The notes under the pieces were generated by a model. That model saw nothing but the letters and a program-made list of their open reading frames with translations, did no database searches and had not been told where the DNA came from. From a virus: DNA of 31,145 nt. The position numbers and the translations under genes were made by a program. This document shows, one piece after another, positions 1-31,145 of the stretch; position 1 is the stretch's first letter, and the number at the start of each line of letters is the position of its first letter. The DNA is taken from positions 1-31,145 of IMG/VR virus record IMGVR_UViG_3300009605_000074; one strand, given 5' to 3'.

Positions 1-372
1 TGCTATTACTGTAGCTCCGTCTGCTGTGGATGTAACCTCACCGCTATGATTAGGGTGAGTATATGCGTTAGCTCCATCAGCTACGTTAATCATTGTACGT
101 AAATTAGCTGGTGTAATCTCTTCGATTACTCCTGCACTTGCTGAGTCTCTACCCAATACTCTATCTGTAGCAGATACATTTTGTATTTTAGCATATGTGA
201 CAGCATCATCTGCAATTTCATCTGTACCCACAGCATTGTCTGCAAGATGTTCATTATCAATACTAGTTGCAGCATAGTGCTCACTATCTAGTGAGTCATC
301 AGCTACTTTTGTACCATCAATTGCATCAGCTTCAATCTTAGCTCTTGTTATCTTGTTACCTGCTATTGCCAT
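1..372 (-). CDS. Tail fibre / receptor-binding protein, N-terminal part (cut by window edge)
   Basis: The reading frame starts at 372 (MAIAGNKITRAKIEADAIDG...) behind a GGAGAG ribosome site and is open to base 1, so only the first 124 residues are seen. The text includes DGTKVADDSL, VTYAKIQNVSATDRVLGRDS, EEITPANLRTMINVADGANA and YTHPNHSGEVTSTADGATVI. This is the repetitive Ala/Asp/Thr-rich shaft typical of phage tail fibres, where such segments lead into a trimeric receptor-binding tip. Its start overlaps the stop of the upstream 52-residue gene (TAATG), so translation is probably coupled. Being last in the visible virion block suits a fibre. The tip and any chaperone domain lie outside the window. 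Confidence 0.8.
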   Translation of the reverse strand, partial: MAIAGNKITRAKIEADAIDGTKVADDSLDSEHYAATSIDNEHLADNAVGTDEIADDAVTYAKIQNVSATDRVLGRDSASAGVIEEITPANLRTMINVADGANAYTHPNHSGEVTSTADGATVIA

Positions 373-530
373 TATGCTCTCCTTCTTTTTTTAGCTGTTT
401 TAGCTGAACGCTTAAAATTAGCAGCTGTCGGTGCTCCTTTACTTCCAGGCTTTCTCATCTTTTCTCCACTACCTGCTTTTATTCTTTTACGTTTTTTATG
501 TATGTTTGCGTATAATCCTGGTTTTGCCAT
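372..530 (-). CDS. Small, strongly basic conserved phage protein (52 aa)
   Basis: This is a complete small frame: MAKPGLYANIHKKRKRIKAG, then an SGEKMRKPGSKGAPTAANF stretch and a Lys/Arg-rich tail. I recognise the start (PGLYANIHxKRxRI, GSGEKMRKPGSKGAPT) as a small protein that recurs in marine and other tailed phages near tail or head genes; no function is established to my knowledge. The high Lys/Arg content suggests contact with DNA or with acidic virion surfaces, which is inference. Stop and start codons overlap both neighbours (TAATG with the tail fibre; the start at 530 meets the stop of the next gene), so it sits in a tightly coupled cluster. Confidence 0.75.
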   Translation of the reverse strand: MAKPGLYANIHKKRKRIKAGSGEKMRKPGSKGAPTAANFKRSAKTAKKRRRA

Positions 531-820
531 TATGCACTCCTCTTTTTATGTTTATTTGCAAAGTTACGTGCAGCTGCAACACTGCCAAATCCCCATTTTT
601 TAAGGGCTAATGCCTTACGTGTAGGGTTACCTTTACTATCTTTCATAGGTCCTTTCATTCCTGCAAATCTAGCTGCAAAGCTAACTCTTCTACCACTTGT
701 GCCTTTATTTAGTGGTGCTTTAAGATTGCCTTTAGCTGAAGCTCTACCTTTAGCGTTTAATCCGCCAGTAGGACTTTGCCCTTCTTTACGTGTCCATGCA
801 GGTGTCTTTTTTCCGCCCAT
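530..820 (-). CDS. DUF6321-like basic phage protein (96 aa)
   Basis: The N-terminus (KKTPAWTRKEGQSPTGGLNAKGRAS) matches my memory of the DUF6321 family, small basic proteins common in marine phages: a K-T-P-A-W start, then G-Q-x-P-x-G-G-L-N-A-K-G-R. A second part (GMKGPMKDSKGNPTRKALAL, then a Lys-rich end) looks like a helix-turn-helix-free basic tail. No signal peptide, membrane segment or catalytic motif is visible. It lies between two small virion-type genes with overlapping codons, so a virion or packaging role is likely but unproven. The family assignment is from memory and not from a search. Confidence 0.7.
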   Translation of the reverse strand: MGGKKTPAWTRKEGQSPTGGLNAKGRASAKGNLKAPLNKGTSGRRVSFAARFAGMKGPMKDSKGNPTRKALALKKWGFGSVAAARNFANKHKKRSA

Positions 821-1221
821 TATATTGCAAAGATTTTGTTAGAACCAGAGTCCCAAACAATATCTATATCTGCTCCATTAGTAGTAAACGGTAATCCCGT
901 TCCTGCGTCTATGTAAGCTATAAGGTTACTTGTTGCTACGTTACCTGTATCTTTATAAATAACTAATGCTTCAATACTTGTACCTGATGCCGGTGTAGTA
1001 AATGTTACATCTGCTGCATCAAATACACCTAGTGCTACAGTTTTACTAGATAATGCTACCCCTGAACCGAGTACGCCAGATAAGTCATTATAGAAATCAT
1101 GTGCTGCATCATATGTATATGTACCAGTATCTACTAATACTACTTTGATAGTGTTATCTTCCAAATCAAGCTCACCTTTTAATAGTGATTCTTTTGCTTT
1201 TGGATATATTGCGTTTGCCAT
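820..1221 (-). CDS. Predicted virion structural protein (133 aa)
   Basis: The protein (MANAIYPKAKESLLKGELDL...) is rich in Thr, Ser, Gly, Ala and Asp with alternating hydrophobic residues, as in beta-sandwich virion proteins. The opening (YPKAKExLLxGxxDLxxxxIKVxLVD) is a pattern I know from phage proteins encoded beside tail genes. No enzyme motif, transmembrane segment or cysteine is seen. The gene has a GGAGG-type site in front of its ATG (tcctcc on the plus strand at 1225-1230) and its stop overlaps the DUF6321-like gene. Minor head, tail or decoration protein is the best guess. Confidence 0.6.
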   Translation of the reverse strand: MANAIYPKAKESLLKGELDLEDNTIKVVLVDTGTYTYDAAHDFYNDLSGVLGSGVALSSKTVALGVFDAADVTFTTPASGTSIEALVIYKDTGNVATSNLIAYIDAGTGLPFTTNGADIDIVWDSGSNKIFAI

Positions 1222-1229
1222 TGCTCCTC

Positions 1230-1991
1230 CTAATTAGGTAATTTAATTGTTATGTTTACTAATTTATTTACTTCATCTTGTGTTGCAAATGATTGTAATA
1301 ACATTGTTGCTAGACCTAATGTTTGTTGTCCTCGTTGTGAATCATTCATATGTAACAACCAAAATAATGCTGCTGTATATGTAATTAATGCTTGAGGGTA
1401 ATTTTTTGTTATACTATTTCTATCACCATCTGATTGTAATTCTGCTGGATACATTCCTAACATAAGTCTTATTTTATTATCCTGTTCACTGCTTCCCGGT
1501 GTTGGGTAAACATGAAACGCATTATTAACTCTATATCCAGATTGAGGTATCCCTTGATAATCAGCACGAGTAGAACGACTCGACATATACCCTGGTCCAA
1601 ACTTTAATGTATCTGAACCGTAATCAAAACTTGGTCTTCCGTATGTAGTACCATGTGATACTGCTGAATCAAAATCAATTGGACTTCTTAAATGGATTGG
1701 ATAATAAACATCATCACTTCCAGATACGTCAATATAATATGCATCTAGTATACATTTGGTTCTATTAGGTAAATTATACTCGTCTGTTTTAGCAGTTACT
1801 TCACCACTAGTTATTGTATGTGTATACACGAATTCATCATAAACAGAAGATACCATGTTACCAAACAATTCTATTGACACGTTTATCAAATCTTTAATTA
1901 CATCATCAATACCAGTAAAGTTTCTGCCACACATACTCTTTACTTTTGTAACTACGTTGCTTCTATCATAATTTAATTCACTTCTTGACAT
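1230..1991 (-). CDS. Head-tail adaptor / tail-tube-type protein (253 aa)
   Basis: This 253-residue protein starts MSRSELNYDRSNVVTKVKSM and ends with a helical segment (ITYTAALFWLLHMNDSQRGQ...). The arrangement, with an N-terminal helical part, a central beta-rich part (YNLPNRTKCILDAYYI, YYPIHLRSPIDFDSA) and C-terminal helices, resembles the adaptor proteins that sit under the portal of short-tailed phages. Gene order supports this: it lies downstream of capsid and a small structural gene and ahead of tail-fibre genes. I cannot assign it to a specific family, and tail tubular protein A is an alternative name for the same position. No catalytic motifs. Confidence 0.5.
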   Translation of the reverse strand: MSRSELNYDRSNVVTKVKSMCGRNFTGIDDVIKDLINVSIELFGNMVSSVYDEFVYTHTITSGEVTAKTDEYNLPNRTKCILDAYYIDVSGSDDVYYPIHLRSPIDFDSAVSHGTTYGRPSFDYGSDTLKFGPGYMSSRSTRADYQGIPQSGYRVNNAFHVYPTPGSSEQDNKIRLMLGMYPAELQSDGDRNSITKNYPQALITYTAALFWLLHMNDSQRGQQTLGLATMLLQSFATQDEVNKLVNITIKLPN

Positions 1992-2465
1992 CTATTCTCC
2001 TCCATGTTTCTGTACCCAGTCTTGTCCTACTTTTTCGCCACCTGGGATTGTATGGTTAGGTTTGTTTCTTACTTCTTCTTTTACATCTCTTGATTGTAGA
2101 TTATAAGCACTTAATTGTCCTATGTTCATATATTTAGTTTCAAATTGTATATGGTCTTTAATACGTTGAAACAACGCATAACCACAATAACTAAATACTT
2201 TCATTTTGCCGGTAAACCCAGCTCTTGATGCGTCTGACAATTTGGTAAATACTAGCTGATACCAAGAGTTATCTTGTTCTGTCCAGGATTTAACAAATTG
2301 CATCAGTTCAGAGTTTTCTTCTGCTAACATGTATAGCAATTCAACTTCTAAGTCTGATGATGTTTCCACATTAAATATAGGTCCAGAGGACAAGACTCTT
2401 ACGAACTTGCCCTCCTTATCCAATGGGTTAAAGTGAATTCTATTAAGATGCACTCTATACCACAT
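1992..2465 (-). CDS. Unrecognised protein of the head-tail block (157 aa)
   Basis: I do not recognise this protein. It begins MWYRVHLNRIHFNPLDKEGK, has an acidic helical middle (VELLYMLAEENSELMQFVKS) and a positively charged, Gly-rich end (NHTIPGGEKVGQDWVQKHGG). There is no signal peptide, membrane span or metal motif. Its stop abuts the start of the adaptor-like gene and its start is 5 bases from the preceding structural gene, so it belongs to the same late transcript. A minor virion or tail-assembly role is the default inference from position. Confidence 0.55.
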   Translation of the reverse strand: MWYRVHLNRIHFNPLDKEGKFVRVLSSGPIFNVETSSDLEVELLYMLAEENSELMQFVKSWTEQDNSWYQLVFTKLSDASRAGFTGKMKVFSYCGYALFQRIKDHIQFETKYMNIGQLSAYNLQSRDVKEEVRNKPNHTIPGGEKVGQDWVQKHGGE

Positions 2466-2470
2466 GTTGT

Positions 2471-2878
2471 TTAAGCAACTCCATTGCCGTCTGGGATTAA
2501 CTCATAATACAATAAGAAATACCCATCACCAGCTGTAGTACCACCAGCACCTTGCGTTTTTCTTTCGAAATGTAAGATGTCAGTGTCTTGTACAAAGAAC
2601 GGAGTTAAATCCGCTTCTATTGTTACACCAGCTGCTGTAGTGTTTGGAATTGTTAGTGTTACTTTTTCAGCTCTAGATACGCTGCCTACTGTGTCAGTAA
2701 AATCTAATGATACTACTGGTGCAGTAGATGTAGCTACAACTGCTGTTTGTACGATAAATTCAAGTCTATGTACAACCATAGGGTGATTTACCTTGAAGGT
2801 AAAATCATCACCAGCTGTTCCGTCAAGGTCAGCTGATACTGGAATTATCATAGCATTTACTTTACTATTAAAAGCCAT
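2471..2878 (-). CDS. Small virion / capsid decoration-type protein (135 aa)
   Basis: The protein is Thr/Val/Ala-rich with alternating hydrophobic residues (FTFKVNHPMVVHRLEFIVQT, RAEKVTLTIPNTTAAGVTIE), as expected of a beta-sandwich. It follows the major capsid gene at 15 bases, the usual place for decoration, head-fibre or head-completion proteins. Its final third (AGDGYFLLYYELIPDGNG) looks like a closing beta strand. No enzyme motif. The plus-strand frame that overlaps it is a shadow. Decoration protein is inference from position and composition; a tail protein is the main alternative. Confidence 0.5.
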   Translation of the reverse strand: MAFNSKVNAMIIPVSADLDGTAGDDFTFKVNHPMVVHRLEFIVQTAVVATSTAPVVSLDFTDTVGSVSRAEKVTLTIPNTTAAGVTIEADLTPFFVQDTDILHFERKTQGAGGTTAGDGYFLLYYELIPDGNGVA

Positions 2879-2893
2879 TGGTTGTTACCTCCA

Positions 2894-3841
2894 TTAATCG
2901 TTAGAATGAATTCTAACTAAGTGATACTCACTGTCAGTGGAATTAGTCCAAACTTTTTTGAACCCTGTCAGTGCGTTCCATGCTACTCCAGTAAATCTAC
3001 CAAAGTCCCATGATTCTATCATCGTTGCTTCAGGTTGTGCTAATACTTCTACTACAGGTTCGAACCCGCAGATGATTACCTCACCCTGATGCGATGCATG
3101 ACCACCAATTGTGCTAGAAAGAACATTGTTCTCTTCTACCATTCTTAATCCAAAGTAAGAACCTATCTCACCATTGATTAAATTTTCTGGTTGGTCGTAT
3201 TTATGTAAATCGACAATACCGCCTGTTGCAGTATCTTCGAATAATTTGGACATTGCGAATGCTGAGAAAACTCCTAAGTAAGAGTTTCCGTCCCATTTAG
3301 GTACGTTATCGTTTTTCATGTTTTTGATAATTTCTCTAATATGGAATGCACTAACACTTGCCCCTGCTCCAGTACTAACAGTTCCATCCTTATCGAATGT
3401 ACCTGCTGAAGCTCCGGTTGGAGTGTAGAATACATCTGCATTTTGGAATTCAGTTCCAGCAATCTTATCCATAGATTCAGCTACGTTCATAGCAAGAATT
3501 TTCTTAAGAGTTTCATCTACAGAATATTCTGCTAAAGTTTGTGCTTTTCTAGTATAAGATACACCGTTACCATATTCGTTAACAGTTGCAACTACAAATC
3601 CAACACTTGGTTTTTGCATAGGCAAAGATTGAAGTTCACTGATTGTTCCAGTTGCAGTGCCAAGTTTTTGGTACTTTTCTATCTCAACTTGTGAACCTTT
3701 GTTCTTGCCATAGGAATTTATAGGCTTAGCCAAGTTTCTGAATTGCATCATGTTACCAGCTTGAAATCTGATATCAGAGTCAATTTTAATCTTGGCAAGT
3801 CTGGCTTCCTCGTTTAAATAACTAATTGCTCCTTGTGGCAT
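2894..3841 (-). CDS. Major capsid protein, N4-gp56-like
   Basis: The 315-residue protein contains YGKNKGSQVEIEKYQKLGTA, a loop and QKPSVGFVVATVNEYGNGVS followed by YTRKAQTLAEYSVDE. These are the layout and the VxATVxEYGNGVxxT signature I associate with the N4-gp56 family of HK97-fold major capsid proteins. The following NVAESMDKIAGTEF and the late beta-rich half (CGFEPVVEVLAQPEATMIES) are also consistent. It lies directly downstream of scaffold and portal genes, as expected. Length is shorter than N4 gp56 itself, near the short end of the family. It forms the icosahedral shell. The start at 3841 follows an AGGAGGT site. Confidence 0.85.
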   Translation of the reverse strand: MPQGAISYLNEEARLAKIKIDSDIRFQAGNMMQFRNLAKPINSYGKNKGSQVEIEKYQKLGTATGTISELQSLPMQKPSVGFVVATVNEYGNGVSYTRKAQTLAEYSVDETLKKILAMNVAESMDKIAGTEFQNADVFYTPTGASAGTFDKDGTVSTGAGASVSAFHIREIIKNMKNDNVPKWDGNSYLGVFSAFAMSKLFEDTATGGIVDLHKYDQPENLINGEIGSYFGLRMVEENNVLSSTIGGHASHQGEVIICGFEPVVEVLAQPEATMIESWDFGRFTGVAWNALTGFKKVWTNSTDSEYHLVRIHSND

Positions 3842-3854
3842 ATTAAGTTACCTC

Positions 3855-4370
3855 CTAGTTGTTATTTTGTAGTCTTTTAACAGTAGTCTGTTTTTTGTAT
3901 CTATCTTCTAAGAATTTGAAATATTCGTTATCATCACCATATGGAGCTGGATTCGTTTCCTCTAACAGATTACTATTATTTATTGCAACCTTGGAACTTA
4001 CATCCGCTTCACCTTTTGGAGAAACCTTTGTGCCTTCTTCTGGTTGTTCTTCTTTTTTCTCTACTTTTTTCACAGTAGTGTTAAAGAGTTGCTGTGCTTG
4101 AGCAAACCTATCTTCTACAGGGATATCATCCGGTGTAGCTATAAGTAATGCATTAAACACATCCTCCTCTTCTTTGGATAATCCATCTATGGCTTTTTCG
4201 TGTAAACGTGATGCTTTAACCATTGTAGATGTATAATTCATTTGCTGTTCTGGAGTTAAATTGTTTGCGTCCAATCCAGCAGGTAACATAGATGTAGCGG
4301 CATCCTTTGGGTTTATTTTAACCCTGGTATCTTCACTACCTTGTTCCGGTGTTTTGACTTCTTCTGACAT
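3855..4370 (-). CDS. Scaffolding protein
   Basis: A 171-residue acidic, low-complexity, helix-prone protein (MSEEVKTPEQGSEDTRVKIN...) lies between portal and major capsid genes, the standard place for a capsid scaffold. The middle (LTPEQQMNYTSTMVKASRLH, then GLSKEEEDVFNALLI) is helical, and the end (FKFLEDRYKKQTTVKRLQNN) is basic, as in scaffolds that bind the capsid by a positively charged C-terminus. Its start lies inside the 3' end of the portal gene (35 bases of overlap). Assignment rests on position and composition because scaffolds diverge beyond recognition. A head-maturation protease is unlikely: no Ser/His motif is evident. Confidence 0.7.
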   Translation of the reverse strand: MSEEVKTPEQGSEDTRVKINPKDAATSMLPAGLDANNLTPEQQMNYTSTMVKASRLHEKAIDGLSKEEEDVFNALLIATPDDIPVEDRFAQAQQLFNTTVKKVEKKEEQPEEGTKVSPKGEADVSSKVAINNSNLLEETNPAPYGDDNEYFKFLEDRYKKQTTVKRLQNNN

Positions 4371-6129
4371 TTGCTAGTACCTCCTGCAATTGTTCTTCCT
4401 CACTACCTTGCCCTTCCATGTCTGGTATTCCCATTCCTGGCATCTGACTTAAATCAGCCATACCTGGTTCTGGTCCTGGAGGAGCTTGTTCGGGTGCTGT
4501 ACCCGGAGTTGGTTGAGGTTGTTGGTTGACGTTTTGTATCTTCTCCATATTCAGTAAATCTTCAGGAGATTCATCGAAGCTCTCAAAAATTCTCTGAACA
4601 AATTTTGCCGGGTCAATTGCCTGTGCAACTTCCGGCATGTTTCCAATAACATTAACAATTTGCATCAATTTGTTAAAGTTACTCATCTTCATAACTTTCC
4701 CTGATATGCCTCGGACACGGATACGGGCATCTTTAATCAACTGCATTCGTTCATTAAAACTCATAGAAAGTAAATGTAATACTGACGAATCCGTTTCATC
4801 TTCTGTGAACATCGGTGCGTGAGCATCATCATCCATGTACATAAGTTCTGTATGTAGTAGCAATTCTAATGACGGCTCTATAATACTTCGTTCTATTTCA
4901 GATGCTATATCTGTAAAGAAACTTGAAGTCTCTTGCGTTTTAGTTGCTACTTCAGAAGCAGTAGGTCTACCCTTAGACGTAGGTGCTCCCTGGAAGAACT
5001 CATTTTGGAAAGACCTATTTTGAATAAGTCTATCTATTGTGAATAAAAGGTTTACAGCATTTGGGTTTAAGGAATTGTTATACACCTGATTGATTGTGTT
5101 TGGGGCTGAAACCGGATACATACGTCCCGGAACTACAGAGCCAAACAGATGGGCTTTACCTGACTCGATATTGCTAGTTACAACTTCATACACGCCCAGT
5201 GTAGATATTGTAAATGCATCGAGCAGAAGATTCATACTTTCGACATATGAACTTAACAGGCTTCTTAGTTTTGTAATATAACCCCTGCCATAACGACCTT
5301 GTAAAACTTTCATTGGGAATCCCATACAATAAGGGAAGTTCCCATTTGGTAATGTATTTTTTCCGTAATAGACAACATGTTTTTTGTTTACTATTACATA
5401 GTGTACGTTTGTATCTAGTATTCTTCCCTGTTCGTCAGAGATAAATTTACTATATACATAGTCTAGTTTAACATCTGTAACATATGCTTCGTCACTTCCT
5501 TGAGCTTTGTTAACAGATTCTTGTATTATTGATTTTGTTTTGTTCCAATTATTTACTTTTGATAAAACTTGGTACTCAGCAACTGAACATGTTTTCGATT
5601 CAATAATATAATTTTCACCGTTAGGGTCAATCATTATGTGAAACGGACTTACAGGTTCTATGTTAACTCTACCTATAACTGATTCTTGTGATTCAATATC
5701 CCCAGTCTTTTCATTATACTGTGGGTAGCTTTCTTCTTCATATGTATATTTAATTTTAGTAATATACGGAGATGTTAGTAGTGCCATTTTAAGTGCATCT
5801 CCAAATACTAACGGAAATCTATTATGTATTAATGATTGTTCTAATAGTTTATTCAATCCTGCTTGTACTTTTTTATCTGTATGTTCTACAGTAAAGTATT
5901 TATTATCTGTAGACATTAATATTCTTACAAAGAAGTTAGACATACGGACTACTAGGTTGTCTACTATTGGGTCTTTGATTTTAGTTTGCCAATCTATTTT
6001 GTTTTGAAAGTTATATTCATCCATATAGAATCGCATATTTTCTTTCCAATCAGCCGTAGCACTTTGAAACTCAGGCGATGCTTGAGCTACTAAATGTGCA
6101 TGGAACTTAATAATGTTTTTTTCGTTCAA
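4336..6129 (-). CDS. Portal protein
   Basis: This 597-residue protein follows the terminase gene and precedes scaffold and capsid genes. Visible portal features are an N-terminal helical part (WKENMRFYMDEYNFQNKIDW), a clip/stem region and a long helical crown (ASEVATKTQETSSFFTDIAS ... IERSIIEPSLELLLHTELMY). It ends in a Pro/Gln/Gly/Glu-rich disordered tail containing PTPGTAPEQ. The dodecameric portal forms the DNA channel at one capsid vertex. The start overlaps the terminase stop (ATGA-type). The palindromic repeat at 4490-4506 lies in the tail and encodes PGTAPE. Length fits portals of short-tailed phages. Confidence 0.85.
   Translation of the reverse strand: MNEKNIIKFHAHLVAQASPEFQSATADWKENMRFYMDEYNFQNKIDWQTKIKDPIVDNLVVRMSNFFVRILMSTDNKYFTVEHTDKKVQAGLNKLLEQSLIHNRFPLVFGDALKMALLTSPYITKIKYTYEEESYPQYNEKTGDIESQESVIGRVNIEPVSPFHIMIDPNGENYIIESKTCSVAEYQVLSKVNNWNKTKSIIQESVNKAQGSDEAYVTDVKLDYVYSKFISDEQGRILDTNVHYVIVNKKHVVYYGKNTLPNGNFPYCMGFPMKVLQGRYGRGYITKLRSLLSSYVESMNLLLDAFTISTLGVYEVVTSNIESGKAHLFGSVVPGRMYPVSAPNTINQVYNNSLNPNAVNLLFTIDRLIQNRSFQNEFFQGAPTSKGRPTASEVATKTQETSSFFTDIASEIERSIIEPSLELLLHTELMYMDDDAHAPMFTEDETDSSVLHLLSMSFNERMQLIKDARIRVRGISGKVMKMSNFNKLMQIVNVIGNMPEVAQAIDPAKFVQRIFESFDESPEDLLNMEKIQNVNQQPQPTPGTAPEQAPPGPEPGMADLSQMPGMGIPDMEGQGSEEEQLQEVLANVRRSQNTGTR
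4490..4506 (-). repeat. Palindromic repeat copy (in portal gene)
   Basis: On the minus strand the arms are CCGGGT / ACCCGA with the 5-base loop ACAGC. The codons read P-G-T-A-P-E within the disordered C-terminal tail of the portal protein. Same family as the other TCGGGT-N5-ACCCGA copies; the loop starts with A in the sense direction. Confidence 0.65.
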
Positions 6130-7646
6130 TTAAATATCCTCTCTCTGGTAGGCGTATCAAAGTTATCCGTATAATATTTAGGTTCCTCTACAGGTAACTC
6201 TTGGTCGTTTACTAATTTTTTGGATATGTAAAACAAACCTAGTTTAAACGCATCCGAAACATGTTCAAAGTATTTATCTCGTCTAGGTACTCCAGCATCA
6301 TCTCTAGTATATGCAGACAACGCTTGTATTAAGATGCCGCAATGTTTAGAATCTAATTTAATACTAGGTATTCCCGAGTTAAATTCTTTTAATTCTTCGT
6401 TAGTTAAAACTACACTTGTATCTCGTTTTACATATACCACGTCCGTTTGTAACCCCTTTCGTTTAAATATCATCGCACTTGTTTCCGGTGATACATCATA
6501 CTTCCTATTCGCATCGTGTGGTAGTAAATCCATTGTAGCCTGTACTTCAGGCATTATCTCTTTTTCATACGCAACTACTTCATCAATAAAGTCAGTTAAC
6601 TGTATGTTTTTTCCTAATCTAGAATACAATATATTTTTATGTCCATGTTTAGTTATTTGAAAAGCAACACAAGCTGGGCGAGTATACCCTAAATCCCAAG
6701 CTCTCCATACTGTCCTTAGTGGGTCATACTGTTCAACTAAATCATCGAACACATGTTGCTGACAAAAGTCTGGATAAACAATCTGACCAGTCGGTTGTAG
6801 TTGGAACTTACCGCCCCCACTAAATCTCCAGTGCATTGCACTTTCAGTAAATCTTTTCTTGTATCTTTCTATCTCTTCTTTATCTAATGACAAGTTATCA
6901 TATACGTCAATAAAATGAAACGAAGTATCTTTGTCTTCTTTGTTCTTTCCGTATAGGTCTTGTGCTATGTAGTTGCTAGTTGCGTCCTCAACAATAAAAC
7001 TCATAATCATTTTCCCGGACTTTCTTAACAGTCTAGCAAGAATTTCATCATGCATTACGTTTGACGGACACTCATCAAACCAACAGAAATCAATACCAGA
7101 AGCTTGTAGGTTCTGTGTTTTCATTTCAGCAGATTTGAATTCAAGTAATGTGCCATCCCAAAATTTAACAAAGTCAATACATCTATTCTTACCCCATGCT
7201 ACTTTACCGCCACGTTTTTCTATTGACTCAATGCTCGGCAATAATCCAATACTGTTTGGAGTATCAGTAGAGAACAGGTGAACTTGACTAGAGGTTCTTT
7301 GTATATCAAATGACGGGCTAAATGCCCAGATAATTCTGTCTCCATATTTAGGTTTAGCTATCTCGTGGTTTGGATGCCAACCAATTACATTGTACGCAGT
7401 AACAGCCGCTGAACAATATGACTTACCAGAACTATTATTACCATGCACATAAACACTGAAATTGTTATCATCCACAATAGGCTGTTGTGCAGGATACGGC
7501 TTAAAGAAAAACAAACTTCCATACCAGTATAATAACTCTGCTTTAACTTTCTTGTCAAAATTTGCAAATTCTTCCGGGGTCATATTGTGTATCTTATGCC
7601 ACAACGCTAACATCTTTTTATCTTTGTACCACCAGTCTCTTATCAT
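6126..7646 (-). CDS. terL: Terminase large subunit (packaging ATPase-nuclease)
   Basis: The 506-residue protein has a Walker A-type loop GNNSSGKS at about residues 69-76 and Walker B followed by the catalytic acid in GIDFCWFDECPS (D191, E192). A C-terminal RNase H-like nuclease domain opens with RAWDLGYTRPACVAF (D about 318) and has a later acidic site near MDLLPHDA. These are the ATPase motor and headful/cos nuclease of tailed phages, which pump and cut DNA at the portal. It is directly upstream of the portal gene. The small-subunit candidate is about 1.2 kb upstream, with eight small genes between, which is a wider gap than usual. Confidence 0.95.
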   Translation of the reverse strand: MIRDWWYKDKKMLALWHKIHNMTPEEFANFDKKVKAELLYWYGSLFFFKPYPAQQPIVDDNNFSVYVHGNNSSGKSYCSAAVTAYNVIGWHPNHEIAKPKYGDRIIWAFSPSFDIQRTSSQVHLFSTDTPNSIGLLPSIESIEKRGGKVAWGKNRCIDFVKFWDGTLLEFKSAEMKTQNLQASGIDFCWFDECPSNVMHDEILARLLRKSGKMIMSFIVEDATSNYIAQDLYGKNKEDKDTSFHFIDVYDNLSLDKEEIERYKKRFTESAMHWRFSGGGKFQLQPTGQIVYPDFCQQHVFDDLVEQYDPLRTVWRAWDLGYTRPACVAFQITKHGHKNILYSRLGKNIQLTDFIDEVVAYEKEIMPEVQATMDLLPHDANRKYDVSPETSAMIFKRKGLQTDVVYVKRDTSVVLTNEELKEFNSGIPSIKLDSKHCGILIQALSAYTRDDAGVPRRDKYFEHVSDAFKLGLFYISKKLVNDQELPVEEPKYYTDNFDTPTRERIFN

Positions 7647-7861
7647 AATACTTCTACTTGTGCTTCAGTTTCTATCCAAACTTTTGCACCACATGGTAAA
7701 GGCTTGTCTGGGCTGTACACAATCTTAGAGTCACCTTTAATTATAACCTCTGAAGCATACACATTATCTTTGTACGTTTTAACAGTTAACACAGGTTTTC
7801 GTTCTTTATTCTTATAGTTACTTTTAATAATGTGTTGGTTAACATGTACTACTGTTTTCAT
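7643..7861 (-). CDS. Conserved phage protein of unknown function (72 aa)
   Basis: The sequence MKTVVHVNQHIIKSNYKNKE, then PVLTVKTYKDNVYASEV, VYSPDKPLPCGAKVWIETEA, is a pattern I recognise from many tailed phages (an HVNQHxI start and a YSPDKPLxCGAxVWIET end). I know of no established function. It is a small, probably beta-rich protein with a single Cys. Its end overlaps the terminase start by 4 bases, so the two are translationally coupled. No strong ribosome site is visible before the ATG at 7861. Confidence 0.7.
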   Translation of the reverse strand: MKTVVHVNQHIIKSNYKNKERKPVLTVKTYKDNVYASEVIIKGDSKIVYSPDKPLPCGAKVWIETEAQVEVL

Positions 7862-7921
7862 AATATTTCAACTAGGCAGGTTGTATTGGCGGTGCCCAGT
7901 CTCCTCGGCATTTGCCACAAC

Positions 7922-8170
7922 CTACTTAGCATTTAATGCATCCCATGCTTGTTCGTGAACCCAGATACAAGTTTTGTATGCTTGTTTTTGTTTTGCTAAA
8001 CAACGCATATCTTCTGGAGTTAAACACCTATCTTGAATATTACAAGGTTCTACAGGCGGACATTCTGGTGCCGCATATAGATTTGTATCTTCAGTTGCTG
8101 TCCAAAAATCTACGTATGAACAACCACTAAGACTTGTTAAGATAATCACGATGATTGCTAATTTTTTCAT
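7922..8170 (-). CDS. Small lipoprotein, probable outer-membrane spanin subunit
   Basis: This is an 82-residue protein with a classic lipoprotein signal, MKKLAIIVIILTSLSGCSYV: a positive start, a hydrophobic core and the lipobox LSGC with the acylated Cys at residue 17. The mature part is short and has five further Cys (APECPPVEPCNIQDRCLTPE...). The start lies inside the 3' end of the preceding gene, an N-terminally hydrophobic coiled-coil protein. Overlapping inner- and outer-membrane subunits of this kind are the hallmark of Rz/Rz1 spanins, which fuse the two membranes at lysis. The lipoprotein call is firm; the spanin role is inferred. A superinfection-exclusion lipoprotein is the alternative. 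Confidence 0.7.
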   Translation of the reverse strand: MKKLAIIVIILTSLSGCSYVDFWTATEDTNLYAAPECPPVEPCNIQDRCLTPEDMRCLAKQKQAYKTCIWVHEQAWDALNAK

Positions 8171-8333
8171 CTGCTTTCGCTAGTGCCTCTCTCTCTAGTT
8201 CACGTTTGCGTAATTTATAATTTAGTTCTTTTATTTTATTTCTATCCGCAATATGTTTTTGTATTTGATACTTGCCGAATATCTTACCAGCAATACCTAA
8301 TACAGATTTTAATAATGTAACCCAGCCTAACAT
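8127..8333 (-). CDS. Possible inner-membrane spanin subunit (Rz-like, 68 aa)
   Basis: The N-terminal 24 residues (MLGWVTLLKSVLGIAGKIFG) are hydrophobic or amphipathic and could anchor in the inner membrane. The rest is a charged, Lys/Glu-rich coiled coil (NKIKELNYKLRKRELEREAL...). It overlaps the following lipoprotein gene by 44 bases in another frame, as Rz and Rz1 genes do. It is shorter than typical Rz, and the hydrophobic segment is interrupted by two Lys, so the membrane span is weak. A membrane-associated virion protein is the alternative. Confidence 0.5.
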   Translation of the reverse strand: MLGWVTLLKSVLGIAGKIFGKYQIQKHIADRNKIKELNYKLRKRELEREALAKADEKISNHRDYLNKS

Positions 8334-8650
8334 TACGTAGTGCTTGATTCCCTATATACTATGGCTGTATCATTAGCTCCGATAGTTACGGAGTTCCATC
8401 TACCATATATTGTAGTACCTTCTGGTACTTCTACAGTAGATAAGCTATCCCATACATCAGTATCTGTTGAAACTGCGGTTACTGTACCCGAGGATGTGTT
8501 ATCTGCAATAACTTCTGTACCTACCAATACTGTAATAGCTACATAGATATGTGAGTTAACAGTAGCATTAGCTACTAGGTCATAACCCCCAGCCCCTGAT
8601 ATATTATTAATTGCTTGTTGTGTTGTAGTGAGTGGATGTGGTGTACCCAT
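8333..8650 (-). CDS. Small Thr/Val-rich virion-type protein (105 aa)
   Basis: A beta-prone protein (HIYVAITVLVGTEVIADNTS, then DSLSTVEVPEGTTIYGRWNS) with no enzyme motif, Cys or membrane span. The pattern of a short beta domain with EVPEGTTIYGRWxxVTI recalls small structural proteins encoded near head genes in several phages. Its start overlaps the stop of the 42-residue basic gene (TAATG). A palindromic repeat copy at 8476-8491 encodes SGTVTA in a predicted loop. Role unknown; decoration or fibre-associated protein is inference. Confidence 0.5.
   Translation of the reverse strand: MGTPHPLTTTQQAINNISGAGGYDLVANATVNSHIYVAITVLVGTEVIADNTSSGTVTAVSTDTDVWDSLSTVEVPEGTTIYGRWNSVTIGANDTAIVYRESSTT
8476..8491 (-). 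repeat. Palindromic repeat copy (in 105-aa gene)
   Basis: Minus-strand reading TCGGGT-ACAGT-AACCG; one arm base is mismatched (G opposite A). The codons are S-G-T-V-T. The loop ACAGT is identical to the copies at 18574 and 23737 when each is read in the sense direction. Confidence 0.55.
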
Positions 8651-8778
8651 TATGCTCTACCCCTTTTCATTGGTCTTTTTGGTTTTGCTTTTAGCCTGTC
8701 CTTTGCTAACATTGGCGGCTTTTTCTTCTTTGGCGGTCTCCCTTTTGTCGACCCGTATGTTCCTTTTCCGTATGGCAT
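8650..8778 (-). CDS. Small basic conserved phage protein (42 aa)
   Basis: The start chosen is MPYGKGTYGSTKGRPPKKKK at 8778, directly behind an excellent TAAGGAGG site 6 bases upstream. The MPYGxGTYGSxxGRPPKKK opening is one I recognise from small phage proteins; the rest is Lys/Arg/Pro-rich. Longer upstream starts in this frame have no ribosome site. The stop overlaps the next start (TAATG). About 120 bases of it overlap the 3' end of another frame (8657-8905). Probably nucleic-acid- or capsid-associated; function unknown. Confidence 0.65.
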   Translation of the reverse strand: MPYGKGTYGSTKGRPPKKKKPPMLAKDRLKAKPKRPMKRGRA

Positions 8779-8905
8779 CTTTGCCCTCCTTATAATTATC
8801 TGGATGGGGTGCAATCCATGACGGAATGTATCTACCCATCGGTGCATTTAGTTCTGCAATAAAGTCTTGTGCTAATTTTTGTATATTACTGGATTTTTTC
8901 GCCAT
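8657..8905 (-). CDS. Unrecognised small protein overlapping its neighbour (82 aa)
   Basis: The N-terminal half (MAKKSSNIQKLAQDFIAELN, then GRYIPSWIAPHPDNYKEGKD) is the only coding explanation for 8779-8885 and looks like real protein. The C-terminal half is a Lys-rich, low-complexity stretch read from the same bases as the 42-residue basic protein in another frame. The start overlaps the end of the terminase small-subunit candidate by 20 bases and has a GGAAG site. Either both frames are used, or the ribosome terminates here and restarts at 8778. I do not recognise the family. Confidence 0.5.
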   Translation of the reverse strand: MAKKSSNIQKLAQDFIAELNAPMGRYIPSWIAPHPDNYKEGKDAIRKRNIRVDKRETAKEEKAANVSKGQAKSKTKKTNEKG

Positions 8906-9371
8906 ATTCTTCCCACGCTTCGTCCTGTAATGTAGTTATAGCATTTTCTATTGCTACTGTTTGTGTATCTTGAGTTTGTATTGCAAGAGAAGCACGGAGC
9001 TGGTCCTTTAATACAACTAGTTTTAATTTATAATAGTTTAATACGTTCTTCTCGTCATCATTATCTTGGCATTTTCTAATTTTTGCGTTGATATCTTTTA
9101 ATGTTGACTCATATCTGTCAAAGATAGTAGATGCAAACTCTCTATCCTTAAATGATTTAACAGAATTGTCTACTTTATCCATAAATATCTTATATGTATC
9201 AGTAGGTTTTACATTTTCTAGTATATTCTTTACTGTTTTGTGGTCTATGTTTAATTCTTTAGCAGTTGCCCGGTATGACCAGCCCTTACTGTAGCTTAAT
9301 TCTAGAAATTTCCATATCTTTTTGTCATACTCTTGTGTTTCGGGGAATAGTTTACTTAATGTTTGATTCAT
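8886..9371 (-). CDS. Terminase small subunit candidate (HTH DNA-binding, 161 aa)
   Basis: The 161-residue protein has a clear helix-turn-helix at about residues 30-50 (YSKGWSYRATAKELNIDHKT, then VKNILENV), followed by long charged helices (FASTIFDRYESTLKDINAKI...) that could oligomerise. An N-terminal HTH plus helical oligomerisation domain is the usual plan of small terminases, which recognise the packaging site and load the large subunit. It is upstream of terL in the same operon. The HTH also resembles sigma region 4, and the gene just upstream resembles sigma region 2, so a transcription role is a real alternative. Confidence 0.55.
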   Translation of the reverse strand: MNQTLSKLFPETQEYDKKIWKFLELSYSKGWSYRATAKELNIDHKTVKNILENVKPTDTYKIFMDKVDNSVKSFKDREFASTIFDRYESTLKDINAKIRKCQDNDDEKNVLNYYKLKLVVLKDQLRASLAIQTQDTQTVAIENAITTLQDEAWEEYGEKIQ

Positions 9372-9618
9372 TCGTTGCCTCCAGTTCGTCTAACTTGGTT
9401 GCTTTGTCGTTCCGCTTACCCTCTCGGTACCTACGTTCCCGATATTTGCCTACATACTTATACAGTATCTTCATATATTCTTCAGGCGGTGTAATATTTT
9501 CAACAATATGGACACAAGCATCGTGTAATATATCTTCACAGTCGTAGTTATCGAAACCATGTCCACTAGCCACGTACCATATTTTGTTTTTTAACACGAG
9601 ATACTCTTTCTCGGTCAT
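9352..9618 (-). CDS. Sigma-70 region-2-like small protein (88 aa)
   Basis: Residues about 25-70 (DNYDCEDILHDACVHIVENI ... YMKILYKYVGKYRERRYREG) follow the sigma region 2 pattern: an acidic D-x-E-D-I/L-h-x-D/E-x-x-h helix, then a helix ending in Y-R-E-R-R-Y-R. Region 4 is absent; the protein stops after 88 residues. It is the first gene after the minus-strand promoter at 9638-9666, has an AAGG-type ribosome site, and its end overlaps the next gene (HTH protein) by 20 bases. It may redirect or inhibit host RNA polymerase for late transcription. The fold call is from pattern only. Confidence 0.5.
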   Translation of the reverse strand: MTEKEYLVLKNKIWYVASGHGFDNYDCEDILHDACVHIVENITPPEEYMKILYKYVGKYRERRYREGKRNDKATKLDELEATNESNIK

Positions 9619-9637
9619 TCAATACACCTTCTATAAG

Positions 9638-9666
9638 TATAAATAGTTGAGAATCACGTTTGTCAA
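9638..9666 (-). promoter_or_regulatory. Sigma70-type promoter for the late operon
   Basis: On the minus strand TTGACA (9661-9666) is followed after 17 bases by TTTATA (9638-9643). A TATACT hexamer lies just downstream (9636-9641) with a less usual 19-base gap. The first start codon is about 20 bases further on. It resembles host vegetative promoters and not a T7-type phage promoter. Confidence 0.7.
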
Positions 9667-10184
9667 GTTTTTTCTGCATTTTATCTGTATATTTTTATTA
9701 TAATCTAATTATTATGCAAATGTCAAATGGGAAAAATGTAATACTTGTGGGGGTTTTGTAAGTACCCGTAGTCATTACATATATTATTACTGACTATGTG
9801 GACTTATTTTTGGGGAAAAACGAGGAAGGCATTGAAAAATCTATCTATATTTACATCCTGGTATGGGGGGTCGTGCCACACCCGGGGGGGTTATTTTCTA
9901 GTGACCGATTCCAATATAAGAACAATGTAGATTTTTTTCGAAATTCACATTTGCCAATTTTCTGGCATTCTCTCGAATTTCTTAGAAAAAATGAAAATTC
10001 ATAAAAAGGATCTATGACGAATATTTTTTTCTGAAATCTTATCTTTGCCGCGCTTTTTTGATTTCTGAACGGTAAATTATTTTGTGTGTGAACAAGTTAA
10101 CCAAAAGGCTGCGCTTTCATTTAATCTTTTTTATCTATCTTGTGTGTGTTGTGGAATAGGTGGAACTATTATTATTTTGATTTG
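9667..10184. other. Non-coding region with G-tracts and nested inverted repeats
   Basis: About 520 bases lack a credible gene. In AT-rich sequence there are four plus-strand G-runs (9749-9753, 9812-9815, 9865-9870, 9884-9890). TAGTCA (9769-9774) is repeated inverted at 9791-9796. A nested pair has an outer stem GAAATTC (9940-9946) / GAATTTC (9975-9981) enclosing TGCCA (9952-9956) / TGGCA (9963-9967). GAAATC (10033-10038) is inverted at 10060-10065. Origin, packaging site or transcription terminator are all possible; none is proven. Confidence 0.5.
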
Positions 10185-11003
10185 CTATTTAATTTCTAGT
10201 GATTGCATTAAATGTTCTTGAAAGGCTTCAACCTTGGCAAAATGTTTGGCTTTGCCATGTATCATTGATAGAACACTTTTAACGCTTAAGGCTTGTTCTT
10301 GTGTTATTGTACCCTCTAACTTTCTACCCCTAGTTATAATATCCTTAACTAGTTGTAAATCATCCATTAGCTTGGCTTCTTTCTTTTCCGCTTTAACATC
10401 CGCTTTAACATTTTGTTTTGCGGGTATGTCTTCACGTTTCTTAGCTTCAACTCCATACTTAAGACCCATAGACCTTGAACCTGTCATATTGGTTATAGAG
10501 TTACTAGAAAGATTTCTAGGTACTTCTTTTCCGTCACTATCTACTTTAGTAGTAAGCTTATGATAGTCTATTGTACCAGTATCTATATCTATATAAGTTG
10601 CTAACTTAAAGCAACTATTAAGAAAGTTGTAAGATACTCCATCATAATTTTCTAGATAGTTATTGTAAGCTTCATCAGATAAAGAAACAAGGGATGTATT
10701 GCCAAAGGCATGGCGTTTCTTGATATCCCTGTTGATTTCCGTATTTTGTAAAGCTTTAATTTTAGCTAATTGTAAAGCAATATCTTGGCGGATTTGAAAC
10801 ACAGATAATTCTGTATTTTCAAGATTACTCCAAGCATTCCAAATAACATCTTTCGTGTTATCTTCAAGGATTTGAAGCTCGATTTTACTTGCTTCCTTTT
10901 CCTTTGCTCTCTCAGCCCTTAGAATTTTGGCTCGTTCATCTTTCGAATTTTTCACGATTGAATTAGAACCTTTTTTGTTATTTTTAGTTGCATTCTTACC
11001 CAT
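10185..11003 (-). CDS. Unrecognised helical protein on the divergent strand (272 aa)
   Basis: The start chosen is MGKNATKNNKKGSNSIVKNS at 11003, because GGAG lies 8 bases upstream; a longer frame to 11051 has no ribosome site. The protein is Lys/Asn-rich at the N-terminus, then largely helical (ELSVFQIRQDIALQLAKIKA), with an aromatic middle (YNNYLENYDGVSYNFLNSCF) and a charged coiled-coil tail. No enzyme motif is seen and I do not recognise the family. It is isolated: transcribed away from the early operon, separated from the late operon by 0.5 kb of non-coding DNA. A DNA- or RNA-binding regulator is only a guess. Confidence 0.7.
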   Translation of the reverse strand: MGKNATKNNKKGSNSIVKNSKDERAKILRAERAKEKEASKIELQILEDNTKDVIWNAWSNLENTELSVFQIRQDIALQLAKIKALQNTEINRDIKKRHAFGNTSLVSLSDEAYNNYLENYDGVSYNFLNSCFKLATYIDIDTGTIDYHKLTTKVDSDGKEVPRNLSSNSITNMTGSRSMGLKYGVEAKKREDIPAKQNVKADVKAEKKEAKLMDDLQLVKDIITRGRKLEGTITQEQALSVKSVLSMIHGKAKHFAKVEAFQEHLMQSLEIK

Positions 11004-11100
11004 AAGAATAACTCCATTTTTAATAGTTCCACCCATCAAATTAAATAACATAAAATATAAATTAACATATTATTAAGGATTTACAAATTAAATCTTTTAT

Positions 11101-11117
11101 TCGGATACAGTACCCGA
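11101..11117 (+). repeat. Palindromic repeat copy (divergent control region)
   Basis: TCGGAT-ACAGT-ACCCGA: one arm mismatch (A opposite C). It is intergenic, about 100 bases upstream of the minus-strand gene start at 11003 and about 130 bases upstream of the early promoter. Confidence 0.55.
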
Positions 11118-11179
11118 CCCCTTACGGTTACAAAAATCATTAGGGTAAAAATAGCCATTGGGAAATTAGTTTAGTAATG

Positions 11180-11230
11180 GTGTGGATGAAGAGTGGAATG
11201 GATAGAGCTATAGTGTGGATGAAAAGTGAA
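11180..11230 (+). repeat. Direct repeat of about 18 bp upstream of the early promoter
   Basis: GTGTGGATGAAGAGTGGAA (11180-11198) and GTGTGGATGAAAAGTGAA (11213-11230) match except for small differences; their starts are 33 bases apart, about three helical turns. The second copy ends 13 bases before the -35 box at 11244. Spacing and position suit binding sites for a regulator of the early promoter. Confidence 0.6.
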
Positions 11231-11243
11231 CTAAAATTAAGAT

Positions 11244-11271
11244 TTGCTAATTAGTTCCAATATGTTATACT
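11244..11271 (+). promoter_or_regulatory. Early promoter (sigma70-type)
   Basis: TTGCTA (11244-11249), a 16-base spacer, then TATACT (11266-11271) followed by ATT. The same 16-base spacing and TATACTAT -10 region appear at two other plus-strand promoters (13604 and 14696). Transcription would begin near 11278, giving a leader of about 414 bases before the first start codon. Confidence 0.7.
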
Positions 11272-11309
11272 ATTTATATGTGTTACAGGAAAGCCATACA
11301 AGTTATATC

Positions 11310-11374
11310 TACTAGTTGTTACTTACTTATATATTTAATAACTAGATGGTATAAACACGTTGTGGTAACTAGTA
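11310..11374 (+). ncRNA. Leader stem with two competing pairings
   Basis: TACTAGTTGTTAC (11310-11322) can pair with GTGGTAACTAGTA (11362-11374) as 13 pairs, three of them G-U. Its inner part CTAGTTGTTA (11312-11321) can instead pair with TAATAACTAG (11336-11345) over 10 pairs, one of them G-U. The pairings exclude each other, as in switch-type leaders. No ligand class is recognised. Confidence 0.45.
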
Positions 11375-11425
11375 ATATTATAGGTTTGAGTTTACCCGTT
11401 GGCGGTTTACTTGTCAATAAAAACT

Positions 11426-11442
11426 TCGGGTATTGAACCCGA
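11426..11442 (+). repeat. Palindromic repeat copy (leader, before RNA module 1)
   Basis: TCGGGT-ATTGA-ACCCGA with perfect 6-bp arms. It lies one base before the 5' arm of RNA module 1; the same arrangement recurs 118 bases later. Confidence 0.85.
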
Positions 11443-11443
11443 G

Positions 11444-11530
11444 TAGCAACTGCGAGGGACGACAAGGAAGTTAGTAGTGTATGACTTGTCCGCCTACATG
11501 GTCGAAGCAGTTCCAACTACCCAGTTGCTA
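11444..11530 (+). ncRNA. Tandem structured RNA module, copy 1 (87 nt)
   Basis: The outer stem is TAGCAACTG (11444-11452) with CAGTTGCTA (11522-11530), 9 Watson-Crick pairs. The inner hairpin is GACAAG (11461-11466) with CTTGTC (11485-11490) and an 18-base loop. GTAGT in that loop is complementary to ACTAC just before the 3' outer arm, which would make a pseudoknot. Copy 2 keeps both stems with compensatory changes. Class unknown. Confidence 0.7.
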
Positions 11531-11542
11531 TCAATTAAGAGT

Positions 11543-11561
11543 CTCGGGTATTACACCCGAG
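11543..11561 (+). repeat. Palindromic repeat copy (leader, before RNA module 2)
   Basis: CTCGGGT-ATTAC-ACCCGAG with perfect 7-bp arms, immediately followed by the 5' arm of RNA module 2. Confidence 0.9.
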
Positions 11562-11648
11562 TAGTGACTGCGAAGTGACACCAAGGTAGTTAGTAGTCGA
11601 CAACTTGGTCGCCTGTATGGTTGAAGTTACCCGACTACCCAGTTACTA
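11562..11648 (+). ncRNA. Tandem structured RNA module, copy 2 (87 nt)
   Basis: The outer stem is TAGTGACTG (11562-11570) with CAGTTACTA (11640-11648). Relative to copy 1, one C-G pair became T-A and one A-T became a G-U. The inner hairpin is ACCAAG (11580-11585) with CTTGGT (11604-11609); two pairs changed on both sides. The 18-base loop keeps GNAGTTAGTAGT, and the 3' side keeps CGCCTNNATGGT and ACTACC. Equal length (87) and a 118-base period mark a duplication under structural constraint. Confidence 0.7.
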
Positions 11649-11666
11649 CTCGGGTATTACACCCGA
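11649..11666 (+). repeat. Palindromic repeat copy (leader, before first early gene)
   Basis: TCGGGT-ATTAC-ACCCGA, perfect arms, identical loop to the copy at 11543. It ends 26 bases before the first early start codon; a GAGGTG ribosome site lies between. Confidence 0.9.
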
Positions 11667-11691
11667 AATTTATACTCTGCGAGGTGAAAAC

Positions 11692-11979
11692 ATGGTTATA
11701 TATTTAACCAAGCAAGGCACTAACAAAACTAGTGTATTTAATACGCTAGAGTTTGTTAATGTTGGCGATTACCTGGAAGCGGTAGACGAGCATTTACAAG
11801 ATGCCCCTGTCGATACCCATAAGCTCATTTTGTTTGCTTATGAGTTAGGTCGTTCCCATGTAGAAGAAGAACAAGATGCGGGTACCACACCCGAACATCC
11901 ACCAACCCCATTTAAGTTTAATAATGGGCAGGTCATTTATAGAGACCCAGTAAGCATAGGGAAGGTGCAAGATGATTGA
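11692..11979 (+). CDS. First early gene, unknown (95 aa)
   Basis: The start is MVIYLTKQGTNKTSVFNTLE at 11692, behind GAGGTG; a longer frame from 11605 would run through RNA module 2 and lacks a ribosome site. The protein is acidic with a helical part (GDYLEAVDEHLQDAPVDTHK, LFAYELGRSHVEEEQD) and a Pro-rich linker containing AGTTPEHPPTP, encoded partly by a palindromic repeat copy. I do not recognise it. Small, acidic, promoter-proximal phage proteins often bind host enzymes; that is context only. Its stop overlaps the next start. Confidence 0.65.
   Translation: MVIYLTKQGTNKTSVFNTLEFVNVGDYLEAVDEHLQDAPVDTHKLILFAYELGRSHVEEEQDAGTTPEHPPTPFKFNNGQVIYRDPVSIGKVQDD
11879..11894 (+). repeat. Palindromic repeat copy (in first early gene)
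   Basis: CGGGT-ACCAC-ACCCG, then A. The codons read A-G-T-T-P-E in a Pro-rich linker. Confidence 0.8.
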
Positions 11980-12271
11980 AGATTTTGCCAGACCCGCTGA
12001 AATTTTGGCTCATGCTCAATGGAACATGGATGGTCGTGATTTCAATGTTTACTGTCTTAACCGTTGGCGGTCAGTTGCAGACCCCGATTATTATGACAGC
12101 TATCATGCAGAAAAATTTGCGTATTTCAAGCGTGATATAGTAGGCTATATAACTACTCTTAGTGGTAAAGCGTACGATGAGACCTTGTTAGGTCTTTATG
12201 ATTGGTACAAAGACCACAAAGATTATATAGATGAAGTGCTAGTTAATGCTAGAAGGAGAACCGTTCAATGA
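11972..12271 (+). CDS. Unknown early protein (99 aa)
   Basis: The protein (MIEDFARPAEILAHAQWNMD ... YDWYKDHKDYIDEVLVNARR) is aromatic-rich and helical, with no recognised motif. An AAGGTG site lies 4 bases before the ATG, and the start overlaps the upstream stop by 8 bases, so the two are coupled. Size and place match the typical run of small host-takeover genes at the front of phage early operons, but nothing in the sequence shows a particular target. Confidence 0.65.
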   Translation: MIEDFARPAEILAHAQWNMDGRDFNVYCLNRWRSVADPDYYDSYHAEKFAYFKRDIVGYITTLSGKAYDETLLGLYDWYKDHKDYIDEVLVNARRRTVQ

Positions 12272-12519
12272 GACTAAATAAGAAACAAATTTTTGACTTG
12301 GTTGGCTATGTTCAATATGAATTAGACAATCCAGAACAATATTTAGCTCTAGATATCGTGGATACTTTAGTTCATGATATACAGGGTATTGTAACCGAAG
12401 ACCCAGGCAGTGGTTTTGTACCTAAGTCTAATGGTTATAGAAGACACAATCCAGATTACATGCAAGAAGCAATGCAGGAAGCAATGCAAGGAGTAAAAAA
12501 AGATGGCACAACAATATAA
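12268..12519 (+). CDS. Unknown early protein with MQEA micro-repeat (83 aa)
   Basis: The protein opens MRLNKKQIFDLVGYVQYELD and is probably helical. Near its end a 12-base unit is repeated, giving MQEAMQEAMQ (around 12460-12490), likely by replication slippage. The start overlaps the preceding stop (ATGA) and its end overlaps the next start by 17 bases. AGAAGGAGA precedes the ATG. No family recognised. Confidence 0.65.
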   Translation: MRLNKKQIFDLVGYVQYELDNPEQYLALDIVDTLVHDIQGIVTEDPGSGFVPKSNGYRRHNPDYMQEAMQEAMQGVKKDGTTI

Positions 12520-12871
12520 AGTTGGTGCACATAAAACCCGTATCTATACTGATGATGCGGGTTATGTATGTGTAGTATACCATAGCACGGCTGTAGTTAG
12601 ATATAACAATGACTACATAATATTAGATACCGGTGGTTATTTTACTACTACCACCAAGTCACGTATGAACCAAGCTAGTAGGCAATTTGGTTTAGGTTAT
12701 CACGTCTATCAAAGCAACTATGATTGGTACGTAGATTATTGCGAACAAACTTACGAGTTTGATAAAAATCGTATGATTTTACTGACTGAAGATGGTACAA
12801 GATTTGTGGGCGATATACCAAAACAAGTAGATATATATAACTCGGGTACTACACCCGAAGGAGGATATTAA
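12503..12871 (+). CDS. Conserved phage protein, unknown function (122 aa)
   Basis: The core YVCVVYHSTAVVRYNNDYII, then LDTGGYFTTTTKSRMNQASR is a pattern I recognise from many phage early regions (YHxTxVV, xLxTGGxxTxTTKxRMNQ). The function is unknown to me. The following LGYHVYQSNYDWYVDY completes a compact, probably beta-rich domain. The C-terminal six codons before the end (SGTTPEGGY) are made by a palindromic repeat that also overlaps the ribosome site of the next gene. AAGGAG lies 8 bases or so before the start. Confidence 0.75.
   Translation: MAQQYKVGAHKTRIYTDDAGYVCVVYHSTAVVRYNNDYIILDTGGYFTTTTKSRMNQASRQFGLGYHVYQSNYDWYVDYCEQTYEFDKNRMILLTEDGTRFVGDIPKQVDIYNSGTTPEGGY
12841..12858 (+). repeat. 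Palindromic repeat copy at a gene junction
   Basis: CTCGGGT-ACTAC-ACCCGA, directly joined to AGGAGG, the ribosome site of the gene starting at 12873. It is also the C-terminal coding end of the upstream gene (S-G-T-T-P-E). Confidence 0.9.
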
Positions 12872-12872
12872 T

Positions 12873-13094
12873 ATGCGTATGGAAAGATGGGAACGTCAAC
12901 TATTAGCTAGTACTACTGTTGAAGATTTCAGTAAGGACAAGTTTGATAGGTTCGTTAAAGTACAGAAAAAAGGTGGTCTTAATATGGTAGATTCTCGGGT
13001 ACAAACCCGAGCTAGTATAGATAAAGTAGACCACTTCTTTATTCTATCTAATTACGAAGCATTACAGAATAAATTTTATCCAGAGGAGGACTAA
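12873..13094 (+). CDS. Unknown early protein (73 aa)
   Basis: The protein (MRMERWERQLLASTTVEDFS ... FILSNYEALQNKFYPEED) is short, charged and helical, with no recognised motif. AAGGAGG precedes the start and abuts a palindromic hairpin. A second palindrome copy lies inside it (12994-13011), encoding SRVQTRA, so in a different frame from most coding copies. The next gene starts two bases after its stop. Confidence 0.65.
   Translation: MRMERWERQLLASTTVEDFSKDKFDRFVKVQKKGGLNMVDSRVQTRASIDKVDHFFILSNYEALQNKFYPEED
12994..13011 (+). repeat. Palindromic repeat copy (in 73-aa gene)
   Basis: CTCGGGT-ACAA-ACCCGAG: perfect 7-bp arms with a 4-base loop. Read as S-R-V-Q-T-R-A, a frame unlike the SGTTPE copies. 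Confidence 0.85.
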
Positions 13095-13095
13095 C

Positions 13096-13383
13096 ATGGG
13101 TAACTTTATGAGAGACTCAGAGGATGCATTTAACAATGCTATACAGTCGGGTAAGATGACAAACCCCGATGATTATATGTACATGCATTCCAAAACTTAC
13201 GAAGACAAAACTTACGATGTGTTTAAGCATGTAGAAAGTAGACATCATGAAACAGTCGAAGTCGAACCAAGTAAACCTATAGTGGATGACTTTATCAAAG
13301 CTATAGATATGCGTAAGTTAGACAAACTTAGTACACAAGAGTTAACCGATTTGAGTAACATGCTCGATAAGATTAACGACTAA
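13096..13383 (+). CDS. Unknown early protein (95 aa)
   Basis: The protein (MGNFMRDSEDAFNNAIQSGK ... TQELTDLSNMLDKIND) is acidic and helical and has a GAGGAGG site. A degenerate palindrome (TCGGGT at 13147-13152, ACCCCGA at 13163-13169, 10-base loop) lies within it. I recognise no domain. Its stop is 6 bases before the structured RNA at 13390. Confidence 0.65.
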   Translation: MGNFMRDSEDAFNNAIQSGKMTNPDDYMYMHSKTYEDKTYDVFKHVESRHHETVEVEPSKPIVDDFIKAIDMRKLDKLSTQELTDLSNMLDKIND

Positions 13384-13389
13384 TAAATT

Positions 13390-13500
13390 GAAGCTGAGAG
13401 GGGTAACCATTTCTCCGTGATACTTGACTGCTCTCCAGTCCTAGGGATGAGTGAAATAGTTTACATGTGCATATGTAGCCAGTTGGGTATCACCAGCTTC
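13390..13500 (+). ncRNA. Structured 5' RNA element upstream of a 27-residue membrane protein
   Basis: GAAGCTG (13390-13396) pairs with CAGCTTC (13494-13500), and GTGATAC (13417-13423) pairs with GTATCAC (13487-13493). The two 3' strands are contiguous, giving a stacked 14-bp helix with a 20-nt insertion on the 5' side. Inside are hairpins GACTG / CAGTC (13426-13440) and TACAT / ATGTA (13462-13477). The AGGAGG site follows one base after the helix. It matches no riboswitch or ribozyme consensus I know. Confidence 0.65.
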
Positions 13501-13515
13501 CAGGAGGATAACAGA

Positions 13516-13599
13516 ATGAACAACCCATACTTACCAATTATAGAAATAACTGTGTGTGTGGTATTATCACTACTTATTTACCTAATAGTTATGGCATAA
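13516..13599 (+). CDS. Single-span membrane microprotein (27 aa)
   Basis: MNNPYLPIIEITVCVVLSLL, then IYLIVMA: a short polar start and one hydrophobic span to the end. AGGAGG lies 8 bases upstream, far better than any site for the longer upstream frame, which would run through the RNA structure. It stands alone between a structured leader and the next promoter, so it seems to be individually controlled. Small phage membrane peptides can act in lysis, lysis inhibition or exclusion; nothing here decides. Confidence 0.65.
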   Translation: MNNPYLPIIEITVCVVLSLLIYLIVMA

Positions 13600-13603
13600 C
13601 AAT

Positions 13604-13631
13604 TTGACAATAAAAGATGTAGAGGTATACT
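13604..13631 (+). promoter_or_regulatory. Internal early promoter (sigma70-type)
   Basis: TTGACA (13604-13609), a 16-base spacer, TATACT (13626-13631), followed by ATTATT. It serves the gene starting at 13656, which has GAGGAG upstream. Confidence 0.75.
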
Positions 13632-13655
13632 ATTATTATTGCGAGGAGATTTACT

Positions 13656-13970
13656 ATGACAATTTATTATTATGATTTAACTGCCAAAAACTTTGGCAAA
13701 CTATTACGAGAAGATTTACAATCCAACTACGAACTTGGGCACATGAACCCGAGTACTACTATTGAACTAAAAAAAGCTCACCATCTTGTATGGCTTATGA
13801 GGCGTATGGTAGACATAGACAAACCAGGCTATGCACTTCTGCCAGACACTTTCAAAAAACTATATGTGCATCAGATACTTCAAGAAGAAAAACCAGAGTT
13901 TTTTTCTGATGAGTATGATAACCTAGAACTTGACCATGATGATGACATGTGGAGAGAGTTAGAAGAATGA
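13656..13970 (+). CDS. Unknown early protein with acidic tail (104 aa)
   Basis: The protein (MTIYYYDLTAKNFGKLLRED ... LVWLMRRMVDIDKPGYALLP) ends in a strongly acidic stretch (DNLELDHDDDMWRELEE). No catalytic or membrane motif. A weak palindrome-like site (CTTGGG 13734-13739, CCCGAG 13748-13753) lies within. It is first after the promoter at 13604, and its stop overlaps the next start (ATGA). Confidence 0.65.
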   Translation: MTIYYYDLTAKNFGKLLREDLQSNYELGHMNPSTTIELKKAHHLVWLMRRMVDIDKPGYALLPDTFKKLYVHQILQEEKPEFFSDEYDNLELDHDDDMWRELEE

Positions 13971-14461
13971 ACATATTTATACTACATAAAGACCAATTAC
14001 AGTGTGCTGAGTACCATTGTGATAAACATGTGGTAAAAATGTTGTTAGAGACATGCCAAATGTTATCTACTGTGTGTCATGAGCACGGTATGACTACAAC
14101 CTACAAACCAGTGCACAAAAAACATCCGTGTACAAAATGGGCAGGTAGGTCTTTGTCTAACTGGAAATGGTTACTTCAACTAGGGTTTTGTTTACATAGT
14201 GAGTATGTGTGGCGGTACGAGCCTCAGATAGAACACAAATGTTACAAAATATTACAAGAGTTAGAAGAAGAACCACCAAATTTAATTGACTTCGGGTTAA
14301 CAGAATTTGCCCAAGCCATGCCAGACCAATACAAAAATAAAGATGTGGTAAAAGCCTATCGTGATTATTACATGCACGAGAAAGCAAAGTTTGCTACGTG
14401 GAAACACCCATCAAAAAAACCATCATGGTTTAAGGAGGTTAAACATGTCGAAAAAGATTAA
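13967..14461 (+). CDS. Phage protein resembling pyrimidine-dimer glycosylase-like family (164 aa)
   Basis: The start chosen is MNIFILHKDQLQCAEYHCDK at 13967, overlapping the previous stop; an earlier in-frame start lacks support. The sequence continues HVVKMLLETCQMLSTVCHEH, YKPVHKKHPCTKWAGRSLSN, and FAQAMPDQYKNKDVVKAYRD, YYMHEKAKFATW. I recognise this as a conserved phage family whose N-terminus (NIFxLxxDxxxCAxxHCDKHVVKMxLETxQxLS) resembles pyrimidine-dimer DNA glycosylases. Activity is not shown here, and the family is often left as hypothetical. Repair or modification of DNA is the best guess. Confidence 0.65.
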   Translation: MNIFILHKDQLQCAEYHCDKHVVKMLLETCQMLSTVCHEHGMTTTYKPVHKKHPCTKWAGRSLSNWKWLLQLGFCLHSEYVWRYEPQIEHKCYKILQELEEEPPNLIDFGLTEFAQAMPDQYKNKDVVKAYRDYYMHEKAKFATWKHPSKKPSWFKEVKHVEKD

Positions 14462-14606
14462 TGGTATGTCGTCACGGTTTTGGAAGATAATAAACTATCC
14501 ACCCCGACATAACGTAGAGAGCTTAGTAGAGTTATCTGACAAAAGAAAGAGAAGTAGTAGTTTCTTTCAGCGTATGAGAGATTCATATAAAAAAATAAAA
14601 AAATGA
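14445..14606 (+). CDS. Small basic protein (53 aa)
   Basis: MSKKINGMSSRFWKIINYPP, then a Lys/Arg/Ser-rich tail. The ATG at 14445 follows TAAGGAGG by 4-5 bases and overlaps the end of the previous gene by 17 bases; longer upstream frames would lie wholly inside that gene. The high positive charge suggests nucleic-acid contact. Not recognised. Confidence 0.6.
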   Translation: MSKKINGMSSRFWKIINYPPRHNVESLVELSDKRKRSSSFFQRMRDSYKKIKK

Positions 14607-14615
14607 GGTGTTACA

Positions 14616-14687
14616 GTGGAGACAGAGTTTATAGCTTTGTGTGTGTGTACAGTCTTAGCTGTATACCTCACAATGTATTACGATTAA
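14616..14687 (+). CDS. Membrane microprotein with GTG start (23 aa)
   Basis: The frame begins GTG at 14616 behind GAGGTG and reads METEFIALCVCTVLAVYLTM, then YYD. One hydrophobic span with a short acidic N-terminus, giving N-out or N-in topology that cannot be told. It is the second such microprotein in 1.1 kb. The ribosome site and clean stop before the promoter at 14696 favour a real gene. Confidence 0.5.
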   Translation: METEFIALCVCTVLAVYLTMYYD

Positions 14688-14695
14688 AGTTCTAT

Positions 14696-14723
14696 TTGAC
14701 AGATTTATATAATAGATTATACT
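14696..14723 (+). promoter_or_regulatory. Internal early promoter (sigma70-type)
   Basis: TTGACA (14696-14701), a 16-base spacer, TATACT (14718-14723), then ATAATA. It precedes the gene starting at 14743 with a GGGAGG ribosome site and probably drives the replication genes downstream. Confidence 0.75.
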
Positions 14724-14742
14724 ATAATAATAGGGAGGTAAT

Positions 14743-14955
14743 ATGTCAGACGAAGCAACAACAGTATGGATAGAAAGTGTAATAGAAGTACTTGAAGACA
14801 TGTGTACGGATATCAAAGTTTTCCGTGCTGCTCTTGAAGGCTACGACAAATATACTTTAGTAGACAAGTTCGGTGGATACCCGCCACACTATGTCGCTGA
14901 AGTACTACTAGAATCTTTACATGAGAAACATGTACAGAAGGAATTAGACAGTTAG
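14743..14955 (+). CDS. Unknown early protein (70 aa)
   Basis: An acidic, helical protein (MSDEATTVWIESVIEVLEDM ... YVAEVLLESLHEKHVQKELD). GGGAGG precedes the ATG. No motif recognised. Its TAG stop supplies the first G of the palindromic hairpin at 14955, so termination and hairpin are directly adjacent. First gene after the promoter at 14696. Confidence 0.65.
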   Translation: MSDEATTVWIESVIEVLEDMCTDIKVFRAALEGYDKYTLVDKFGGYPPHYVAEVLLESLHEKHVQKELDS

Positions 14956-14969
14956 GGTACAATACCCGA
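14955..14969 (+). repeat. Palindromic repeat copy between stop codon and ribosome site
   Basis: GGGT-ACAAT-ACCC, flanked by TA of the TAG stop and by GAGGAGG of the next gene. This copy has shorter arms (4-5 bp). Layout is nearly identical to the copy at 16581. Confidence 0.8.
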
Positions 14970-14979
14970 GGAGGTTATT

Positions 14980-15255
14980 ATGCTGTTAGAAGATATTAAG
15001 ATTAAGTACAAACCAGATGAGATGTGGGTTGAGTTACACCAAGAAACACATAAAGTAAAAGTGTTTGCGGATACTGCCACAGAAGGCGAAGAGTTATTGT
15101 ACACACATGACTTTGGTACTATGAAGGTGGCTAAGGCTATAGCCAGAAGTATAGGTGTACCTGTGGTTAAGTTTATTAGAACACAGGTTACATATTACAA
15201 TGTAGATGGTAGCAAACGAGGCTACGGTAAGGAGAAACACATTGGGGTATTATAA
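14980..15255 (+). CDS. Unknown early protein (91 aa)
   Basis: A mixed alpha/beta protein (MLLEDIKIKYKPDEMWVELH ... KVAKAIARSIGVPVVKFIRT) with no recognised motif. GAGGAGG directly after a palindromic hairpin serves as ribosome site. The C-terminus overlaps the likely TTG start of the next gene by 14 bases. Confidence 0.65.
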   Translation: MLLEDIKIKYKPDEMWVELHQETHKVKVFADTATEGEELLYTHDFGTMKVAKAIARSIGVPVVKFIRTQVTYYNVDGSKRGYGKEKHIGVL

Positions 15256-15460
15256 AGAGAAACAAGTTAATTATGAAGAGACTGCTAGGCTACGAGCTGA
15301 GGCAGAGAAAGAGAAACAAGAGAGTATTACTATACTTGCTTGTACTAACACCGCTGTAGACATACTGTCACATGGCTTGAACATTGCGGATGTAGAAAAC
15401 TTAACAGAAAGGTTACTTATGCATAGAGATAAGTTATTGTATGGTGACCAAAATGACTAG
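15242..15460 (+). CDS. Unknown early protein, probable TTG start (72 aa)
   Basis: A TTG at 15242 is preceded by AAGGAG at 7 bases, whereas the upstream ATG at 15206 has no ribosome site and lies inside the preceding gene. The protein has a charged coiled coil (EETARLRAEAEKEKQES) then a helical C-terminus (DVENLTERLLMHRDKLLYGD). Not recognised. It lies just ahead of the helicase, so a replication accessory role is possible but only by position. Confidence 0.5.
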   Translation: MGYYKEKQVNYEETARLRAEAEKEKQESITILACTNTAVDILSHGLNIADVENLTERLLMHRDKLLYGDQND

Positions 15461-15638
15461 ATTAATACCAGCCAAATACAAAAGTTATATAAGCCCGTGG
15501 CAAATAAGAGAATGGGTAGGGAGTAAAAGGATACATGGAAAACTCGGTATTGAATCTAATGGCATTTCTACTAAAGAAAGACAGAAGAGTAGCATTAAAA
15601 CACCAACTAAAAAAGGTAAAGCTAGACGTACCGTTTGA
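15453..15638 (+). CDS. Doubtful small frame ahead of the helicase (61 aa)
   Basis: An ATG at 15453 overlaps the preceding stop (ATGACTAG) and opens MTRLIPAKYKSYISPWQIRE; its last 34 residues overlap the helicase start in another frame. It is the only coding explanation for 15461-15534. No ribosome site is clear. It may be a small coupled gene or simply a spacer. Confidence 0.3.
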   Translation: MTRLIPAKYKSYISPWQIREWVGSKRIHGKLGIESNGISTKERQKSSIKTPTKKGKARRTV

Positions 15639-16581
15639 TGATTTACTTGAAGAGTTATTTCTGTGTGACACTGACTTAACTAAGAATGATTTTATCAATG
15701 TAGTTAAAGACAAGTTAAACTCTACACAGTTTAATTTTGTACGAGGAATGCCCGAGTCTGTTACAAGTGCTGTTGGCTTCCGTTCACTGAAACACTTACG
15801 TAGTGTAACACAGTTGGGCGAGGTAGCTGACATACTAAAAGGCAGACTAAAACCCGAGACTAAGTTATCTAAGATACAACGAGCCTCTGATTCGCACAAG
15901 TTTGTATCTGTAGCTCAGTCAAAATTGATTAGTAAATTTACGTGTGACAAGTCAAGCGACATCTTTAAGTTGTTTTACTATGGTCTATGTAAAGAGGAGT
16001 TAGCAGTATTGTGTGCTTTTAGTGGTAGAGGTAAAACCACCGTGCTGCTATCTCTGTTACGGGATGCTATTCAATTAAAACTCAAGACATTATTTGTGTC
16101 TATCCAGGATTTTTCTGAGAGTATGCTTAAAGAAAGACTGGATGGGGCAGATGAGTTCCCAGATTTTTATGCCGTGTGTTCTGCATCATTTGGAATACCA
16201 GAGCTAGAGGTTGAGGTAGATGCCTTGAGACCAGACATTGTTTTTCTAGATTATCTAAGTGTAATGAGTACACCGCAGATAAAAGAGAAACGATTTCAAT
16301 TAGAGTATGTGTCTGAGAACTTGAAGAAGTTAGCACAAGAGAAGAACATACTGATAATTACTGCCCATCAATTAAATGCTGATGTGGATTTACCAACTGA
16401 ACGTGAGTTGCTTGAGGCTAAGGCAGGTCTATTAGCACACACTGATTTAGTATTAGGTATAGGCGGTGACATGTATGACACCGTACGTAACATAACTACC
16501 ATCAAATCTAGAAGAGCTGCACCTGTGGATGTGTTCAAGATAGATATTGATTTTGCTAACTTAAAAACATTTATGTATTAG
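15535..16581 (+). CDS. Replicative DNA helicase (DnaB/RecA-like ATPase)
   Basis: The 348-residue protein has Walker A SGRGKTT (residues 163-169), Walker B RPDIVFLDYLS (D239) and the following ITAHQLNAD (sensor Gln 279), with a basic KSRRAAP near the end that could carry the arginine finger. This is the hexameric 5'-3' helicase core of the DnaB type. The N-terminal 140 residues are helical and degenerate and could bind the primase. Primase is a separate gene two positions downstream, unlike the T7 gp4 fusion. Its TAG stop abuts a palindromic hairpin. The chosen start follows GGGAG/AAAGG. Confidence 0.85.
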   Translation: MENSVLNLMAFLLKKDRRVALKHQLKKVKLDVPFDDLLEELFLCDTDLTKNDFINVVKDKLNSTQFNFVRGMPESVTSAVGFRSLKHLRSVTQLGEVADILKGRLKPETKLSKIQRASDSHKFVSVAQSKLISKFTCDKSSDIFKLFYYGLCKEELAVLCAFSGRGKTTVLLSLLRDAIQLKLKTLFVSIQDFSESMLKERLDGADEFPDFYAVCSASFGIPELEVEVDALRPDIVFLDYLSVMSTPQIKEKRFQLEYVSENLKKLAQEKNILIITAHQLNADVDLPTERELLEAKAGLLAHTDLVLGIGGDMYDTVRNITTIKSRRAAPVDVFKIDIDFANLKTFMY

Positions 16582-16595
16582 GGTATTGAACCCGA
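16581..16595 (+). repeat. Palindromic repeat copy between stop codon and ribosome site
   Basis: GGGT-ATTGA-ACCC joined on the left to the TAG stop of the helicase and on the right to GAGGAGG of the next gene; same layout as at 14955. Confidence 0.8.
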
Positions 16596-16604
16596 GGAGG
16601 AACT

Positions 16605-16784
16605 ATGAAATACACTGTAACTTTAACAGATAGAAGGTACTACGAGGTTGAGATTGAAGCTGAGAATGATGACATGGCACATAAGAGAGCTGATGAAATT
16701 GACTGGGATTTTTTAATAGCTGAAGGTGCTGATGGTGATTTATATTCTGATGGATTAGAAGTTGAGTCTGTCGAGGAGGCGTAA
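16605..16784 (+). CDS. Small acidic protein (59 aa)
   Basis: MKYTVTLTDRRYYEVEIEAE, then NDDMAHKRADEIDWDFLIAE and an acidic end. GAGGAGG lies 4 bases before the ATG. The beta-strand-then-helix pattern (K-Y-x-V-T-x-T, V-E-A-E-N-x-x-x-A) is common in small phage proteins of unknown function. Its TAA overlaps the ATG of the following nuclease gene (TAATG), so translation is coupled. Confidence 0.7.
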   Translation: MKYTVTLTDRRYYEVEIEAENDDMAHKRADEIDWDFLIAEGADGDLYSDGLEVESVEEA

Positions 16785-17359
16785 TGGGAGAGCCATTAGA
16801 GTATTCAACTATTATAAATACATGCCCATTGAATCAACGTGGAACTTTAGCTAAACACATGTTAGCTTACGAAGTATTACAAATACCTGGTTGGGACATA
16901 GCATTTCCAGATAATCCTATATCACATATAGATGCTATAGTGTTTAACCAGGATTTTGTGTACAAGTTTCAAGTCAAACATGTCCACCCTATTTGGAGAC
17001 AAAGTAAACAATCTAGAAAATATACTGTACCTTTACGTAACCATGTAAAGTACAAGTATAGAAAAGACCAGACACTTAAGGACAGAAGTAAAGCGTACAA
17101 GTACTTTAACCATGGTATAGATTGTGTGTATGCCTATGATTCTACAGCGGGGTGGATGACTAAAGGCGGTATGTTTGTGTGGAGTACAACACCACATAAA
17201 AGAGACTTGTCTGTGTATACTGTGTCAATTGACCAACCACGTAACAATTCAACCAAGCGGGTATATGTACCCGAATTACAGAATTTTAATGCAACACAAC
17301 GACAGCATGAACATAAAAGATATGCTAGAAATTTAAGACTAGGAACAGGTAATGGGTAA
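16784..17359 (+). CDS. Putative PD-(D/E)XK endonuclease (191 aa)
   Basis: The N-terminal half has the order GTLAKHMLAYEVL (E at about 30), DNPISHIDAIVFNQ (D about 49) and VYKFQVKHVHP (Q-V-K near 64). This fits the E...D...(E/Q)xK core of PD-(D/E)XK nucleases with a QVK variant. The rest is basic and Tyr-rich. Such enzymes in replication operons cut host DNA or process branched DNA. It lies between helicase and primase. The motif is incomplete enough that the call is tentative; a DNA-binding remnant is the alternative. A palindrome copy lies near its end. Confidence 0.5.
   Translation: MGEPLEYSTIINTCPLNQRGTLAKHMLAYEVLQIPGWDIAFPDNPISHIDAIVFNQDFVYKFQVKHVHPIWRQSKQSRKYTVPLRNHVKYKYRKDQTLKDRSKAYKYFNHGIDCVYAYDSTAGWMTKGGMFVWSTTPHKRDLSVYTVSIDQPRNNSTKRVYVPELQNFNATQRQHEHKRYARNLRLGTGNG
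17258..17274 (+). repeat. Palindromic repeat copy (in nuclease-like gene)
   Basis: CGGGTA-TATG-TACCCG, then A; the arms are longer and the loop shorter. Codons read K-R-V-Y-V-P-E, not the common frame. Confidence 0.65.
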
Positions 17360-18092
17360 AGTAGTAGCAATAACAAAATGTCCATACCACGATGACAGTA
17401 GTCCGTCTTTGGCTATATATCCAGATGGCTATTATTGTTTTGGTTGTAAGAAATCAGGTAAGTTAGAGCCGTGGATGACTGACCTTGTAACTAAGGAAGA
17501 CTCACGTCCTAAATACAAAACAGAATTAAACAGGGATAAATTTAACATAGACTACAATAACAATGTAAAAAGTTTCTTTGAGGAACGTGGTATTTCAATC
17601 AAACTAGCACAGCTGTACGGCATCACGGCTAATAGTACACAATTGTGTATCCCTGCCTATGATTTTGATGGGAGTGTACATGGACATCAGATACGTAATC
17701 TTTTTTCTGGTCCTAAGTATAAGTCTATACCATACAAAGAAAAGTATGCACGGTACAGTTGGATTGATATGCAAGTTGTGTCGGACATGCCTATCAAAGG
17801 ACAACCTGTTTGTATTATAGTTGAGTCTGTGGTTGATGCATTATGTGTGGCTAAGCTAGGTCTACCTGCAATGGCATTACTAGGTACAAATATGCCTACA
17901 GAAATCATACCATTTTTTAGTGATTACAAAGTGCTTGTATTATTTGACCCTGATGCTACAGTTATCAGTTCATATTTGCAAGACGTAATAGGTGCATACG
18001 GCATAGATACTAGGTCGGTACCATTAATAAGAAAACCTTACGAGATAGACCCCTTACACTTATACAAAGGCATACTCGAGGCAGCAAAATGA
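17352..18092 (+). CDS. DNA primase (zinc-binding plus TOPRIM)
   Basis: The 246-residue protein has an N-terminal CHC2-type zinc finger, C10-P-Y-H13 ... C29-F-G-C32, which selects the priming template. It also has a TOPRIM core with the conserved Glu in CIIVESVVDALCVA (E158, D162) and the DxD in VLVLFDPDATV (D199, D201). It makes RNA primers for the lagging strand. Size and layout match the primase half of T7 gp4, here as a separate gene. Start overlaps the previous stop by 8 bases. Partner helicase is at 15535. Confidence 0.9.
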   Translation: MGKVVAITKCPYHDDSSPSLAIYPDGYYCFGCKKSGKLEPWMTDLVTKEDSRPKYKTELNRDKFNIDYNNNVKSFFEERGISIKLAQLYGITANSTQLCIPAYDFDGSVHGHQIRNLFSGPKYKSIPYKEKYARYSWIDMQVVSDMPIKGQPVCIIVESVVDALCVAKLGLPAMALLGTNMPTEIIPFFSDYKVLVLFDPDATVISSYLQDVIGAYGIDTRSVPLIRKPYEIDPLHLYKGILEAAK

Positions 18093-18103
18093 GAGGAGAT
18101 ATT

Positions 18104-18277
18104 ATGACATACTATATAGAGAAATGTACTAAAGAAATTATGACAGGACTAGAGTTAGATAAACGCCCCGATACGGATACGTTAGCAACTAAGTTGGTTA
18201 TACAAAGGATACTACACAGGAACATAGACGAACTATTCAAAGTATTATTGGAGTCACAAAAAAAGAATGAAGTATAA
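18104..18277 (+). CDS. Unknown small protein between primase and polymerase (57 aa)
   Basis: The start chosen is MTYYIEKCTKEIMTGLELDK at 18104, because GAGAGGAG lies 5 bases upstream; the ATG at 18089 overlaps the primase stop and lacks a site. The protein is helical and charged, ending in FKVLLESQKKNEV. Its end overlaps the polymerase start by 11 bases. Not recognised. Confidence 0.6.
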   Translation: MTYYIEKCTKEIMTGLELDKRPDTDTLATKLVIQRILHRNIDELFKVLLESQKKNEV

Positions 18278-20327
18278 AGTACGAAGTGGTACAAGTAAAA
18301 AGATTGTGTTAGTTATCATAGATAAACCTGCTAAGTCTTATGAAGCAAATCCTCATAAAACAAAGATAGGTGATGACTTACTCAGTATATGCAATGTGTA
18401 CTTACCTAAGTTAGAGGTACGTTGTTTGTCGGCTGTACCTGTGTGGGTAGAGAAGATAAGTATAAAACAAATACGAGAACACACTGCTTCTTTTTGGAAA
18501 GAATTAGATGAGATAAAACCTACTGTTATTATATCAATGGGTAGTGACAGCCACCGTGCTCTCGCAGAAATCTCGGTTACAGTACCCGTATTCGAATGCG
18601 GTAGTATCCATGATTACTCTGAAAAGAAAATAAGTTTTACTAACGTACATCAGACTTTTACCAGAGCTTATCACACACTAAAAGGTACCTTGTTAAAAGT
18701 ACCTATGACTACAAATCTAAGTAGGATAGTGTTGATGTCTTCAAAGTATAAAGAGTTAGCAGTAGATTTTGAATGGAACCCAGTCACAGGTATACCACAT
18801 TCAGTGGGCTTAGCGGCAGGACATGTGGCTGGTGGTTTCTTGTTAGATAACCGAGTCAAGGATGTATTACAAAAAGCTTTTCAAGACAGGACTATGACTA
18901 TAGTAGGACACAATATTACTGCTGATTGTAGAAAGATGATTAAGTACATAGGTAACAATATTAAATGTAAATTTATAGACACGTTAATATTAAAACGAGA
19001 GTTAGATTACAACCATAAACAAAATGGATTAAAACATTTAGCTGACAGATACCTGTTACTAGAGCCATACTGGGATGGTATAACAGTAGATGACTTTCAT
19101 AAACCTAGTCCTAAATTACTTAAGTATACTGCGGGAGATGCCTGGGCTACATTATTGTTATGGAGTAAATTTTATGAAGACCATACAGATAAGTGGGAGC
19201 ATATGAATGTGTCCCGGGAAATAGATATGGAGATGATACTCCCTGTGTCGTACATGATAGAAGGCGGTATAAAACTAGACTTAGATAAACTTAATAAACA
19301 ACGTAAGATACTGAAAGCAAAAGAGATAGAGTTGCTGTCACACTTTGAAACCAAGTATAAATTAAATCCATCTAGCCCATTGCAAGTATTAACTGAGTTA
19401 CAAAAGAAACATAAAGTTAAATCATCCGGGGTTGAGGTACTAACTAAACTCAATACAGACTTTGGTAACAGGGTGTTAGAGTATAGGAAAGTAAAGAAGC
19501 TACTTACAACGTACATAGATAAGATACCAGAGATGTCAGATGAGAATAACATTATACATTGTGACCTACATTTGGGCGGTACTGTGACAGGTAGGATGTC
19601 GAGTAGTAAACCTAACATGCAGAATATACCCCCCTCTGTACGTGAGATATTTAAGAGTGTGTTTGACGATGATGGTGTATTGATTACTGTTGATGCAAGT
19701 CAGAGTGAGTTGAGATGTCTAGCATATCTAAGTGGCAGTCCGTACTTAATTGAGTCATATAACAATGGTATAGACATGCATACACTTGTGTCTGACTTAG
19801 CACAGATTGATAGAAAGAATGCAAAGGTGCTAAACTTTGCTTATGTATATGGTTCATCAGAGGGTGGACTCATAGCACAGCTTATCATGTCGGGTGTACC
19901 CAAGAGAGAAGCCGGTAGTGTTGTTAAAAAGTTTATGAACACCATGGCTAAGCTTGGTATCAACAAGTACCAACGAGAGCTACTGGATAAAGCTAAAAAA
20001 TTAGGGTATACTTATTCCCCATATGGTAGAGTTGGTACAAGATTGAACCCTACTCAAGTTGTTAATTTTCCTATTCAATCTTTTAGTGCCGATTTAAACA
20101 AGGAACGTATAATATATATGTTTAACAAGTTTAAAGAGAACAAACTGGTATCACGTATCTGGATGGAATTCCATGATGCAATGGAACTGGATGTATATAA
20201 GCCAGAACTAGATACCGTAAGAGAATTATTAGATACGATAGATACTCGTATCCCTGATGTCTTGGGTAAAGGCATAAATTTAACACTTCCGTTAGACGTG
20301 AAAGAACACGGACCTAATTGGAAATAG
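18267..20327 (+). CDS. DNA polymerase, family A, with 3'-5' exonuclease and N-terminal UDG-like segment
   Basis: The 686-residue replicative polymerase has three parts. Residues 1-145 end in ELDEIKPTVIISMGSDSHRA, resembling the C-terminal half of a family-4/5 uracil-DNA glycosylase fold. Residues 160-300 form a DEDDy exonuclease: DFEW (D167, E169), GHNITAD (H215-D220), YTAGD (Y287, D291). Residues 430-686 are the polymerase: GRMSSSKPNMQNIP, motif A DASQSELR (D476), motif B R516...K520...F524...Y528-G, and motif C FHDAMEL (H636-D637). The usual Glu after that Asp is Ala. Phe at the position of E. coli Phe762 is seen in many lytic phages. Confidence 0.95.
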   Translation: MKYKVRSGTSKKIVLVIIDKPAKSYEANPHKTKIGDDLLSICNVYLPKLEVRCLSAVPVWVEKISIKQIREHTASFWKELDEIKPTVIISMGSDSHRALAEISVTVPVFECGSIHDYSEKKISFTNVHQTFTRAYHTLKGTLLKVPMTTNLSRIVLMSSKYKELAVDFEWNPVTGIPHSVGLAAGHVAGGFLLDNRVKDVLQKAFQDRTMTIVGHNITADCRKMIKYIGNNIKCKFIDTLILKRELDYNHKQNGLKHLADRYLLLEPYWDGITVDDFHKPSPKLLKYTAGDAWATLLLWSKFYEDHTDKWEHMNVSREIDMEMILPVSYMIEGGIKLDLDKLNKQRKILKAKEIELLSHFETKYKLNPSSPLQVLTELQKKHKVKSSGVEVLTKLNTDFGNRVLEYRKVKKLLTTYIDKIPEMSDENNIIHCDLHLGGTVTGRMSSSKPNMQNIPPSVREIFKSVFDDDGVLITVDASQSELRCLAYLSGSPYLIESYNNGIDMHTLVSDLAQIDRKNAKVLNFAYVYGSSEGGLIAQLIMSGVPKREAGSVVKKFMNTMAKLGINKYQRELLDKAKKLGYTYSPYGRVGTRLNPTQVVNFPIQSFSADLNKERIIYMFNKFKENKLVSRIWMEFHDAMELDVYKPELDTVRELLDTIDTRIPDVLGKGINLTLPLDVKEHGPNWK
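18574..18588 (+). repeat. Palindromic repeat copy (in polymerase gene)
   Basis: CGGTT-ACAGT-ACCCG, one arm mismatch, in the UDG-like segment. Codons read S-V-T-V-P-V, the same frame as the SGTTPE copies. Confidence 0.5.
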
Positions 20328-20336
20328 GAGGTTACT

Positions 20337-20636
20337 ATGGGAGAATCGTATGGTTCACCAAGAGCATCACGTACAGGAGGTAGAACTTCTGGTGGTGCAG
20401 CAGCTTATAAAAACAATGGTAACTCAGATAAGAAATCTGATTTAGTTAACATTGGTGGTGGCTGGAAGAAAGACTGGGGTTATTCCTGTGTACTACAGAT
20501 TGGCAATCGTAAGTACAAAGCATTAGCTTTCTGGAATAAATTTAGGGATGGCAATAACCCGCCTGACTTATCATTCAGTCTAAGAGCTGACGAAGTAGAT
20601 GGCGAAGAATCTGAGCCCTACAAACCAAAAGGTTAA
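20337..20636 (+). CDS. Small protein between polymerase and nuclease (99 aa)
   Basis: The N-terminal 35 residues are Gly/Ser/Arg-rich and disordered (RASRTGGRTSGGAAAYKNNG). A compact part follows (DLVNIGGGWKKDWGYSCVLQ, then GNRKYKALAFWNKFRDGNNP). The position just after the polymerase would suit a single-stranded DNA-binding or polymerase-accessory protein, and the IGGGWKK start faintly recalls DUF736-like proteins, but neither is supported by a firm motif. AGGAGG precedes the ATG by 5 bases. Confidence 0.6.
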   Translation: MGESYGSPRASRTGGRTSGGAAAYKNNGNSDKKSDLVNIGGGWKKDWGYSCVLQIGNRKYKALAFWNKFRDGNNPPDLSFSLRADEVDGEESEPYKPKG

Positions 20637-20645
20637 GGAGAGAGC

Positions 20646-21470
20646 ATGGGTATTACGGTAAAAAAGATGGTGTCAGACCCTGGTGAGTTTATTAACGCAC
20701 TAGAAGATAGCACTGAAATTGTATTGGATGAAGAGTTTGACGCTAGATTTGAAGAGTGGAAAGCTAGAGGTGAGGGTAAGGACCACATGGTTCGTTCCTC
20801 TAGTCTTGGTCAATGTATTAGACAGGCTTACTACTCTTACTTATCTGACGTACCTAGAAGTCCGGTTAGTGACCCACTAGCCAGACGTAGAATGTTTCAA
20901 GGTTTTGTTAATGAGAATACTATGGGTAGGATTATTGACAAGATGCCTGGAAAAACACATGGGTTGGATAGTATTGAGCAAAATCAATTTCCAATCCATG
21001 TAGAAATGGATGCAGATAAACCAATAGGTTTTGCAGCCACAACTGATTTTGTAAAAGAGTTTGAAGATAAAGATGGTAATAAGTATTTGATTCCTATGGA
21101 ACTTAAATCCACAGATATATACAAGTGGAAAGATTTTACTTATTGGAAATACCACTTAAAACAAATATTGTTATGGGTATACATAGCAAAGCAACTCGGG
21201 TACAGAATACCCTATGCTTTGTTACTATATACCAGACGTAGTACGATGGAATATAAGTATTGTATGATTGCAGTAGATACACCTTACGCAAGAATGGACA
21301 GGGTTGTAGAAAATTGGGACCATTGGCAGCCCTATATTCACGACCTCGTGAGTACATTAAGAAGCTCCTCGCAGAGTAGAACTTTACCGGCTCTACCAAC
21401 CGATGTGCCTAAATACATCTGTAACTCCTGTCCCCATCGTAACATTTGTGCGGAGAATGGTACATACTAA
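20646..21470 (+). CDS. Cas4/RecB-like PD-(D/E)XK exonuclease with Fe-S cysteines
   Basis: The 274-residue protein has one Cys early (SSSLGQCIRQAYYSYL, C57) and three late (YICNSCPHRNIC: C259, C262, C268), the spacing of a 4Fe-4S cluster in Cas4/AddB-type nucleases. Between them are ATTDFVKEF (D134), IPMELKSTD (E152, K154) and the Q-x5-Y helix (LKQILLWVYI), the catalytic core. In phages this enzyme degrades or recombines DNA ends as a lambda-exonuclease equivalent. It is followed immediately by a resolvase-like gene. There is no Cas1/Cas2, so no link to CRISPR adaptation. Confidence 0.85.
   Translation: MGITVKKMVSDPGEFINALEDSTEIVLDEEFDARFEEWKARGEGKDHMVRSSSLGQCIRQAYYSYLSDVPRSPVSDPLARRRMFQGFVNENTMGRIIDKMPGKTHGLDSIEQNQFPIHVEMDADKPIGFAATTDFVKEFEDKDGNKYLIPMELKSTDIYKWKDFTYWKYHLKQILLWVYIAKQLGYRIPYALLLYTRRSTMEYKYCMIAVDTPYARMDRVVENWDHWQPYIHDLVSTLRSSSQSRTLPALPTDVPKYICNSCPHRNICAENGTY
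21197..21212 (+). repeat. Palindromic repeat copy (in Cas4-like gene)
   Basis: CGGGTA-CAGAA-TACCC with longer loop spacing; codons read Q-L-G-Y-R-I-P-Y. Weaker than other copies and could be chance. Confidence 0.45.
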
Positions 21471-21844
21471 TGGTTAAACGAAACTACAGATACCAAGCAG
21501 GGTATAGATTTGAGAAACGTGTGCATAAACATTTAGCAGAACTTCTTGATAAGATGCCCGAAATAAAGTATTACATTATTGAGTCACGAGGTAGTAAAGG
21601 TAAAGCAGATTTAGTCGTAGGTCTATTTAATTCCTTAGATGGAAGCAGGTTTTGGTTTGGTGTGCAATGTAAGAAAGGGTACATCAGTAAACCCGAGATA
21701 CGTAGGGGTGCATACCTAGGAATGAAAGAACACGGTATGTTTCTTTACCATGCTACCTTAGATAAAGATAAGAAGATAGTAATAACACCAGAGCTTGGTA
21801 ATTTTACTGCATCAGATATAGGAGGCTTTGAAGGAACTGAATAG
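21470..21844 (+). CDS. Holliday junction resolvase-like PD-(D/E)XK nuclease (124 aa)
   Basis: The start chosen is MVKRNYRYQAGYRFEKRVHK at 21470, overlapping the upstream stop (TAATG). The order is AGYRFEKRVHKHL (E), YYIIESRGSKGKADLVVGL (SKGxAD, D) and FGVQCKKGYISKPE (Q-C-K-K). This is the Hjc-like archaeal/phage resolvase pattern: E ... S-K-G-x-A-D-L ... (E/Q)xK. It resolves branched DNA from replication and recombination before packaging. Length matches the family. It pairs naturally with the Cas4-like exonuclease just upstream. Confidence 0.8.
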   Translation: MVKRNYRYQAGYRFEKRVHKHLAELLDKMPEIKYYIIESRGSKGKADLVVGLFNSLDGSRFWFGVQCKKGYISKPEIRRGAYLGMKEHGMFLYHATLDKDKKIVITPELGNFTASDIGGFEGTE

Positions 21845-22373
21845 AATATATCTACAGATACTACAACGTCTTGGTATTATCTGTCTTATGCAAAAAGACA
21901 AATTAGGTACAGGCTTATTCTTACCTAGTATGTTACAAGATAGTAGACTCACACACTTCTCTAAGTTGTTGTCTTTAGTAAATGCAAACTGGAACTCGTT
22001 AAATTTGTTTCGATTTTTACCAGATGATACAGACCAACTAATGTTTCTTGAGTGGTGTAATGAGAATCGAATAGAATATCTACAAAAAGAAACATACTTA
22101 CAACTGTCATACAAAATGACAGGACAATTAGCTCCCATAATTGAACTGCCTAGTATTGGGGTTACGGAAACAATGACAAAGACTAGGATATATTACAATT
22201 TAATACCAGATATAGTGATGTCTGTACTACAACAAGTTAGTATGGAGAAAGTTTTTCCAACAAAGTTTCATATGTTTGTATGCACACCTGTATGGGAACA
22301 AGTACATGAAGCTATGGAAGAGGCACATACGTGGTATAGATTTGATGGAGGCTCGGATGATAACAGTAGTTAG
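21828..22373 (+). CDS. Unrecognised early protein, uncertain start (181 aa)
   Basis: The frame could start at TTG 21828, but the GGAGG there is only 2 bases upstream, too close. No ATG occurs until residue 21 (MQKDKLGTGLFLPSMLQDSR), and that one lacks a ribosome site. The protein is rich in Leu, aromatic and acidic residues (NLFRFLPDDTDQLMFLEWCN ... HMFVCTPVWEQVHEAMEEAH). No motif recognised. It follows the resolvase gene and precedes a protein of similar size. The coding assignment is from length and context; the start is not settled. Confidence 0.55.
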   Translation: MKELNRIYLQILQRLGIICLMQKDKLGTGLFLPSMLQDSRLTHFSKLLSLVNANWNSLNLFRFLPDDTDQLMFLEWCNENRIEYLQKETYLQLSYKMTGQLAPIIELPSIGVTETMTKTRIYYNLIPDIVMSVLQQVSMEKVFPTKFHMFVCTPVWEQVHEAMEEAHTWYRFDGGSDDNSS

Positions 22374-22842
22374 TAATCTCAGTGATTTGTTTTTGTTAAA
22401 ACCTTACTGGAGTATATGTGATAACTATGCATCTGTAACAACAGAAGAAATAAAATTTATAATGGAACCTGGATACAGTAATATTAAAGACGCACACTTT
22501 CCTAGTTTAATGGCTCTTATAGCTATAGAACAAGCAAAGCTTGTGTTCATAGATGGGTACCATCAGAATTTATTTTATCGTTGTCAAAGATTATTTATAG
22601 AAATGTTACGTTACTTATTACCAGATAAACTTGTTATGGAACTAGTACGTAGTAGGGTAATTTATAGACGTGTTGAAACAGAAAATGAGCAAACAAATAC
22701 AAAGATAGAAATACTAGAAGACGCTAAAAGTCTCGGGTACGATACCCTAGATTTAGGTGTAGTTACTTGGGAAACTTATTCGCAAGAATTGTTCCCTGAT
22801 TTGTATACGATGACTGAAGTATATAAGAATGAATTAAATTGA
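22357..22842 (+). CDS. Unrecognised last early gene (161 aa)
   Basis: The start chosen is MITVVSNLSDLFLLKPYWSI at 22357, with ATGGAGG 5 bases upstream; the longer frame from 22276 lies inside the preceding gene. The protein contains FPSLMALIAIEQAKLVFIDG and RCQRLFIEMLRYLLPDKLVM, probably helical. A palindrome copy encodes LGYDTL. It is the last gene of the plus-strand operon, and its stop codon lies in the inverted repeat at 22841. Function unknown. Confidence 0.6.
   Translation: MITVVSNLSDLFLLKPYWSICDNYASVTTEEIKFIMEPGYSNIKDAHFPSLMALIAIEQAKLVFIDGYHQNLFYRCQRLFIEMLRYLLPDKLVMELVRSRVIYRRVETENEQTNTKIEILEDAKSLGYDTLDLGVVTWETYSQELFPDLYTMTEVYKNELN
22732..22750 (+). repeat. Palindromic repeat copy (in last early gene)
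   Basis: CTCGGGT-ACGAT-ACCCTAG: one arm mismatch (C opposite T). Codons read S-L-G-Y-D-T-L, a different frame from the SGTTPE copies. Confidence 0.7.
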
Positions 22843-22931
22843 TAGCAACCTATTAGGGTTTTGTCGTGTCCCTTTCTCCAGGTTGTTATCTCGGGTAGCC
22901 TCTTTTTTGATTGAATTTCAGGGGCTACCTG
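22841..22931. terminator. Inverted repeats at the convergent junction of early and late operons
   Basis: GATAGCAACCT (22841-22851) pairs with AGGTTGTTATC (22880-22890) over 11 pairs, one of them G-U. It encloses AGGG / CCCT (22855-22858 / 22870-22873). A second stem, CGGGTAGCC (22892-22900) with GGCTACCTG (22923-22931), has a 22-base loop carrying TTTTTT. The place suits a bidirectional terminator, but the T-run is in a loop and does not directly follow a stem, so the structure is atypical. Confidence 0.5.
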
Positions 22932-23164
22932 TTTCCTAATGGGTTATTAAGTCCTGACCTGAACTCATCAAGTTTAGCTTCAAGCACTTCTAATTTTTTA
23001 TCTAAGATAGCCACATCTTTTTGTAGTTGCTCTACAGTGTCACTACCTACAGCAGCAGACACAGCATCTAGCCTAGTGTTAAACTCACCCCAAGCATAGA
23101 ACCCACCGCCTATAGCAGTGACTACTCCTAAAATCATGGCATACTTTTGTAATATATCTATCAT
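22925..23164 (-). CDS. Membrane-anchored coiled-coil protein (79 aa)
   Basis: The N-terminal membrane span (YAMILGVVTAIGGGFYAWGE) is followed by a coiled coil (EQLQKDVAILDKKLEVLEAK). GGAGATA precedes the ATG. This is the layout of small phage membrane proteins that act in lysis or anchor complexes; an inner-membrane spanin with no lipoprotein partner next to it is one option. It is the last gene of the second late block, at the convergent junction. Its stop lies inside the inverted repeat. Confidence 0.6.
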   Translation of the reverse strand: MIDILQKYAMILGVVTAIGGGFYAWGEFNTRLDAVSAAVGSDTVEQLQKDVAILDKKLEVLEAKLDEFRSGLNNPLGNR

Positions 23165-23165
23165 A

Positions 23166-24692
23166 TTATCTCCTTAAAATTTCTAATTCTCTTTCTAATT
23201 GTATACGCCTAAGCCTAGCGTTCTCTACTTCACGTTGGTATTTAAGCACAGGGTCATTACCAGACATAGCTATTAACTTATTGTTTTGTTCTGTATATAC
23301 ATCGACTGCATACTCATCTAATGTACGTGTATCTGTATAATTGTTACCTTGATACAGTTGCCGTACATCAAACAAGTTTGCATTCTGGTTAGTGTAAGAT
23401 GACAAGTCAGCTTGATTCTGAGTCAAAGCTCTTGCTGCAACTACACTTACAATCTGTAATTGTTTACTTACTGAGGCTACAGTAGCTGATACCTTAGCCT
23501 CAACATCTGACACATCAACTGAGAACTCTTGTGTTGTTACCTCAACGTCTGCGTCTACGGACGACTCCACTTCAGATTCTTCTTTAACTTCTTCCACCTT
23601 GGCTGTGCTAGTCTCAGTAGGTTTGTCTTCCACGACCGACTCTTCTGACTCAGTTGGTATCTCGCTAACTTTAGTTGTTGATGTAGGTTCATTCGGTTCA
23701 TTGACTTCTTCCTCCTCCATTGCTATAATTTCTTCTTCGGTTACTGTACCCGATAATTCTTCTTGTGTCTCCTCTGGTTCCTCAACTATTTCTGGTCCTC
23801 CGAAAACTTGTAGTATCTCTACTTCCTCGAACTCCTCTTCCAGCTCCTCGAAAGCTTCCTCCAGGTTCGGCAAAGGTGTGAGTTCTTCTAGGGCTAGTTC
23901 TTCTAGCACTTCGAATTCTTCTATAATCTCTATCGGTATTTCCATTATCGGAATAAATGTCGGTTCTTCGAATTGTTCTTCCCATTCATAAAACTCCTCT
24001 ATTATTTCTATAATCTCTTCTATAATTTCTGGTTGTACTACTACATTGTCATATGTCATAGTAAGTTTAGCACCAAGCAAGTTAGGTCCACCAAGGTTAG
24101 TATTGTAAGTATCATAACCTAAGTCTACACCCTCCCATGCCCAGTAAAATTGATTACTACCTGTACCTGTATGTGTAACACTATCAGTATATTTATGTGC
24201 ATTACTGCCATATCCTGCATCATTGTTACGTACTTGGTTTACAGTAGATAGTACATTCCCATTCTCATCTAGTATGCTAACAGTAGTAGTATATGTATCT
24301 TGTCCTGGCTTAGCTTGACCACATTGCCAGTTAGAGCCTTGGTACTCACAGTTCTGTACGATTGTAGTAGAGTTAAGTGTAACCCCGTTGTTTAGTTTGT
24401 CTTGGTCAGTAGTATCATCGCCTGTAGTTATACCTACAAGTGAGCCGGTAACATTGATACCACCGGTACCTGTAGTCTCTAACTCTTGTCCCCAGTTTCT
24501 TATGTTACCTGTTGTGTTAAACCCATTAGTTGTAACATTAGGTATAGTAGAATCTACGCTTTGATAATTACTAGCATTGTTAGTTCCGTTAGGTAACAAG
24601 TTACCAGTAGTTATATCCTCAGCAAAACAAGCCCAAGCTATTACCATAAAACTAATAAGAAAATAAAACCAACCGAGATAATTAATCTTCAT
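23166..24692 (-). CDS. Secreted protein with Glu-rich middle (508 aa)
   Basis: The start chosen is MKINYLGWFYFLISFMVIAW at 24692; several in-frame ATGs precede it and the exact one is unsure. A Sec signal peptide ends near ACFAED. Residues about 25-215 form a Gly/Asn/Thr-rich beta domain (NLLPNGTNNASNYQSVDSTI). Next comes about 150 residues of Glu/Ile/Pro-rich repeats (EIIEEIIEIIEEFYEWEEQF), then a Ser/Val region and a C-terminal coiled coil. This architecture, a glycan-binding-like head on an acidic stalk, recurs in marine phages without assigned function. Export suggests action in the periplasm, outer membrane or after lysis. Confidence 0.7.
   Translation of the reverse strand: MKINYLGWFYFLISFMVIAWACFAEDITTGNLLPNGTNNASNYQSVDSTIPNVTTNGFNTTGNIRNWGQELETTGTGGINVTGSLVGITTGDDTTDQDKLNNGVTLNSTTIVQNCEYQGSNWQCGQAKPGQDTYTTTVSILDENGNVLSTVNQVRNNDAGYGSNAHKYTDSVTHTGTGSNQFYWAWEGVDLGYDTYNTNLGGPNLLGAKLTMTYDNVVVQPEIIEEIIEIIEEFYEWEEQFEEPTFIPIMEIPIEIIEEFEVLEELALEELTPLPNLEEAFEELEEEFEEVEILQVFGGPEIVEEPEETQEELSGTVTEEEIIAMEEEEVNEPNEPTSTTKVSEIPTESEESVVEDKPTETSTAKVEEVKEESEVESSVDADVEVTTQEFSVDVSDVEAKVSATVASVSKQLQIVSVVAARALTQNQADLSSYTNQNANLFDVRQLYQGNNYTDTRTLDEYAVDVYTEQNNKLIAMSGNDPVLKYQREVENARLRRIQLERELEILRR
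23737..23753 (-). repeat. Palindromic repeat copy (in secreted-protein gene)
   Basis: Minus-strand TCGGGT-ACAGT-AACCGA; one arm mismatch. Codons read S-G-T-V-T-E in the acidic linker. Confidence 0.6.
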
Positions 24693-25347
24693 CATCATCA
24701 TCGCCATACAATTCAAATTCTGTATTGACTCGTTTCTCTAATACTTTCTGTAACCTAGCATCTATACTAGCTCGTCTTCGTAAGTTCTTAATGTACCGTG
24801 TATAGTCTGGTCTTTCTACATCATATTTTTTCCACTGGTCTTTAGCCGCCTTACCTATTTGTCCTTCGAATGGACACGGTGTACCTGCATGGTCCATAGC
24901 ACTAAAGATTCTATCGTCTTGACATAGTATAGCTATAGCTGCAACCCTCATGTTAAAGTCATACAATAGCTTAGATAGTTTCATACGTTCACAATTCTCA
25001 TCGGTAAAGTATGTACCGGTAGCAACACCTATTCCAGGGACTTGAACACCAGCACTAACACCAACAGTACATAAGTCCTGGGAGTAAGAACTCATACTCG
25101 GTGCACTGGCTGTGGGCACAGGTATATCGTTTTTGTTGTTGTTATTGGTGGAGTTGTTATGCGTAGTAGCGTTGGTCGTTGTGGAGGTTGTGCTGTTAGT
25201 TTGACCATCGTTGTTGTTCGTAGTTGTGGAGGTGTAACCACCTGATATACTGGTGTTCGTCCCACTTGTATTTGTTTGTGTTGCCGTAGAATTATCTGTG
25301 GCATAAGCCGGTAATACTAATAGTAAAAATATCAGTATGTATTTCAT
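24682..25347 (-). CDS. Secreted protein with Thr/Asn-rich linker and Cys domain (221 aa)
   Basis: A Sec signal peptide (MKYILIFLLLVLPAYATDNS) is followed by about 55 residues of Thr/Asn/Ser low-complexity linker. A conserved-looking domain then has paired Cys: CTVGVSAGVQVPGIGVATGT, then DENCERMKLSKLLYDFNMRV and AILCQDDRIFSAMDHAGTPC. I recall a similar domain in marine phages beside the Glu-rich secreted protein, without known function. The C-terminus is basic, then acidic. Start overlaps the upstream stop by 4 bases; the two secreted proteins probably work together. A role in envelope modification or particle exit is inference. Confidence 0.7.
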   Translation of the reverse strand: MKYILIFLLLVLPAYATDNSTATQTNTSGTNTSISGGYTSTTTNNNDGQTNSTTSTTTNATTHNNSTNNNNKNDIPVPTASAPSMSSYSQDLCTVGVSAGVQVPGIGVATGTYFTDENCERMKLSKLLYDFNMRVAAIAILCQDDRIFSAMDHAGTPCPFEGQIGKAAKDQWKKYDVERPDYTRYIKNLRRRASIDARLQKVLEKRVNTEFELYGDDDDED

Positions 25348-25586
25348 TGTCGATTTGTTCTCCTTTTAATATTTGAATTACGGTAGACTGATTGTTCTAA
25401 GTAATCTACCTTTAAGACAAGTTCTTTTAATACTAATTCTCTGTTGTTTAACTCTGTGCACAGTTTGTCTAGACTAGTGCGTAATTTTTCTAAGCTAGAA
25501 TTTAGTCTGTATAATACAAACAAAGCTACAAGTATAGGGAATCCTAAGTTTGTTATAATACTTTCTATAGAACTTAAATCATTCAT
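25344..25586 (-). CDS. Holin-like membrane protein (BhlA/YvrJ-type, 80 aa)
   Basis: One N-terminal membrane span, IITNLGFPILVALFVLYRLN, is followed by a coiled coil (SLEKLRTSLDKLCTELNNRE) and a basic end. The G-F-P-I-x-V-A-x-x-x-L-Y-R-L-x-x-x-L-x-x-L pattern resembles BhlA/UviB and YvrJ small membrane proteins, some of which are holin-like. It overlaps the upstream gene by 8 bases and the secreted protein by 4. If it is a holin, no endolysin with a clear catalytic motif is visible nearby. Holin-like is therefore a family resemblance only. Confidence 0.55.
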   Translation of the reverse strand: MNDLSSIESIITNLGFPILVALFVLYRLNSSLEKLRTSLDKLCTELNNRELVLKELVLKVDYLEQSVYRNSNIKRRTNRQ

Positions 25587-27096
25587 TTGCAGTTAATTTC
25601 CTTAATGCGTCTTGTGTTATAATGCGTTCATTATCGGGTGTAGTACCCGACAAATCAGGTGGTAATTTATCTTTTTCTACTTTACGCCCAGTGCCTTTGT
25701 CTTGTAACAATTTGTTCATATCTATAAACCCAGTGTCGGTTATTCTTTCTTGTAAGTTTTTTTGTTTTTCTACTTCACTATCAATAGGTACCTTACATAA
25801 GTTTACAACTGCATTTTTACCTAGAGAAGCATAATCGCCTGGCTCAGTAGATTTTACTAACGCTTCTCGTAGTCCTGTCCATCTTTTTGGGTCAACAAAT
25901 TGGTTTGTAGCAACAGATGCCCAACCTTTTTCGTAACCTTTATGTAAACGTAAGAACTGTTCTTGTTTTTCTAGTAAATTTTTATGTTCTGCAAACCTAT
26001 TACGTAGTTGGTTACAAAATTGTATTTTATCGTTCTCATTTAATTTGATGTAATCAGCTTCATACAATTCTCTAGCCGCAGAATGTAATGCAATCTCAGT
26101 ATTATTTGCCGGAGCTAACCCTAATCGTGGGTCATTTACATACTCATAATTACCCTTGGGACCATTCATAAGTTTCTTAGCAAGGTCAAAATAATTTACA
26201 CCATCATTGTTTTTGTTAGCTAATGTATCAAATAATTCTTTTCGTTCATATCTACTCTTGCCGTTTGCAAATGGTTTCTCTCTCCATAACGTTCTATTAG
26301 AATCCGTTGTATTTATTAAAGGATACCTACCTGGGTTAAAATCAATGTCCGCACCTAGAGCTTCTGGGGTACCATATTGTTGAAGTAAACTATCAATTAA
26401 ACTATTCCATTTTGCAGTTGTTTCAGAACCTCTCCCATTCTCGTGTAGATTCATAGCCTTTACCAACTCAACAATTTGTGCATCACCTACTTCATAACCT
26501 AATAACACATCTTCTGGTGCACCTTTTATTCCAGTAAGTTGTTGATACACAGATTGGGTATAAGCCATTACATTATTATCATCTGTTCCAGGAGCAAACT
26601 TTTTTATTATTTGATATAAATTACCTTCTTTTGCTTCTATATCTTTGAATAGTTGGTAGAACGAAGCCCTAACTGAATACTCTGCACTGTCCATTATAAC
26701 AAATTGATGCTTTCTGTCCTGAGCATATGTTTTACCTGACTCACCTATATACCTTCCACTAACCATGTTAAGCATATTGTTTGTATCTGTAACACTAGTT
26801 GCACCAGAGGTATCTACACCTGGTTCATAGAAAGGATTTTTGCCTTCTTTTATTCTTCGTTGAGCAGCTTTGAAAGCGTTTGTAACTATATACCTTGGTA
26901 TATCTTCTAAGAATTCACCTCTATCATTTACTTCTACGTTTTTTAATGTTTGTATCTCACGAAAAGTAATACCAGGATATATAACAGGAAACTCTATACC
27001 ATCTATTTCCATAGAAATTTCAGTCATAATAGTTTTACCGTTTCTATGACGAACTTTGCCAAACCATCCATCTTGTTCGTTTTTTATTCTACTCAT
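25579..27096 (-). CDS. P5-like virion structural protein / peptidoglycan-associated protein (505 aa)
   Basis: The motif region FVIMDSAEYSVRASFYQLFK, then YQIIKKFAPGTDDNNVMAYT and QLTGIKGAPEDVLL, matches the F-x-x-x-xx-G-x-R-A-x-x-x-L ... W-A-P-x-x-N-x-T-x-x-Y pattern of phage proteins annotated as structural P5 or virion-associated hydrolase. No catalytic Glu motif of a lysozyme is evident. The C-terminal part is charged and helical, with a palindrome copy encoding LSGTTPDN near the end. It probably sits in the particle and helps cross the cell wall. The name is from pattern memory. Confidence 0.55.
   Translation of the reverse strand: MSRIKNEQDGWFGKVRHRNGKTIMTEISMEIDGIEFPVIYPGITFREIQTLKNVEVNDRGEFLEDIPRYIVTNAFKAAQRRIKEGKNPFYEPGVDTSGATSVTDTNNMLNMVSGRYIGESGKTYAQDRKHQFVIMDSAEYSVRASFYQLFKDIEAKEGNLYQIIKKFAPGTDDNNVMAYTQSVYQQLTGIKGAPEDVLLGYEVGDAQIVELVKAMNLHENGRGSETTAKWNSLIDSLLQQYGTPEALGADIDFNPGRYPLINTTDSNRTLWREKPFANGKSRYERKELFDTLANKNNDGVNYFDLAKKLMNGPKGNYEYVNDPRLGLAPANNTEIALHSAARELYEADYIKLNENDKIQFCNQLRNRFAEHKNLLEKQEQFLRLHKGYEKGWASVATNQFVDPKRWTGLREALVKSTEPGDYASLGKNAVVNLCKVPIDSEVEKQKNLQERITDTGFIDMNKLLQDKGTGRKVEKDKLPPDLSGTTPDNERIITQDALRKLTANE
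25634..25650 (-). repeat. Palindromic repeat copy (in P5-like gene)
   Basis: Minus-strand TCGGGT-ACTAC-ACCCGA, perfect arms and the same loop as the copy at 12841 on the plus strand. Codons read S-G-T-T-P-D. Confidence 0.85.
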
Positions 27097-27446
27097 ACTA
27101 ACTCCTTGTTTCGTATCTTATCAATTAACTTAGGGTTGTGTGTTAAAAACCCTGCTAACAACGCAGCCTTACAGTCTACTTGATTCTCTTCTTCTGTGTG
27201 TGTATCACATAAGTCATCAAATGCATGTGTTAATTCATGCAATAAAACAAACTCAGCGGTATTGTGTACAGGCTCTGAGCTAACGTAGATACTATGGTCA
27301 TTGCTAACCCAAAGCCCTTCAACTATTTCACCGTCATCATACACACCCAGCTCTTTTGCTTTGTGTTCTAAGGCATCTTTACTTACAATAATAACTTCAA
27401 TTGGTCGGTAAAAATCACCTAAGTCTATCCAGTGTATAACTTCCAT
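27093..27446 (-). CDS. Zn-metallopeptidase, HExxH (ImmA/IrrE-like)
   Basis: The 117-residue protein has FVLLHELTHAFDD with H70-E71-x-x-H74 and a later acidic helix (EEENQVDCKAALLAG) that can supply the third zinc ligand. The compact size and H-E-L-T-H-A-F pattern suit the ImmA/IrrE (M78) clan, best known for cutting repressors and toxin-antitoxin regulators. In a late phage operon it may cut a host protein or process a virion protein. It overlaps the next gene's start by 4 bases. Other small HExxH families are possible. Confidence 0.65.
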   Translation of the reverse strand: MEVIHWIDLGDFYRPIEVIIVSKDALEHKAKELGVYDDGEIVEGLWVSNDHSIYVSSEPVHNTAEFVLLHELTHAFDDLCDTHTEEENQVDCKAALLAGFLTHNPKLIDKIRNKELV

Positions 27447-27447
27447 A

Positions 27448-27639
27448 TTATTTTCCTAATAGTTTTTTTACTTCTTTCATAAAAGTGTCTAGCTCTTCTG
27501 GTGTAACTTTGTCGTCTTCAATCATATCTACAAATGTTTCAATGATAACTTTGAACTGACCGTATTTATTCTTAAATAAATATCCACCAATTGACATAGC
27601 ACCTGTTAGTACCCAGGGTACATAACTCATTATATCCAT
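27448..27639 (-). CDS. Small membrane protein (63 aa)
   Basis: One hydrophobic segment (YVPWVLTGAMSIGGYLF) is followed by a basic link and a charged amphipathic helix (DKVTPEELDTFMKEVKKLLG). AGGAGGT precedes the ATG. The layout is that of small holin- or anchor-type phage proteins; its neighbour in the block (25344-25586) is a second candidate, so a holin pair is possible. Not recognised as a family. Confidence 0.6.
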   Translation of the reverse strand: MDIMSYVPWVLTGAMSIGGYLFKNKYGQFKVIIETFVDMIEDDKVTPEELDTFMKEVKKLLGK

Positions 27640-27656
27640 AATAACCTCCTTGTCGT

Positions 27657-30600
27657 TTATCTATCTCTCATAGGAACATACTTACCCGTGTTCGGGTCAA
27701 TTGTTGCCGTATCTAAATCTTGTTGCAACATTAATCTTTCTGCTGCATTTCTTGGTGTCTTTGTAACCTTACCCATACCATGTTTAATGACAAAGTTTTC
27801 AATCATTTTATTTGTAATTTCATATTCTTGTGCAATATGTTTTATGTCCATCGTCAATCCTTGAACAGTATCTTTATCTCCTATAGCTTTGGCTCTTTGT
27901 ATTTTTACTTGTAATCGTACTATATCTTTCATAGCTCGTTGTTGTCTACCTGCAACTGCTTCAGTTAGTTCTGACCTTCTTCGACCACTCTTAGACATTT
28001 CATACATAGATTCATCAACAGACTTACCGCCAAGAGCTTTGAAAATACCAGCAGGTAACATGTCCATATAAGAATCTGTTTCTCCACTCTTAAATACTTC
28101 GTTATATACATTAGATGGTCGCCCTCTATAATCGAGTGGTGCTACTCCTGCGGGTACTGTAAATAATTTCATCATCCTATCGGCACCTGGAATAAAACTT
28201 GATATACTTTCTAAGACTCTAAGAGCGTAATCATGTTCGCCATCAACATACGCTTTATCTCCCGCATTTGAAATTATCTGTTGAGAGTCAGCACTAGTAC
28301 CGCCCCAATTAAAAGCTCTCATTAGCTTACTTATTTTAATATAAGTGTCACCCATTACTACGTTCATAGCTAAATCTGCAGCCCCACTTGTAGACTTAAG
28401 AAATCCAGTACCCCTAGGGTCAAAATGACTTGACATATTTACGGCACCGGCTTGACTGAGGTCTAAACCGGCTATACTTGCAACCCCTGTTAAAGCTAAT
28501 TTTTCAAACCAACTATCTCCTGATGACCTAAGTGCATATTCTGGGTCAAGCAACTCTGGTACAGGTAATCCGCTACCTAAGTCGGGTACAATACCCCCTT
28601 CTATCATAGATGTTTTGTACAACCAGGAATAAAAGTTTAATATATCTCTAGCAAACGGTATTCCTAACCCACCTGCGATAGCACCATAACCTGCAATACT
28701 ACCTACAGCTGCTTCGTATTGACCTTTTTGTACAAGCCCTGTCATCCTTTCAAATTCTTTAACAGCAAATTTTTTGTACAAGTTATATGCTTTCAAAGTT
28801 TGGTTATTCATAAACCCAGTGTTGTTAGCTGAGTTGTATAGATGGTTAGTTTTTTCCTGGAATCTTGTTGCTAAATCTTTCTTAAAGTCACGATTAACTT
28901 GATAAGTGTAAGTGTTACCTTTTCCTGTTTTAGTAAAATATTTACCCCTACCGGATTTTGTGTATTTACGTGCAGCAGAGTTTACTATTAACTCCATAGC
29001 TGCTTCTTCTAATGGGTTTAATTGACTCATACCTCGTTCTTGTTTTATCATACTTATAATTTTAGTAGAATTGTATGTTTCTTTTTGCCAATTCAAATTA
29101 AGTTTATTTAATTTAGTAATTACGTTTGTAAATACTTCATCACTTGCAAGGTATGCTATACGTAAAGCTAATTTTCTTGGTATAATATCACCTTGACGAA
29201 ACAAAGTAGTAGCCCAATCTCCTATAGCCGCATATTGTTCACCTTTTTTACCAAGCCAACTTTTAGCTTCCCTACCTACATCTGATACATGCGTATCGGC
29301 TAACAGTAGAGCATGACCCGAGTCTAAGTTTAAGTTATTTTCTTCGTACAATTGAGCCATGTCTTCAATTTCGTCTCTGTATTTTTTAGGAAATGAATTA
29401 AATCTTTTTCGTTTTTGTGCAGTTATAGCTTTTAACTCACCTGTTTGAGCAGCAGGGTTGTTCATAGTTATGTAATCACCTACATCTCGTCTGAAATTTT
29501 GTCCGTTGTGTTTGGTAAAATGATTCATTAGATATTTACCACCGGCAGCTGGACCAACAGAAGTTACAGCCATACTAGTTTGAATTAAAGCAGCCATTGG
29601 GTTGATACCAAACTGAGTATAATAATTCATAGTGTTATTAAAATTAACTACTTTACGAAAATCAAGGGGTTCTTTTAGTTCATTTATGCCTTGTATCTTT
29701 CTAGCTCGTGTAGCTAATTCATTAATAGCTTTGTTTAACATTTTTATTGTAGGAGACGGTCTTCCTAAAGCATCATCAATTTGTGTAGTTACGGTACTTA
29801 TATAAGCTGATGCATCTTGTATACCGTCTTTTGCTAATTCTGGTTGTTTTCTTAAATGAGCTATAACAGAATCAGATTCAGCTGTAGGTTTAATCATTGC
29901 TATGTGTCTAGCTAAACGATTCATATAAATACCTAAAGCGGTAACATGATTTTGTTCGTAATCTGGACGTAAGCCTAACCTTGGTTTTGACATACTTGGA
30001 CCTGCTACAAATGCATTGTGATAAAAAGTTTTGAAATCAAAGTTCCCTTCATTTAATAATTTTTTTACTTGACTATGATTCATAGCTGTAAGCTGGTCTG
30101 TGTCATCTAATAGTAATCTTAATCGTGAAGATACTTCGGGCTGTCCTGTTGCATCTACTCGGTCAATTGGTCTACCATTTGGACGGAATGTATACACAAT
30201 GTCTTCACCCTTTTTTAACTTCATTTTTTCTACATGTAAAGACATACTGTAATGTAAATTTTCTAATGAATGTACTTCGTTGCTCTTGTCTAAATATCTA
30301 ATAGGAACTTTTTGAGCCGGTAATAATTTACCTGTTTTATCTTTTATAGAAAACATAAGAGTATAAGTTTCCTGATTGTTTAAGTTAAAGATTCTTGGAA
30401 AATAATTATCTCTTCTTTCTATTTTTTGTAAACCTGCCATACCTTCTCGCCAAGGTATCTGTTCACCTATATCATCAAATACTGTACCTTTAGCTACCTG
30501 TGCTTGTATGTCGTCAATCATTCTATTGTATTGAGCAGCATATTTCCAAGTTAAATCATAGAACTCAGTTAAAATTTCTTGTACTTCTTTTGGTAAAGCA

Positions 30601-31130
30601 TCTAGGAATTTTTGTTTAGTAGCTAAGTAATCTTCATTTTTTTCTATACCTTTTCTCATTGCATTAGTTTCTAGTTTATCTAATCCAACAATAGCATCAT
30701 CTACAAATCCTATTAAACTTTTATCACCAATAACTTTACTTCCAATTCTTTCCTCTAATGCTTTAAGTTTATCTTTAACAAAGGTTTGATAACCATTCAA
30801 ATCTGTATCTAATGGACCACCTTTCGAAGTAAGTCTTTGTAAAAATTGTAATGCATCTGATACAGATTTATTTAAGGCTACCATGTAATCTGTGCCAGAA
30901 TCCTGGAATATTTTATTTTGCCCTTTTAGGAAATAATCATATACATGTTTTTTAAGAAAACCTGGAACGTAAACATTGCCCAATTCTGGGTTTAATTCTG
31001 GTACAGGTTTGTTTGAAAAAATAGGGTTTTGTATTTTATTTGTTTGATTAATTACATTTAAGATTTGAGATTGAGTTTGGTTTTGTAACATCACCTCTTT
31101 CAACACACCTCTAAGTTCTTTCTGCCCCAT
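27657..31130 (-). CDS. Very large virion protein (internal / ejection-type, at least 1157 aa)
   Basis: A 1157-residue protein begins MGQKELRGVLKEVMLQNQTQ if the ATG at 31130 is used. The frame stays open to the window edge and no good ribosome site precedes that ATG, so it may start further right. It is mainly helical and charged, with a middle hydrophobic stretch (YTQFGINPMAALIQTSMAVT ... AAVGSIAGYGAIAGGLGIPF, then ARDILNFYSWLYKTS) that could insert into a membrane. Size and composition match internal core proteins that leave the capsid and form the DNA path in short-tailed phages. I see no lytic transglycosylase or polymerase motif. Function is inferred. Confidence 0.6.
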   Translation of the reverse strand: MGQKELRGVLKEVMLQNQTQSQILNVINQTNKIQNPIFSNKPVPELNPELGNVYVPGFLKKHVYDYFLKGQNKIFQDSGTDYMVALNKSVSDALQFLQRLTSKGGPLDTDLNGYQTFVKDKLKALEERIGSKVIGDKSLIGFVDDAIVGLDKLETNAMRKGIEKNEDYLATKQKFLDALPKEVQEILTEFYDLTWKYAAQYNRMIDDIQAQVAKGTVFDDIGEQIPWREGMAGLQKIERRDNYFPRIFNLNNQETYTLMFSIKDKTGKLLPAQKVPIRYLDKSNEVHSLENLHYSMSLHVEKMKLKKGEDIVYTFRPNGRPIDRVDATGQPEVSSRLRLLLDDTDQLTAMNHSQVKKLLNEGNFDFKTFYHNAFVAGPSMSKPRLGLRPDYEQNHVTALGIYMNRLARHIAMIKPTAESDSVIAHLRKQPELAKDGIQDASAYISTVTTQIDDALGRPSPTIKMLNKAINELATRARKIQGINELKEPLDFRKVVNFNNTMNYYTQFGINPMAALIQTSMAVTSVGPAAGGKYLMNHFTKHNGQNFRRDVGDYITMNNPAAQTGELKAITAQKRKRFNSFPKKYRDEIEDMAQLYEENNLNLDSGHALLLADTHVSDVGREAKSWLGKKGEQYAAIGDWATTLFRQGDIIPRKLALRIAYLASDEVFTNVITKLNKLNLNWQKETYNSTKIISMIKQERGMSQLNPLEEAAMELIVNSAARKYTKSGRGKYFTKTGKGNTYTYQVNRDFKKDLATRFQEKTNHLYNSANNTGFMNNQTLKAYNLYKKFAVKEFERMTGLVQKGQYEAAVGSIAGYGAIAGGLGIPFARDILNFYSWLYKTSMIEGGIVPDLGSGLPVPELLDPEYALRSSGDSWFEKLALTGVASIAGLDLSQAGAVNMSSHFDPRGTGFLKSTSGAADLAMNVVMGDTYIKISKLMRAFNWGGTSADSQQIISNAGDKAYVDGEHDYALRVLESISSFIPGADRMMKLFTVPAGVAPLDYRGRPSNVYNEVFKSGETDSYMDMLPAGIFKALGGKSVDESMYEMSKSGRRRSELTEAVAGRQQRAMKDIVRLQVKIQRAKAIGDKDTVQGLTMDIKHIAQEYEITNKMIENFVIKHGMGKVTKTPRNAAERLMLQQDLDTATIDPNTGKYVPMRDR
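28582..28597 (-). repeat. Palindromic repeat copy (in large virion protein gene)
   Basis: Minus-strand GGGGT-ATTGT-ACCCG; one arm base differs. Codons read G-G-I-V-P-D, the common frame. Loop ATTGT begins with A as in other sense-orientated copies. Confidence 0.65.
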
Positions 31131-31145
31131 AGCCCTGTATACTAA

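Follow-up and report, generated by a model that had tools for sequence, protein, structure and literature searches.

Does a small phage protein that resembles region 2 of sigma factors form half of a split sigma factor with the helix-turn-helix (HTH) protein encoded beside it, or does it act on the host RNA polymerase (RNAP) by itself, next to an ordinary small terminase? The question is raised by a virus record of 31,145 bases (IMG/VR IMGVR_UViG_3300009605_000074), which was analysed as a whole and is called the window here. An earlier note on this DNA had put forward both readings for a microprotein of 88 aa and the gene that follows it. The microprotein gene (9352-9618, minus strand) is likely the first gene of the late operon, and it overlaps by 20 nt the start of the HTH gene (8886-9371, minus strand), whose 161-aa product would most likely be the small subunit of the terminase. 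The late operon is anchored by the gene for the large terminase subunit (TerL; 6126-7646, minus strand), which follows downstream in the same direction, and the portal or head-tail connector gene lies at 4336-6129 (minus strand). The order on the minus strand is microprotein, HTH gene, small genes, large terminase, portal, presumed scaffold and presumed major capsid protein, and the plus strand carries replication genes (DnaB-like helicase, primase, DNA polymerase).

Several further features of the window were recorded. An 82-aa ORF (MAKKSSN..., 8657-8905, minus strand) and a 65-aa ORF (8650-8847, minus strand, containing MPYGKGTYG...) overlap out of frame within positions 8650-8905; their counterparts are separate, non-overlapping genes in several relatives, so this overlapping coding looks acquired in the window's clade. 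A basic 96-aa protein is encoded near the window end (530-820, minus strand) and just after the HTH gene in several relatives, a difference in gene order between them and the window. The stretch between the divergent gene blocks (11425-11894) contains four copies of a CGGGT...ACCCG hairpin, together with two repeats of 53 nt spaced about 118 nt apart, and gave neither an Rfam nor a tRNA match. Among the plus-strand genes there is one for a pyrimidine dimer DNA glycosylase (PF03013, 13949-14461, plus strand).

Relatives were gathered by repeated IMG/VR scans, which yielded 32 loci with the HTH gene. The microprotein ORF was present upstream of the HTH gene in 30 of these loci and overlapped its start by a few nucleotides in 26 of the 30. 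In the other four (L116-L119) the two genes are apart, with 99-141 nt from the end of the microprotein gene to the HTH gene; in those of the four that were read, the gap contains a separate acidic ORF. The microprotein is absent and the HTH gene present in two loci, L129 and L131, which correspond to the places of L008 and L009, respectively; there the HTH gene is retained at 75-76% identity. A microprotein without the HTH gene was never found in the IMG/VR loci, and no fused microprotein-HTH form, which the earlier note had proposed to look for in related phages, occurred among the IMG/VR relatives. The microprotein measures 76-88 aa across the family, and its genes gave dN/dS values of 0.04-0.26 (eight pairs), which shows that the ORF encodes a protein under purifying selection and did not arise by chance. 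These results indicate that both ORFs, of 88 and 161 aa, are real genes and that the two are separable: the HTH protein does not need the microprotein in the lineage that lacks it, and the microprotein is not essential everywhere. At the sensitivity used, neither protein had a homologue in 50,697 phage records, and the microprotein had none among 84,980 genomes of bacteria and archaea; these searches thus pointed to no isolate or host.

Two of the records gathered deserve separate mention. The 83.7-kb record IMGVR_UViG_3300030060_002972 (L046 and L047) contains two different late operons of one phage type, one with the microprotein and the other without it, and is probably two phages joined in assembly. 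At L055, the microprotein (4104-4349) is 61% identical to that of the window over 54 residues and the HTH neighbours are 48% identical, a disparity that suggests mosaic exchange.

The likeness to sigma region 2 was assessed at the level of single sequences and of profiles. The Pfam model PF04542 (Sigma70_r2) matched the window microprotein with 12.6 bits, below the Pfam cut-off of 24 bits; the best E-value among 19 members was 0.035 and none passed the gathering cut-off. No Pfam family other than Sigma70_r2 had matches from more than two members. In a profile comparison with hhalign, the 19 microproteins were aligned with 13 region 2 sequences of ECF sigma factors (E. coli rpoE and 12 plasmid-borne ECF genes). 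This gave a probability of 86-89%, an E-value of 2-5e-6 and a score of 35; 200 column shuffles reached at most 17.8, and the reversed profile scored 11.9. The register was the one expected for region 2, with DCEDILHDALL placed on DAEDVVQETFL. Scores were 35.6 for the clade without the window protein and 23.8 for the window's own clade alone, and the microprotein profile reached 8.4 against region 4 and 8-14 against unrelated proteins of Pseudoalteromonas phage RIO-1. A second line of support came from gp19 of this phage, which its annotators call a 'putative sigma factor'. The microprotein profile (A3) matched gp19 and two relatives (three Zobellviridae members) with an E-value of 7.8e-5 and a score of 31, against a null maximum of 17.2, and these three proteins themselves scored 43 against ECF region 2. 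A sequence search of the PDB with the microprotein and HTH profiles returned chance matches only, and no other region-2 or region-4 candidate was found in the relatives' records searched. With a profile score above all shuffles and the similarity to RIO-1 gp19, the region-2 likeness claimed by the earlier note is real at the profile level, and it remains below the Pfam cut-off.

The pattern of conserved residues agrees with this alignment. Thirteen positions are invariant in the 19 members (Y6, D26, D29, H32, D33, K54, G57, K58, R60, E61, R63, R65 and R69), so an acidic helix at the region 2.2 position and a basic helix at the region 2.4 position are kept. The D-x-x-Q-E positions of sigma region 2.2 contact the RNAP clamp; the microprotein has an invariant D-x-x-H-D there, with H in place of Q (D29, H32 and D33, within residues 26-34, DCEDILHDA; codons at 9517-9543, minus strand). 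The basic helix, residues 48-70 (codons at 9409-9477, minus strand), carries a net charge of +7 in the window protein. Between regions 2.2 and 2.4, where the -10 specificity loop of sigma factors lies, the microprotein is shorter than the sigma sequences by about 7 or more residues in the alignments, and its model has a 3-residue loop at this place. The aromatic residues of region 2.3 are not strictly conserved. As the earlier note had said, the protein stops where a sigma factor would continue, ending after the region 2.4 equivalent and a short linker, and beyond residue 70 the members differ in both the length and the sequence of their tails. The AlphaFold model (pLDDT 87.8) predicts three helices (3-20, 24-41 and 45-87), with ECF sigma domain 2 among its best matches at scores that do not discriminate: Foldseek placed the ECF factor SigH at rank 1 with an E-value of about 1, SigH, RpoE, SigE, SigR and CnrH recurred in a second look with E-values near 1, and the VIA Z scores, 6.5-7.9, were tied with those of unrelated helical proteins (8.2 for Sld7, about 7 for ribosomal proteins). 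A BFVD fold search gave no clear match, and the putative sigma factor of RIO-1 stood at rank 12. The predicted fold is thus compatible with sigma region 2 and not decisive; it is not the kind of model, devoid of a sigma-2 fold, that the earlier note had named as refuting its reading.

The earlier note had also seen a region-4-like HTH in the overlapping gene. The HTH part scored 28.9 against ECF region 4 (probability 74%), more than any of 150 shuffles; the protein matched HTH_23 and the HTHs of transposase, invertase and Q-like families equally well or better. The HTH itself is real and, judged by these profiles, sigma-r4-like, but the specific tie to region 4 did not hold. The model of the protein (mean pLDDT 74) places the HTH at about residues 27-54 and long helices at 77-157. 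A fold search with this model (pTM 0.44) listed generic helical hairpins and HTHs and no small terminase, an outcome that excludes nothing. Known small-terminase families were likewise missing among its Pfam and PHROGs matches, the best of which was phrog_4779, a transcriptional regulator (E about 1e-4). The HTH gene stands upstream of TerL in all loci checked, and no other small-terminase-like ORF occurs between the two in the window. From position and architecture only, we consider it likely that the HTH protein is the small terminase. RIO-1 gp54, encoded next but one upstream of that phage's own TerL, was examined as a relative of the HTH protein and showed no resemblance to it.

Two promoter-like elements precede the microprotein gene. 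P1 (9697-9726, minus strand) is TTGACA-18-TATAAT, a perfect 12/12 match to the sigma70 consensus. P2 (9638-9667, minus strand), which is closer to the microprotein gene, is a conserved promoter-like element of the form CTTGAC-N8-TYCYNRRCTAT-TTATA. Its layout is like that of a sigma70 promoter, with a spacer of 18-19 nt and a partly dyad-symmetric core. The P2 pattern occurs a single time in the window and once per locus in the 62 loci listed (overlapping copies of the same contigs counted); in those checked, it lies upstream of the microprotein. CTTGAC and CTAT do not vary among thirteen aligned representatives, which were selected partly by the same pattern; an alignment made without this bias shows the same block. 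Simple loss of P2 together with the microprotein was considered and rejected: in L008 and L009, where the microprotein is missing, CTTGAC persists and a drifted copy of the core is still present. This drift suggests, from one lineage, that the P2 core is linked to the presence of the microprotein. In L066, L068 and L055 a CAAACGC...GCGTTTG hairpin lies between P2 and the microprotein start; its arms differ between the three loci yet remain complementary, and it is possibly a 5' leader structure.

Taken together, we put at roughly one half the probability that the microprotein is a stand-alone ligand of the host polymerase clamp derived from sigma region 2. This figure is a judgement, and so are the grades given below to a gp55-like factor and to a split sigma factor. 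At the head of the late operon, P1/P2 would serve as its sigma70-type promoter. Its acidic second helix would bind the beta-prime clamp helices of host RNAP, and its basic C-terminal helix may contact nucleic acid. In phage T4, gp55 makes contact with these clamp helices by means of three acidic residues on the helix of its region 2 (PMC7892883). With neither a -10 specificity loop nor the other sigma domains, the microprotein alone is probably unable to open promoters, and it cannot be a complete sigma factor. Late in infection it might compete with or remodel the host holoenzyme, or act with another factor, and such a role is more likely than that of a half-sigma working with its HTH neighbour. 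The HTH gene would be co-transcribed with it and functionally separate; a region-2 decoy beside an ordinary small terminase, the second reading of the earlier note, would be compatible with this arrangement. Several points weigh against a clamp ligand. The gene lies in the late operon, and a competitor of host sigma is more usually an early gene; the sub-threshold Pfam matches, the Foldseek E-values of about 1, the tied VIA Z values and the loosely kept region-2.3 aromatics count against it as well, as does the absence of the microprotein in one lineage.

What else could the protein be? It might be a promoter-specificity factor built from region 2 that directs RNAP to phage promoters in the style of T4 gp55, helped by a co-factor from phage or host that is not the HTH protein. 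We regard this as unlikely. A sigma protein with region-2 homology does drive basal late transcription in T4 (PMC7892883), the 2.4-like basic helix is invariant, and the marine phage RIO-1 has a fuller sigma-like protein; no T7-type RNAP match was found in 11 records, in a search that had no positive control and proves nothing. The alignment, however, lacks the 7 or more residues of the -10 specificity loop, the microprotein gene's own promoters look sigma70-like, and no gp33-like partner was identified. P2 is moreover unique in the window, where no repeated class of phage-specific promoter was seen. Less likely again, we think, is a pair of more specific proposals taken together. In the first, both proteins would sit in a single RNAP-bound complex, with the packaging recognition protein also serving as a region-4-like subunit and late transcription coupled to DNA packaging; in the second, the microprotein would be a sigma-2-only competitor for the clamp and serve as a host take-over factor. 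To our knowledge, no such phage competitor for the polymerase clamp has been described as a host take-over factor.

The tight linkage to the presumed small-terminase gene, the invariant basic helix and the late-operon position would also suit a region-2 fold exapted for packaging or DNA binding, that is, a small-terminase accessory with no role at RNAP. An acidic helix (D26, D29, H32, D33) that is as invariant as the basic one and lies where sigma factors bind the clamp would hardly be expected of such a protein, and the HTH gene persists without the microprotein; we hold exaptation to be improbable. Chance resemblance of an unrelated three-helix phage protein would account for the sub-threshold Pfam matches and the weak, tied structural scores, but a profile score twice that of the best shuffle, in the expected register, and a match to an independent phage sigma-like family make it very unlikely. 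The first reading of the earlier note, a two-subunit sigma factor in which the microprotein provides region 2 and the HTH protein the region-4 function, fared worst and is the most improbable of all. Two-subunit sigma factors exist, as SigO-RsoA of Bacillus shows (PMC10028694), the genes overlap in 26 loci, the microprotein never occurs without the HTH gene, and the region-4 comparison stands above its shuffles. Against this, the HTH gene survives where the microprotein is absent, the genes are apart in four loci, and relatives show no fused form; other HTH families match as well as region 4, and the long helical C-terminal part and the position before TerL fit a small terminase.

A stand-alone clamp ligand thus remains the preferred reading. 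Phage proteins of 76-88 aa in which the polymerase-gripping helix is kept and the promoter-reading loop is not would offer a tool for asking what region 2 alone does to RNAP. They would also bear on the timing of late genes in phages without an evident polymerase of their own, and the conserved promoter element is a direct target for testing.

Among known systems, domain 2 of ECF sigma factors (E. coli RpoE, M. tuberculosis SigH) shares with the microprotein a region 2.1-2.4 profile and register, and the predicted fold is compatible with its type; the microprotein differs in its shorter N-terminus, shortened -10 loop, lack of domain 4 and H for Q in region 2.2. RIO-1 gp19 aligns with it through an N-terminal segment ending D..D[VI][FL]HD, and both have the unusual HD for QE (VFHD at the same place in gp19), but gp19 is a 221-aa protein of the replication module and the microprotein belongs to the late operon. 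The protein T4 gp55 is, like the microprotein, a phage-encoded region-2 homologue without region 4 and with acidic residues on the region-2 helix. It has in addition an extra helix-loop-helix and a sliding-clamp-binding motif (PMC7892883), whereas the microprotein is smaller, ends after region 2.4 with a tail that is not conserved, does not show the sliding-clamp-binding motif and has no detectable partner. RsoA, of about 9 kDa (PMC10141391), is the sigma-2 part of the two-subunit SigO-RsoA of Bacillus subtilis (PMC10028694); it too is small, consists of region 2 only and lacks region 4 in the same chain. RsoA works with SigO, the rest of the sigma factor, whereas the HTH neighbour of the microprotein is retained without it in two loci and is probably a small terminase. 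Region-2-only sigma proteins such as RsoA and T4 gp55 are thus already known but rare, and the microprotein is a new family of that kind.

Follow-up and report, generated by a model that had tools for sequence, protein, structure and literature searches.

Element A, a candidate mobile RNA cassette in the early region of a marine podovirus-like phage genome

Introduction

The RNase III sites of the T7 early genes are simple irregular hairpins, fixed in place, while wcaG, manA and similar cis-RNA candidates are known from marine phages and metagenomes and are represented in Rfam. A further case is that of the promoter early stem-loop cassettes (PeSLs) of T4-type phages, composite promoter-terminator motifs to which the name "mobile regulatory cassettes" has been given (Arbiol et al. 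2010; Comeau et al. 2014; both as cited in PMC4503421). Phages are well known to exchange accessory protein genes; the exchange of small folded RNAs as units in their own right is little documented, and a search of the open-access literature, which has few of the subscription journals, turned up no account of cassettes of this kind from pelagiphages or related podoviruses, an absence that is weak evidence.

The present analysis concerns a 111-nt folded unit, here called element A, in a window of 31,145 nt (the whole stretch of DNA analysed, IMGVR_UViG_3300009605_000074, positions 1 to 31,145). An original prediction, made from the letters of the window, had described it as a riboswitch-like or translation-control element for a 27-residue membrane microprotein encoded just downstream. 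The features discussed below are collected in Table 1.

Table 1. Coordinates of element A, its surroundings and the other cassettes (window coordinates unless another record is named)
Feature	Position	Strand	Remarks
Element A, folded RNA cassette, 111 nt	13390..13500	+	folding and sequence identity
Element A core, 108-nt block	13391-13498	+	identical across three contigs
P1, 5' strand	13390..13396	+	3' strand at 13494-13500; length 7 bp in the window and 5 bp in L001
P2 hairpin	13398..13415	+	p about 0.5; missing from the original prediction
P3, 5' strand	13417..13430	+	14 bp with 13480-13493; 3' strand contiguous with that of P1
Inner hairpin inside P3	13431..13451	+	predicted, p about 0.7
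Inner hairpin TTACATG/CATATGTAG	13461..13478	+	p up to 0.97
Continuous 3' strand, P3 + P1, 21 nt	13480..13500	+	
Shine-Dalgarno AGGAGG	13502..13507	+	
27-aa membrane microprotein MNNPYLPIIEITVCVVLSLLIYLIVMA	13516..13599	+	4 synonymous, 0 non-synonymous codon changes vs L009
Palindromic hairpin TCGGGTATTGAACCCGA	11426..11442	+	copy of dispersed repeat
Cassette C1, pseudoknotted RNA	11443..11530	+	
Palindromic hairpin between C1 and C2	11544..11560	+	
Cassette C2, paralogue of C1	11561..11649	+	absent from L010
Palindromic hairpin after C2	11650..11666	+	
Palindrome TCGGGTANNACACCCGA	11101, 11426, 11544, 11650, 11878, 12842, 14953, 16579, 22733, 23737, 25634, others		
Cassette D	L029 6391-6460	-	
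Cassette D	L012 7283-7345		
Cassette E	L029 6283-6475	-	
Cassette E	L013 5338-5425		
Cassette E	L141 (HTVC105P) MH598804.1:1903-1971		intergenic, unannotated

The fold of element A

The arms of the two 7-bp helices lie exactly where they had been predicted (13390-13396 plus 13417-13423, against 13487-13500), the composite 14-bp helix is perfect and the pair probabilities of both helices are 0.94-1.0; the unit indeed ends one base before AGGAGG. The two enclosed hairpins of the original prediction fared differently: that at 13462-13477 is supported (p 0.8-0.97), whereas the five pairs of that at 13426-13440 have an ensemble probability of about 0, since these bases pair instead in the second helix, lengthening it to 14 bp. 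P1 and P3 together make up a predicted 21-bp quasi-continuous helix, and the additional hairpin P2 gives, in the predicted fold, a three-way junction.

The fold is real, and its folding z-score is modest. Taken by itself, the 111-nt unit has a folding energy of -37.0 kcal/mol and z = -2.55 (3/200 shuffles; z = -2.3 and 7/300 shuffles in an independent run), a signal diluted to only z = -0.97 by the inclusion of the flanks; 4/1678 windows of the same length fold equally well or better, and the GC content is 47%, compared to 36% for the genome. On the opposite strand the folding energy is -28.1 kcal/mol, and element A probably acts as an RNA of the coding strand. Composites of two 7-bp helices with a shared 3' strand are expected by chance at about 2.3 places on each strand of a 31-kb sequence (the estimate comes from first-order Markov sequences with matching dinucleotide composition), so that the geometry of element A alone is not beyond chance and conservation carries the case; what does exceed chance, as judged from the contigs compared, is the identity of 108/108 nt with a phage otherwise saturated at synonymous sites. 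The core is identical in all copies and so offers no structural covariation within element A. A crossing helix (pseudoknot) of 4-5 bp in element A was no better than chance.

Rfam searches, at the gathering and at relaxed E thresholds, gave nothing credible for cassettes A, C, D and E and no match at all for element A even at E<=10, which bears out the original view that it fits no known riboswitch class; nor was any Rfam match obtained for a self-cleaving ribozyme core (hammerhead, HDV-like, twister, pistol, hatchet) in element A. No sigma-70-like promoter was found within 13390-13500, organism-specific promoters being outside the model, and no terminator-like site (U-tract stem-loop) on the + strand at element A. 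Two candidate motifs were rejected: TTGACTGCTCTCCAGTCCTAGG, which we take to resemble a synthetic promoter, has no -10, and CUGAGA and UAGGGA, read as TPP riboswitch boxes, fit neither in order nor in fold and gave no Rfam hit.

Copies of element A and their surroundings

Only three IMG/VR contigs hold element A, namely the window, L010 (IMGVR_3300017697_000099; also L002/L004/L007/L017) and L001 (IMGVR_3300025652_001621), and in all of them it is sense-oriented and intergenic. In L010 all 111/111 nt are identical, in the orthologous place; the identity of the window and L010 at this point runs for 122 nt and, because other runs as long are common to both, this conservation is no evidence by itself. 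In L001 the match covers 108/108 nt and goes no further than the ends of the closing helix, where two outer P1 pairs are changed, both being broken; these are the sole changes among the copies of element A. The helicases of the window and of L001 share 69% amino acid identity, with dS about 2.2 and 49% identity at third positions. Nowhere do the two contigs have a longer stretch of identity than these 108 nt; the runner-up, of 86 nt in the terminase gene, suggests recombination among these phages. Contig L013, about 90% identical in nucleotides to L001 on either side of element A, is without the 119-nt stretch holding it; this clean empty site indicates a presence/absence unit, cleanly gained or lost and relocated between lineages.

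Phage and plasmid collections contained no copy of element A; the cultured relatives of the window phage are remote. Scans of IMG/VR for diverged copies by exact 21-mer, 19-mer, helix-arm and loop patterns, which a copy below about 85% identity could escape, returned only the known copies and unrelated chance matches, among which a 19-mer match in Paucisalibacillus was discarded. The homologue search with a covariance model that had originally been proposed found none beyond the known copies across 43 loci and 25 complete viral records.

The gene downstream of element A differs in 3/3 copies: the microprotein in the window, a 55-aa ORF in L010, where the microprotein gene follows this ORF and has a separate Shine-Dalgarno sequence, and a 146-aa homologue of the window ORF 12503-12871 in L001, where element A lies directly after cassette B and no microprotein was found. 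The Shine-Dalgarno sequence is 1-2 nt away in the window and L010 and about 13 nt away in L001; its constant closeness may merely reflect the compactness of phage genomes. In L009 (a contig starting 40 nt before the gene) the microprotein is preceded by an unrelated sequence. By the standard that the original prediction had set itself, a dedicated microprotein leader is thereby refuted. A structured element just upstream of a ribosome-binding site has thus been retained from that prediction, and its dedication to the microprotein has not. Judging from the compared sequences, the moved position, the empty site and the gene intervening between element A and the microprotein, element A is a discrete, horizontally moving cassette and not the leader of the microprotein. 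The microprotein, whose codon changes relative to L009 are all synonymous and which for this reason is probably a real gene, is followed at 13604-13631, before the next gene, by a strong sigma-70-like promoter match (TTGACA-16-TATACT); a near-identical sequence recurs in L009 and L010.

Other folded cassettes in early intergenic slots

The early intergenic slots of this phage group carry other folded cassettes (B-E, each known from two to four sequences), most of them with clean empty sites in relatives; C, D and E behave similarly to element A. Cassette B, present in L011, L012, L001 and L013, shows compensatory changes in a hand alignment, its helices having been compared by hand and RNAalifold having misaligned the stems. 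Cassette C is found as a tandem of C1 and C2 before early genes (window 11443-11649) and as a single copy each in L010 and L025, and is absent from L028 at the site that it occupies in L025; four pairs show two-sided changes vs 0-1 in slid controls (three sequences only), one of these changes falling in a pseudoknot predicted to stack on the closing helix. The two sequences of cassette D (63 nt) are 92% identical, their cores being the same and their closing helices differing by a compensatory change (hand alignment); a possible pseudoknot (ACAGG/CCUGU with CGUGA/UCACG) can be drawn. Cassette E, of about 75-90 nt, is common to L013, L029/L030 and the cultured Pelagibacter phage HTVC105P, and its hairpin carries two compensatory changes (hand alignment); it resembles an H-type pseudoknot plus a hairpin with a conserved loop, UUCCUCAC/UCCCUCAC. 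Cassettes D and E are absent from that site in L028 and L025, and E from L001. A grouping of A with B, C and D through a common topology, a P1 enclosing a pseudoknot, is plausible for B and C, and was rejected for A, whose crossing helix is at chance level.

The palindrome TCGGGTANNACACCCGA, copies of which separate C1 and C2, occurs 23 times in the window, counting both strands and coding as well as non-coding DNA, vs 0.2 expected; it may be a binding site or a hairpin. Related phages have palindrome versions of their own, GCGGGANNNTCCCGC in L025/L028/L029 and GTCGGGACTATCCCGAC in L013. No palindromic hairpin precedes element A in the window.

Cultured pelagiphages extend the picture. The left flank of cassette E in HTVC105P is also found in HTVC021P and HTVC048P, but it is followed there by a different folded sequence of 77 nt, and HTVC121P has a third one, of 82 nt, in the same slot (fold z -2.3 for HTVC021P/048P and -2.5 for HTVC121P). 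The gene after the slot is the same in HTVC105P and HTVC021P (84% amino acid identity), with different cassettes before it; RNA and gene are therefore not paired with each other, and this speaks for independent modules rather than for a dedicated regulator. A second pelagiphage slot (L141 about 1992-2061, L142 714-780, L143 720-795) keeps the outer stem TGTCTAGT/ACTAGACG, the inner part being an unrelated sequence in each phage. The cassette RNAs match no Rfam family and are unannotated even in the cultured HTVC105P; HTVC021P, HTVC105P and HTVC121P, being isolates with differing slots, offer testable material.

Possible roles of element A

On balance, we lean towards regarding element A as a mobile, self-contained RNA module with a mode of action that is not gene-specific; for the cassettes as a group, a generic action, either on early mRNA or in trans, is the most likely. 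It sits in the early, co-directional part of what appears to be a marine podovirus-like phage genome and is probably transcribed, and active as RNA, within an early polycistronic mRNA, between one stop codon and the next Shine-Dalgarno sequence; there it would fold into the three-way junction with coaxial closing helices. Horizontal exchange would move it as a unit bounded by the closing helix, to land before whichever gene follows, as one of several unrelated folded cassettes (A-E) that would occupy such slots, often beside a palindromic hairpin, before a Shine-Dalgarno sequence. The mechanism we favour, with a confidence that falls somewhat short of even, is that of a generic cis module which would process, protect or insulate segments of the early mRNA, for example as a substrate for a double-stranded RNase or as a 5'-end stabiliser, so that any cassette could serve any gene.

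More tentatively still, marine podovirus-like phages, pelagiphages included, may maintain fixed intergenic slots in the early region and swap into them folded-RNA cassettes that are unrelated and evolve independently, constituting a mobile RNA accessory repertoire and perhaps a store of RNA-based counter-defence, with element A as a freshly exchanged member that moved unchanged between lineages. Were this so, the process would resemble the way in which small early protein genes are swapped; and if the slots do contain RNA modules that can replace one another, some of the RNAs that abundant marine phages carry have escaped notice.

The next most likely reading, though itself less likely than not, is that element A is a small RNA or decoy acting in trans, directed at a function of the host or at a rival phage, its placement near the Shine-Dalgarno sequence being incidental. 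Fast gain and loss, with identical copies in distant phages, has the look of an arms-race gene, and several unrelated folds share one slot in HTVC105P, HTVC021P and HTVC121P with no single downstream gene; yet there is no promoter-like site inside or just before element A and no terminator after it, it always lies in the sense orientation between genes, and no candidate target for it is known.

That element A is a riboswitch or a translation-control leader of the gene that follows seems improbable. A compact junction ending so close to the Shine-Dalgarno sequence in two of the contigs would suit such a role, but the constant association with a gene class expected of a riboswitch is contradicted by three copies with three downstream genes, the spacing is not kept in L001, Rfam offers no homologue of any ligand class, and pelagiphages place unrelated folds before the same gene; the sensing of a ligand by element A is unsupported.

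It is slightly more doubtful again that the unit is a non-autonomous DNA element (MITE-like or IS200/IS605-like), mobilised by a transposase in trans that recognises its inverted ends. These ends (GAAGCTG/CAGCTTC), the clean presence or absence and the identical copies are all compatible with this, but the inverted repeat is of only 5-7 bp, all copies have the same orientation relative to transcription, and no target-site duplication is visible at either location (none clear when L001 is compared with L013); moreover, the closing helices of C and D carry compensatory changes, a sign of selection on RNA structure and not on the sequence of the termini. Least credible is a small peptide (MSEIVYMCICSQLGITSF plus a flank-dependent tail): one frame is indeed open for 37 codons through the whole element in 3/3 copies, but such a length is unremarkable, the Shine-Dalgarno sequence is unconvincing, the tail varies with the flank and, all copies being identical, no codon test is possible.

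Comparison with known systems

Like wcaG and manA, element A would be a structured RNA in the presumed 5' leader of marine phage genes; it differs from them in having neither an Rfam match nor a constant gene association. With the T7 RNase III sites it shares a long imperfect duplex located between genes of an early polycistronic mRNA, represented here by the predicted quasi-continuous helix; in contrast to those sites it is a mobile three-way junction, and its cleavage is a proposal drawn from the predicted helix. The resemblance to PeSLs (as cited in PMC4503421) lies in the short intergenic early-region units, exchanged between related phages and tied to gene shuffling. Mobility between related phages is indeed observed for element A, whereas the early promoter and the terminator stem-loop that define PeSLs are missing, and for this reason it is not classed among them; it has a longer multi-helix fold, and cassettes A-E have folds unrelated to one another, some of them pseudoknotted.
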